Positions 1-42,356 of a DNA stretch of 42,356 nt are shown here, one piece after another. Positions within the stretch are counted from its first letter, which is position 1. The number at the start of each line of letters is the position of its first letter. The stretch is taken from NCBI GenBank assembly GCA_019747375.1, contig JAIEQX010000031.1, forward strand, positions 1-42,356, written 5' to 3'. The DNA is from Beijerinckiaceae bacterium. Lineage in GTDB: Bacteria; Pseudomonadota; Alphaproteobacteria; Rhizobiales; Beijerinckiaceae. Below the pieces are notes generated by a model. That model ran no database searches. It was given only the letters and a program-made list of their open reading frames with translations, and had not been told where the DNA came from. Both the position numbers and the translations under genes were made by a program.

Positions 1-78
1 CCCGTCACGGAAGCTGTGGGATAAGTCCGTCCGGGGAAAGGGGAACCTCGGCCTTAAGCCGATTTGTGCAACAGAGCC
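1..78. mobile_element. End of an insertion sequence (partial)
   Basis: Read on the minus strand, a block beginning GGCTCTGTTGCAC starts at about position 78 and runs out of the window to the left. It resembles the terminal inverted repeats of IS5- and IS6-type elements, which commonly begin GGCTCTGTTGCA. It replaces the expected 3' half of the rhodanese/ChrB-like gene and supplies that gene's last codons and stop. No transposase is visible because the window ends. The family is recalled, not searched. Confidence 0.5.
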
Positions 79-551
79 GGGGCGACGTAGAGAAACATCG
101 CGCGGGGGTCGACGAAGCGGCGGATCAGCCAGGGGCAGGCGATCCGATCGATCTTGGGGCGGGAGCGCGTCACCCAGACCGTTCGACCCTCGGCGTCGCG
201 TGCGGAGAGCTTGCCCGGATCGACAAGTGGAAGCCCCGCAGTATTCCAGGCGGCCTGTCCGCCTTCCAGATACTCGGCTGGTATGTGCGCACTCCGCAGC
301 ACGGCGGCGACGCCCTGACTGCGCCTGTGCCCTTCGGCACAAATGACGACGACCGGGTCGTTCAGGCCCACCGAAAGCCGCGCCAAGGCATCGGGAGTGA
401 TCTCCGCCTCGTCGAGCGGCCGGGCGGCGGGAACGAGTCGCGGATCGGCGGCGCGGGCGGCCTCGGCGCGGACATCGAGCAGGGTCGGGCAACGGGGCGT
501 ACCGATCAGCTTGGCGAGCTTGTCGGCAGGGATGGCGTCGGGCGCAGGCAT
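54..551 (-). CDS. Rhodanese / ChrB-like chromate resistance protein, 3'-truncated
   Basis: The N-terminal ~105 residues form a rhodanese domain with a catalytic-type Cys in the loop VICAEGHRRSQ. This is followed by a linker and the start of a ChrB-type chromate resistance domain, with the signature VTRSRPKIDRIACPWLIRRF. Full-length proteins of this type continue well past the FLYV segment. Here the frame leaves homology after FLYVAP and ends within seven codons inside an insertion-sequence end. The start at 551 is preceded by a good GGAGG-type ribosome binding site. The rhodanese domain may still fold, but the chromate domain is lost, so this is best read as a disrupted gene. It shares no operon with the exporter to its right, which is divergent. 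Confidence 0.75.
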   Translation of the reverse strand: MPAPDAIPADKLAKLIGTPRCPTLLDVRAEAARAADPRLVPAARPLDEAEITPDALARLSVGLNDPVVVICAEGHRRSQGVAAVLRSAHIPAEYLEGGQAAWNTAGLPLVDPGKLSARDAEGRTVWVTRSRPKIDRIACPWLIRRFVDPRAMFLYVAPALLHKSA

Positions 552-745
552 CTGCGTTCCTCCTTGAAATCAAGGTTGAGGTGGAACGCGAGCTTCGGCT
601 GTCGCCTCGTGGGGAGATCGCGGATCCCCATGAAAAGAGAATCTCGCAAGACGCATGCGGTGTCAATTCCCGTCGCACCGGTCATGGGCGAACAACGGGC
701 CGCCCATCGACTGTCACCAATACCCGATGCGGGATAGATTGCGCC

Positions 746-1498
746 ATGCTTTCAGAGAGCTTGGGAATTCTTTTCAGCCTGTGGGGATGGCTGGTCTCGG
801 TGCAACGCGAGATCTCGGCCGAGCTCGCCGTCATGCTCCGCGCTTTCGCCGAGACCGGGGACTGGTCGGCACTGGCCGGCTTCCTGCCCTTCGGCATTGC
901 ATTCGGCGCGGCGCATGCACTTACGCCCGGACACTCGAAGACCGTGCTGTCCTTGTTCGTTGCCGGAAGCGGCGCCAGCCTGTCTAGGGGCGTCGGGACC
1001 GCTGTCATCCTCTCAGCCACGCATATCGCGATCTCCGTCCTCGTGGTCCTTCTCGCTTTGCCTGTGGTTTCGCTGGCCTTCGGCGAAGTCGGACGAGCGC
1101 GGGTCCTGGAAGATCTGAGTCGAGGCCTGATCGGAATGGTCGTCCTCTGGCTTCTCATTGCCGCCATCCGGGGACACGCTGCCCATAGCCATCACGAGGG
1201 CGCCGCGTTCGGCGTAGTGGCCGGGTTGATCACGTGTCCGCTGACCTTGTTCGTGATGACGTTTGCGAGCGCTCGAGGCGTTCCGGAGGCCGGGCTGGCC
1301 TTCGCGTTCATGATGCTGATCGGCGTTGCCGCCGTGCTGGCGAGCGTGGCGGCACTGGCGGTGGCCGCAAGAGTCGGTCTTGGCAGCGCGCTCGCGCGCC
1401 TCACCCCGACCTTGGGTTGGCTTGCGCGCCTCACGCTCGGAGTGACGGGGGCGGTTCTGATGCTGATAGCCATCATGCAGTTGGGGCGCTCATACTGA
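746..1498 (+). CDS. NicO/RcnA-family nickel-cobalt efflux or transport protein
   Basis: A 250-residue integral membrane protein with about six hydrophobic segments. The family signature HALTPGHSKT lies at residues 57-66 in the first transmembrane region, and a short His-containing cytoplasmic loop (HAAHSHH) sits near the middle. Both are hallmarks of NicO/RcnA-type nickel-cobalt transporters, usually exporters. The ATG at 746 was chosen because the upstream in-frame residues are not membrane-like and would start inside the neighbouring regulatory DNA. It could relieve cobalt excess and balance the CbtAB importer encoded further right. No riboswitch is visible upstream. Direction of transport cannot be read from sequence. 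Confidence 0.8.
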   Translation: MLSESLGILFSLWGWLVSVQREISAELAVMLRAFAETGDWSALAGFLPFGIAFGAAHALTPGHSKTVLSLFVAGSGASLSRGVGTAVILSATHIAISVLVVLLALPVVSLAFGEVGRARVLEDLSRGLIGMVVLWLLIAAIRGHAAHSHHEGAAFGVVAGLITCPLTLFVMTFASARGVPEAGLAFAFMMLIGVAAVLASVAALAVAARVGLGSALARLTPTLGWLARLTLGVTGAVLMLIAIMQLGRSY

Positions 1499-1516
1499 GG
1501 GCGCCGCGAGATCGGG

Positions 1517-1765
1517 TCAGCAGGTGCGACTCTGTGCACGCAGAACCGCATAGTCGGTCAGCATGATAGCGATCGCCGCCGGCTCTGGGAGCTGCGCCAG
1601 TTCGCCTGCCGCGCGGGCCTGAAACTCGCGGCTGTATTCGACGACCGGCGGACATGCCGACACGCCACCTGCCTCAAAACCGACCGTCGCGCAGCCGCTC
1701 AACAAGCTCGTCCCGATCGCGAGGACGGCGCGCCGCAGCCTCCAGCATCCGTCGTTGGACGTCAT
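1517..1765 (-). CDS. Rz1-like outer-membrane spanin lipoprotein
   Basis: An 82-residue protein with an N-terminal hydrophobic stretch ending in the lipobox LSGC at about residues 22-25, followed by a short Pro-containing periplasmic segment. The first ~90 bases overlap the 3' end of the Rz-like gene in another frame, the classical Rz/Rz1 arrangement of phage lysis cassettes. A longer reading from an ATG at 1786 is possible, but the 1765 start gives a normal signal peptide. It would join the inner spanin to fuse inner and outer membranes during lysis. No structural phage genes remain nearby, so it is probably a relic. Confidence 0.55.
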   Translation of the reverse strand: MTSNDGCWRLRRAVLAIGTSLLSGCATVGFEAGGVSACPPVVEYSREFQARAAGELAQLPEPAAIAIMLTDYAVLRAQSRTC

Positions 1766-1931
1766 TGGCCTTCTCCGTGGTTTCAAGGCGTTCAGCGAGG
1801 CGGCCCGCGCGCTCGCCGGACCGCCGAAGCGCGAGCAGGAACAGGAGCACAGCGACCACGATGGCGCCGTAGCGCAGCGCCGCCCGCATCCATGGGCGCG
1901 TGGCGATCCCGGTGAGCAGCCCGCCGATCAC
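1674..1931 (-). CDS. Rz-like inner-membrane spanin
   Basis: An 85-residue protein with one transmembrane segment (residues ~20-35, hydrophobic and rich in Val, Leu and Ala), followed by a charged helical region with coiled-coil character (residues ~38-80). This is the layout of type-II inner spanins. The GTG start overlaps the stop of the endolysin gene by four bases (GTGA), so translation is probably coupled. The Rz1-like lipoprotein starts inside its 3' end. No ATG start gives the same clean architecture. Function is inferred from layout and context, not from a recognised domain. Confidence 0.5.
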   Translation of the reverse strand: MIGGLLTGIATRPWMRAALRYGAIVVAVLLFLLALRRSGERAGRLAERLETTEKANDVQRRMLEAAARRPRDRDELVERLRDGRF

Positions 1932-2602
1932 CGCCGCCCCCGGCGCCAGTCGTCGAGGCGGGCATAGATGGTGACCGCGATCCCCCCGAGCGCGACGGCG
2001 ATGAATACCCAGCGGAGCGCATCGAGATACGGCACGAGCGGCAGGATCGCGGTCGGGGTCTCGGCGAGGACGCTCTGCGCCACCTCGACGCCCGCCGCGC
2101 CCAGCGTCGCCACTCCGGCCGCCCCGCCACCCTTCATGGTGCGGCTGTCGGCCAGCACTTCGCGCGCTGGTGGCGATTCTTCGGCGAAGGCAGTCTCCCG
2201 GACCGGGAAGCGCTCGCCCCACTGACGCGCAGGCCCGAGGTCGACATGGATGAACCCCGAGCGCGGATAGAAGCCGAAGCCGAGGAACCCCACCTCGCGC
2301 GCCGCGGCCTCGAAGGCCACCGGGTCGTGGTTCGACATGGCGATATCAAACGCCGTGCCGTCCATGTGCTTTGACGCCCTGGCCCCACCCACCGCACGAT
2401 TGTGCTCGGGGCTGCGATAGGCCGAGCGGACGATCAGCGGTTTGCCCAACCGATCGCGCAGGGCCTGCAGCTTGTCGAGCGCGGGATCGTTGACGAGCAG
2501 CTTGCCGGTGCCCCGGCAGGCGATCTCGGCCGGGCTGAAGTTCGGCCAGCGCCATGCGCTCTCCGGAACTTCGCGCCAATGGCGATGGAATGTCGTGGTC
2601 AT
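1928..2602 (-). CDS. Phage endolysin, peptidase M15A (D-Ala-D-Ala carboxypeptidase-like)
   Basis: A 224-residue protein. Residues ~15-125 carry a peptidase M15 zinc-site pattern: SKHMDGTAFDI (His and Asp ligands) and later FIHVDLG. A linker follows and then a C-terminal hydrophobic segment (residues ~190-215) that would anchor it in the membrane. Peptidases of this kind cleave peptidoglycan cross-links and often serve as phage endolysins. The two spanin-like genes directly downstream support a lysis role. Upstream, a minus-strand terminator marks the end of a phage gene that is no longer present, because a transporter fragment begins there instead. Confidence 0.8.
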   Translation of the reverse strand: MTTTFHRHWREVPESAWRWPNFSPAEIACRGTGKLLVNDPALDKLQALRDRLGKPLIVRSAYRSPEHNRAVGGARASKHMDGTAFDIAMSNHDPVAFEAAAREVGFLGFGFYPRSGFIHVDLGPARQWGERFPVRETAFAEESPPAREVLADSRTMKGGGAAGVATLGAAGVEVAQSVLAETPTAILPLVPYLDALRWVFIAVALGGIAVTIYARLDDWRRGRR

Positions 2603-2610
2603 GGGGTCCT

Positions 2611-2642
2611 CCGAAAACGAAAAACCCGCCTCGAGGGCGGGT
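2611..2642 (-). terminator. Rho-independent terminator (minus strand) upstream of the lysis cassette
   Basis: Read on the minus strand, ACCCGCC and GGCGGGT form a 7-bp stem around CTCGA and are followed by a run of Ts (2624-2620). It would end a transcript arriving from the right, a gene now missing, just before the endolysin start at 2602. That fits a deletion or recombination boundary at about 2645-2700. Confidence 0.6.
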
Positions 2643-2696
2643 CACTGCGGACTGATGAATGGGGATAGGCCGCGGTCACGGGCTGCCGCCGAAGAT

Positions 2697-3551
2697 CTTC
2701 AGCTTGACGCGCAGAACCCAAAGACGGTGCTCGCCTATTCGACCGTCAGCCAGATGGGTCTCGTGGTTGCCGTGCTGGCGACGGCACTCCAACAGGGCTC
2801 GCCAGAAATCGCGCTCGCCTCGGCGAGCTTCTACGCCCTTCATCACGGTCTCGCCAAGGGCGCGCTGTTCATGGGCGTCGGCGTCGTGGGCGCGAGCGGG
2901 AAGCGGTCGCTCGTGCCAGTGCTGGCGACGCTCACCCTACCCGCGCTGTCGCTCGCCGGTCTGCCGCTCACCGGCGGGACGCTGGCCAAGCTCGGCGCAA
3001 AGCCACCTCTCGGCGGCGGCGCGGCGGAACTCCTGTTCACGCTCTCTGCCGTCGGCACCGCAATGCTGATGCTTCGCTTCATGCTCAAGGTCGCCGCGAC
3101 CGGCAGCCACGAGCCTGACGCGCGACCGGCAGCCGGCCTGCTCGTTCCATGGCTGGCGACCGTGGCGGCGGGCCTGATCGTGCCATGGTTGCTGTTCACA
3201 GGCGTCACCGGCCTGCCGGCCGCCTATCCGCTCGCGCCGGACAGCCTTCTGTCCGCCTTCTGGCCGGCGGCGGCGGCCGGTGTCGTTGGCGCCTTGGTGG
3301 CGGTCGCACGGCTGGGTGCTCCAGGTATTCCCGAAGGCGACCTGCTCATTCCGACCACTGACACCGGTGCACGCCTACTGTCGATGATTCCGGCACGGCC
3401 GCATTGGATCGCCGCGCTCAGGCTTCCCGAAAAGCGTCTCATGCTCGACCGCGTGGCGGGTGAATGGGCGTCGCGGGCGGAGCGCCTGTTGTCGCGATGG
3501 TCGATAAGCGGAGCACTTCTCCTGATGCTGGTGATCCTGGCCACGCTATGA
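2697..3551 (+). pseudogene. Proton-conducting membrane transporter (NuoL/MrpA-type), 5'-truncated
   Basis: From about 2697 the plus strand reads as the C-terminal ~280 residues of a proton-translocating antiporter-like subunit. Its conserved segment NPKTVLAYSTVSQMG is the usual helix motif of NuoL/NuoN/MrpA/HyfB proteins, and several long hydrophobic helices follow, ending at 3551. The N-terminal half is missing: upstream bases are phage-derived and antisense to the endolysin. An open frame extends left into the phage DNA but has no membrane character. The copy cannot make a full channel. The exact complex it came from cannot be told from the fragment. Confidence 0.7.
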
Positions 3552-3741
3552 AGCAGTGGCGAGGCGAAACGCGAGACGCGGACATCGGCAGACATACAGT
3601 CGCGAACGCCGCGCAGGTCTTGAATCGGCGAGAAGCCATACTAAAACGAGATCGCCGGCCGCCCCGCATGGGGGCAGGCACAAGTCCGGGAGGCGTGCCG
3701 CCAAGACATCCCCGGTACTGCTTGTATCCATGTTTGTTGGA
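3552..3741. other. 190-bp gap between transporter fragment and IS481 element
   Basis: An ATG overlaps the transporter stop (ATGA at 3548-3551) and opens a short frame that runs into the insertion sequence. Its product shows no recognisable domain. It may be the start of a gene cut by the element, or non-coding. Nothing else is recognised here. Confidence 0.3.
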
Positions 3742-4834
3742 TGTCACTGAGAACTGACCCAGCCACGATAGGTGTTTGATCCCACGGTTTGATGGTGCGA
3801 TCCTTTCTCTGGAATGGAAGGACGCCCTTTGGGACAAATTCGTCATGGCAGCGCCACGACCACGCACGCTGTCCGAGCAGCAATACAGCGATCGCAAGCT
3901 TCGCTCGCGCAGTTGAGCCGTGAGTTGGGTATCAATCCCAAGACCGTTGCGAAGTGGCGCAAGCGCGCGACGGTCGAGGATATGAAGACGGGGCCTTCTG
4001 AGCCTCGATCTACCGTGCTGACCGAGGCTGAGGAGGCAATGGTCGTTGCATTCCGGCGCCATACACTGCTGCCACTGGACGATTGCCTTTACGCTCTGCA
4101 GCCTTCGATCCCCCACCTGACGCGATCTGCGCTGCATCGCTGTCTGCAGCGACATGGCATCTCGCGCTTGCCTGATATGGAAGGCGACAAGCCGAAGCGG
4201 TCGAAGTTCAAACGCTACCCCATAGGGTTCTTCCATATCGATATCGCCGAGGTGCAAACCGCTGAAGGCAAGTTATATTTGTTCGTTGGCATCGACCGGA
4301 CGAGCAAGTTCGCCGTGACCCAACTCGTCGAGAAGGCCGACAGAAAAACAGCCTGGGAGTTCCTTCAGCACCTGCTCGAAGCCGTGCCCTACCAAGTCCA
4401 TACCATTCTCACCGATCGAGCCATTGGAACGCCATTGGTCCGAGAGACAATGGCGAGGGGAATCCAGTTCGCAGAGCAGCCCCGGAATCGGAATACCATC
4501 TACTCTCGGCCGATGCGCTTCGACATGATCTGCGAGGCAAACGGCATCGAGCACCGGCTGACCAAGCCCAACCATCCCTGGACCAATGGTCAGGTCGAGC
4601 GCATGAACCGCACGATCAAGGACGCCACCGTTAAGCGCTTCCACTATGACAGCCACGATCAGCTGCGCACGCACCTCAGCGACTTTATGGCCGCCTACAA
4701 CTTCGCACGCAGACTCAAGACCCTCAACGGGCTCACCCCCTACGAATACATCTGCAAGATCTGGACATCAGAGCCGGACAGATTCATCCTCAATCCGATC
4801 CACCAGATGCCGGGACTGAACACCTAGCGATACC
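3742..4834 (+). mobile_element. IS481-family insertion sequence, right end apparently missing
   Basis: The left end starts TGTCACTGAGAACTGACCC at 3742, the usual IS481-family terminal repeat. One transposase gene fills the element. The matching inverted copy expected just past the transposase stop (about 4828-4860) is absent. Instead the sequence passes directly into the middle of a DUF1513 reading frame. An adjacent deletion that removed the right end and the front of that gene is the simplest explanation. Confidence 0.7.
3814..4827 (+). CDS. IS481-family transposase
   Basis: A 337-residue DDE transposase. Residues ~20-50 form a helix-turn-helix typical of the family (LSRELGINPKTVAKWRKR). 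The integrase core (rve) follows: a catalytic Asp in FFHIDIAEV, a second Asp in HTILTDRA, and Glu in the region NGQVERMNRTIKD. Length is normal for the family. Homologues usually begin at the MGQ-like residue, which here would be a TTG at 3829, so the true start may be 15 bases downstream of the ATG at 3814. The gene is intact, although the element may be immobile because its right end was not found. Confidence 0.9.
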   Translation: MEGRPLGQIRHGSATTTHAVRAAIQRSQASLAQLSRELGINPKTVAKWRKRATVEDMKTGPSEPRSTVLTEAEEAMVVAFRRHTLLPLDDCLYALQPSIPHLTRSALHRCLQRHGISRLPDMEGDKPKRSKFKRYPIGFFHIDIAEVQTAEGKLYLFVGIDRTSKFAVTQLVEKADRKTAWEFLQHLLEAVPYQVHTILTDRAIGTPLVRETMARGIQFAEQPRNRNTIYSRPMRFDMICEANGIEHRLTKPNHPWTNGQVERMNRTIKDATVKRFHYDSHDQLRTHLSDFMAAYNFARRLKTLNGLTPYEYICKIWTSEPDRFILNPIHQMPGLNT

Positions 4835-5518
4835 AGCGAGGGTGTCATTGGTGTCTGGGACGCAGCCGGTGGCTATACCCGTTACGATGAATTCCCCAGC
4901 GGCGGGATCGGCCCCCATGACCTGCGCCTGATGCCCGACGGTGACACGCTGGTCGTCGCCAATGGCGGCATCGCCACGGACCCGACCGATCGTCGCAAGC
5001 TGAACGTTCCGGCGATGAGACCGAACCTGACATATCTCTCGCTATCGGGATCGACCCGGGAGCAGGTCGAACTGGAGGACGACCTTCGTCAGAACTCCAT
5101 CCGCCACCTTGCGGTGCGGCACGACGGCCTCGTCGGCTTCGCGATGCAAAGGGAAGGCGAGCCCGGCAGCGCAACTCCGCTGCTCGGATTGCACCGCATG
5201 GGCAACGCCCCGCTTCTGGCGGAAGCGCCGATCGCCGATGAACTCGCGATGCAGGGCTATGCCGGCAGTGTCGCATTCAGCGGCGATGGCAGCGAGATCG
5301 CTATCACCTCGCCCCGGGGCGGCCGGGTGCACAGGTTCTCCGACGATGGCGTCTTCCTTGCGGCCCTATCTCGAGCGGATGTCTGCGGCCTTGCGCCAAT
5401 GGACCGCGGCTATCTTGCAAGCGACGGGCTGGGCGGGCTTATCTCGATCAGCACCACAGTTCCTACACCGCTCGCCCGGGCAGATTGTGCGTGGGACAAC
5501 CACATTGTCGCACTCTGA
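4835..5518 (+). pseudogene. DUF1513-family protein, 5'-truncated by the IS481 element
   Basis: Downstream of the transposase stop the frame reads EGVIGVWDAAGGY and continues through motifs I associate with DUF1513: FPSGGIGPHDL, VVANGGIATDP, IRHLAV, GSVAF, SPRGGRVH and a final WDNHIVAL. About 227 residues survive; intact members are near 350-370 and begin with an export signal. No proper start remains, although an ATG at 4931 lies inside the domain. In related bacteria DUF1513 genes often sit with imelysin-type iron-uptake genes, which are absent here. The role of the family is not established. Confidence 0.7.
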
Positions 5519-5669
5519 GAGAGTTGAGGCGGTGCCAAAGGCCAGCGTCCGGTACAGGGCGCTAGCAGATGCTCAGGACGAACTCGACGAAGGCGTATCC
5601 GGGCGAACCACCAAGAGGTAGTTCCGCAGCCTTGCCATTGACCGTTCCGCGATTCTGGCGCACGAAGGA
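5519..5669. other. Intergenic stretch before riboswitch 1
   Basis: No gene is seen. It must hold the promoter of the riboswitch-controlled cbtB transcript, but I cannot pick a convincing -35/-10 pair. Confidence 0.3.
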
Positions 5670-5860
5670 TGCGTGATCGGTTCCACCCCGTCTTGGGGCG
5701 GAGGCAAGAGGGAACGCGGTGGGGTGCCAGATGGCACCGAACCCGCGGCTGTCCCCGCAACTGTGAGCGGCGAGTCCGGCTGACGATGCCACTGGAGTGA
5801 TCCGGGAAGGCCAGCCAGGGCGGCGAACCGCGAGCCAGGAGACCTGCCGGTCCTGAACGA
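5670..5860 (+). promoter_or_regulatory. Cobalamin riboswitch 1 (upstream of cbtBA)
   Basis: The conserved blocks of the AdoCbl riboswitch are in order: AGAGGGAACGCGGTG near 5708, GCGGCTGTCCCCGCAACTGTGAGC-type core near 5745-5770 (seen in two adjacent pieces), CCACTG near 5790, GGGAAGGCC near 5803, and the B12 box AGCCAGGAGACCTGCC at 5833-5848. It lies 41 bases upstream of cbtB. Binding of adenosylcobalamin would shut off cobalt uptake when B12 is plentiful. Confidence 0.95.
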
Positions 5861-5870
5861 AATCCACAAG

Positions 5871-5896
5871 GCCTTCGGGTGTGAAGGCAAGGAGGG
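5871..5896 (+). promoter_or_regulatory. Hairpin next to the cbtB ribosome binding site
   Basis: GCCTTC (5871-5876) pairs with GAAGGC (5883-5888) around GGGTGT, immediately followed by AAGGAGGG, the Shine-Dalgarno site of cbtB. It may be part of the riboswitch expression platform acting on translation, as there is no T-run for termination. Confidence 0.45.
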
Positions 5897-5900
5897 AAAA

Positions 5901-6077
5901 TTGAACACGCGGAACGTCACCAATGCACAGGCATCGACAGGATCGGGGATCGGCGCGCTTGTCGCCGTCGCGCTGATCGGCCTCAGCATCATCTTCGTCA
6001 CCGGCCATGTGCAGGCCGAAACGCTTCACGACGCGGCGCATGACGTGCGCCACGCCACCGGCTTTCCCTGTCACTGA
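5901..6077 (+). CDS. cbtB: CbtB, small membrane subunit of cobalt uptake
   Basis: A 58-residue protein starting at TTG 5901, 4-5 bases after a strong AAGGAGGG site. It has one transmembrane helix (residues ~16-35) and ends with the CbtB signature DVRHATGFPCH, where His and Cys may contact metal. CbtB is an accessory subunit found with CbtA in cobalamin-riboswitch-controlled loci and predicted to import cobalt. It lies directly after riboswitch 1 and four bases before cbtA. No ATG start fits; TTG with this ribosome site is the only plausible start. Confidence 0.85.
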   Translation: MNTRNVTNAQASTGSGIGALVAVALIGLSIIFVTGHVQAETLHDAAHDVRHATGFPCH

Positions 6078-6081
6078 GCCC

Positions 6082-6783
6082 GTGTTCACGCGTCTTCTGA
6101 CCAGCGCCCTGTTTGCTGGCGCTGCCGCCGGGCTGATTGCCGCCCTGTTGCAGCTTTATTTCGTGCAGCCCGTGCTGCTCCATGCCGAACTCTACGAGGG
6201 TGGCGATCTCGTCCATTTCGGAACCGAATCCACCAACTCGGCGCATCCGGACCTGCCGGGCTTCGACGCAGTGCGCGACATTCTCAGCATCGGTTTCACG
6301 ATGCTGGTCTATGCGGGCTATGCGATGATCCTCGTGGCCCTGATGGCCGCGGCCGAAAACCGGGGGGCAACGATCAACGCGAGGACCGGTCTGATCTGGG
6401 GCCTCCTCGGCTTCGTGGCCGCGCATTTCGCGCCGGGCTTCACGCTGGCGCCCGAAGTGCCCGGCGTGGCGGCCGCCGACGTCTATGCACGGCAGGCGTG
6501 GTGGTTCGCGACGGTGCTCGCCGCGGCTATCGCCATGTGGCTGATCGCGTTCGGGCGGAACTGGGCGGCCTGGGGGGCAGCGATCGTGCTGCTTCTGGCA
6601 CCGCATGTCGTCGGCGCGCCCGAACCTGACGTCTTTACCGGCCCGGTTCCGACGGAGATCGGGGCGCTCTTCGCCGCTCGCGCCTATGGCGTAGGGATGG
6701 CGGCCTGGGTGATGCTCGGTGGGTTCGCGGGCTATTTCTGGTCGCGCGAGGCCGCCACGGCTCGCCAGACGCAGACCGCCTGA
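6082..6783 (+). CDS. cbtA: CbtA, cobalt uptake membrane protein
   Basis: A 233-residue integral membrane protein with about five hydrophobic helices. The N-terminus (FTRLLTSALFAGAAAGLIAA) and the following QPVLLHAELYE segment are characteristic of CbtA. The GTG at 6082 is chosen because it sits four bases after the cbtB stop and begins right at the conserved first helix; an in-frame ATG at 6007 would lie inside cbtB. With CbtB it is predicted to bring in cobalt for corrin synthesis. Control should come from riboswitch 1. Transport of cobalt is family-level prediction. Confidence 0.9.
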   Translation: MFTRLLTSALFAGAAAGLIAALLQLYFVQPVLLHAELYEGGDLVHFGTESTNSAHPDLPGFDAVRDILSIGFTMLVYAGYAMILVALMAAAENRGATINARTGLIWGLLGFVAAHFAPGFTLAPEVPGVAAADVYARQAWWFATVLAAAIAMWLIAFGRNWAAWGAAIVLLLAPHVVGAPEPDVFTGPVPTEIGALFAARAYGVGMAAWVMLGGFAGYFWSREAATARQTQTA

Positions 6784-6851
6784 GCAAACCGTGCTTCGAG
6801 ACGGTTCGGGCGGCCACTGGGTGCGCCCGAACCATCCCTTCGGATATCATC

Positions 6852-7340
6852 ATGGACCGATCCATACCTCTCCTGCTCATCGGGCTCGTCTTCGGCGGAT
6901 GCATCGGCTTCGCCGTCGCGGCGTCGAACGGCATAACCCTCGACGGCCACGATCATGCCGACAACGCCCATCACGAAGGCCACACCGGCTCTGACGTTCA
7001 TGACCACGGCGCGATGCTGAACCTGCCTGCCGAAGCCTCGGCGCCTACGCTCGACCTGCATCTCACGCCCGACCCCTCTTCCGGCTGGAACCTCCACATG
7101 GTGACGGAGAACTTCGCCTTCTCGCCCCGGAACGCCAGCCTTGCCCACATCCCCGGAGAAGGGCATGCCCATGTCTACATCGATGGCGTGAAGCTCGGCC
7201 GGTTCTACGGGCCCTGGGTGCACCTCGACAACCTGCCGGAGGGCGACGTGACAGTCGAGGTCACGCTCAACGCCAACGATCACCGGCTCCTCGGCGTGAA
7301 TGGGCGGCCGCTCTCCGAAACCGTCACGATCGCCAACTAG
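6852..7340 (+). CDS. Histidine-rich periplasmic metal-binding protein of unknown family
   Basis: A 162-residue protein. Residues ~5-25 are a hydrophobic export signal or anchor (a Cys follows Gly-Gly, but the lipobox is weak). Residues ~32-53 are very rich in His and Asp (repeats such as GHDH, AHHEGH, DVHDHG), a likely divalent-metal sponge. The rest looks like a small beta-sandwich with conserved-looking HAHVYIDG, YGPWVHLDNLP and LNANDH motifs. It lies 68 bases after cbtA on the same strand and probably shares its riboswitch-controlled transcript. A role as periplasmic cobalt trap feeding CbtAB is inference. I do not recognise the family with certainty. Confidence 0.7.
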   Translation: MDRSIPLLLIGLVFGGCIGFAVAASNGITLDGHDHADNAHHEGHTGSDVHDHGAMLNLPAEASAPTLDLHLTPDPSSGWNLHMVTENFAFSPRNASLAHIPGEGHAHVYIDGVKLGRFYGPWVHLDNLPEGDVTVEVTLNANDHRLLGVNGRPLSETVTIAN

Positions 7341-7670
7341 AGCGCCGGCACGCGCCCCACGAGGCACGCGCAGTCGGCCGCAGGGCCGGGCATCCTCGAT
7401 CCAGCCCTTCGGGGCGTCAAGGTAGGCACGCAGCGTGGCGACGATGTCGGCGACGTCTGCCTCGAGGTCCACCCCCCCGAAGAAATAGGTCGCGCGCTCG
7501 GGCGATTGCAGCGCCAATGATACGGGGCGGGCGCATCCGTTCATGCAATCCTGTTCCGAAACGAGCACCCGAGCGGCAAGCCCACCGGGCGTAATCGCCG
7601 CGCGGAGGATAGTCAAATCCTGACTGCTGCAGCTTCTGCAGATGTGGAGGTGGATCGGAACGAAGGACAT
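7337..7670 (-). pseudogene. DUF1636 metal-binding protein with a 3' frameshift
   Basis: A small protein with the DUF1636 pattern: Cys pair CRSC at the start, then CMNGC, then a YFFGGVDL segment. The frame holds to GWIEDARPCGRLR (codon ~99). One base out of frame the sequence goes on as ACLVGRVPAL and stops at 7337. That ending resembles the CIARIPPL ending of the second DUF1636 protein in this window. Without the shift the frame runs on for hundreds of bases antisense to the histidine-rich gene. So a single-base indel near 7360-7375, or a sequencing error, separates the last ~11 codons. DUF1636 genes often accompany cobW and cob genes. The function is unknown, probably metal handling. Confidence 0.65.
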
Positions 7671-7825
7671 GATTCCCGACCGTGCCGGCGACAAGATCAT
7701 CGGTAGTGATTATCGGCGAGCGTGGCCAGAGACGCTTGTCGTCTGCCAAACATGGGTCCCGGCCGCGTTCATTGCGGTCATCGGCTCCCTGTTCCCTGGT
7801 CAGAGCTGCATCATCTCGCCCACGC
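7671..7825. other. Intergenic stretch between cobF and the DUF1636 gene
   Basis: 155 bases with no recognised gene, riboswitch or terminator. The DUF1636 gene could be a distal member of the cobL-cobF operon or have its own promoter here. Confidence 0.3.
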
Positions 7826-8560
7826 TCACCGGCGACGGATCAGGTAGGTATCCATGATCCAGCCGTGCCGCGCGCGAGCCTCGGCGCGTCTTGCAACGAT
7901 GCGCGGCCCGGCCTCGGCCAGCGGCCCGGCGTCGAGCACCTGCTCAGGCATGCCGAGGAATCCGCCCCACCAGATGTGCAGGCCGTGCGGTGGGAGGTGC
8001 CGGAAGCTGCACTCGCCATCGAGCAGGACGGCAATGGTCTCGGCCTCCTCGGGCCAGCCGTGATCGCGCAGGCGACGGCCCGTCGTGACCGTCACGGCGC
8101 CGTTCACCGTGTTGAACGGAATCGCGTGGGCCGCCGTCAGCGCCTGCAGCGACGTGATCCCCGGCACCACGCGCAGGCGCGGGTGCGGGGTCAAACGATC
8201 CGCGATCCTGAGCGTCGAGTCGTAAAGTCCCGGATCGCCCCAGACCATGAGCGCGACCGGCCCCGCCGGATGATGGGCGGCGATCGTCTCGGCCCAGATC
8301 CGGGCGATTTCGTCATGCCAGCGGGCGACCCGCTCGGCATAGGGCAGGCTTTCGTCGCGCACCGGCATGTCGAATTCCGCGACGGGTGCGGTGCTGCCGG
8401 AGGCCCGCAGGATCTCGTGACGCAGCTCGGCGAGGTCCGCCTTGTCGGGCCCCTTGCGCGGCACCATCACCAGCGCGGCCTCCCGCAGAGCGGCCTGCCC
8501 TTCGAGTGTCACATGGGCCGGATTGCCCGTGCCGATCCCAATGAGCCAAAGCTCATGCAC
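7826..8560 (-). CDS. cobF: Precorrin-6A synthase (deacetylating)
   Basis: A 244-residue SAM-dependent tetrapyrrole methylase. The SAM-binding motif GIGTGNP is at residues 8-14, the second conserved block GDPGLYDSTLRI lies in the middle, and VVPGITSLQ follows. The C-terminus HGWIMDTYLIRR is typical of CobF. It methylates C1 of precorrin-5 with loss of the acetyl group, giving precorrin-6A. It is the last gene of the cobL-cobE-cobM-cobB-cobA-cobF run, and its start lies 8 bases inside the end of cobA, which suggests translational coupling. Length matches the family. Confidence 0.93.
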   Translation of the reverse strand: MHELWLIGIGTGNPAHVTLEGQAALREAALVMVPRKGPDKADLAELRHEILRASGSTAPVAEFDMPVRDESLPYAERVARWHDEIARIWAETIAAHHPAGPVALMVWGDPGLYDSTLRIADRLTPHPRLRVVPGITSLQALTAAHAIPFNTVNGAVTVTTGRRLRDHGWPEEAETIAVLLDGECSFRHLPPHGLHIWWGGFLGMPEQVLDAGPLAEAGPRIVARRAEARARHGWIMDTYLIRRR

Positions 8561-9287
8561 CCTCGCCTCCGATCTCGGCCAGCGAGCCGTAGAAGATCAG
8601 CGCGGGCAACGGCCCCGGATCGGCCGCCAGCCGTGCCGCAAGCGTGGAGACGGTGCCGCGCGACAGCACCTGTTCGGGCTTGCCGACCGCCTCGGCCAGC
8701 AGCGCCGAGGTGTCCCCCGGCAGGCCGCGCGCGATCAGCGCCTCGGCGAGGGCCGCGAAGGTGCGCTTGCCCATGAAGACCACGGTGCAGGCCAAAGGGT
8801 CGGCCAGCGCGTCGAGGTTCAGGTCTTCGGGCAGGCGCCCATCCACATCGTGCCCGGTCACGAACTGTACGCGCCGCGCGGTCAGGCGGCGGGTCAGCGG
8901 GATGCCCGCGGCAGCGGCGGCAGCGAGGGGCGAGGCCACGCCCGGCACGATCTCGTAGGGAATGCCGGCCTCGTGCAAGGCCACGAGTTCCTCCTCCAGC
9001 CGCCCGAAGAGCCCGCCATCGCCGGATTTCAGCCGCACGATCCGCCCACCACCTTGCGCGTAGTCCACGAGGAGGCGGCTGACGTGATGCTGCTTGGGCG
9101 AGGGTCGCCCGGCCCGCTTTCCGACGCTCACGAGGTCCGCGCCCGGGCGCGCATGGGACAGGATCGGACCGGCCGAAAGGTCGTCGTAAAGCACCGCATC
9201 GGCGTGCTTGAGCCGATCGAGCGCCTTCAGCGTCAGAAGCTCCGGATCGCCGGGGCCAGAGCCCACGAAGCTCACGAACCCGGTCAT
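8553..9287 (-). CDS. cobA: Uroporphyrinogen-III C-methyltransferase (SUMT)
   Basis: A 244-residue tetrapyrrole methylase with the classic N-terminus FVGSGPGDPELLT (residues ~7-19), then YDDLS, the SGDGGLFGR block and the VPGVASPLAAAAAAGIPLT motif. It adds methyl groups at C2 and C7 of uroporphyrinogen III to make precorrin-2, the branch point to B12 and siroheme. There is no CysG-type oxidase or ferrochelatase domain, consistent with a dedicated B12 enzyme. The ATG at 9287 overlaps the cobB stop by four bases. Confidence 0.94.
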   Translation of the reverse strand: MTGFVSFVGSGPGDPELLTLKALDRLKHADAVLYDDLSAGPILSHARPGADLVSVGKRAGRPSPKQHHVSRLLVDYAQGGGRIVRLKSGDGGLFGRLEEELVALHEAGIPYEIVPGVASPLAAAAAAGIPLTRRLTARRVQFVTGHDVDGRLPEDLNLDALADPLACTVVFMGKRTFAALAEALIARGLPGDTSALLAEAVGKPEQVLSRGTVSTLAARLAADPGPLPALIFYGSLAEIGGEGA

Positions 9288-10621
9288 GTGTCTTCGCCCG
9301 CGATGAGGTGAAAGAAGGTGCCGGTCACGTGTCCGCGCCGCGATCCGGTCTCGGGCACCGGGTTGCCATCGGCATCGGCCACGTCCGCCAGCGCCTCGTC
9401 GGGTTGCTCGAGGATGGTAGAGTAGTGGAACTCGTGGCCGCGCAGTGCAGCGCCCGCCGTCTGCCCCGGCATGGGGGCGCGCAGGACGGCGCGGCGATAA
9501 CCGAGGTGAAACTTGCGTTTCTCGTAGGATGTGACGAGGCCCAGAAGGCCCGCCATCTCGTGTCGGACCCCGTCCTTGTCGATCAGCACCTGGCCAAGCG
9601 CCATGTATCCCCCGCACTCGCCATGAACGGGGCGCGTTTCGGCGTGCCGCCGCAGCCCATCGCGGAATCGCGCCGCTGCGGAGAGACGCCCGGCATGAAG
9701 CTCGGGGTAACCTCCGGGAAGCCAGACCAGATCGGCGGATGGATCGGGCGGCTCGTCGCCCAGAGGCGAAAAGGGCAGGATTTCAGCCCCTGCGGCCCGC
9801 CAACCCTCCAGAAGATGCGGGTAGGTGAAGGAAAACGCCGCGTCCTGCGCCAGCGCGATGCGCTGCGCGGGTGGCTTGGGAAGCGAACCCGCGCCGCCCG
9901 CCGCGGTTCCGCGCGCGGCAGCCCGGATCGCCGAAAGATCGACATGCGCTCGCAGGAAGGCCGCGTAGCCCGCGATGGCGGCGTCGAGGTCCGGATGTTC
10001 CACCGCCTGCACGAGGCCCAGATGACGCTCGGGCAGGGTCAGATCACCCCGCCGGGGCAACGCACCAAGAACGGGCAGGCCCGCGCGCTCCATCCCGAGG
10101 CGGGTGAGCCGTTCGTGCCTGGGGCTCGCAACGCGGTTCAGGATCACGCCCGCGAAGGGCAGGCCCTCGTCATAGCGGGCGAAGCCGAGCGCGGTGGCCG
10201 CCGCCGACTGCGCCTGTCCGCCGACGTCGAGGACCAACACCACCGGCCAAGCCATCCTTCGCGCAGTCTCGGCGCTCGACCCGAAGCCGCTGCGCCCCCG
10301 CGTCGCGACACCATCGAAAAGGCCCATGCTCCCTTCCGCCACGCAGATGTCCGTGCCACAGGCCTGCGCAGCGATGGTCGCGAAGAGCGCCTCCCCCATC
10401 GCCCAGGTATCGAGGTTGAACGATGCGCGCCCTGTGGCGGCCCGATGGAAGGCGGGGTCGATGTAGTCGGGGCCGGACTTGAAGGGCTGTACGGTCAGCC
10501 CGTCGTCGGAGAGTGCACGGAGAAGGCCCAGCATCACGGTCGTCTTGCCCGTGCCCGAAGCCGGGGCCGAGACGAGCAGCCCAGGGGGGAAGGCCCCGCC
10601 GTTGGACACCGTGTCAGTCAT
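9284..10621 (-). CDS. cobB: Cobyrinate a,c-diamide synthase
   Basis: A 445-residue two-domain enzyme. The N-terminal P-loop [10 protein letters not shown] is at residues ~19-28, with [10 protein letters not shown] after it, and a C-terminal class-I glutamine amidotransferase domain carries the nucleophile Cys in [11 protein letters not shown] (about residue 336) and a His near the end (TFFHLIAG). It amidates the a and c side chains; in the aerobic pathway the substrate is hydrogenobyrinic acid. The ATG at 10621 puts the start eight bases inside cobM. Longer in-frame readings add only non-conserved residues. It overlaps cobA by four bases downstream. Confidence 0.93.
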
Positions 10622-11408
10622 CGCCCTCGCTCCACTCTGCCCATGGGCTGTCGGCGCGTTGCGGGCGGTAGCGCCGGTCATAATCCGCGGCGTAGAGGCG
10701 GCTTTCGCCGAACTCCGACGCGCCGAGTGCCGGACCCGCGAGGATCAGCGCGGTCCGCTCGATCCCCTCGGGCATCGCGGCCTCGATGGTGCCAAGCGTC
10801 CCCCGCACGATCCGCTCTTCGGGCCAACTGGCGCGCCAGATGATCGCCACGGGGCAGTCCGCTCCGAGATGCGGGGTCAGATCGGCAACCACGCGCGCGA
10901 GGTTCTGGATCGAGAGGTGGATGGCCAGCGTCGCCCCCGTCGCCCCGAACGCGGCAAGCGTTTCGCCCGGTGGCATCGACGACGCGCGGCCCGGCGTTCG
11001 CGTCAGGACCACTGATTGCGCCACGCCCGGCAGCGTCAGTTCGGCGCCAAGAGCGGCCGCGGCCGCGGCGAAGGACGGCACACCCGGGGTGACGGTGTAG
11101 GGAATGCCCATCGTCTCGAGGCGGCGCAGCTGTTCGCCCATGGCCGACCAGACCGACAGATCGCCCGAATGGAGCCGCGCGACATCATGGCCCGCGTCCT
11201 GCGCCACCGCGATCTCGGCCATGATCGCTTCCAGGTCCATCGGTGCCGTGTTCACGATCCGCGCGCCGTCCGGGCAATGGGCCAGCACCGCCTCGGGCAC
11301 CAGCGACCCGGCATAGAGGCAGACCGGGCAGCGTGCGATCAGGTCGCGGCCACGCAGCGTCAGAAGGTCGGGGGCGCCCGGTCCGGCGCCGATGAAATGC
11401 ACTGTCAT
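10614..11408 (-). CDS. cobM: Precorrin-4 C11-methyltransferase
   Basis: A 264-residue tetrapyrrole methylase starting [20 protein letters not shown], the CobM/CbiF hallmark. Further motifs are [10 protein letters not shown], the [10 protein letters not shown] block and [15 protein letters not shown]. It transfers a methyl group from SAM to C11 of precorrin-4, giving precorrin-5, the substrate of CobF encoded in the same operon. Its start overlaps the cobE stop by four bases and its end overlaps cobB by eight. Length matches the family. Confidence 0.94.
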
Positions 11409-11788
11409 GGTCCGTCCCTTTCCGCCAGTGCACAGGTGGCCAGGCCGTCGCCCGAGATCACCCGCTTTGCCATCAGCTTCGCGCCTTGCCCTGCTGCGGC
11501 TAGCGCCGACGCCTCCGCCACACTTCCGGTGCCGCGTGCGATCCTGGAAGCGTCCGAGCGCGTCAAGGTCTCCTGCCGCGCAAGCGTCTTGGCGTCAACC
11601 GGATGGACCGGCAGGGACAGGGCCGCAGCGAAGGTGCGGAAGGCCTCGCCTCGCGCCTTGTCCTCGAGCGTGGCGAGCGCTGCCACGCTGCCCGCAGCCC
11701 CGGTTCGCGCCAAGGCATCGGCAAGACTGTCGACCGTCGCCGCCGCACGGAACCCAAAGCCCGCCACGATCACAGGACCACCCGCCAT
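11405..11788 (-). CDS. cobE: CobE/CbiG C-terminal-type protein
   Basis: A 127-residue protein that opens with a beta-strand and glycine turn ([13 protein letters not shown]) and contains the basic [13 protein letters not shown] helix and the [21 protein letters not shown] region seen in CobE and the C-terminal domain of CbiG. CobE is needed for aerobic cobalamin synthesis in some bacteria; a role around precorrin-3B to precorrin-4 or in holding intermediates has been suggested but is not settled. The ATG at 11788 lies 19 bases inside the 3' end of cobL, and the stop overlaps the cobM start by four bases. Confidence 0.85.
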
Positions 11789-12981
11789 TGCACCACCGGA
11801 TAGGCCGCCTTCCAGCCGCGCCTGGCCCCGAGCGCCCCGGCCTCGGACAACTCGATGCGCAGGAGTGACCCGCCGAGCCGCTCCGACCAGGCGGCCAGCA
11901 ACCCCTCTGACTCCAGCGTCACCGCATGGGCGACAAGGCGTGTGCCGGGTGGGAGGCGCTCCGTCAGATCTGTCAGCAACGCGTCGCTGAGCCCGCCACC
12001 GATGAAGACGGCCTGCGGGGCGGCGAAGCCCTCGAGCGCGCCCGGTGCCTGCCCCTCGATGACGCGCAGCCGGTCCACCGCCAGCCGGTCGGCATTGGCA
12101 CGGATGCGGTCGGCGCGGTCGGCGCGCAGCTCGATGCTGACAGCCTCGGTCGTGGGATGTGACAAGAGCCACTCGATGGCGATGGTGCCCGAACCGCCGC
12201 CGATGTCCCACAAGGTCTCGTAGGGGCGCGGAGCCAGCGCCGACAGGGCCAGCGCGCGGACAGGGCGCTTGGTGATCTGGCCATCGGTGTCGAAGAAACC
12301 GTCGTCGATTCCGGACGCGACGGGCAGGCAGAGGCCATCGCCCTCAACCTCCAGCGCCACGGCAACAGGATGGGCGAAGGCGTCGCCGGGCGGAGTTTCG
12401 GCGGTCAAAACGGTGATGCGCTCAAGCTGACCGCCGAGCGCCTCCATCACCGTCATCCGGGTGTCTCCGAAGCCCTCGTCACGCAGGTAGGCGGCGAGGG
12501 CCGGCACGGCCTCTCCGTCGCGTAACAGCACGATGGCACGCAGGCCCGGGGCAAGATGCGGCCTCAAGCGCGTGAGCGGCGCAGCGTGGAGGCCGAGACA
12601 CAGCGTGCGCTCGAGCGGCCAGCCGAGCCGCGCGGCGGCGAGCGAAAACGTGGACGGCCCCGGAAGCGCGCGCCATTCGCATGCGTCGAGGTCACGCGCG
12701 ATCACCGCGCCCGCGCCGAACCAGAACGGATCGCCCGAGGCGAGCACCACGACGGGGCGGCCTCGATACCCACGCAGGATCGGCAGACCGTCGGCGAAGG
12801 GCACGGGCCATTCGACGGTGTCGGCCTTCAGGCCCGGCAGCAAGGCGAGGTGCCGTTTCGCGCCCATGACCACCTCGGCCTGATCGAGCGCACGCCGGCT
12901 TGCGGGCGGCAGGCCGTCCGGTCCATCTTCGCCGAGGCCCACGATGGTGAGCCATGCAGTCTTCGACGGAGCCTCAGCCAT
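11770..12981 (-). CDS. cobL: Precorrin-6Y C5,15-methyltransferase (decarboxylating)
   Basis: A 403-residue two-domain enzyme. Residues ~10-200 are a tetrapyrrole methylase (WLTIVGLGEDGPDGLP, SGDPFWFGAG), like CbiE. Residues ~215-403 are a Rossmann methyltransferase/decarboxylase (LWDIGGGSGTIAIEW), like CbiT. It methylates C5 and C15 and decarboxylates the C12 acetate to give precorrin-8X. The start ATG at 12981 lies within CATG, so it overlaps the start of divergent cobK. Its Shine-Dalgarno AGGAGG (complement of 12991-12996) lies within cobK codons. It heads the cobL-cobE-cobM-cobB-cobA-cobF operon. Confidence 0.94.
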   Translation of the reverse strand: MAEAPSKTAWLTIVGLGEDGPDGLPPASRRALDQAEVVMGAKRHLALLPGLKADTVEWPVPFADGLPILRGYRGRPVVVLASGDPFWFGAGAVIARDLDACEWRALPGPSTFSLAAARLGWPLERTLCLGLHAAPLTRLRPHLAPGLRAIVLLRDGEAVPALAAYLRDEGFGDTRMTVMEALGGQLERITVLTAETPPGDAFAHPVAVALEVEGDGLCLPVASGIDDGFFDTDGQITKRPVRALALSALAPRPYETLWDIGGGSGTIAIEWLLSHPTTEAVSIELRADRADRIRANADRLAVDRLRVIEGQAPGALEGFAAPQAVFIGGGLSDALLTDLTERLPPGTRLVAHAVTLESEGLLAAWSERLGGSLLRIELSEAGALGARRGWKAAYPVVQWRVVL

Positions 12982-13735
12982 GGAGCCGAACCTCCTGATC
13001 CTCGCCGGGACGTCCGAGGCGACGGCGCTCGCCCGGGTGGCGGCCGAGCGCGGGCTGAACGGCGTCGTGTCTTTCGCCGGACGGGTCGAGCGGCCCCTGC
13101 GACAGCCTCTGCCGCAGCGGATCGGTGGCTTCGGCGGGGTCGACGGCCTGATATGCTTCCTGCGCAAGGCAAGCATTACCCATGTGATCGACGCGACACA
13201 CCCGTTTGCGGTGCAGATGAGCCGCAACGCCGTCGCCGCCTGCGCACGGGCCGGCGTGCCGCTTCTTGCCCTCACGCGGCCCGAATGGCAGGCCGGTCCC
13301 GGCGACCGGTGGCAGCACGTGACAGACATCCCGGGCGCGGTGTTGGCGCTCGATCGGCCGCGCGCAACCGTCATGTTGGCTGTGGGACGGATGCATCTGG
13401 CAGACTTCGCGCCCAACCCGCAGCATCGCTACCTCCTGCGGCTGGTTGATCCGCCGAAAGGGCCGCTGCCCTTTCCTGACGCGGAGGTGCTTGTCGACCG
13501 TGGCCCCTTCGAGGAGGCGGCGGACCGCGCCCTGATGGAACGGCACGGAATCGAGATCGTTGTTTCGAAAAACGCAGGCGGAACCGGGGCCTACGCCAAG
13601 ATCGCCGCGGCGCGAGCGCTTGGGCTGCCGGTCATCATGATCGACCGGCCGACGCCGCCAGCCCGCCTCGAGGTCCATGATGTGGCGCAGGTCTTCGACT
13701 GGCTCGCTCATTCCGGAACCGACCTCGGCGTGTAG
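12980..13735 (+). CDS. cobK: Precorrin-6A reductase
   Basis: A 251-residue NADPH-dependent reductase with the usual start NLLILAGTSEATALA, the motif VIDATHPFAVQMSRNA and the late block VVSKNAGGTGAYAKI, all typical of CobK. It reduces precorrin-6A to precorrin-6B. The ATG at 12980 is preceded by GGAG at 12968-12971, and no downstream start retains the conserved N-terminus. It is the only plus-strand gene between two minus-strand operons. Its 5' end overlaps the start of cobL and its 3' end overlaps convergent cobJ by 28 bases, so its promoter must lie within cobL. Confidence 0.93.
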   Translation: MEPNLLILAGTSEATALARVAAERGLNGVVSFAGRVERPLRQPLPQRIGGFGGVDGLICFLRKASITHVIDATHPFAVQMSRNAVAACARAGVPLLALTRPEWQAGPGDRWQHVTDIPGAVLALDRPRATVMLAVGRMHLADFAPNPQHRYLLRLVDPPKGPLPFPDAEVLVDRGPFEEAADRALMERHGIEIVVSKNAGGTGAYAKIAAARALGLPVIMIDRPTPPARLEVHDVAQVFDWLAHSGTDLGV

Positions 13736-14460
13736 ACGAAGGGCGCGCCATCGCGCTCAATGATGCGCGTCGCCGACGACCCGATCAGGACGACGGTGCG
13801 CATATCGGCCATGTTCGGGGATGCGTCCGCAAGGCGGACGACGCGGAGGTGCTCCTTCGGCGTCGAGACCGCCCTTGCGAAAACGACCACGCGGGACGGC
13901 TCACAGATGCTTCTGAGCAGTTTCAGCGCAAGACTCATGCCGTCGGGTCGCGCCTTCGACCTCGGATTGTAGAGCGCGATCGCGAAATCGGCCTCGACGG
14001 CATGGCGCAGCCGTGCCTCGATCAGCGCCTGGGGCTTCAGATTGTCGCTGAGGTTGATCGCGCAGAAATCGTGACCGAGCGGTGCGCCCACGCGTGCGGC
14101 GGCGGCAAGCATCGCGGTGATGCCGGGGAGCACCCGGATTTCGAGACCTCGCCAGCTGCGCGGGCCGCCCTCCACGGCCTCGAACACCGCCGCGGCCATG
14201 GCGAAAACGCCGGGATCGCCGGAACTCACTACCACGACACGCCGCCCCTCGTGGGCCATCTTCAGGGCATGCTGCGCGCGGTCCAGCTCCTCGCGATTGT
14301 CCGTCTCGTGGCGCTGAAGCCCACGGCGGCCGGGAACGCGACGAACGTAAGGCGCGTAGCCCACGACATCCGTCGCCTCGGCCAGGGCCTGCGTGACCTC
14401 GGGCGTGATCAACGCGTCGTCTCCCGGCCCCAACCCCGCGATGACCAGCCATCCGGTCAT
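13708..14460 (-). CDS. cobJ: Precorrin-3B C17-methyltransferase
   Basis: A 250-residue tetrapyrrole methylase beginning WLVIAGLGPGDDALITPEV, with VVSSGDPGVFAMAAAVFE and VLPGITAMLAAAARVGAPLGHDF, then INLSDNL, all typical of CobJ/CbiH. It methylates C17 and contracts the ring, converting precorrin-3B to precorrin-4. It is the last gene of the long riboswitch-2 operon and overlaps cobI by four bases (ATGA). Its 3' end runs 28 bases into convergent cobK. A longer in-frame reading upstream has no conserved residues, so ATG 14460 is used. Confidence 0.94.
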   Translation of the reverse strand: MTGWLVIAGLGPGDDALITPEVTQALAEATDVVGYAPYVRRVPGRRGLQRHETDNREELDRAQHALKMAHEGRRVVVVSSGDPGVFAMAAAVFEAVEGGPRSWRGLEIRVLPGITAMLAAAARVGAPLGHDFCAINLSDNLKPQALIEARLRHAVEADFAIALYNPRSKARPDGMSLALKLLRSICEPSRVVVFARAVSTPKEHLRVVRLADASPNMADMRTVVLIGSSATRIIERDGAPFVYTPRSVPE

Positions 14461-15185
14461 GGACGCCGCCCCTGTCCGTGAACGATCACGATGGAGAAGT
14501 AAGGCGACGCGCGATCCCCAGCCTCGGCCAGCGGAACGGCCCGTTCCTCGGCCATGCTCGCGCATTCCACGAGCCATGCGCGCTCGAGCTTCCCTGCCGT
14601 TTCCAGCGCGTCACGTACTTTCGGCAGGTTGCGACCGACCTTCATAACGACGATGGCATCGGCGTCGGCCATGTGCCGCGCGAGAACCGATTGCGGCATC
14701 GTTCCCAGGAGCACCGTCAGCACGTCGTCGCCCCAGGTCACGGGGATGCCGGTCGCAGTCCAGGCCGCGGACATCCCGGTGATCGCGGGCACGACACGCA
14801 CCGGAACATCGTCCCTCAACCGCGTGTAGAGATGCATGAAGGAGCCGTAGAAGAACGGATCGCCCTCGCAGAGGACGACCACGTCCGCGCCGGACCGGGC
14901 GATGTCACGCAGACGCACCGACACCTCGGCATAGAAGCCGGACAGGCACTCGGCATAGGCGGGATCGTCCAGCGGGATTTCCGTGGTTACCGGGTACTCC
15001 ATCGCGATCTCGACGGCGTCGGCGCGCAGCATCCCCTCCACAATGGTCCGCGCGCGGCCCGGGCGACCGGCCTTGCGGAAATAGGCGACATGGGTCGCGC
15101 CGCGCACCAGCCGGTGCGCGCGGACACTCATCAGGTCGGGGTCGCCGGGGCCGAGGCCGACGCCATGGATCGTACCGGCGCTCAT
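14457..15185 (-). CDS. cobI: Precorrin-2 C20-methyltransferase
   Basis: A 242-residue tetrapyrrole methylase. The N-terminus IHGVGLGPGDPDLMSVRA and the block VVLCEGDPFFYGSFMHLY identify CobI/CbiL, with VVPAITGMSAAWTATG following. It adds the C20 methyl group to precorrin-2, making precorrin-3A for CobG, whose gene is two genes upstream. It overlaps cobH and cobJ by four bases on each side. Length is typical. Confidence 0.94.
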   Translation of the reverse strand: MSAGTIHGVGLGPGDPDLMSVRAHRLVRGATHVAYFRKAGRPGRARTIVEGMLRADAVEIAMEYPVTTEIPLDDPAYAECLSGFYAEVSVRLRDIARSGADVVVLCEGDPFFYGSFMHLYTRLRDDVPVRVVPAITGMSAAWTATGIPVTWGDDVLTVLLGTMPQSVLARHMADADAIVVMKVGRNLPKVRDALETAGKLERAWLVECASMAEERAVPLAEAGDRASPYFSIVIVHGQGRRP

Positions 15186-15811
15186 TCCGCGCGGCTCGCG
15201 ATGGCGTTGATGGCGGCGACTGTGATCGCGCTGCCGCCGAGGCGCCCCTCAACGATCAGGCAGGGCGCGGGCTGCGCCTCCCACAGGGCGGCCTTCGATT
15301 CCGCCGCACCGACGAAGCCCACGGGGCAACCGATGATCGCTGCCGGGCGGGGGCAGTCCGGGTCTTCCAGCATCTCCAGCAGGTGGAACAGCGCCGTCGG
15401 CGCATTGCCGATGGCGACGAGGCCTCCAGCCAGATGCGGGCGCCACAATTCCAGCGCCGCGGCGGAGCGGGTGGTGCCCATCCTTGCGGCCAGTTCGGGC
15501 ACCGAGGCGTCCTGAAGCGTGCAGATCACCTCGTTCACCGCAGGCAGCCGCTTGCGTGTCACCCCTTCGCTGACCATGCGCGCATCGCAGAGGATCGGCG
15601 CGCCCGCCTCGAGCGCCGCACGTGCTGCTCCGACCATGTCGGGGGAAAACCGCACATGCGCTTCCAGCCCCACCATGCCCGCCGCATGGATCATGCGGAC
15701 GGCGACCTGTTCCTCGTCCGGGGCAAAGCGTGCGAGGTCGGCCTCCGCCCGGATCGTCGCGAAGCTCTCGGCATAGATCGCCGCGCCGTCTGTCTCGTAG
15801 GTATAGGGCAT
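15182..15811 (-). CDS. cobH: Precorrin-8X methylmutase
   Basis: A 209-residue CobH/CbiC protein. The catalytic His lies in RMIHAAGMVGLE (His42). Further family blocks are PILCDARMVSEGV, VAIGNAPTALFHLLEML and IIGCPVGFVGAAESKAAL. It moves a methyl group from C11 to C12, turning precorrin-8X into hydrogenobyrinic acid. The gene follows cobG by three bases and overlaps cobI by four, so the genes are probably translated from one transcript. Confidence 0.95.
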   Translation of the reverse strand: MPYTYETDGAAIYAESFATIRAEADLARFAPDEEQVAVRMIHAAGMVGLEAHVRFSPDMVGAARAALEAGAPILCDARMVSEGVTRKRLPAVNEVICTLQDASVPELAARMGTTRSAAALELWRPHLAGGLVAIGNAPTALFHLLEMLEDPDCPRPAAIIGCPVGFVGAAESKAALWEAQPAPCLIVEGRLGGSAITVAAINAIASRAE

Positions 15812-15814
15812 GGG

Positions 15815-16987
15815 TCAGCCGCCGAAAAAGTCCGCCACATGGTCGGGTGCGAGCCCAACGCGCACGGGGTCATCCCACGGTGCGCCGCTCCGGACAAGAT
15901 CGAAGCGGCCTTCATGGCCGACCAACGTGATATCGGTGTGCTTGGGCCGGGCACAGCCCTTGGCGCAGCCCGAGACATGCAGGCGAGCATCGGGCGTCAG
16001 GTAGCGGGCCAGGACACGCGCCAGCACGCGGGTTTCGACACTGGCTTGCGGGCAAGCTGGCGCGCCGGTGCAGGCGTCGACCCGCAGGAGCGGGTCGGAA
16101 GGATCGGTCAGCAGGGTCCGGTGGCCCGCGAACACGGCCGGGTCATGCTCCCCAGGGATAAGGACCATGCGCCACGGCGTGATCCGGAGCACCGGACTTC
16201 CGAGGTCTGCCAGCGCCTCGAGGTCGGCGGGACCCAGTTGACCGAACGCTGCCGCGACCAGAAGCCCGCCCGGGACCGGGCCTGGCTGCGGCGGCGTTGC
16301 GGCCGGATTGGGCACCGAAGCGCCAACGAGGCCAGACGGCAAGCCGGTTCCGTTCGCGAGGTGCCTGGCCATACGTCCGCGCCCATCGGGACCGACCCCG
16401 CCAGAGGCGATGAACCATCGGGCAAGGTCGAAGGCCAGGGCTGCTGCATCACGCGGGCCTTGCGCCTCACGCCCCGTGCCATAGCCGTCTGCGCGCACGA
16501 TCAGGCGGTCTTTTGCGGCCTCGATGCGGATATCGCCGCTTACCTCGGCGAGTTGACGGGCTGGCCCGGTATCCACGACGAAACCGAATTTCGAAGGCAG
16601 GGCCGCGAATTCGGGCCTGCGCAGCCCTTCGGTCAGCGCGGACGCGATCTGCGTTTGAGGGTCGTCGGCGCTGCGCCCGCGGAACGGATCGACCACGATG
16701 TTGCGCCGGCCCTCTGCTGACGGGTCGTCGTCCAGAAGGCCGAGCCGCGCCAGCGCGACCAGAAGCGGTGCGTGCCCCGCCTCGGTCACGCCACGGAGTT
16801 GCAGGTTGGCCCGGTTCGTCAGGTCGATCAGGCCATTCCCGAATGCACGCGCGGCAGCGGCAAGCCCGCGCGCCTGATCCCCGGTCAATCGCCCGAGCGG
16901 TGGTCGGACGCGAACGACAAGTCCGTCGCCCGATTGCATCGGCCGGTGCGCGCCGGGGCACCAACCCCGGATGGCGGGGGCGCTCAT
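15815..16987 (-). CDS. cobG: Precorrin-3B synthase (oxygen-dependent)
   Basis: A 390-residue protein related to sulfite/nitrite reductases. It has two ferredoxin-like half domains and a C-terminal iron-sulfur motif: Cys at about 306 and 312 (CTGAPAC) and 341 and 345 (CAKGC). It hydroxylates C20 of precorrin-3A and forms the gamma-lactone using oxygen, so its presence shows that this is the aerobic route. The ATG at 16987 overlaps the cobN stop by four bases. A much longer in-frame reading upstream is antisense-like composition inside cobN and was rejected. Confidence 0.92.
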
Positions 16988-19900
16988 GTCCCCGTCTCCA
17001 ATCGTGTCTCCAGCTCTGCCAGGATCGAGTTGCGCCGCGACTGCCAGAGGCCGGCGGCGTGCAATTCGGTGAAGCGGTCGCGCATGGCGGCGAGTGCCTC
17101 GGGGTTCGCTTCCTCCAGAAACGCGGTCACATCCGCATCGCCCAGTGTCGCGTCCCAGAACTGATCGAATAGATGCGGGCCGACGACGCCCGCCAGATGC
17201 GCGAAGGCCGCCATGTTCTCCAGCGTCGCGGCGATCTCGGCGGCGCCGCGGAACCCGTGGCGGCGCATGCCGAGGATCCAGCGCGGGTTCGCCGCGCGGG
17301 CCTGCACGACGCGGGCGATCTCCTCGGTCAGTGCGCGGGCGCGGGGGCGCGACGGATCGGTGTTGTCGACATGGTAGAGCCGCGCCGCGCCGCCCGTGAT
17401 CCCCTGTGCCGCGGCAAAACCCGCCTCGTGGCTGGCATAGTCCTCGGCCAACAGGAGATCGGTCTCGGGCAGGTCCTGGAGGTGGACGAAAGCGTCGGCC
17501 TTGGCCACGCGATGCCAGATGCCGCTTTCGTCGCGCACCTGCCGCTCGCCGTCGAGCGCCCAGGCCGACGCTGCAAGCCACGCCTCGCCCGCCGCTCGGC
17601 GCCCGTCCTCCGAATAATCGCCCAGCGACGGCCCCATCCCGAGCCCGAAACTGCCCGGCGCGGGGCCGTAGACGCGCGCCTCCTCACGGCCGACATAAGG
17701 GTTCCAGTCGGGCGCCTCGTCGCGCGCGCTCAGCACCCGCACCGCCTGTTGGAACAGCGCCGAGAGCGTCGGGAACACGTCCCGAAACAGGCCCGAGACC
17801 CGGAGCGTCACGTCGATACGCGGGCGGTCGAGCTCGGCGATAGGGACGACCTCGATGCCCGAAACCCGCTCGGACCCTTCGTCCCAGACCGGGCGTACGC
17901 CCAGCAGCGCCAGCGCCATGGCGAACTCTTCGCCTGCCGTGCGCATGGTTGTCGATCCCCAGAGATCGACGACCAGCGCCCGCGGCCAGTCGCCCTCGTC
18001 CTGCAAATGGCGGCGGATCAGCTCGTCTGCCAGCGCGACGCCCTGCCGGAACGCGGCGCGCGTGGGCACGCTGCGCGGATCGGTTGTGTAGAGATTGCGG
18101 CCCGTGGGCAGCACGTCTGTCCGACCGCGATAGGGCGAGCCCGACGGCCCCGGCTCGATCCGGCGACCCGAGAGCGCATCGAGCAGCGCCTGCCGCTCGG
18201 CTTGGGCCGAGGTTGCGGCGTCGAAAGCGCCTTGCGCGGCCGGCCCCCGCCCCCAGACATGCAGCCCGTCGCCGAACTGGCTTTCCTTCACGTCGCAGAC
18301 GAAGCGGTCGATCCGTGTGATCGCCTCGGCCGGGCAGGAGGCGGCCTCGATGCCCAGATCGCTTTCGACGCCGAGAGCCCGCGCTTCGTCGCGGATATCG
18401 GACATCAGCCGGTCACGGCGGCGAGGGTCGAGGCCGTCAGCATTGGAGAACTCGTCGAGCAGTGCCTCGAGACGGGCGAGCCTTTGCGGGGTTCGCGACG
18501 CTTTCAGCGGCGGCGGGATATGCCCGATGGTCACGGCGCCGATGCGCCGCTTGGCCTGAGCCGCCTCGCCGGGGTCGTTGACGATGAAGGGGTAAATCAC
18601 CGGCAAATCACCGATCAGCACCTCGGGCCAGCAGGCCTCGGACAGGGCCACCGCCTTGCCCGGCAGCCATTCGAGCGTGCCATGGGCGCCGATATGGATA
18701 AGCGCGTCGGTCTGCTTCCGAAGCCAGAGATAGAAGGCGACATAGGCATGGCGCGGCACGCGAGACAGGTCGTGGTAGTCATTCTCGCGGGTCTTGGGCA
18801 TGCCGCGCTCGGGTTGCAACGCCACCAGCGCATTGCCGCGCCGGACGGCGGCGAAGGCGAAGCCGTCAGGGCCAGCGTCGGCGTCGTCTTCTGGCGACCC
18901 CCAGGCGGCGTCCAGATCATCACGGAGGCTCTGCGGCAGCTTGGCCAGCGCGGCGCGGTAATCCCGCATCGGCCAGTGAATACGCTCGGTTGAAAGCTCC
19001 TCGTGCAACGGCGCGCCGGGTGCAACCTCGTGCCCTGTCTCGGCCAGATCGGAAAGGATCGCTTCGGCCGAGGCCAGCGCGTCGAGGCCCACGGCGTGGG
19101 CCATGTTCCAGTCGCGCCCCGGATAGGTCGAGAGCACGAGCGTCACGCGCCGGTCGCCGGGCTGCGTGACGGACAGCCGGTGCCAGGCCGCGACCCGGTC
19201 GGCGATGGCGGCGATCCTGCCCGCCTCGGGCGAATGGGCATATCGTGCGAACTGCAGATGCGTGTCGCGCTCCCCTGGCTCCTTGAACGAGGCGACCCCG
19301 GCGAAGAGCCGTCCATCCACCTCCGGCAGGACCACGTGCATGGCGAGGTCGGCGGGCGACAACCCGCGCTCCGCCTCGGTCCACGCTTTCCGTGTCGATG
19401 TGGCCAGCGCGACCTGGAACACCGGCACGCCCGCCGCATCGAGTGGTGACGTGCCCGCATCGCCGCGCCCCGAGAAGGAGGTGGCGTTGACGATGGACGC
19501 CGGACCGAGCCCGCGCAGTTGTCCCTCCAGCCATTCCCGCGCGCCGGGTGCCTTGAGTGACGGCGCGAAGAGGCCGAGCGCCCGGAACCCGCGGTCGCGC
19601 AGGGCTGCGAACAGCGCCTCGATTGGCGCGAGGTCGGCCGCGACGAGGTAGGAGCGGTAGAACACCACCAGCACCAGCGGTACGCCTTCGGTGAAGCGGA
19701 TCGGGGCCGGACAGCAGACGCCATCCTCGGGCGTCCAGGCCCCCACCTGCGGCAGGGTCTTCGCCCCCGGCACCGGCCCGGCATAGAGGCCCGCCGCCAA
19801 GGCCATCTGCGCCAGCGCAGCCTGAGCCGCCACCGCGCCGCCCGTGTCGCAGAGATGCGTGAGGCGGCGCAACGTCGAGGCAGGCACGGTCGAGACCGCA

Positions 19901-20283
19901 TCGAGCCGCGCATCGGGGCGTCCATCGGCGGGCAGGACGGCCAGCGCGATGCCCTTCGCCCGTGCCAGTGCTTCGATCTGCTGCAACCCATAAGGCCAGT
20001 AGGGAACGCCGCCGATCAAGCGCATCAGGATGCCCTTCGCGCCCTCCAGCGTCTGCTCGACATAGGTATCGACGGACAGCGGATGCTTGAGCGCCGCGAT
20101 GTTGGCAAGCCGAAGCGTCGGCAACCGCCCCTCGGGCCCGCCACCCCGGTGCCAGCCTGCCGCGAAAGCGCCGAGGTCGCTGTCGGAGAAGGACAGCACG
20201 ACAAGGTCTGCGGGCGATTGCCCCAGATCGGTCGGCGTCTCGTTTTCCTCGAGCCCGTGGCTTTCGCGGAAGATGACATGCAT
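16984..20283 (-). CDS. cobN: Cobaltochelatase subunit CobN
   Basis: A 1099-residue protein of the CobN/magnesium chelatase H family. Conserved blocks include the early region GIQ-like [19 protein letters not shown], the central [27 protein letters not shown] (seen in adjacent pieces), [16 protein letters not shown], and the later FHVxxT-like [11 protein letters not shown]. It inserts cobalt into hydrogenobyrinic acid a,c-diamide with ATP, working with CobS and CobT, which are not encoded in this window. It is somewhat shorter than the ~1200-1270 residues of many homologues but shows no internal break. Its start lies 28 bases after cobW. Confidence 0.94.
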
Positions 20284-20311
20284 TCAGGCGTCCCGCCGTT
20301 GCTTTCAAACC

Positions 20312-21379
20312 CTATTCGGCGGCCTGCGCGTCCGGCACCAGAATACCCCGGATCGCGGCAGCGTCGACATCGTCGTGCTCTGCGATGACCACAAGCCGAC
20401 CGCGTCGCCCCTCCTCGGGCTTCCAGGGGCGGTCGTACTGGTGGCGCACCCGTGCGCCCACAGCCTGCACCAGAAGGCGCATGGGCTTGCCCGAAACCGC
20501 CGCATAGCCCTTGACGCGCAGGATGTTCTGCCGCTCGGCCAGCGCGGAGATCCGCGCAACGAGCTCCGCCGGATCGGTGATCTCTGGGATGTCGATGACC
20601 ACGCTGTCGAAATCGTCATGCTCGTGGTCCTCATGCCCGTCATGGTGGCTTGGGCGCGCGTCCATGTCGTCCTCGGCGGCAGCCCCGAGCCCTAGGATCA
20701 CACGGGGATCGACGGCGCCCTCGGCCACCTCGATGATCGGTAGAGGGCGTGGTGCCTCGGCCTCGATCAAAGCCTTGGCCCTGGCCACGCCCTCGGGTCC
20801 GGCGAGGTCTGGCTTGGTCAGAAGCACGATGTCGGCGCAGGAGATCTGGTCCTCGAACACCTCGGAAAGCGGCGTCTCGTGGTCGATGCTCTCGTCGGCC
20901 ATCCGCTGCGCGTCCACCGCCGCGACGTTGGGCGCGAAGCGTCCCGCCGCAACAGCCTCGGCATCGGCCAGCGCGATGACCCCGTCCACCGTGATCTTCG
21001 AGCGGATGCCGGGCCAGTCGAACGCCTTCAGCAGAGGCTTCGGTAGCGCAAGGCCCGAGGTCTCGATCAGAATGTGATCCGGGCGCGGATCAAGCGCCAT
21101 CAGCGCCTCGATCGTCGGGATGAAATCGTCCGCCACGGTGCAGCAGATGCAGCCGTTGGCCAGTTCCACGATGTTTTCCGCCGGGCAATCGGGGATCGCG
21201 CAACCCTTCAGGATCTCGCCATCGACGCCGACATCGCCGAACTCATTGACGACGATTGCCAGCCGCTTTCCGCCGGGGTTCTTCATCAGATGCGAGATCA
21301 GCGTGGTTTTCCCCGAGCCGAGGAAGCCGGTGATGACGGTGACGGGGAGTTTCTCGAGATTGTTTTCGGGGCTGGCCAT
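20312..21379 (-). CDS. cobW: CobW, metal-binding GTPase of the B12 pathway
   Basis: A 355-residue G3E GTPase. Walker A GFLGSGKTT is at residues 18-26, the CxCC metal motif CICC at residues 77-80, and NEFGDVGVD and TKPDLAG-type GTPase motifs are present. A His- and Asp-rich loop (HHDGHEDHEHDD) lies at about residues 235-250, and a CobW C-terminal domain follows. CobW is thought to deliver cobalt to the CobN chelatase, whose gene follows immediately. The ATG at 21379 is one base after the DUF1636 stop; longer readings are inside that gene. Confidence 0.94.
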   Translation of the reverse strand: MASPENNLEKLPVTVITGFLGSGKTTLISHLMKNPGGKRLAIVVNEFGDVGVDGEILKGCAIPDCPAENIVELANGCICCTVADDFIPTIEALMALDPRPDHILIETSGLALPKPLLKAFDWPGIRSKITVDGVIALADAEAVAAGRFAPNVAAVDAQRMADESIDHETPLSEVFEDQISCADIVLLTKPDLAGPEGVARAKALIEAEAPRPLPIIEVAEGAVDPRVILGLGAAAEDDMDARPSHHDGHEDHEHDDFDSVVIDIPEITDPAELVARISALAERQNILRVKGYAAVSGKPMRLLVQAVGARVRHQYDRPWKPEEGRRGRLVVIAEHDDVDAAAIRGILVPDAQAAE

Positions 21380-21380
21380 G

Positions 21381-21776
21381 TCAGGTCTCTCCAAGGTTGG
21401 GCGCGACAGGATCGAGCGGCGGGATGCGCGCGATGCAGTTCTTGCGGAAGTGTTCGGGGCGTTCGCGCCAAGGCACGAGACCGTCGGTCGTCGCGGCGTA
21501 TTTGAGGGCGCCTTCGCGGATCGTGTCCGGATGGTCGAGTGGATCGAAGTTTCCGTAAACATAAGTCCAGCGCCCCGGTCCACGGAGCGCGATGGTGCAG
21601 CCCTGCGAACAATTCGATAGGCATTCGACCGGTGTGATGGCCACGCCATCAAGGCCCGACTCGCTCAGTCGACGAAAGAGTGTCGCACCGGGACGTTCGG
21701 CATCCTCAGACACGTCCTGTCCCTGCCGGCAGCGGGTGCAGACGAGGAGTTCCACTCGGGATGACAGGTGCGCCAT
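21381..21776 (-). CDS. DUF1636 metal-binding protein, first gene of the riboswitch-2 operon
   Basis: A 131-residue protein with Cys pairs CTRC (residues ~13-16) and CLSNC followed by GC, then a WTYVYGNFDP segment and a final CIARIPPL. This is the DUF1636 pattern (predicted metal-binding). The ATG at 21776 has a GGGAG ribosome site seven bases upstream. Being the first gene after the riboswitch and one base before cobW suggests a part in cobalt delivery to CobW/CobN, but no biochemical role is established. It is paralogous to the frameshifted copy at 7337-7670. Confidence 0.8.
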   Translation of the reverse strand: MAHLSSRVELLVCTRCRQGQDVSEDAERPGATLFRRLSESGLDGVAITPVECLSNCSQGCTIALRGPGRWTYVYGNFDPLDHPDTIREGALKYAATTDGLVPWRERPEHFRKNCIARIPPLDPVAPNLGET

Positions 21777-21874
21777 GCATGCTCCCATTCGTCGGGCGGA
21801 CGCGGGCACGGAGCGGATGGACGGCAAAGCTGCCGCCAGTCCGACACCGGGGCACCCCGCCCGGGTTCAGTCGT

Positions 21875-22068
21875 CGCGCTGGCAGGTCTCCCGGCTTACG
21901 GATGTCAGGAGGCAGTCGCCTTCCTGTCGGTCGCCCGGCCTTCCCGACCCGTCACAGGTCAGTGGCCATCGGGCGCCCTCTCCGGTCACGGTCGCGGGGG
22001 CGGCTGCGGTTCGGCCCGGACTTTCAGACCTCGCGCATTCCCTTTTCACCTGTTAGCACAGGCACCAG
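21875..22068 (-). promoter_or_regulatory. Cobalamin riboswitch 2 (upstream of DUF1636-cobW-cobN-cobGHIJ)
   Basis: On the minus strand the AdoCbl riboswitch blocks occur in order: AGGTGAAAAGGGAATGCG (5' end near 22055), a CGCAGCCGCCCCCGCGACCG core with GTGACCGG, GCCACTGACC, GGGAAGGCC, and the B12 box GCCGGGAGACCTGCC ending at 21881. It lies about 100 bases upstream of the first gene. High adenosylcobalamin should repress the seven-gene operon. Confidence 0.95.
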
Positions 22069-22123
22069 CATGCCCAGATGCTCAGGCCCGCCCGCCCCTG
22101 TCAAGATTAGAGGAGCTCCGCCC
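22069..22123. promoter_or_regulatory. Compact divergent promoter region between riboswitch 2 and cobO
   Basis: Only 55 bases separate the riboswitch 5' end (minus strand) from the cobO start. The Shine-Dalgarno of cobO (AGAGGA, 22110-22115) is within it. Promoters for both directions must overlap each other or the riboswitch DNA. No clear -10/-35 hexamers are seen. Confidence 0.35.
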
Positions 22124-22732
22124 ATGGATGACGTGACCCTTCGCCACAACGAAAAGATGAAGCGTATCAAGGCCGCGCGCGACGAAATGATGAAGACCAA
22201 GACCGAGGAAAAGGGTCTGATCATCGTGCACACCGGCGCGGGCAAGGGCAAATCGTCGTCGGGCTTCGGCATGATCATGCGCTGCATCGCCCACGGGATG
22301 CCATGCGCGGTCGTCCAGTTCATCAAGGGCAACTGGGAGACCGGCGAAAAGACCTTCCTGCGGGAGCGATTCGCGAATGAGTGCCGGTTCTTCGTCTCGG
22401 GCGAGGGCTTCACATGGGAAACGCAGGATCGCGAACGGGACGTCGCGGCGGCCCAGAACGGTTGGCGGATCGCGAAGGAACAGATCCTCGACCCCGAGAT
22501 CCAATTCGTCCTACTGGACGAGATCAACATCGCGCTGCGCTACGATTACCTCGATATCGACGAGGTGGTCGATTTCCTTCTGACGCAGAAGCCGCGCATG
22601 ACCCATGTCTGCCTGACAGGCCGCAACGCCAAGCCCGAACTGATCGAGGCCGCCGACCTCGTGACCGAGATGACTCTGACGAAACACCCGTTCAAGGACG
22701 GCGTGAAGGCGCAGAAGGGGGTGGAGTTCTGA
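22124..22732 (+). CDS. cobO: Cob(I)yrinic acid a,c-diamide adenosyltransferase
   Basis: A 202-residue ATP:corrinoid adenosyltransferase of the CobA/CobO type. A basic N-terminal helix (residues 8-30) precedes the P-loop TGAGKGKSS (residues ~37-45). Then come VVQFIKGNWETGE and the Walker B-like VLLDEINIAL. It attaches the 5'-deoxyadenosyl group to cob(I)yrinic acid a,c-diamide. The ATG at 22124 has AGAGGA nine bases upstream. The stop overlaps the next start (TGATGA). No riboswitch precedes it on this strand. Confidence 0.94.
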   Translation: MDDVTLRHNEKMKRIKAARDEMMKTKTEEKGLIIVHTGAGKGKSSSGFGMIMRCIAHGMPCAVVQFIKGNWETGEKTFLRERFANECRFFVSGEGFTWETQDRERDVAAAQNGWRIAKEQILDPEIQFVLLDEINIALRYDYLDIDEVVDFLLTQKPRMTHVCLTGRNAKPELIEAADLVTEMTLTKHPFKDGVKAQKGVEF

Positions 22733-23619
22733 TGACAGCGCCGGCCCGCCGCCCTCCGGCGAGTCCCTGTATCGGCGTCTGCGTGATCGACGAGGCGAAA
22801 GGTCTTTGCACCGGCTGCGTGCGCACGCTGGACGAGATCGCCGCCTGGGGCAGTGCGAGCGAAGATCATCGCGCGGGCGTCTGGGCGGCCCTCCCCGCCC
22901 GCGCGGCGGCCATGGGCCTGTCGGTCCGGCGTCTCGACTGGCAAGGTGAGCGGCTCCCGGACGAGGTCGAGATGCGCTTCGCCGGGGCCTCTGGAACGTT
23001 CGTTGCAGGCGTCTATGGTGCGGTGGCCGAGGTCATGCGCGAAGCGGACGAACCGTTCGAGGCAAGCCGCAATGATGGCGTTCTGTCCATCAGGACAAGC
23101 CGCGCCGGATTGCGGCTGGAGGGAGCGCCCTATCTCACCGCCTTCGAGATCGCCCGGCCCGAACGTGCGCCGCTGATCGCGCTTGCCGTGCCGTTCGGGC
23201 GCGCAGGGCCCCGGGGGCCGTCGGATCTGACCGATCTTGGGCCGGACGCCGACAGCCTTCTGCCCCGTGACGCGGGCGGGCGGCGGTTCGACCTCGGCCT
23301 TGGCCGACGCGCGGCACGCTTCACGATCCGCTGCGCCGATGATCTGGCAGAGGCGATCACGCCGCATACCGGCACGCCCTGGCCCGCCTGTCTCGGCAAG
23401 ATCGGGATTTCCGTTCTGACAGCCAGCCCCGTCCGCGTGATCGAGGCGCCCTGCCTGCGCGCCGAGGTCGATGCGATCATCCCGCCACCCGGCGGCACCT
23501 CACCCGACGGCCCGCACACCCACCTGCTCCCCGACCACATCGCGCAGGGATTCGATACGCCACCGACCGTGCCGCTGCCGAAGGGCTACGTGCTGTCGGC
23601 CCTTTTCTATCCCGGCTGA
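22732..23619 (+). CDS. DUF1289-domain protein with an uncharacterised C-terminal domain
   Basis: A 295-residue protein. Residues ~10-50 form a DUF1289 domain with a CIGVC...CTGCVRT Cys pattern, likely metal-binding. The following ~230 residues are a separate domain that includes [20 protein letters not shown] and a striking [13 protein letters not shown] motif near the C-terminus. I recall similar C-terminal domains in alphaproteobacterial proteins of unknown function but cannot name the family with confidence. The gene lies between cobO and cobQ, with its start overlapping the cobO stop and four bases before cobQ, so a link with late corrin steps is plausible but unproven. Confidence 0.75.
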
Positions 23620-23623
23620 CGCG

Positions 23624-25072
23624 ATGCCCCGCGCGCTGATGATCCAGGGCACCGGCAGTAACGTCGGCAAGTCGCTCCTCGTTGCCGGCCTCTGTCGCGC
23701 GGCGCGCAATCGGGGCCTGTCGGTCGCGCCGTTCAAGCCGCAGAACATGTCGAATAATGCCGCAGTCACCGCCGACGGGGGCGAGATCGGGCGGGCGCAG
23801 GCGTTGCAGGCTCTGGCGGCGGGCCTGCCGCTTCATACCGACATGAACCCGGTGCTGCTGAAGCCCGAGACGGATGTGGGCGCGCAAGTGATCGTGCAGG
23901 GGCACCGGCTCACCACCGCGAAGGCGCGAGAGTACCAGCGCCTCAAGCCGCAGCTGCTGGAAAAGGTGTTGGAGAGCTTCCAGCGCCTGAAAACCGCCCA
24001 TGACCTGATCCTCGTCGAGGGTGCGGGCAGTCCGGCGGAGGTCAACCTGCGCGCGGGCGATATCGCCAACATGGGCTTTGCACGGGCGGCGGACGTGCCC
24101 GTGATCCTCGCGGGCGACATCGACCGCGGCGGCGTCATCGCGCAGATCGTTGGCACCCAGTCGGTGATCGACGCAGGCGATGCGGCGATGGTCGCCGGGT
24201 TCCTCATCAACCGCTTCCGGGGCGACCCTTCCCTCTTTGATGACGGCTACCGGATGATCGAGCAGCGCACCGGCTGGCGCGGTTACGGTGTCTGCCCCTG
24301 GTTTCCCGACGCGTGGCGACTGCCCGCAGAGGACGCGCTCGACCTCTCCGCGCCGCGCCGCGAGACGGGGCTGCACATCGTCTGCCTCGCCCTCAGCCGG
24401 ATCGCCAATTTCGACGATCTCGACCCCCTGGCGCAGGAGCCCGGCGTGCGGTTGACGATGCTCGGCCCCGGCCGCGCGATCCCGGGCGACGCGGATCTGG
24501 TGATTCTGCCGGGCACGAAATCGACGCGGGGCGATCTGGCCTTTCTGCGCGCGCAGGGCTGGGACGTGGACCTCGCCGCCCATGTCCGGCGCGGCGGGCA
24601 TGTCCTGGGCATTTGCGGCGGCTATCAGATGCTGGGGCGCGAGGTGGCGGACCCGGAGGGCATCGAAGGTCCGGCGGGGGCCGATCCGGGGCTCGGCCTG
24701 CTCGATGTGTCGACGATCATGACACCGAAGAAGCGGCTGACCGAAGTCGCTGCGATCCACCTGGCAAGCGGCGTGGGCTTCCATGGCTACGAGATCCATA
24801 TCGGCGAGACCGGCGGCCCCGACCGCGCTCGGCCCTTCGCCCATGTGGACGCTGCCCCCGAAGGCGCGGTCAGCGCAGACGGGCACATCGTGGGAAGCTA
24901 CCTGCACGGCATGTTCCGTGACGACGGGTTTCGTGCGGCGTTCTTGGCAAACCTCGGCGTGGCATCCTCCGATACCGGCTACGATGCCGGAGTGGAGGAG
25001 ACGCTCGACGCACTCGCTGCGCATCTCGAGGCGCATCTGGATGTGGACGGGCTACTCGCCGCCGCGCGATAG
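23624..25072 (+). CDS. cobQ: Cobyric acid synthase
   Basis: A 482-residue amidotransferase. The N-terminal synthetase P-loop motif is [17 protein letters not shown], then [13 protein letters not shown]; the C-terminal glutaminase has Cys331 in [10 protein letters not shown] and His428 in SYLHGMF. It amidates the b, d, e and g carboxyls of adenosylcobyrinic acid a,c-diamide to give adenosylcobyric acid. The ATG at 23624 is four bases after the DUF1289 gene, and its 3' end overlaps convergent cobC by 21 bases. Length is normal. Confidence 0.95.
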
Positions 25073-26026
25073 GGCTGCCTCGAGCCGCGCCCACACGGCC
25101 TCGTGCCCCGGCAGGCCGAGTCGCAGCCAGCCCGCGCTGTAGGGGAAGACCCGTGACCAGATCGTAGCACGCGCCAGTCGCGCCTGCGCGGCGACGGCAT
25201 CGCCCGTCTCGTAGGTTCTGAAAAGCAGCGTGCCGCCTACCAAGCGCCAGCCCGCCCCATCGGCCAGGGCATCGAGGCGGCTTGCGTCGCGTGTCAGCCG
25301 CGCAATGGTCTTTGCCTGCCAGGCGCTGTCTGCCAATGCAACCTTCCCCGCCGCGATGGCCGGCCCGCTGACAGCCCAAGGGCCAGCGAGGGACCGGAGT
25401 GAAGTGGTGGTTTCCGGCCCGCCGAGCGCAAAGCCAAGGCGCAAGCCGGCAAGGCCGTAGAACTTGCCGAAGGACCGCAGGATGAGGACGCGCTCGCCGA
25501 GCGCCGCCAGGCGGGGTGCGAGCGACTGTTTGGGATGCGGATCGGCGAAGCTTTCATCGACGACCAGTAGCCCGACCCGATCCGCCAGGGCGGCGAGGGC
25601 CTCGGGCGTCCAGCGCCGGCCGTCCGGGTTGTTGGGATTGACGACGACGGCGAGGTCGGCCCCTGCCATGGACTCCGGCTCGGCCACCTCGCTGACCCGC
25701 CAGCCCTGGGCGGCGAGCGCCGCAGCATGTTCGTTGTAGCTCGGGGCCAGCACAGACGCGCAACCGGGGAGCCTGAGCCGCGGCACGAGCTGGATCGCCG
25801 CCTGTGCGCCCGACAGGGCCACGACATCCGCCGTCGTGCCGTAGGCTTTGGCCGCGGCCGCCTCCAGTGTCGCGACGTCCTCCGCCGTGGGCAAGGCGGT
25901 CAGCGCATGCCGGGGCAGGTCCGGCATCGGGTAGGCGACCGGGTTGATGCCGGTCGACAGATCGATCCAGTCAGACCCACCATAAACCGCCCGTGCCCGG
26001 TCAAGATCGCCGCCGTGGTCGCGCAT
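25052..26026 (-). CDS. cobC: Threonine-phosphate decarboxylase (CobC/CobD-type)
   Basis: A 324-residue PLP-dependent class-I/II aminotransferase-fold enzyme. It has [14 protein letters not shown] at the N-terminus, [20 protein letters not shown], and the PLP lysine at about residue 188 in [17 protein letters not shown]. It decarboxylates L-threonine 3-phosphate to (R)-1-amino-2-propanol phosphate, the nucleotide-loop linker. The aerobic name is CobC; the same activity is CobD in enteric nomenclature. The ATG at 26026 lies two bases after cobD, with no need of the upstream in-frame ATG at 26044, which is inside cobD. Convergent overlap with cobQ. Confidence 0.9.
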
Positions 26027-26028
26027 CC

Positions 26029-26970
26029 TCAAAACCCACCCCATGCGAAGGCCAGCAGTATCGCACCGCACAGGACCATGGCCCTGAGATAGAGCGCAAG
26101 CGCGCGGCCCATGTCGTCCGCACCTGGATCGGGGGCGCCATCGTTCACCCAGGGCTCTTCGGCCACACGGTCGCCGTAGATCCGGGGCCCGGACAGTCGA
26201 ATCCCGAGCGCGCCGGCCATCGCGGCCTCGGGCCAGCCCGCATTCGGCGAGCGATGGTGGCGCGCGTCGCGCAGCATGACGCCAAGCGCCGCATTCGGTC
26301 GCCGAGACACCAGACCGAACAACAGACCGGTGAGCCGCGCGGGGATCAGGTTCGCAACGTCGTCGAGCCGGGCCGCGACCTTGCCGAAATCCTCGTAGCG
26401 GTCATTGCGATGCCCGATCATCGAGTCGAGCGTGTTGATGGCCTTGTAGGCAACTAGCCCCGGCAGGCCCAGGACCCCCCCCCAGAAGAGCGGCGCCGTG
26501 ACCCCGTCCGACGTGTTTTCGGCTAGGCTCTCGATACCGGCGCGCGCGACACCGGCGGCATCGAGCCGGGCCGGATCGCGACCGACGATCATCGCCACGG
26601 CAGCCCGCGCGGCGTCCAGATCGCCTGCCGCCAGGGGTTGGGCCACGGCGGCCACATGGGTGTAGAGCGACCGCGCGGCGATCAGCGGCCAGGCGAGGAT
26701 CGCAGCGAGGATCAGGCCGATGGCTCCATGTGGCAGGGCAGACTGGATCGCGACCGCGGGGACCGTCGCTGCGGCAAGCACGACCACGACGCATACCGTT
26801 CCCATGAGACGCCGTTGCAAGACGTCGCCCCGATTGAGCCGCGCCTCAAGTCCCGCGATCAGAGCACCGATCCAGGTCACGGGATGGCCAATCCGGGCAT
26901 AGACCCGATCGGGCCAGCCGAGGGCAGCGTCGATGGCAAGGGCCAGGACCATGACAGCAGCCATGCTCAT
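26029..26970 (-). CDS. cobD: Adenosylcobinamide-phosphate synthase (CbiB/CobD)
   Basis: A 313-residue polytopic membrane protein. Family motifs are the early HPVTWIGALI, the central ESLAENTSDGVTAPLFWGGVLG (in two adjacent pieces), AYKAINTLDSMIGHRNDRY, and later AGWPEAAMAGALG. It joins aminopropanol phosphate to adenosylcobyric acid at the membrane. It overlaps the kinase gene upstream by four bases and precedes cobC by two. A longer in-frame reading upstream is inside the kinase gene and not conserved. Confidence 0.94.
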   Translation of the reverse strand: MSMAAVMVLALAIDAALGWPDRVYARIGHPVTWIGALIAGLEARLNRGDVLQRRLMGTVCVVVVLAAATVPAVAIQSALPHGAIGLILAAILAWPLIAARSLYTHVAAVAQPLAAGDLDAARAAVAMIVGRDPARLDAAGVARAGIESLAENTSDGVTAPLFWGGVLGLPGLVAYKAINTLDSMIGHRNDRYEDFGKVAARLDDVANLIPARLTGLLFGLVSRRPNAALGVMLRDARHHRSPNAGWPEAAMAGALGIRLSGPRIYGDRVAEEPWVNDGAPDPGADDMGRALALYLRAMVLCGAILLAFAWGGF

Positions 26971-27758
26971 GCCCGACCCCCGGTGCGGAAGCGCCGCACA
27001 TGGGTTAAGCCCGCCTCCGTCAACGTCGTCTCGGCTTCGGCCGGGGCCTCGCCCGGCGCGAAGATCAGCGCCCGAGCCGACCCGGTATGCGCCCGCGCGT
27101 GACCCGAGGCGCCCAGCCTTCGGGCGATAGCTGGCGTCGGATCGTCCTGTGGACCGCGCAAGGCCGTCGTCCGCTCCGCTGAAAGGGAGGCCAGCCGCGC
27201 GGCCTCTGCAAGCTGCGGCCCCTCCGCCCATGCCGCAACGAGGTCATCCATGTGGGGAAAGGCGAGGTCCTGTGGATCGGTGCGGCACGGCGGCCCCCAG
27301 AACCCGCCGACGATCTCGGCTTCGGGCGGCAGCGGCACCTCTCGCAGGGGCCGCGCATCGCGAGGCGCCCAAAGCACGCCATCGGGACGCGCCAGCATCA
27401 AGGGATCGGTGGCCCCCTCGACGGCGAGGCAGGCCTCGGCGATCCGGTCTTCCGCCGCTCCCGCTGCCCGGGCCAGCGCCACCAGCGCGGCCGTCGACAT
27501 GCCCGCGCCGCCACCGGGCAGCAGATCGGCCCGAAGTCGCACATGTCCTCGCTCCACAAGCCCGAGAGCCGACAGGAAGCGCCGGCAGCGCGCGTCATCG
27601 ACCAGGTCCGCGTTCTGCTCGATCGCGAGCGCACCGGACCCGGTCACCTCTGCCTGCACCCCGGCCACCGGACAGGCGAGGGTCACCAGAGCAACCCGTC
27701 GGTCCGGACCGACGGTGCCCTGTAACCATTCTCCGAAATGCCCCGCGACGAAGACCAT
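26967..27758 (-). CDS. GHMP-family kinase, probable L-threonine kinase (PduX-like)
   Basis: A 263-residue protein that starts with the PduX-like sequence GHFGEWLQGTVG and carries the GHMP ATP-binding motif LPGGGAGMSTAALVALARA at residues ~80-98. PduX phosphorylates L-threonine, supplying the substrate of the decarboxylase encoded two genes downstream. It lies between a histidine phosphatase and cobD in one run of genes with gaps of three bases or overlaps of four. Substrate is inferred from family and context; other GHMP kinases would look similar. Confidence 0.75.
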   Translation of the reverse strand: MVFVAGHFGEWLQGTVGPDRRVALVTLACPVAGVQAEVTGSGALAIEQNADLVDDARCRRFLSALGLVERGHVRLRADLLPGGGAGMSTAALVALARAAGAAEDRIAEACLAVEGATDPLMLARPDGVLWAPRDARPLREVPLPPEAEIVGGFWGPPCRTDPQDLAFPHMDDLVAAWAEGPQLAEAARLASLSAERTTALRGPQDDPTPAIARRLGASGHARAHTGSARALIFAPGEAPAEAETTLTEAGLTHVRRFRTGGRA

Positions 27759-27761
27759 GGC

Positions 27762-28343
27762 TCAGACCGTGGCATTGACACAGACGACGGAGAAAGCGCC
27801 CGGCAAGCAACGCAGCCGTGTCACCGACAGCGGTGCTACCTCGAAAGCGAGTGCGGCAGGCACATCTTCGAGCGCAAGGGCAAGACCCGTCCGCACCGTG
27901 CCTGCATGGGCCACGACGGCGACCGGCCCGTCTTCCATCGCAATCGCGGCGAGTTCGACAAGGGCTGGCGTCACGCGTGCGGCCATCGCCGCGAAGCTCT
28001 CGCCGTCGGGTGGTGAGACCTGCGCCAGCGCCGCCCGGTCGAGCGGCCCGAGGTCCGGCACCTCCTTCGGCAGAAGGCCTTCATGCGCGCCGAAATCCTG
28101 CTCCCAGAGCCGGGCATCTTCAGGCAGCACGCGCGCCGGAAACAGCGCCTCCGCCGTCTGGCGGCACCGCAGCGCCGGGCTTGTCACGACCGATCGCACA
28201 CACCTCATCGCGGCACCGAGCCGCGAGAGCGCCGCACCATCCGTCAGCCGCGCCGGCACGTCACGCCGCCCCGCCAGCCGTCCACCCGCCTCTGAGGGTG
28301 CATGCCGGATCAGGATGAGTTCCGATGGTCCGATGGGTGTCAT
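27762..28343 (-). CDS. Histidine phosphatase, probable alpha-ribazole phosphatase
   Basis: A 193-residue phosphoglycerate-mutase-like protein with the catalytic LILIRHAPSEAGG motif near residue 10 (Arg-His), an early TSPALRCRQTAE block, WEQDFGAHEG, and a later VVAHAGTVRTGLAL containing the second catalytic His. Homologues in cob clusters (CobC in enteric bacteria) remove phosphate from alpha-ribazole phosphate or adenosylcobalamin phosphate. Start ATG 28343 leaves 43 bases to divergent cobP. First gene of the phosphatase-kinase-cobD-cobC operon. Exact substrate inferred from context. Confidence 0.75.
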   Translation of the reverse strand: MTPIGPSELILIRHAPSEAGGRLAGRRDVPARLTDGAALSRLGAAMRCVRSVVTSPALRCRQTAEALFPARVLPEDARLWEQDFGAHEGLLPKEVPDLGPLDRAALAQVSPPDGESFAAMAARVTPALVELAAIAMEDGPVAVVAHAGTVRTGLALALEDVPAALAFEVAPLSVTRLRCLPGAFSVVCVNATV

Positions 28344-28386
28344 TGAAGCCTTTCCAAACTCTGCCAAACCTGCTTTTCACGCCGTG

Positions 28387-28899
28387 ATGACAAAGTCGAT
28401 CCTGATCACCGGCGGGGCCCGGTCCGGCAAGAGCTGTTTCGCCGAGCGCGTCACGCTGTCGCTTGGGCGACCGGCGATTTACATCGCGACCGCCGAAGCA
28501 CGCGATGCCGAGATGGCAGACCGTATCGCGCGGCACCAGGCGCGACGTGGACCAGAGTGGACGACACGGGCCGAGGCGTTCGCGCTCTGCGACGTCCTGC
28601 AGACAAGCGACGGCGGCCCTCCGCGGCTCGTGGATTGCCTGACGCTCTGGCTGACGAACCTGATGCTTGGCGAGCGCGACTGGGAGGCCGAGGTTGCAGC
28701 GCTCACCGATCTCGTGCCGCGGCTGACCGCGCCGGTAGTCTTCGTCACGAACGAAGTGGGCGCCGGGATCGTCCCCGAGAACGCGCTCGCGCGCGCCTTC
28801 CGGGATGCAGCGGGGCTGACCAACCAGCGGATCGCCGAGGCCTGCGACGAGCTCTGGTTCTGCGTCGCGGGCCATCCGATTAAGGTAAAGCCGCAATGA
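28387..28899 (+). CDS. cobP: Adenosylcobinamide kinase / adenosylcobinamide-phosphate guanylyltransferase
   Basis: A 170-residue CobP/CobU enzyme. The P-loop GGARSGKS is at residues 9-16, then IYIATAEARDAEM, the RHQARRGPEW segment and VDCLTLWLTN, with FVTNEVGAGIVPENALARAFRD late in the protein (in two pieces). It phosphorylates adenosylcobinamide and then transfers GMP to it. ATG 28387 is preceded by a GTG that could also serve. The stop overlaps the start of the next gene by four bases. The other common name is cobU. Confidence 0.94.
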   Translation: MTKSILITGGARSGKSCFAERVTLSLGRPAIYIATAEARDAEMADRIARHQARRGPEWTTRAEAFALCDVLQTSDGGPPRLVDCLTLWLTNLMLGERDWEAEVAALTDLVPRLTAPVVFVTNEVGAGIVPENALARAFRDAAGLTNQRIAEACDELWFCVAGHPIKVKPQ

Positions 28900-29900
28900 C
28901 CAACCTGTCCGACCTGTCCTGCCTCGACGATCTTCTTGGTCTCGACCTGCCCGGCCCAGATACGGACGCGATAAAGGCCGCCCGCGCCCGGCAGGCACAG
29001 CTGACCAAGCCGCCGGGTTCGCTGGGACGTCTGGAGGACATGGCAGCCTTCATGGCCGGGTGGCGCGGCACCGACCGCCCGCGGATCGACAGGGCGCAGG
29101 CGCTGGTCTTCGCCGGAAACCACGGAATCTGCGCCCGGGGCGTGAACCCGTTCCCGCAGGCCGTCACCGCGCTGATGGTCGCGAATTTCGAGGCGGGGGG
29201 CGCCGCGATCAACCAGTTGGCGCGGGTTGCCGGGGCCGAGTTGACGGTCGTTCCCCTCGACCTCGACCGGCCCACGGCGGATTTCACGACCGAGCCGGCG
29301 ATGTCCGAAGCCGAGTGTCTCGACGCCCTGAAGCGCGGCGCGTCGGCCGTCGATCTGGCAGCAGATGTCGTGATCCTGGGGGAGATGGGCATAGGAAATT
29401 CGACCGTGTCCGCCGCCCTCGCCCACGCTGTCTGCGGCGGCGCGCCCGAGGATTGGGTCGGGCGCGGCACCGGCAGCGATGCAGACGGGCTGGCGCTGAA
29501 AGCGCACGTGGTGGCCGAAGGCGTGGCCCGCCATGCGGGCCTTGCGCCGCTGCACATGCTCGCAGCCCTCGGCGGACGCGAGCAGGCCGCCCTTTGCGGC
29601 GCCGTGATCGCGGCGCGGCTCGCGCGCATCCCGGTGCTGCTCGACGGCTACATCTGCACGGCGGCTGTCGCGCCGCTCCACGGCGCGAAACCTTCCTTGC
29701 TCGATCACTGCCTCGTCGCGCATCGCAGCGCCGAGCCGGGCCATGCGCGGCTCTGCGCCGCGATGGGCCAGGACCCGGTTCTGGACCTCGGCATGGCGCT
29801 TGGCGAGGGCCCCGGCGCGGCGCTGGCGCTTGGCGTGCTGCGCGGCGCGCTGGCCTGCCATGACGGGATGGCCACCTTCGCCGAGGCGGGCATCGGATGA
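28896..29900 (+). CDS. cobU: Nicotinate-nucleotide-dimethylbenzimidazole phosphoribosyltransferase
   Basis: A 334-residue enzyme with KPPGSLGRLEDMA, VFAGNHGICARGVNPFP, the LGEMGIGNSTVSAAL block, and the catalytic Glu (about residue 304) in LGEGPGAALALG. It makes alpha-ribazole 5'-phosphate, the lower-ligand nucleotide. Called CobU in aerobic nomenclature and CobT in enterics; it is not the cobaltochelatase subunit CobT. Overlaps cobP and cobV by four bases on each side, so the three genes form one unit. The gene for BluB, which would make dimethylbenzimidazole, is not in the window. Confidence 0.94.
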   Translation: MTNLSDLSCLDDLLGLDLPGPDTDAIKAARARQAQLTKPPGSLGRLEDMAAFMAGWRGTDRPRIDRAQALVFAGNHGICARGVNPFPQAVTALMVANFEAGGAAINQLARVAGAELTVVPLDLDRPTADFTTEPAMSEAECLDALKRGASAVDLAADVVILGEMGIGNSTVSAALAHAVCGGAPEDWVGRGTGSDADGLALKAHVVAEGVARHAGLAPLHMLAALGGREQAALCGAVIAARLARIPVLLDGYICTAAVAPLHGAKPSLLDHCLVAHRSAEPGHARLCAAMGQDPVLDLGMALGEGPGAALALGVLRGALACHDGMATFAEAGIG

Positions 29901-30652
29901 CGCCTCTGCGCCGGCGCTTCGACGAGGCACGGCTGGCCTTCATGCTGCTGACGCGCCTGCCTGTCGGCAAGCTGCGCGATCCCGCGCCGAGCCTCGCCGA
30001 AGCGCAATGGGCCTATCCGCTCGTAGGGCTGGTTGTCGGCACCGTAACGTGGGCGGTCCTGCACGGCGCTATCGCCATAGGCATTGGACCCGACGCCGCA
30101 GCTCTTGCAGCCATCGCTGCAACTATTCTTGTCACTGGGGGTCTGCACCAGGATGGTCTTGCCGATTTCGTCGACGGTATCGGTGGGGGCCGTGATCGGA
30201 CGCATTGCCTCGAGATCATGCGCGACAGCCGGATCGGCAGCTATGGCGTCGTGGCCCTCATCCTCGCGGTTGGCACAAGCGCGGCGGCCTTGGGCGACAT
30301 CGCCGGCTATCTGACGCTGGCTACCGCCCTGACGATCGCGGTTTCCTCCCGGCTTGCCATGCTCGCTGTTCTTCTGGCGCTGCCGGCGGCGCGTGGTGAC
30401 GGGCTTGGCTTTTCCGCGGCTGCTGGCTTGCGCATGGCATGGGTTCCCGGAGCAATGCTTGTCACGGGTTTGACGCTGACGATGGGCTGGTCCGCGCTTG
30501 TGGTGATCATCACAGCAGCGGTCGCGACGTGCATCATCGCGGTATTGGCGGTACGCCATATTGGCGGACAGACAGGCGATGTCCTGGGAGCTGTTCAGGC
30601 GGTATCTGAGGCGCTCGCCTGGCTCGCCTTGTCAGCGGCCCTCTCGCCGTAG
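29897..30652 (+). CDS. cobV: Adenosylcobinamide-GDP ribazoletransferase (cobalamin synthase)
   Basis: A 251-residue polytopic membrane protein of the CobS/CobV family. It has LLTRLPVGKL at the start, the acidic metal-binding motif GGLHQDGLADFVDGIGGG, and MRDSRIGSYGVVAL. It joins alpha-ribazole (or its phosphate) to adenosylcobinamide-GDP, the last ring-assembly step. Last gene of cobP-cobU-cobV. After its stop the B12 island ends and phage and insertion-sequence remnants begin. Also named cobS. Confidence 0.94.
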   Translation: MTPLRRRFDEARLAFMLLTRLPVGKLRDPAPSLAEAQWAYPLVGLVVGTVTWAVLHGAIAIGIGPDAAALAAIAATILVTGGLHQDGLADFVDGIGGGRDRTHCLEIMRDSRIGSYGVVALILAVGTSAAALGDIAGYLTLATALTIAVSSRLAMLAVLLALPAARGDGLGFSAAAGLRMAWVPGAMLVTGLTLTMGWSALVVIITAAVATCIIAVLAVRHIGGQTGDVLGAVQAVSEALAWLALSAALSP

Positions 30653-30819
30653 CTCCGTCTCGGTCGCCCTGATTATGTCGTCGCCGCAGACTTTTCGTCG
30701 GTCAATGCTCTTTGCGTATTGATACTCTGTTGTGTTCTCTGGGAACTTGGCGTTTCGGCAAAGTTCAGAGGAAGGCTGGTGGCCGCGGGATAGGCAGCAT
30801 CTGTCGTCTCTTGCCTGTG
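30653..30819. other. Intergenic stretch at the right border of the B12 island
   Basis: 167 bases in which I see no gene or strong terminator. It is the join between cobV and phage-derived small genes. Confidence 0.3.
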
Positions 30820-30944
30820 TCACCTTGGAGCCGCGGGGTCGATGCTGCCATCCTCGTGCAGGACGAGCCGGCCGGCGGCCTTCGCCTGTCTCGGATCGCG
30901 CCGCGCGACAGCCCGACATGGGCGGCGTACTGGCGCTCACTCAT
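30820..30944 (-). pseudogene. Small phage-type HTH-like gene, frameshifted
   Basis: From ATG 30944 the minus strand reads MSERQYAAHVGLSRGAIR, like the DNA-binding start of small phage proteins (terminase small subunit or excisionase type). Then a one-base shift is needed to continue as QAKAAGRLVLHEDGSIDPAA and reach a stop at 30820. The ATG overlaps the stop of the preceding small gene (ATGA). The shift near 30900 makes this a decayed copy. Family assignment is a guess from style. Confidence 0.4.
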
Positions 30945-31072
30945 GCCCTGCATCGCCAGCTCCGATTATCATTCAAAGTCAGGTGCTTATCGAGTTGATA
31001 AGCCGTGCGCTCGGAGATGCCGTAATGGGCGAGTCGCTCCCGGACCCGGCGTTGCGATGTGTGGTCTGCCAT
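30941..31072 (-). CDS. Small basic HTH-like protein (43 aa), phage-derived
   Basis: A short frame with product beginning MADHTSQRRVRERLAHYGIS and continuing ERTAYQLDKHLTL, which has the look of a helix-turn-helix segment. Its stop overlaps the start of the next small gene in the ATGA manner, arguing that it is or was a real gene. Upstream DNA beyond 31072 belongs to the IS110 fragment, so its promoter has probably been lost. I do not recognise the family. Confidence 0.4.
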   Translation of the reverse strand: MADHTSQRRVRERLAHYGISERTAYQLDKHLTLNDNRSWRCRA

Positions 31073-31143
31073 GAGGTGGCTATCGTCCTGTCACGGCCGA
31101 CCGTCCCGGTCGGCGGCAGCGATCCGAACGGGAGGACGAGACC

Positions 31144-31452
31144 ATGGATCATTTTGTCGGTATCGACGTGTCGCTCGAAAGCTGCGCCGTCTGCGTTGTG
31201 AACCAGTCCGGCGCCGTGGTGCGCGAGGCGAAGGTCGTCTGCGAACCCGAGCCGCTGATCGCGTTCCTTCTCGACCTTAACCTGGATATCGTGTTCGTCG
31301 GTCTGGAAGCCGGACCTCTTTCGCAGTGGCTGCACCGGCATCTGCGCGAGGCTGGCTTAGAGGCGGTCCTGATGGAGACCCGCCAGGTGAAGGGCGCGCT
31401 GAAAGCCATGCCGATCAAGACCGACCGGCGCGACGCGCTCGGCATCGCCCAT
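31144..31452 (+). pseudogene. IS110-family transposase, N-terminal fragment
   Basis: About 103 residues of the DEDD-type transposase domain: start MDHFVGIDVSLESCAVC with the first Asp, FVGLEAGPLSQWLHRHL with Glu, and the MPIKTDRRDA motif. Complete IS110 transposases are over 300 residues. Homology stops after DRRDALGIA at about 31447, where a phage ParB-type gene on the other strand begins. The open frame that continues to 31536 is junk. The left border of the element is uncertain, somewhere near 31075. Confidence 0.75.
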
Positions 31453-31735
31453 CCGACCAGCCCCGCGCCACCAGGCACGGGACCCGCGTCCATCCAATCT
31501 TCTCGGCGGCGAGCAAACGTCCATGTCCGGCGATGACGCCGCCGTCCGGATCGACGAGGATCGGCACCGTCCACCCGTAGGTCTCCATGGAGCGGACGAT
31601 CTGATCGACCTGCTCGGGCGAGTGCGTGCGGCTGTTGCGGGCGTAGGGAACGAGAACCGCGAGCGGGCGCATCTCCGCCGCCTCGACCGCGGGTCCGAAA
31701 ATCCCGCGCTCAGGCTGCGATGCGTCCTTGGGCAT
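31453..31735 (-). pseudogene. ParB/Srx-domain phage protein, 3'-truncated
   Basis: An N-terminal ParB-like domain: LVPYARNSRTHSPEQVDQIV, then YGWTVPILVDPDGGVIAGHG and RLLAAEKIGWTRVPCLVARGW. In many phages this domain sits at the front of a DNA methyltransferase. Here it ends at GWS, where the IS110 fragment joins, so the catalytic part of any methylase is missing. ATG 31735 is the natural start. The product could at most be a ~95-residue ParB domain. Confidence 0.7.
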
Positions 31736-31762
31736 GCGTTCTCCCACCCAAACCAAATGCAA

Positions 31763-31893
31763 AATCGAAAGAGCGAAAAACGCTCAAAAGGCGGGCTGCC
31801 GCCGCACCGCGGCTCAGCGCGCCCAGGAAGGACCCGCGCGTTGCATGAATGTAACGCTGTCTCGCATGCGCAACACTGAGGCGCGCATCGCGA
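31763..31893. other. Gap between the ParB-type and tail-protein genes
   Basis: 131 bases without a gene. A small minus-strand hairpin, GAGCG-TTTTT-CGCTC near 31770-31785, could be a weak terminator for the tail-protein gene; the stem is only five bases. Confidence 0.3.
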
Positions 31894-32517
31894 TCACTTC
31901 GGCATCAGGCGCGCCAGGCGTTTCTCGATCTCGTCCATGACGATGCTGCGCGCGAGGCGCTGGAACGTCTGCGCCGTGCGGCCGATGGTCAGCTCTTTCG
32001 GCAACGACGGACCGTAGATCTTGCGCATGCCTTTCTTGCCGGCGACGCGCTGCATGAGCGGACCGCGCTGTGGATGAACGAAGGATCGCACGAAGCCGCG
32101 TTTCTTCATCCACATTGTCGCCGAGACGCCGGTGTCGTTCATGCCTGGCAGCACGCCGAAACGCCCGCTTCCATCCCGTTTCTGCAGTCGCCAGTGCTCT
32201 TTGGCGGACCACCGGAGCGCCAGGCGCTTCGAGCGGCTCGCCTTGTGCGGGAATTCCGACAGGGGCAGGCCCTTGCCCGAGGCCTCGATCGTGTAAGTCA
32301 GCGCACTGGCGTCGCGCCAGCCGCGGGTGTTGGCGACGATCGTCCCGTAGCGCTTGACGCTGGTCTGTTCCTTCAACGCGCGACGCACCGGCGTGCGCAG
32401 CTTCTCGCCACCACGTGCGAGGCCGCGCGCCATCTCCTGGCGGGCATTCGCGCTCATCATGTCGATCGCGGCGCCGAAGCGGGCGAAGATCGCGTCTGTC
32501 CTGATCTCGATGCGCAT
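31894..32517 (-). CDS. Prophage minor tail protein Z-like (GPZ)
   Basis: A 207-residue basic protein. Its organisation (N-terminal helix MRIEIRTDAIFARFGAAID, then RTPVRRALKEQTSVKRYG, LTYTIEASGKGLPLSEF, and a C-terminal basic helix ending EKRLARLMPK) resembles lambda-type minor tail protein Z of siphophages, about 190-210 residues. Start 32517 was chosen because upstream residues in the same frame are unlike the family. It is the only structural phage gene left near this border. Confidence 0.6.
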   Translation of the reverse strand: MRIEIRTDAIFARFGAAIDMMSANARQEMARGLARGGEKLRTPVRRALKEQTSVKRYGTIVANTRGWRDASALTYTIEASGKGLPLSEFPHKASRSKRLALRWSAKEHWRLQKRDGSGRFGVLPGMNDTGVSATMWMKKRGFVRSFVHPQRGPLMQRVAGKKGMRKIYGPSLPKELTIGRTAQTFQRLARSIVMDEIEKRLARLMPK

Positions 32518-32647
32518 GACAGACCTTCCTAATTCCCCACTTCTCGCCTGCGACGCCCTGCGACCAAACACGCCATCACACAATCGTTTTAGCCGTTGAT
32601 GATCGCGGCGGATTACGCATGTATCGACCTAACGAACGGAGGCGATC

Positions 32648-32881
32648 ATGCAGACTTCAGCGCGCAGGGCGACGGACAACAGCAAGGCGGTTGCCGCCTT
32701 CATCGCCAAAAAGGCGGAGATCGACGCAATGCTTGCCCGATTGACTGCGCTCAGCGAGGATCATTTCAATGTCGATGTTGAAACGCTGAACTGGGGTCAC
32801 GTCGGCGACCTCGAACACTACGCAAGCCTTTTGAAGCGCATCACCGACGCCGCCTTCCGCGAAGGCGAGCACGCCGAATAG
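32648..32881 (+). CDS. Small hypothetical protein (77 aa)
   Basis: A 77-residue mostly helical protein preceded by a good GGAGGCGATC ribosome site. It has an N-terminal basic stretch, a region AEIDAMLARLTALSEDHF and a C-terminal EHYASLLKRITDAAF helix. No domain recognised. Similar small genes occur in alphaproteobacterial prophages and plasmids. It is transcribed towards the DUF3489 gene, with a hairpin between them. Confidence 0.6.
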   Translation: MQTSARRATDNSKAVAAFIAKKAEIDAMLARLTALSEDHFNVDVETLNWGHVGDLEHYASLLKRITDAAFREGEHAE

Positions 32882-32904
32882 GGCGCAAATTCTCCCAAGG
32901 CTCC

Positions 32905-32924
32905 GCCCCGCTCAAATGCGGGGC
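32905..32924 (+). other. Hairpin between the 77-aa gene and the DUF3489 gene
   Basis: GCCCCGC and GCGGGGC form a perfect 7-bp stem around TCAAAT. No T-run follows, so it may be an attenuator or a processing or stability element rather than a terminator. Confidence 0.4.
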
Positions 32925-32981
32925 TCAGGGTCGTAGCAGGGCGGCGCAGCCGCGATCCTGCGATCCTGAATGGAGCCGATC

Positions 32982-33563
32982 ATGACCAACCTCACCGACA
33001 CGCAACTCATCGTCCTTAACGCGGCCGCGCAACGCGCGACGCTCATCGCCCTGCCGCTGCCGCCGAACCTGAAGGGCGGCGCCGCGCACAAGGTTGTCCA
33101 TCCCCTGATTGAAAAAGGTCTGCTCGAAGAGATCGACGCCGATCGCCGCCTGGGCGAGCCCCTGTGGCGCGAAACTGGCGATGGTCACGGGGTCACCCTC
33201 GCCATCACGGAGGCCGGCCTCGCAGCTCTTGGCATTACGGCCGACAGCGCGCCACAGGCGGCCGACGGCGGCGAAGTTGCGGTCGAGGCGAGCGACGCTG
33301 CGCCAACTCCTGAAAGCCCGCCAGCGGCCGCGACAGAGGCTCCGGCGCGCAAGGTCCGGGACGGCACGAAGCAGGCGGCTCTGATCGACATGCTGCGGTC
33401 GCCCGACGGCGCCACGATCGCCGAGATCGCCGCCGCCACCGGTTGGCTAACCCACACGGTTCGCGGCGCCATCGCGGGAGCGCTGAAGAAAAAGCTCGGG
33501 CTCGAAGTGGTGTCCGAGAAGATCGAGGCGCGCGGCCGGGTCTACAGGCTGCCGCACGCTTGA
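32982..33563 (+). CDS. DUF3489-domain protein
   Basis: A 193-residue protein. Residues 1-90 contain a winged-helix-like region (TDTQLIVLNAAAQRATLIALP), then an Ala/Pro/Glu-rich linker, then a C-terminal DUF3489 domain with TKQAALIDMLRSPDGATIAE, ATGWLTHTVRGAIAGALKKK and GRVYRL. Such proteins are frequent in alphaproteobacterial prophages and mobile islands; a DNA-binding role is likely from the fold. ATG 32982 is preferred over the ATG at 32970 by the usual MTNLTDTQ start. A strong terminator follows. Confidence 0.8.
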   Translation: MTNLTDTQLIVLNAAAQRATLIALPLPPNLKGGAAHKVVHPLIEKGLLEEIDADRRLGEPLWRETGDGHGVTLAITEAGLAALGITADSAPQAADGGEVAVEASDAAPTPESPPAAATEAPARKVRDGTKQAALIDMLRSPDGATIAEIAAATGWLTHTVRGAIAGALKKKLGLEVVSEKIEARGRVYRLPHA

Positions 33564-33579
33564 CTTCGACGCCGCAGCG

Positions 33580-33614
33580 AAACCGCCGCCTCCTTGCGGC
33601 GGTTTGTCGTTTCT
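33580..33614 (+). terminator. Rho-independent terminator after the DUF3489 gene
   Basis: AAACCGCCGC (33580-33589) pairs perfectly with GCGGCGGTTT (33596-33605) around a 6-base loop, followed by T-rich GTCGTTT. It lies 17 bases past the stop. Confidence 0.8.
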
Positions 33615-33651
33615 GGGCTCGAGACGTCGACGCGCCCGTCAACCTTGGAGC

Positions 33652-34035
33652 CTAATCTTTCTCGACATCGATGCGATCCGCGATGTCCTCGTGGATCAGC
33701 CCGGAATGGTGCGCCAGCAGGATGAGCTGCGCATCGAAAGATTCGCCGGCGACGATCGCCCACTCGAACCGTCGCTCGGCGCTATCGGCTGCCGAGACAC
33801 TATTGGCGTCGACGAACTGGTCCCGACCCAGCATGCAGTACGCAAAGAGCTGGGCGGCCTCATTCAAAGCGTCTTCGCTGGTTCTCTCTGAATCGGCGTC
33901 CTTCTTGTGGAGCCGCAGAATCGTCAGCTTCACTGCCTCCGGCACGAGAACCGGATGCAGCCCGGCGCGCCGCAGCGCGCGATCAACCGCTTTCAAGGCG
34001 GCCGAGCGACCGAAGAGATTGAGTAAACCGAACAT
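33652..34035 (-). CDS. Hypothetical protein (127 aa)
   Basis: A 127-residue helical protein starting MFGLLNLFGRSAALKAVDRALRRAG-like residues, with acidic patches in the second half and no transmembrane segment. No domain is recognised. The ATG at 34035 starts the hydrophobic-amphipathic helix; the upstream in-frame extension is Cys- and His-rich and not convincing. It is divergent from the toxin-antitoxin pair, with 152 bases between. Confidence 0.55.
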   Translation of the reverse strand: MFGLLNLFGRSAALKAVDRALRRAGLHPVLVPEAVKLTILRLHKKDADSERTSEDALNEAAQLFAYCMLGRDQFVDANSVSAADSAERRFEWAIVAGESFDAQLILLAHHSGLIHEDIADRIDVEKD

Positions 34036-34159
34036 TCGCCCAAGGTAGCAGGTCTCATGCGCCTCTTCACATGGCGCAATCGAGCGGTGGGCGATACCCG
34101 GACCGGACCGACAGGGCGCCCGCAAGCGCGGGGCTGGACTTCGGTCGTCCGAATAACTA

Positions 34160-34173
34160 GGTTACATGTAACC
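34160..34173. promoter_or_regulatory. Perfect 14-bp palindrome in the antitoxin promoter region
   Basis: GGTTACATGTAACC is its own reverse complement and ends 14 bases before the antitoxin ATG. A site here is well placed for autoregulation by the antitoxin or the toxin-antitoxin complex, as is usual for MazEF-type pairs. Confidence 0.55.
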
Positions 34174-34187
34174 GAAAGGGATTCCCG

Positions 34188-34421
34188 ATGGCGACGACGT
34201 CTCGAAGCCCAAAGAGCAAGAGCTCCAGCGAAAAGGTGCGGGCCCACCGCGCGCGGTTGCGTGAGCGTGGCCTGCGGCCAATCCAGATCTGGGTCCCGGA
34301 TGTGCGCGCCGCAGCGTTCAAGTCGCAGGCGCACCAGCAATCACTGGCGGTCGCAAAGAGCAAGATCGCCCGCGATGATCAGGGATTCATCGACGCGATC
34401 TCGGACTGGACCCCTGAATGA
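34188..34421 (+). CDS. MazE-type antitoxin (DUF3018-like)
   Basis: A 77-residue protein. A Ser/Lys-rich basic N-terminus (residues 1-20) leads to RAHRARLRERGLRPIQIWVPD, the characteristic start of alphaproteobacterial MazE-like antitoxins, then SLAVAKSKIARDDQGFIDAI. The C-terminus is acidic, ready to bind the toxin. It overlaps the toxin gene by four bases (ATGA). A palindromic possible operator lies just upstream. It should neutralise the MazF-like toxin and repress its own promoter. Confidence 0.8.
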   Translation: MATTSRSPKSKSSSEKVRAHRARLRERGLRPIQIWVPDVRAAAFKSQAHQQSLAVAKSKIARDDQGFIDAISDWTPE

Positions 34422-34759
34422 GGCGTGGCGAGATCTGGACGGTGTCAGCCGGAGGCGATTACGCCGGCAAACCTCGCCCTGCGATCATTCTCCAGGACGA
34501 CAGCTTCGATGCGACATCATCGGTAACGATCTGCGCATTCACAACCGACGAAACCGACGCTCCGCTGTTCAGGCTGCTGATCGAGCCGACGGAAGGCAAC
34601 GGCTTGCGTGCGGCTTCCCGGCTGATGGTCGACAAGATCACCACAATTCCGAAATCCAAGCTCGGACAAAAGATCGGCAGGCTCGACGACGCAGACGTCC
34701 TGCGGCTCAATCAGGCGGCTCTGGTGTTCCTCGGCCTGGCGGCTCCGACGAAGCTCTAG
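34418..34759 (+). CDS. MazF/PemK-family toxin (endoribonuclease)
   Basis: A 113-residue PemK/MazF protein: MRRGEIWTVSAGGDYAGKPRPAIILQ with the usual Arg-Gly-Glu-Ile-Trp start, SSVTICAFTTDE in the middle, and KITTIPKSKLGQKIGRL, which carries the conserved Asp-Lys region. Family members cleave mRNA at short sequences. It immediately follows the antitoxin. It may maintain the prophage or act as an anti-phage abortive system. It overlaps the convergent small membrane-protein gene by four bases. Confidence 0.88.
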   Translation: MRRGEIWTVSAGGDYAGKPRPAIILQDDSFDATSSVTICAFTTDETDAPLFRLLIEPTEGNGLRAASRLMVDKITTIPKSKLGQKIGRLDDADVLRLNQAALVFLGLAAPTKL

Positions 34760-34992
34760 GCGGCCGGTGAATCGCCGCCGCGAACCCGCAGCGCCTCGAA
34801 CGCGCGCCGCAGCGCAAACGACCGAGCGATACTGACAAGCGTGAATACGACGCCCATCTGCAGGTTCTGCTCGAGCGTCGCATGGAGGCCGAAGATCGGA
34901 AAGACCAGTATCTGCGCGACGACCGCCACGCCGTATCCAACCACCACATTGGCGACCGACTCGACCAGCGACATTCGGCGTGACTGCTTCAT
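34756..34992 (-). CDS. Small membrane protein (DUF7220-like)
   Basis: A 78-residue protein with two hydrophobic helices around a short GLHATLEQNLQMG loop: first VESVANVVVGYGVAVVAQIL, second VVFTLVSIARSFALRRAFEA. I associate this pattern with phage-borne DUF7220-type proteins of unknown function. ATG 34992 begins right before a basic patch (KQSRR), which fits a membrane protein; upstream in-frame sequence is not conserved. Convergent with the toxin gene. Confidence 0.65.
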   Translation of the reverse strand: MKQSRRMSLVESVANVVVGYGVAVVAQILVFPIFGLHATLEQNLQMGVVFTLVSIARSFALRRAFEALRVRGGDSPAA

Positions 34993-35122
34993 GCGAAGAC
35001 TGATCCAGTTTACAAAGCAAAGGGGAGAGCGAGCCCTGCGGCGCACTCTCCCCACCATAGCCAAAAACTAGCACGATCTTGTTGCGCGCGTCGAAGGAAA
35101 AAGTGTTGCAACACTGTTCCGC

Positions 35123-35503
35123 TCAACGCGCGTTCAGTCGCGCCGCAATCTTGGTCAGCGCGAGCTGCCAGCGCCGCCACGCGGTTGACCGATCGCAGCC
35201 GAGCTCGCCGCTGATGTATTTCCACGGCACGCGGGCGGCGCGCAGCCACACGAGTTTGCGTTCATCGACGCTGATCCAGAGCACCCAGTCCGAGGTCTCT
35301 TCCAGCCGCGTGATCGCAGCGGTCGACGGCCACAGCCGCATCGGTTGCGGCTCCATGAAGGCGATCTCGCGGGGCGTGCGCACGATGTCCGGCCAGACGT
35401 TGAAATAGCCCTGCGCCTTGACCGGCGGCAGCTTGCGCAGCGTGCGCACGGCTTCCTCGAACTGCTCGGCGACACGCTCGGCGGTCCATTCGCCATCAGC
35501 CAT
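35123..35503 (-). CDS. DUF6362-like phage protein with HTH
   Basis: A 126-residue protein. Residues ~4-25 (WTAERVAEQFEEAVRTLRKL) and VWPDIVRTPREIAFM are typical of DUF6362-type prophage proteins; the C-terminus has a sigma-like helix-turn-helix (YISGELGCDRSTAWRRWQLAL). It may regulate phage transcription, but this is not established. ATG 35503 overlaps the end of the 66-residue gene by eight bases. It is the last coupled gene of the minus-strand replication block. Confidence 0.7.
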   Translation of the reverse strand: MADGEWTAERVAEQFEEAVRTLRKLPPVKAQGYFNVWPDIVRTPREIAFMEPQPMRLWPSTAAITRLEETSDWVLWISVDERKLVWLRAARVPWKYISGELGCDRSTAWRRWQLALTKIAARLNAR

Positions 35504-35696
35504 GACGCGCCTCCTTTTGCGAAGGCCGGGGGCCATAGAGCTTTTCACCGAGCTGACGAACCAGTTCGCGCTCGGGCCATGTCAGACGCTGATCATCGGC
35601 GGAGATTGCAAGGAGACCCTGTTCACGCCAGCCCTCGCGCTTGACCTGTTCGGGATCGCGACGCTTGCCGCCAAAGCCATAGGGCGCCCACCTCAT
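35496..35696 (-). CDS. Small phage protein (66 aa)
   Basis: A 66-residue basic protein, MRWAPYGFGGKRRDPEQVKR at the start, then ISADDQRLTWPERELVRQLG and a Lys/Arg-rich end. No domain is recognised. It overlaps the RuvC-like gene by four bases (ATGA) and the DUF6362-like gene by eight, so it is firmly part of the block. Confidence 0.65.
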   Translation of the reverse strand: MRWAPYGFGGKRRDPEQVKREGWREQGLLAISADDQRLTWPERELVRQLGEKLYGPRPSQKEARHG

Positions 35697-36232
35697 GCGA
35701 CGCCCCCGCTGGTCTCGAGCGCCCAGAGCAGGATCGCGATGGGGTCCGCCTCGTTGTCGTCTGCTGGGGTGAACCCGCGCGCGCGCACCGCCGCGATGAC
35801 GGCAGCCTTGTCAGGGTTGCCGCGGCCAGTGACATGACGCTTGATCGTGCCGACCGGCGCGCCCTGATAGGCGACGTCGTGTTGCTCGCACCACGCGGTC
35901 AGCGTCGCCAGGAAGCCGCCGTAGAGATGCGCGGCGTCCGTGCCGATGTGCCGACGCACTTCCTCGAAATGAATGGACGATAGCGGGCCGGCGTCCCTGG
36001 CGAGCTGATCGAGCCAGGCGCGGAAGCGGACATAGCGCATGCCGCCGCCGTCATAGCGGCTCGGCCGGAATGACACCACGCCGCTGGTGATCAGGCCATC
36101 GGCGGTGCCCAGCGCCCAGCCGGTGCTCGTGCCCAGATCAAGGGCGAGAATCGCGGCCTGCGCCGAGCCAGGCATGGAGATCGCGGGCGGGCTTGCAATG
36201 GCGGCAGGCAGAGTCAGAGTCGTCGAAGCCAT
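35693..36232 (-). CDS. RuvC-like Holliday junction resolvase (phage type)
   Basis: A 179-residue RNase H-fold protein. Catalytic-type acids are visible: Asp32 in ALDLGTSTGW, Glu90 in IHFEEVRRH, and Asp158-Asp163 in ADDNEADPIAIL. The Lys/Arg-rich loop GTIKRHVTGRGNPDK is also typical. It would cut branched DNA during phage recombination or packaging. ATG 36232 has GGAG 9-10 bases upstream. A hydrophobic, low-conservation N-terminal extension of ~25 residues precedes the domain. Confidence 0.8.
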   Translation of the reverse strand: MASTTLTLPAAIASPPAISMPGSAQAAILALDLGTSTGWALGTADGLITSGVVSFRPSRYDGGGMRYVRFRAWLDQLARDAGPLSSIHFEEVRRHIGTDAAHLYGGFLATLTAWCEQHDVAYQGAPVGTIKRHVTGRGNPDKAAVIAAVRARGFTPADDNEADPIAILLWALETSGGVA

Positions 36233-36358
36233 GATGGTCTCCGTTCAAAGGGGGATTGTTCGTGGTGGAGGACGGCGGCGGTTCTGGCTTGGCGGTTAGG
36301 CCGCCGCCGTCGGATGCTCGGCGCGCCTGCTCGGGCGGGCCGGTCGCTTGCGGACGGA
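36233..36358. other. Gap between primase and RuvC-like genes
   Basis: 126 bases. An ATG at 36362 overlaps the primase stop (ATGA) and opens a ~74-codon frame reaching into the RuvC gene. The product is Pro/Ser-rich with no recognisable fold, so it is not called as a gene. A Gly/Ala-codon-rich GC stretch is the only other thing seen. Confidence 0.3.
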
Positions 36359-39286
36359 TCATGGATCGAGCTCCGTCAGCCAATTGGGACGTGGTGAGGG
36401 TTGTGAGCCTTCGCTTCGAGGCTCACACGCAGGCTCACAGACGCAACTTCCGGAATTCATTTTGTTTTGTGAGCCTTGTGAGGCTTGTGAGCCTTTTTCC
36501 GTCTCTTTCTTCATGGGCGCGTGCGTGCGCGCGTGCGTAAGGGTTGAAAGAGGCTCACAAGGCTCACAAGGCTCACATTCTGTTTGCATATCAGCGGCTT
36601 GCGCGTGTGAGCCTCTGTCGTAGAGGCTCACACGCATATCCAGAGGCTCACACGCTTGTTGTCCCGGATCAGCAGGTCTGGAGGGGGTCGTCTCTTCGAA
36701 GAACTCGAGTTTCCACTTCACGGCCCGGCGGAACGTGCCGGCTCTGACGAGACGCAAGCTCAGATCGCCGACGCGAAACACCCGGTCGCGCATTTTCTTG
36801 ATCGATATACCGAAGCTGGTCTTGCGGGCCTGATCGTTGTGACCAGTTATTGGCGGCGCCGGATCGCAGAACAGGACAACGTCAAAGAGATCCGCCGCGG
36901 CGACGTCGGCCGTGCCGAACCTGTCCCACCAGGCGGCAATGAACGCACTCCACGCGTTTCCCTCCGCGTCGGACGCCTCCATCATCTCGTCCAGGTTGCT
37001 CAGAAAACCTTCGACACCAGCGATCTCGAGAACGCCGCCGATGACATGGCCCCAGTTCTCGAACGAGCCGATGATCTTTGCGCCGCGCGGGCGTCCAGCC
37101 GCAATCCAGGCCTGGCACAGCGTGAGGCAGGCGGCGACAAGGCGAGGGCGGTTTGCGCGAACCCATGACATCAGGTCGGGATGACGGAACCCTGTGCGCT
37201 GCCAGGGACGCTCGACATGCGCGTCGAGGCGAATGCGCACGAGGCGGCGCGCCATCTCGTTTGAGAACTCCGGGTTGTTGCCGGTTGCGATCCAGAGGCA
37301 GCGGATCGGCAGCCGCGCCATCTCGGACGCCCCGAGGATGCGGTCCTCCCAGAATGGCGCGGTGAGAGCGGCTGCGACGGCCGCGCTATCGAGTTTGTTG
37401 CGCAGATTGTCGATCAGTACGATGGACGGGATCTGGCGCAGCTTTGCAGTCACGCGTTTGCGCCATTCCTCGTCATCGCGTCCCTCCGTCATGACGCTGG
37501 CGCCGGCGCCTGTGAGGATCGTGGCGATCGCGTCGACCATCAGCGTGGCGCCCGAGCCGGGCGTCGGCTTCTCGATCAGATGCAAAGGCGTCGGCCCATC
37601 AATCATGCCGCGCAGAAAGCCGAGCAACAGGAGGGCGACGGCGTGCGCGCGCTCGGCTGAACCGACGAAGGGGAAGTCGCCAAGGAGATCGTCACAGATG
37701 AGGGTGCGCGCGGCGGCCACTTCGAGCGGCGATGGTCTGGTGGGGACGGCAGGAACAGCGAACCCCGGCGCCGGGACATAGAGCAACCGAGCGTCGGGAT
37801 GGTAGCCGGGCGCTGTGATGAGCGTTCCGTTGCGGCCGAACACTGGCGTGTTCACGATCCCCACGAGGACAGGGAGCGCCGGATCGGGCGTGGCAAGAAC
37901 GGATTTGACAACGGCCACGGGTGGCGGCGCCGGCGTCAGTTCGCCCTTGGCGTTCAGACGGACCCAGCGGGCCAGTCGCGCCAACATGTGGCGGAGCCGT
38001 TCCTCATTGATCGTGGTTGCAACCGGGCGGCCCTCATCATCCGGCACAACCCATGTCGGCTGTCCGGCAAAACGGAAGATCCATGGCGTGCGGTTGGAGG
38101 CCATGAGCAGACTCCAGACCTGCTCGCTGGCGCGGGCGAGATCGCCCTCGTCGGCTCGCAGCACCGGCGCCGCGTCGCTGCGACCTTGATAATTGAGGGG
38201 CCGGTGCTGACCGACCTGCAGAACGGCCTCTGGTTCGACGGCAGTTTGCGCGTCGGCGATTGCCCGGACGACGGCGTCAGGTCCGTCGCGCAGCAGCAGG
38301 TCGTTGAAGTCCTCGCCCTCTTTCGGCGGCAGCGCGATGGCCGTGTCGCGGCCCTGCGAACGCAGTCGCCGGGCGGCAGCCAGCGCCGCGCGAAGACCGG
38401 CGCCTGACTCATCGTGATCTGCGAGGATCAGAACACAGCGGACGCCTGGCGGCAGGTCGATCTGCTCGAGCCCGGAGGTCGACAGCGTCGCCCAGACCGG
38501 CAAATGGGGACAGGCCGTCATCACCGCGAGTCCCGTCTCTATGCCCTCGCAAAGCGCGAGGCGATCGCCATCGCCGATCGGACCGAGCCGCACCGCGCCC
38601 CCAGCGACGCGGCCCAGCATCTTCTTCGGCTTCATGACGCGCGCTTTGGAGACCGACGCACCCTCGATCGCCAGATACGTGCGGTGCAGGCCTATCGCGG
38701 CGCCGTCGCGGTCGCGGACCGGCCCCAGCAGGGCCGGATAACCGGTCTTCGTCTCCCAATGGGTCAGGTCGGGATGGAAGAGAAGATCGGCGGCTTCCGG
38801 GACGCTCAGGCCGCGCCCGCTGAGATATCGCTCGGCCGGCGAGCCCGTGATTGGCTGCGCGCCAGAAAGAATGTGCGCGATCTCGAGTGCTGCTTCGCGT
38901 TTGATTGGCGGCGGCACAGTCGGCGCGCGCCGTTCCGGCGCCCCGGGCGCGACGCCCGCCATGTCGGCGGCCTCGATGATCAGCGCGCGCCCGTCGAGCC
39001 CGGTTGCTTCCTCGATCGCGCTGATCGGTCCACCACCCTGGTTGCCGTCGAAATCGATCCAGTCGCCCGCGTGCGGCCCCCGCAACGTGATGACGCAGGA
39101 GCCCGTGTTGCGCGGCGCGTCGCCCCGGATGTTGGCCAGCCGCCATTCATCGCCCGAACGGCGCCCATTCGGAAACAGACGAGGAACCCAGTTGTCGGCG
39201 GTTTCTCGCAAACGGGCGACAACAAGGTCGAGATCGTAATGCAGGGGCTCGCCGCCGAGCGGTTTGGCGTCATTGAGGTCAAGCAA
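36359..39286 (-). CDS. Phage DNA primase-helicase (Toprim domain plus ATPase-like domain)
   Basis: A 975-residue multidomain protein. Residues ~1-120 resemble a CHC2-like primase N-terminal region (WVPRLFPNGRRSGDEW). Residues ~235-330 hold a Toprim domain (Glu247 in ALCEGIETGLA; Asp290 and Asp292 in LILADHDESGAG). Residues ~510-800 resemble a phage helicase/ATPase with IEKPTPGSGATLMVDAIAT in place of a standard P-loop and the sensor-like WIATGNNPEFSNE. The last ~100 residues are low complexity, with CEP and GSQ repeats encoded by DNA repeats. It starts at TTG 39286, overlapping the helicase stop by eight bases. It makes primers and probably unwinds phage DNA. Confidence 0.85.
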   Translation of the reverse strand: MLDLNDAKPLGGEPLHYDLDLVVARLRETADNWVPRLFPNGRRSGDEWRLANIRGDAPRNTGSCVITLRGPHAGDWIDFDGNQGGGPISAIEEATGLDGRALIIEAADMAGVAPGAPERRAPTVPPPIKREAALEIAHILSGAQPITGSPAERYLSGRGLSVPEAADLLFHPDLTHWETKTGYPALLGPVRDRDGAAIGLHRTYLAIEGASVSKARVMKPKKMLGRVAGGAVRLGPIGDGDRLALCEGIETGLAVMTACPHLPVWATLSTSGLEQIDLPPGVRCVLILADHDESGAGLRAALAAARRLRSQGRDTAIALPPKEGEDFNDLLLRDGPDAVVRAIADAQTAVEPEAVLQVGQHRPLNYQGRSDAAPVLRADEGDLARASEQVWSLLMASNRTPWIFRFAGQPTWVVPDDEGRPVATTINEERLRHMLARLARWVRLNAKGELTPAPPPVAVVKSVLATPDPALPVLVGIVNTPVFGRNGTLITAPGYHPDARLLYVPAPGFAVPAVPTRPSPLEVAAARTLICDDLLGDFPFVGSAERAHAVALLLLGFLRGMIDGPTPLHLIEKPTPGSGATLMVDAIATILTGAGASVMTEGRDDEEWRKRVTAKLRQIPSIVLIDNLRNKLDSAAVAAALTAPFWEDRILGASEMARLPIRCLWIATGNNPEFSNEMARRLVRIRLDAHVERPWQRTGFRHPDLMSWVRANRPRLVAACLTLCQAWIAAGRPRGAKIIGSFENWGHVIGGVLEIAGVEGFLSNLDEMMEASDAEGNAWSAFIAAWWDRFGTADVAAADLFDVVLFCDPAPPITGHNDQARKTSFGISIKKMRDRVFRVGDLSLRLVRAGTFRRAVKWKLEFFEETTPSRPADPGQQACEPLDMRVSLYDRGSHAQAADMQTECEPCEPCEPLSTLTHARTHAPMKKETEKGSQASQGSQNKMNSGSCVCEPACEPRSEGSQPSPRPNWLTELDP
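36402..36655. repeat. Iteron-like cluster of TGTGAGCCT/AGGCTCACA repeats inside the primase gene
   Basis: Eleven exact copies and one single-mismatch copy of the 9-mer TGTGAGCCT occur in both orientations at 36402, 36419(r), 36431(r), 36468, 36477(mismatch), 36486, 36551(r), 36560(r), 36569(r), 36606, 36624(r) and 36644(r). GCGTGTGAGCCTC (36603-36615) and GAGGCTCACACGC (36623-36635) form a perfect 13-bp hairpin with a 7-base loop; GAGGCTCACACGC recurs at 36418 and 36643. An alternating purine-pyrimidine GC tract lies at 36518-36538. In protein the copies read CEP, GSQ or GSH. Confidence 0.85.
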
Positions 39287-40562
39287 GGATCACCAGACCT
39301 TTCTCGGCCCGCGTGATCGCGGTGTAGAGCCAGCGGTTGCGGTCGGCGGCAGTGCGGCCAAAACCGTCGTCGAAAACGATGACGTTCTCCCACTGAGAAC
39401 CTTGCGACTTGTGACAGGTGATGGCGTATCCCCAACCGGTCTCGATCAGCCCGCGCCGGATCTGCCATTCGCGCCGGCCGCGTTCGGGATCGAAGGCGAC
39501 ATGATCGGCATATTCGCCGCGCCAGAAATTCTGACGGCCCGCGACGCTGGCGCCGTCCTCGGTTTCGACCATGGCGCTGAAGGCGAAGGCGTCATGCGGG
39601 TCCTGGCGCACATCGGTGAGCGTCAGGAACATGCCGTTGATCAGCCCGAGATCGTGGCGGTTCTTCAGGCAGATGATCTTCTCGCCTGCGCCCGACGGAT
39701 AATCGGCCTCGAAACCTGCGGCCCGCTTCATCGCGGTGTTGAGCCAGCGGCGGGTTGTGTTGGCGCCGCAGATCACCTGGCCGCCCTGCAGCATCTGCGC
39801 AGGACCGACCTGGCGACGCGACATTTTCCAGACATGCGCGTCATGCGCGCCAGAGGGGATCGGCAAGCCTTCGCGGGCCAAGGTCGCCAGCCGCAGGATA
39901 GCGCTGTCGCCCGCCTGCCTGTGCACCTCCGTCAACATCACGTCGGGGGCCGCTTCGGTGAAAAATCCCTGGCCCTTGATCGGCGGCAGCTGGCCGGGAT
40001 CGCCGAGCACCAGGATCGGCTTGCCGAACGCCAGCAGATCGTGGGCCATGTCAGCGCCAACCATCGACACCTCGTCGAGCACCAGAAGGTCCCCGTCGCG
40101 CAGGATCGATTGTTCGTTGATCAGGAATTTCGGCTGGTGAATGTCCTCGAGACGCAATTCCAGTTGCGCTGTCCGTGTCATCGCAAACTGACGTTCAGCC
40201 GGGCCCATGCGCGGCAGGTCGCGCCGGAGCGCCGCGAGATCCTGCGTCACCCGCGCGATTTCCTCGGGCGTCGCCTCGGAGACGCGGTAGATCAGGCTAT
40301 GGATCGTCTGCGCGGGCGTGCCCTTGCGCGTCATGACGAGCGCGGCCTTGCCGGTGAAGGCGGCGAAGAGCACGCCGCCGAGACCGCCGGGCGTCATGGG
40401 TTCAAGCCCGAGCGCTTCGATGGCCATGGCGGTGATCGTGGTCTTGCCGGTCCCCGCATAGCCGAAGAGACGGAAAACCTGCTGCTCGCGCGTGCGGGTG
40501 CGAAACCAGGTCTCGATTGCGGCAATCGCTACGGCCTGCTGTTGAGAGGGAACAAAGCTCAT
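39279..40562 (-). CDS. Dda/RecD-like phage DNA helicase (AAA ATPase)
   Basis: A 427-residue superfamily-1B helicase. Walker A GYAGTGKTTI is at residues 34-43, motif Ia AAFTGKAALV follows, Walker B is LLVLDEVSMVG, then VLGDPGQLPPIKG (motif III) and the late AITCHKSQGSQW plus YTAITRAEKGL (motifs V and VI). These are typical of Dda or RecD2-type 5'-3' helicases in phage replication modules. Start ATG 40562 overlaps the nuclease gene upstream by four bases. The end overlaps the primase start by eight bases. Confidence 0.9.
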   Translation of the reverse strand: MSFVPSQQQAVAIAAIETWFRTRTREQQVFRLFGYAGTGKTTITAMAIEALGLEPMTPGGLGGVLFAAFTGKAALVMTRKGTPAQTIHSLIYRVSEATPEEIARVTQDLAALRRDLPRMGPAERQFAMTRTAQLELRLEDIHQPKFLINEQSILRDGDLLVLDEVSMVGADMAHDLLAFGKPILVLGDPGQLPPIKGQGFFTEAAPDVMLTEVHRQAGDSAILRLATLAREGLPIPSGAHDAHVWKMSRRQVGPAQMLQGGQVICGANTTRRWLNTAMKRAAGFEADYPSGAGEKIICLKNRHDLGLINGMFLTLTDVRQDPHDAFAFSAMVETEDGASVAGRQNFWRGEYADHVAFDPERGRREWQIRRGLIETGWGYAITCHKSQGSQWENVIVFDDGFGRTAADRNRWLYTAITRAEKGLVILA

Positions 40563-41329
40563 CGCTCTCCCTCCCAGCAGCGGCGCGCATAGGCGCACAT
40601 GCGGCAGAGATAGAAGTCCCGGGCTGCGGCGATCCGCGGTGGGAGCTCGCCGGCTGCCGCGGCGCGCAGGATATCGACGGCCTTGTCGGACAGCGCCTGC
40701 GCGCAGGGCGGATCGAACCCGACCACCTCGTGGTGGAGCGCCTCGGTGTCCTTGTTGAGCGCCGTGACGAGGGCGGTCTCCAGCTCCAGGTAGCCCATGT
40801 AGAGCTGGACCTGCGCGAAGTAGACCGGCTTGGAGGCGCACAAGCCACGCTTGACCAGGTCGTTCCAGGATTTGGCGTTGAGCGCCTTGTGCTCCCAGAG
40901 CACGGGCCAGCGCAGACCGACGTCGGGGCCGGCGACGATCACGCCGTCGATGTGGCCGCGCAGTTTGCCGCCCGCCGCCTCGAATCCGAATTGTCCGCCG
41001 TCGGCGCGCTCGGTGCGAAGGTCGAAGCCCGCGCCGCGCAGCCAGCTGATGGAGAGCGTCTCGAACTGGTGGCCGGCGTCGAAGATGCGCAGGATCGCGC
41101 CATCGAAATCCCGTCCCTCATCCTTGGGCGTATGGGTCACCTCGTAGACGAGCTTGCGCGCGCAGGGCTCGCCGATCCGGCTGCCGCCGAGATAGTCGCG
41201 CGGCTGCTGCCGCCGATTGCGTGCGACGAGCGCCACATCGATCAGCGCATTAACTCTATCGGACACGCCGATCGCGTGGCCGATGCGGCCATAGACGAAG
41301 CCGGAGCCGTGGTTGAGATCGACGATCAT
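40559..41329 (-). CDS. Cas4/RecB-like PD-(D/E)xK nuclease with predicted iron-sulfur cluster
   Basis: A 256-residue nuclease. Active-site pattern: GHIDGVI (Asp128) and LWEHKALNAKSW (Glu146, Lys148). Four cysteines in Cas4/AddB style: Cys56 in GEPCARK, then Cys242, Cys245 and Cys251 near the C-terminus (LCRMCAYARRC). It likely processes DNA ends in phage recombination together with the helicase encoded next. No CRISPR array or cas1/cas2 is nearby, so it is a stand-alone phage nuclease. It overlaps both neighbours by four bases. Confidence 0.85.
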   Translation of the reverse strand: MIVDLNHGSGFVYGRIGHAIGVSDRVNALIDVALVARNRRQQPRDYLGGSRIGEPCARKLVYEVTHTPKDEGRDFDGAILRIFDAGHQFETLSISWLRGAGFDLRTERADGGQFGFEAAGGKLRGHIDGVIVAGPDVGLRWPVLWEHKALNAKSWNDLVKRGLCASKPVYFAQVQLYMGYLELETALVTALNKDTEALHHEVVGFDPPCAQALSDKAVDILRAAAAGELPPRIAAARDFYLCRMCAYARRCWEGER

Positions 41330-41745
41330 GGGCGCGACCTCGCCCGGGCCTTGGCAGCGGGGTGCTGGTCTCCGGTGCGCGAACGGCAGTAATCCAGGAA
41401 TCCCGGTGCGTTGAGATTCTCCTGCTGCGTGCCCCAGCGCAGATTGTCAGCGCGATTATTGGCTGCGTTCTCATCGAGGTGCATGACCACGGCGCCCTCG
41501 AAGGGCGGGCCGCCATGGAATGCCTCGGCTACCAGCCGGGCGACCTTGTAGGTGCGGTCGCCAATCGTGACGATAAAACGCCCATCGGCCTTGTTCCAAA
41601 CGCCAAAGGTCGGCGTTCCACCATAGGGGCGCTGCCCACCACGCGGCATCGCGCCACGATAAGGGACCAGCATGATACGTCCCTCATTGCTGGCGAGAAC
41701 GCGAGGCAGGGACGGAATATCTCTCCAGATTTCTCCATTGGTCAT
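41326..41745 (-). CDS. HNH endonuclease (homing-type)
   Basis: A 139-residue protein. The N-terminal part (EIWRDIPSLPRVLASNEGRI) is like the NUMOD4 DNA-binding segment; the HNH core is VVMHLDENAANNRADNLRWG, followed by TQQENLNA. Phage-borne free-standing HNH endonucleases of this type are common. It lies inside the replication block and overlaps the Cas4-like gene by four bases, so it is either a mobile homing gene or a fixed part of the block. Confidence 0.85.
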   Translation of the reverse strand: MTNGEIWRDIPSLPRVLASNEGRIMLVPYRGAMPRGGQRPYGGTPTFGVWNKADGRFIVTIGDRTYKVARLVAEAFHGGPPFEGAVVMHLDENAANNRADNLRWGTQQENLNAPGFLDYCRSRTGDQHPAAKARARSRP

Positions 41746-41760
41746 GGCTATTCGTCGTCT

Positions 41761-42120
41761 CTAAAGGGGCAAGGGATCGTCGAGCGGGTCGCGGGCGGCT
41801 GCCTGGCGCTGCATCGATTCCTGAAACCCGTCGACGCAGGCTTCGATGATGCGATCGATCTCTTCCGGCTTCCGGTCGTAGAACGGCGCCATCAGGTCGA
41901 GCTCGGTGAGCGTCTCGGCGAAAAACCGGCGCGCCTCCTTGATCGCTCGGGTCTCCATGTCGGTCTTGTCGATCATCCCGTTGTTCCTGTTGGCGAGCGC
42001 CGCGCCGACATCGAGGCAGCGCATCGAGCAGAAGCGGTGGTAAGGAAAGCGGTCCCAGCGCAGCTGGTGGACGTAGCCGAAGCCCCGCGCCTCGCGTCCG
42101 CAGACGGCGCAGACGGCTAC
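41761..42120 (-). CDS. DUF6511-like zinc-finger phage protein, start uncertain
   Basis: A ~119-residue protein with the zinc-finger pattern VCAVCGREARGFG ... HRFCSMRCLD at its start, then a charged helical region (FFAETLTELDLMAPFYDRKP) and an acidic end. Resembles DUF6511-type phage proteins. No ATG, GTG or TTG lies in frame near the conserved start; the codon before AVCAVC is GTA, overlapping the TAG stop of the next gene upstream. In-frame ATGs exist only far upstream (42285), fully inside the other gene. A non-standard start, frameshift coupling, or point mutation are all possible. Confidence 0.55.
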   Translation of the reverse strand, partial: VAVCAVCGREARGFGYVHQLRWDRFPYHRFCSMRCLDVGAALANRNNGMIDKTDMETRAIKEARRFFAETLTELDLMAPFYDRKPEEIDRIIEACVDGFQESMQRQAAARDPLDDPLPL

Positions 42121-42344
42121 CCGAGCAAGAGCCGGGTCAGGTCCTCTGCGTCGTCCGGCTGATCCTTGATCCGGTGTGAGGCCAGGACGATGAACCGCGC
42201 GATCGCGTTCGCCGCCATGGCTTCCAGTTCGGGGAGCGTGAGAGCGGCGATGGGCTGGTGAAGCCTTCCGCGTCCTTCGAGCCATTGTCCCATCGCCTTC
42301 GCTGCCTCGCGCGTGACGTGCGCCTGCCACTCATCGGCCGTCAT
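42117..42344 (-). CDS. Small phage protein (75 aa) at the window edge
   Basis: A 75-residue helical acidic protein starting MTADEWQAHVTREAAKAMGQ, with LTLPELEAMAANAIARFIVL and a C-terminal DDAEDLTRLLLG. The composition is natural and the frame is coupled to the next gene. No domain is recognised. A longer version starting beyond the window edge cannot be excluded. Confidence 0.6.
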   Translation of the reverse strand: MTADEWQAHVTREAAKAMGQWLEGRGRLHQPIAALTLPELEAMAANAIARFIVLASHRIKDQPDDAEDLTRLLLG

Positions 42345-42356
42345 GACGGTCAGGTG

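Follow-up and report, generated by a model that had tools for sequence, protein, structure and literature searches.

What is a cluster of short repeats in both orientations doing inside the coding sequence of a primase? In the window analysed here (the whole stretch of 42,356 nt), 11 exact copies and one near copy of the 9-mer TGTGAGCCT lie at 36402-36652, within the 3' coding region of a Toprim primase gene (36359-39286, reverse strand). Eleven copies compare with a chance expectation of 0.23 for the whole window, and none of 100 shuffles reached that number. The inner part of the array is a pair of inverted triplets, each head to tail with a period of 9: three exact iterons at 36551-36577 (starting at 36551, 36560 and 36569, all -) and, in the opposite orientation, 36468-36494, with exact copies at 36468 (+) and 36486 (+) around the twelfth copy at 36477 (+), which has one mismatch (TGTGAGGCT). 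The triplets are separated by a 56-bp centre (36495-36550) in which an alternating purine/pyrimidine (GC) run of 23 bp can be read from the sequence at 36517-36539. On either side an A+T-enriched 28-bp spacer (36440-36467 and 36578-36605) leads from the inner triplet to the outer iterons, which are exact copies at 36402 (+), 36419 (-) and 36431 (-) in the region 36402-36439, and at 36606 (+), 36624 (-) and 36644 (-) in the region 36603-36652; the gene-strand order of all 12 is ++-+++---++-. An earlier note on this DNA had reported the copies, the period-9 triplets and the alternating GC tract, and we recovered all three; the perfect hairpin that it described is likewise present (36603-36616/36622-36635, at its shortest loop), with arms of 14 bp and not the 13 bp claimed. 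Every copy is in the frame of the primase gene and they encode CEP, GSQ/GSH or VSL, confirming the varied translation that had been noted.

A genome-wide count of the 9-mer, which the note had proposed, found 20 copies in the 3.45-Mb host assembly, 11 in the array and nine as singles on nine other contigs. We therefore rejected a dispersed host repeat, since the other host copies are single and closely spaced same-direction pairs occur only at the array. A search of 397 genomes from the order found the 27-base triplet in one, the genome that this DNA comes from.

The gene that carries the array encodes 975 aa (from a TTG start, assumed as the first start after a stop) and is matched by Pfam DUF7146 and Toprim_3 and by PHROG; in a fold search with the full-length protein, primase structures of DnaG, T7 and T4 type took the first 29 places. 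DUF7146 and Toprim_3 are followed by a degenerate P-loop region, a C-terminal winged-helix-like domain and a disordered, iteron-bearing tail (residues 865-965, pLDDT under 50 in the predicted structure). The P-loop lysine is replaced by alanine in all 45 aligned proteins, and it is therefore uncertain whether the primase itself could melt DNA. The C-terminal domain, the putative iteron reader (codons 790-868; 36683-36919, reverse strand), has a predicted helix-helix-wing topology (pLDDT 85), with a predicted recognition helix at codons 818-831 (36794-36835, reverse strand) and a predicted wing at codons 842-862 (36701-36763, reverse strand). Because a search of PDB folds gave no significant match (E up to 0.001), the winged-helix label rests on this predicted topology; PDB sequences gave no match at E up to 1. 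An SF1 (Dda-like) helicase gene lies directly upstream of the primase (39279-40841, reverse strand), and a RuvC-like resolvase gene (35693-36232, reverse strand; phrog_159), used below as a control for linkage, adjoins the array. Our assignment of the contig to a phage or prophage rests on the primase relatives found in viral contigs and on a few PHROG matches (6 of 30 other long open frames tried, many of them on the wrong strand).

Relatives were collected in viral scans that took the best 80 loci each of 165, 218, 100 and 120 relatives and hence sample the nearest ones; in the first set, 12 loci were dropped for a match that stopped short of the domain end and 8 for too little tail, leaving 158, or 119 distinct tails, window included. 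Aligning relatives had been the other check proposed in the note, and the array proved to be kept while the 9-mer and its peptides vary: at least 7 copies of one 9-mer are present in 117 of the 119 distinct tails, with 28 iteron consensi among the 117, and the full array is absent from L183 (1 copy, diverged) and L171 (3 copies). A later set of 253 loci (12 without a core-query match, 10 failing at the core end and 16 on length) left 215, or 117 distinct tails, of which 85 shared a 60-mer with the first set and 32 were new; all 32 have the array, with 8-17 copies each. In the first set, 105 of 117 tails have inverted tandem arrays facing each other, 72 of the 117, over 13 consensi, combine facing arrays with exact 37-bp steps on both sides, and the stretch separating the inverted triplets is conserved as well. 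From locus to locus the 9-mer changes, and it does so together in nearly all copies, in both orientations; the encoded peptides vary with iteron type (CEP, GEP, GGP, GER, ECGEC, CEV, GED). The best repeat exceeded all 20 codon-order shuffles in 100 of 101 tails (L159 was not above its shuffles, and in L061, L078 and L098 the best repeat was the CG tract). At TGTGANCCT sites in 17 TGTGAACCT loci, A is found in 176 of 177 at a mostly synonymous position, a within-locus agreement that is biased upward because copies were pre-selected within one mismatch of the consensus. As read from these tails, the keeping of the arrangement while the 9-mer and its peptides change shows selection acting at the level of the DNA.

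The centre carries a signal of its own. Its alternating run, 23 bp here, has a median of 28 in 104 relatives, and across the 104 of 111 loci used for these analyses third-position purines in the centre are at 0.94 versus 0.46 for Ala, 0.99 versus 0.48 for Thr, 1.00 versus 0.45 for Val and 0.02 versus 0.34 for Arg. Judged by these frequencies, selection at synonymous sites keeps purines and pyrimidines alternating in the centre. Its mean A+T is 0.40 versus 0.32 in the gene (104 loci), and the lateral 28-bp spacers reach 0.53 (100 loci) and 0.55 (71 loci). GC skew was set aside as a sign of an origin: its mean goes weakly from about -0.03 upstream to about +0.02 downstream of the array (56 of 111 loci with enough flank), adjacent bins run strongly opposite (+0.07, -0.12) and coding bias confounds it.

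Which protein reads these sites is suggested by covariation. Iteron type was compared with windows along the primase in 112 of the 119 tails (111 distinct), after L043, L170, L174 and L214 (short open frame), L096 (7 copies), L171 and L183 had been dropped. It tracks windows in residues 781-860 with a partial r of 0.46-0.57, the next best being 0.23 and the median over 84 windows 0.004. Among single positions, 39 of the top 40 co-changing residue-base pairs lie at residue 790 or later (the hypergeometric values for these pairs ignore branch lengths). Residues 819, 823 and 827, on one face of the predicted helix 818-831, together with 824, follow iteron bases 6, 7 and 8, and residues 853-855 at the predicted wing tip follow bases 1, 3 and 5. 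In 111 proteins, A at base 6 goes with R or K at 819 in 74 of 74, C at base 7 with T823 in 82 of 82 and G at base 5 with T, S or V at 855 in 21 of 21; C at base 8 goes with K or R at 827 in none of 62. Other pairs also score, among them base 6 with 847, base 7 with 849 and 851, and base 8 with 808 and 813. The code is built on residues picked from the strongest pairs of these very data. Seven residues, likewise chosen on the same data, track iteron sequence with a partial of 0.81; the remaining domain residues give 0.016 after controlling for the seven.

Applied to 30 of the 32 new tails (28 distinct domains), which are relatives of the first set, the code gave bases 6, 7, 8, 5 and 3 correctly in 30, 28, 27, 29 and 29 tails. 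The 27 of 30 for base 8 is a modest gain, because the better constant guess gives 23 of 30. The iteron caller used for both sets allowed only NG[T/G]G[A/G][A/G]NNN, a pattern that itself sets bases 2 and 4, and the counts come from this forced-pattern run, before a pattern-free re-call in which L377 and L461 shift to readings that fit the code. Two unseen tails, L290 and L323, depart from the pattern, were mis-called by it and went unscored. By hand, L290 has mostly GTGACC-type iterons, with C at base 6 beside Q819 and G or C at base 8 beside I827, and L323 has A or C at base 2.

Physical linkage is disfavoured as the cause of this covariation: the neighbouring RuvC-like product tracks the iterons weakly, at 0.17 versus 0.65 for the primase C-terminal domain (103 of 111 loci), and distance at synonymous sites of the domain gives 0.13 versus 0.63 for amino acids. 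Primase residues 625-702 gave 0.28. The covariation strongly supports recognition of the 9-bp iterons by the primase C-terminal winged-helix-like domain, and the likely reader of the array is thus the primase's own.

We consider it probable that the array is a phage or prophage replication origin, lying within the 3' part of its own initiator gene that encodes the disordered tail, and read by the primase C-terminal domain. The predicted recognition helix would read bases 6-8 via residues 819, 823 and 827, and the wing tip would read bases 1, 3 and 5 via residues 853-855. Primase molecules would occupy both inverted triplets along with the outer sites. Under supercoiling the alternating core may open, or the pair of A+T-enriched 28-bp spacers, or both, and the primase domain and neighbouring SF1 helicase would then start replication. 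Because they share one gene, the initiator domain and its sites travel together, and selection would change the specificity residues together with almost every iteron copy.

The recognition evidence shows who reads the sites and not the consequence, and the domain might bind the array purely as a control element (autorepression, handcuffing or copy control), with replication beginning at another place. In P4 the same repeats are found both in ori and in crr, a cis region apart from it, so repeats located 3' of a primase can form an accessory region. We nevertheless think control alone unlikely here: the start of the gene is about 2.6 kb upstream of the array, the window yielded no second iteron cluster, and a conserved centre flanked by inverted triplets has the look of a structure made to open. 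There is a slim chance that the array is a centromere-like, packaging or recombination site for another phage protein. The RuvC-like gene lies downstream of the primase in 107 of 111 loci, which would suit such a role, but the iterons track the primase domain far better than this product, the phage neighbour that was compared. The recombination hot spot that the earlier note had entertained is left unsupported by the same weak tracking, and its other suggestion, an origin or initiator-binding site, is supported, with the primase domain as the likely reader and origin activity as the probable function.

Less probable still is neutral homogenisation, in which slippage or gene conversion would spread one 9-mer through a dispensable tail. 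The disorder of the tail and a tandem period equal to three codons would accord with it, but the arrangement and its spacers persist as the repeats change, the copies are in both orientations, the seven residues (chosen on the same data) track the sequence, and unseen tails are predicted by the code. We find it hardest to credit selection on the encoded CEP/GSQ repeats, for example as a protein-binding tail: a C-terminal P-W-L motif (P967, W969, L970) is indeed nearly invariant, yet the repeat peptides change with iteron type, synonymous sites are constrained, and the array runs on past a premature stop or frameshift in L065/L132, L061 and L106. These observations bear out the note's view that selection is on DNA rather than protein.

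Among known systems, P4 alpha/crr and PICI pri-rep-ori offer the model for our best reading of the array, a coding-embedded origin that the primase itself recognises. In the excerpted account of P4 alpha, a winged-helix domain binds origin repeats, followed by unwinding and priming (PMC4234260). Both proteins join a Toprim-type primase to a C-terminal domain (its DNA binding here is suggested by covariation), and in both systems short repeats of either orientation lie at the 3' end of the primase. The P4 type 1 repeats, GGTGAACA, are 8 bp long, occur in both orientations with 9-bp tandem pairs, lie in crr directly 3' of the alpha gene and share GGTGAAC with GGTGAACGT loci. However, crr (4291-4590) is outside the alpha gene (4636-6969) whereas the 12-site array is inside coding sequence, and P4 has another repeat set in ori (9086-9809) whereas here there is one array with a purine-pyrimidine alternating centre. 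The P4 alpha C-terminal end matches 1KA8, whereas for the window's domain neither sequence nor fold significantly matched a solved structure. When the code is applied to P4 in a by-eye alignment, the wing motif QG resembles that of GGTGAACGT loci and the domain's helix residues do not fit.

In excerpts on PICI/SaPI, the origin comes after the initiator gene and has a presumed melting site between two sets of iterons, and pri-rep-ori supports plasmid maintenance (PMC6092414). An initiator gene with two iteron sets is common to both; the origins described there lie 3' to the initiator gene and have an A+T-rich middle, whereas here the array is coding, a G/C-containing alternating tract takes the place of an A+T-rich melting site between the sets, and the A+T-enriched parts are lateral spacers. 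Lambda O/ori-lambda shares iterons inside initiator coding sequence, if the primase is indeed the initiator, but the primase has no lambda O-type match in Pfam or PHROG, and its 9-bp iterons form inverted triplets in a 3' disordered tail. In PLE RepA, too, the initiator DNA-binding domain covaries with its iterons, by module swaps among few alleles with iterons of about 30 bp in the excerpted description (PMC8263062), whereas here the changes are base by residue across 111 distinct proteins, with synonymous controls arguing against module swapping. We lean slightly towards an undescribed class of origin, which would lie inside the 3' coding tail of its reader primase, replace the A+T-rich melting region by a Z-DNA-prone alternating core, and evolve through a base-by-residue code by coordinated change rather than module swapping.

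How an origin and its initiator can both change and yet keep their fit is rarely visible elsewhere. With 28 iteron types in 117 distinct tails and few tracking residues, this family offers a testable code for a winged-helix-like initiator and may let initiator-origin co-evolution be followed base by base. It also suggests that the peptide sequence of a protein tail can be set by functional sites in the DNA, and that annotation as coding can hide an origin. The alternating core, if a true melting or supercoil-sensing element, would be unlike the usual A+T-rich unwinding element.

A scan of 24 remote loci found one, L033, with its own in-frame 3' array. A viral scan with L033 confirmed no relative, and no array of its type was found in three relatives from 199 genomes (L474-L476) or in the RpAliso locus L472. 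The L033 gene is a helicase, about 33% identical, and its array holds 8 exact copies of CCTATGCC.

The primase gene (36359-39286, minus strand; 975 residues) carries DUF7146 and Toprim_3 domains and has PHROG DNA-primase matches, and the array of 9-bp iterons at its 3' end lies entirely inside its reading frame. Eleven exact copies and one near copy of TGTGAGCCT were recovered at 36402-36652, as the earlier note had counted, against an expected number of 0.23 in the window. Two head-to-tail triplets in opposite orientation (36468-36494 and 36551-36577) flank a centre at 36495-36550, and 28-bp spacers (36440-36467 and 36578-36605) separate them from the outer iterons.

Related primase loci were drawn from IMG/VR and GTDB contigs, taking the best 80 per viral scan, and requiring a complete domain and tail (the disordered 3' coding end) left 158 loci, 119 of them distinct, the window included. 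In 117/119 distinct tails a single 9-mer occurred seven or more times, allowing at most one mismatch, and while TGTGAGCCT was the consensus in 12/119, the remaining 105 arrays had 27 other consensi. The iteron caller was restricted to the form NG[T/G]G[A/G][A/G]NNN. Counting without this restriction in 101 tails gave the same repeats, except for 3 tails in which the CG tract scored highest and others in which the register differed by one base. Arrays of 8-17 copies were likewise found, by a caller free of the fixed form, in every one of 32 further tails that had no 60-mer in common with the first set. Copies within one locus agreed per base at 0.88-1.00 (1355 pre-selected copies), and iterons differed between loci. 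Tandem arrays of opposite orientation faced each other in 105/117 loci, and the spacing seen in the window, in which each triplet has one lone site 37 bp further out, was exact on both sides in 72/117, with 13 consensi. The commonest orders were ++-+++--++- (19 loci), ++-+++---++- (18, including the window) and ++-+++---++-- (14). A remote helicase gene from another genome of the order (L033, approximately 33% identical) has its own in-frame 3' array, with eight exact copies of CCTATGCC in both orientations and a period-9 triplet (931-1193, equivalent to 1133-1395 of locus L473), suggesting that the hidden-array arrangement may extend past the primase family of the window.

In the predicted structure the N-terminal front of the primase is DnaG-like, the middle is poorly predicted (pLDDT <50 over much of 564-691), and a C-terminal winged-helix-like domain ends near residue 865, beyond which the disordered tail carries the repeats. 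A separate model of residues 755-868 (mean pLDDT 85) shows three helices followed by three strands, a hairpin serving as the wing; since this domain had no significant match among PDB chains, its name rests on topology. A P-loop-like stretch (window 37544-37558, codons 577-581) reads G-x-G-A-T, and the Walker A lysine position is alanine in 45/45 aligned relatives (alignment A1). The ATPase part of this family may, judging from these residues, be inactive or unusual. The remote helicase L033 reads GAGKG at its P-loop.

Across 111 distinct proteins, we looked for primase segments whose variation follows that of the iteron when the rest of the protein is controlled. Six overlapping segments within residues 781-860 gave partial rank correlations with iteron type of 0.46-0.57, whereas the runner-up among the 84 segments reached 0.23, with a median of 0.004 overall. 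When co-changes of residue and base were ranked on a phylogeny of residues 1-780, 39 of the top 40 pairs fell at residue 790 or beyond, and the exception was N630. The clearest pairs, although not the only ones because further domain residues also score, are as follows. A at base 6 accompanies R or K at 819 (74/74) and G accompanies other residues (36/37); C at base 7 accompanies T823 (82/82), other bases I, V or A (27/29); at base 8, G accompanies K827 (34/36), C neither K nor R (62/62), and A or T either K or R (13/13). Base 5 follows residue 855, with A paired to alanine (87/90) and G to T, S or V (21/21), and base 3 follows 853-854, with G paired to H853 (65/65) and T to RR, QG or QR (43/46). 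Residues 819, 823 and 827 are i, i+4 and i+8 of a predicted helix (818-831), and 853-855 sit at the predicted wing tip, which lies between strands 842-852 and 855-862. Residues that map to the helix face and wing tip of the model were thus singled out by sequence covariation alone. Applied to 30 unseen tails, the rules were correct for 30, 28, 27, 29 and 29 at bases 6, 7, 8, 5 and 3, compared with 24, 17, 7, 26 and 24 for the majority base of the first set, although the gain at base 8 is smaller than this baseline suggests because a constant guess of non-C scores 23.

As the domain adjoins the array, joint inheritance could give a false impression of recognition. However, the product of the RuvC-like gene that flanks the array opposite the domain scored 0.17 against 0.65 for the domain at the same 103 loci, and the best other primase segment (625-702) reached 0.28. 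Inside the domain, synonymous distance scored 0.13 and amino acids 0.63. The seven code residues, which were chosen on the same data, scored 0.81, while random sevens of other domain residues reached at most 0.54; once the seven were controlled for, the other domain residues retained 0.016. Comparison of these sequences strongly supports the proposed binding of the iterons by the last domain of the primase.

That selection acts on the DNA and not the peptide, as first proposed from the sequence, is borne out. Encoded peptides vary along with iteron type, and base 6, synonymous in most copies, is constrained, being A in 176/177 TGTGANCCT sites of the 17 TGTGAACCT loci and G in 96/126 sites of the 12 TGTGAGCCT loci. 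Arrays also outlast the reading frame: a stop follows the first half of the tail in L065 and L132 (L132 being the isolate Pseudoponticoccus marisrubri), and L061 has lost the frame, yet the array runs on, either in place or displaced by two bases. L106 has an early stop and retains 11 copies; the contigs of L061 and L106 come from metagenomes and may contain sequencing errors.

The centre between the inverted triplets is 56 bp long in 59/104 loci and 62 bp in 24/104. An alternating purine-pyrimidine run within it has a median length of 28 bases (the window has 23) and beats every other same-size stretch of the gene in 94/104 loci. Its third positions were purine in 240/256 Ala (0.46 in the gene), 144/145 Thr (0.48) and 38/38 Val codons (0.45) and in 4/178 Arg codons (0.34), counts that come from related loci and are hence not independent draws. 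As judged from these synonymous sites, the alternation is under selection; that the run might form Z-DNA is a guess from the alternation alone. The spacers measure 28 bp in 79/100 and 61/71 loci, with A+T of 0.53 and 0.55 compared with 0.32 in the gene. Spacers appear similar between arrays of several different iteron types, AAANNCAGANRCTTAYG recurring in a number of the examples inspected, and they may be bound by a second factor.

We propose that the last domain of the primase would occupy the iterons, the inverted triplets setting two initiator groups face to face about the centre; the DNA would then open, at the centre or the spacers, and the Toprim domain would prime. Opening, priming and origin function are what we infer by analogy with known systems, and with alanine in place of the P-loop lysine another helicase may open the DNA, perhaps the product of the SF1 gene at 39279-40841. 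Origins at a 3' position are already known from P4, whose repeats occupy both ori and the crr immediately 3' of alpha, and from PICIs. Published accounts describe a winged-helix domain of P4 alpha that binds origin repeats before unwinding and priming (PMC4234260), and PICIs in which two iteron sets around an A+T-rich region come after the initiator gene, with pri-rep-ori sustaining a plasmid (PMC6092414). An intragenic iteron origin is known in lambda (PMC3985674) and an initiator domain covarying with its own origin in PLE RepA (PMC8263062). No description of the present arrangement was found in the open-access literature searched with narrow terms; what appears new is a putative primase origin embedded in coding sequence that combines an alternating core with a readable recognition code.

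The window is an entire contig within a 3.45-Mb assembly. The closest matches listed for the primase include proteins from Paracoccus and Jannaschia, with 80-81% identity, and from viral contigs, as expected for a phage. Only 6/30 other long open frames tried had a PHROG match, including one neck-type protein and one transposase (a transposase-like gene at 3814-4827, plus strand, phrog_8463), and a DUF3489 protein is encoded at 32970-33563 (plus strand) on the same contig as the array.
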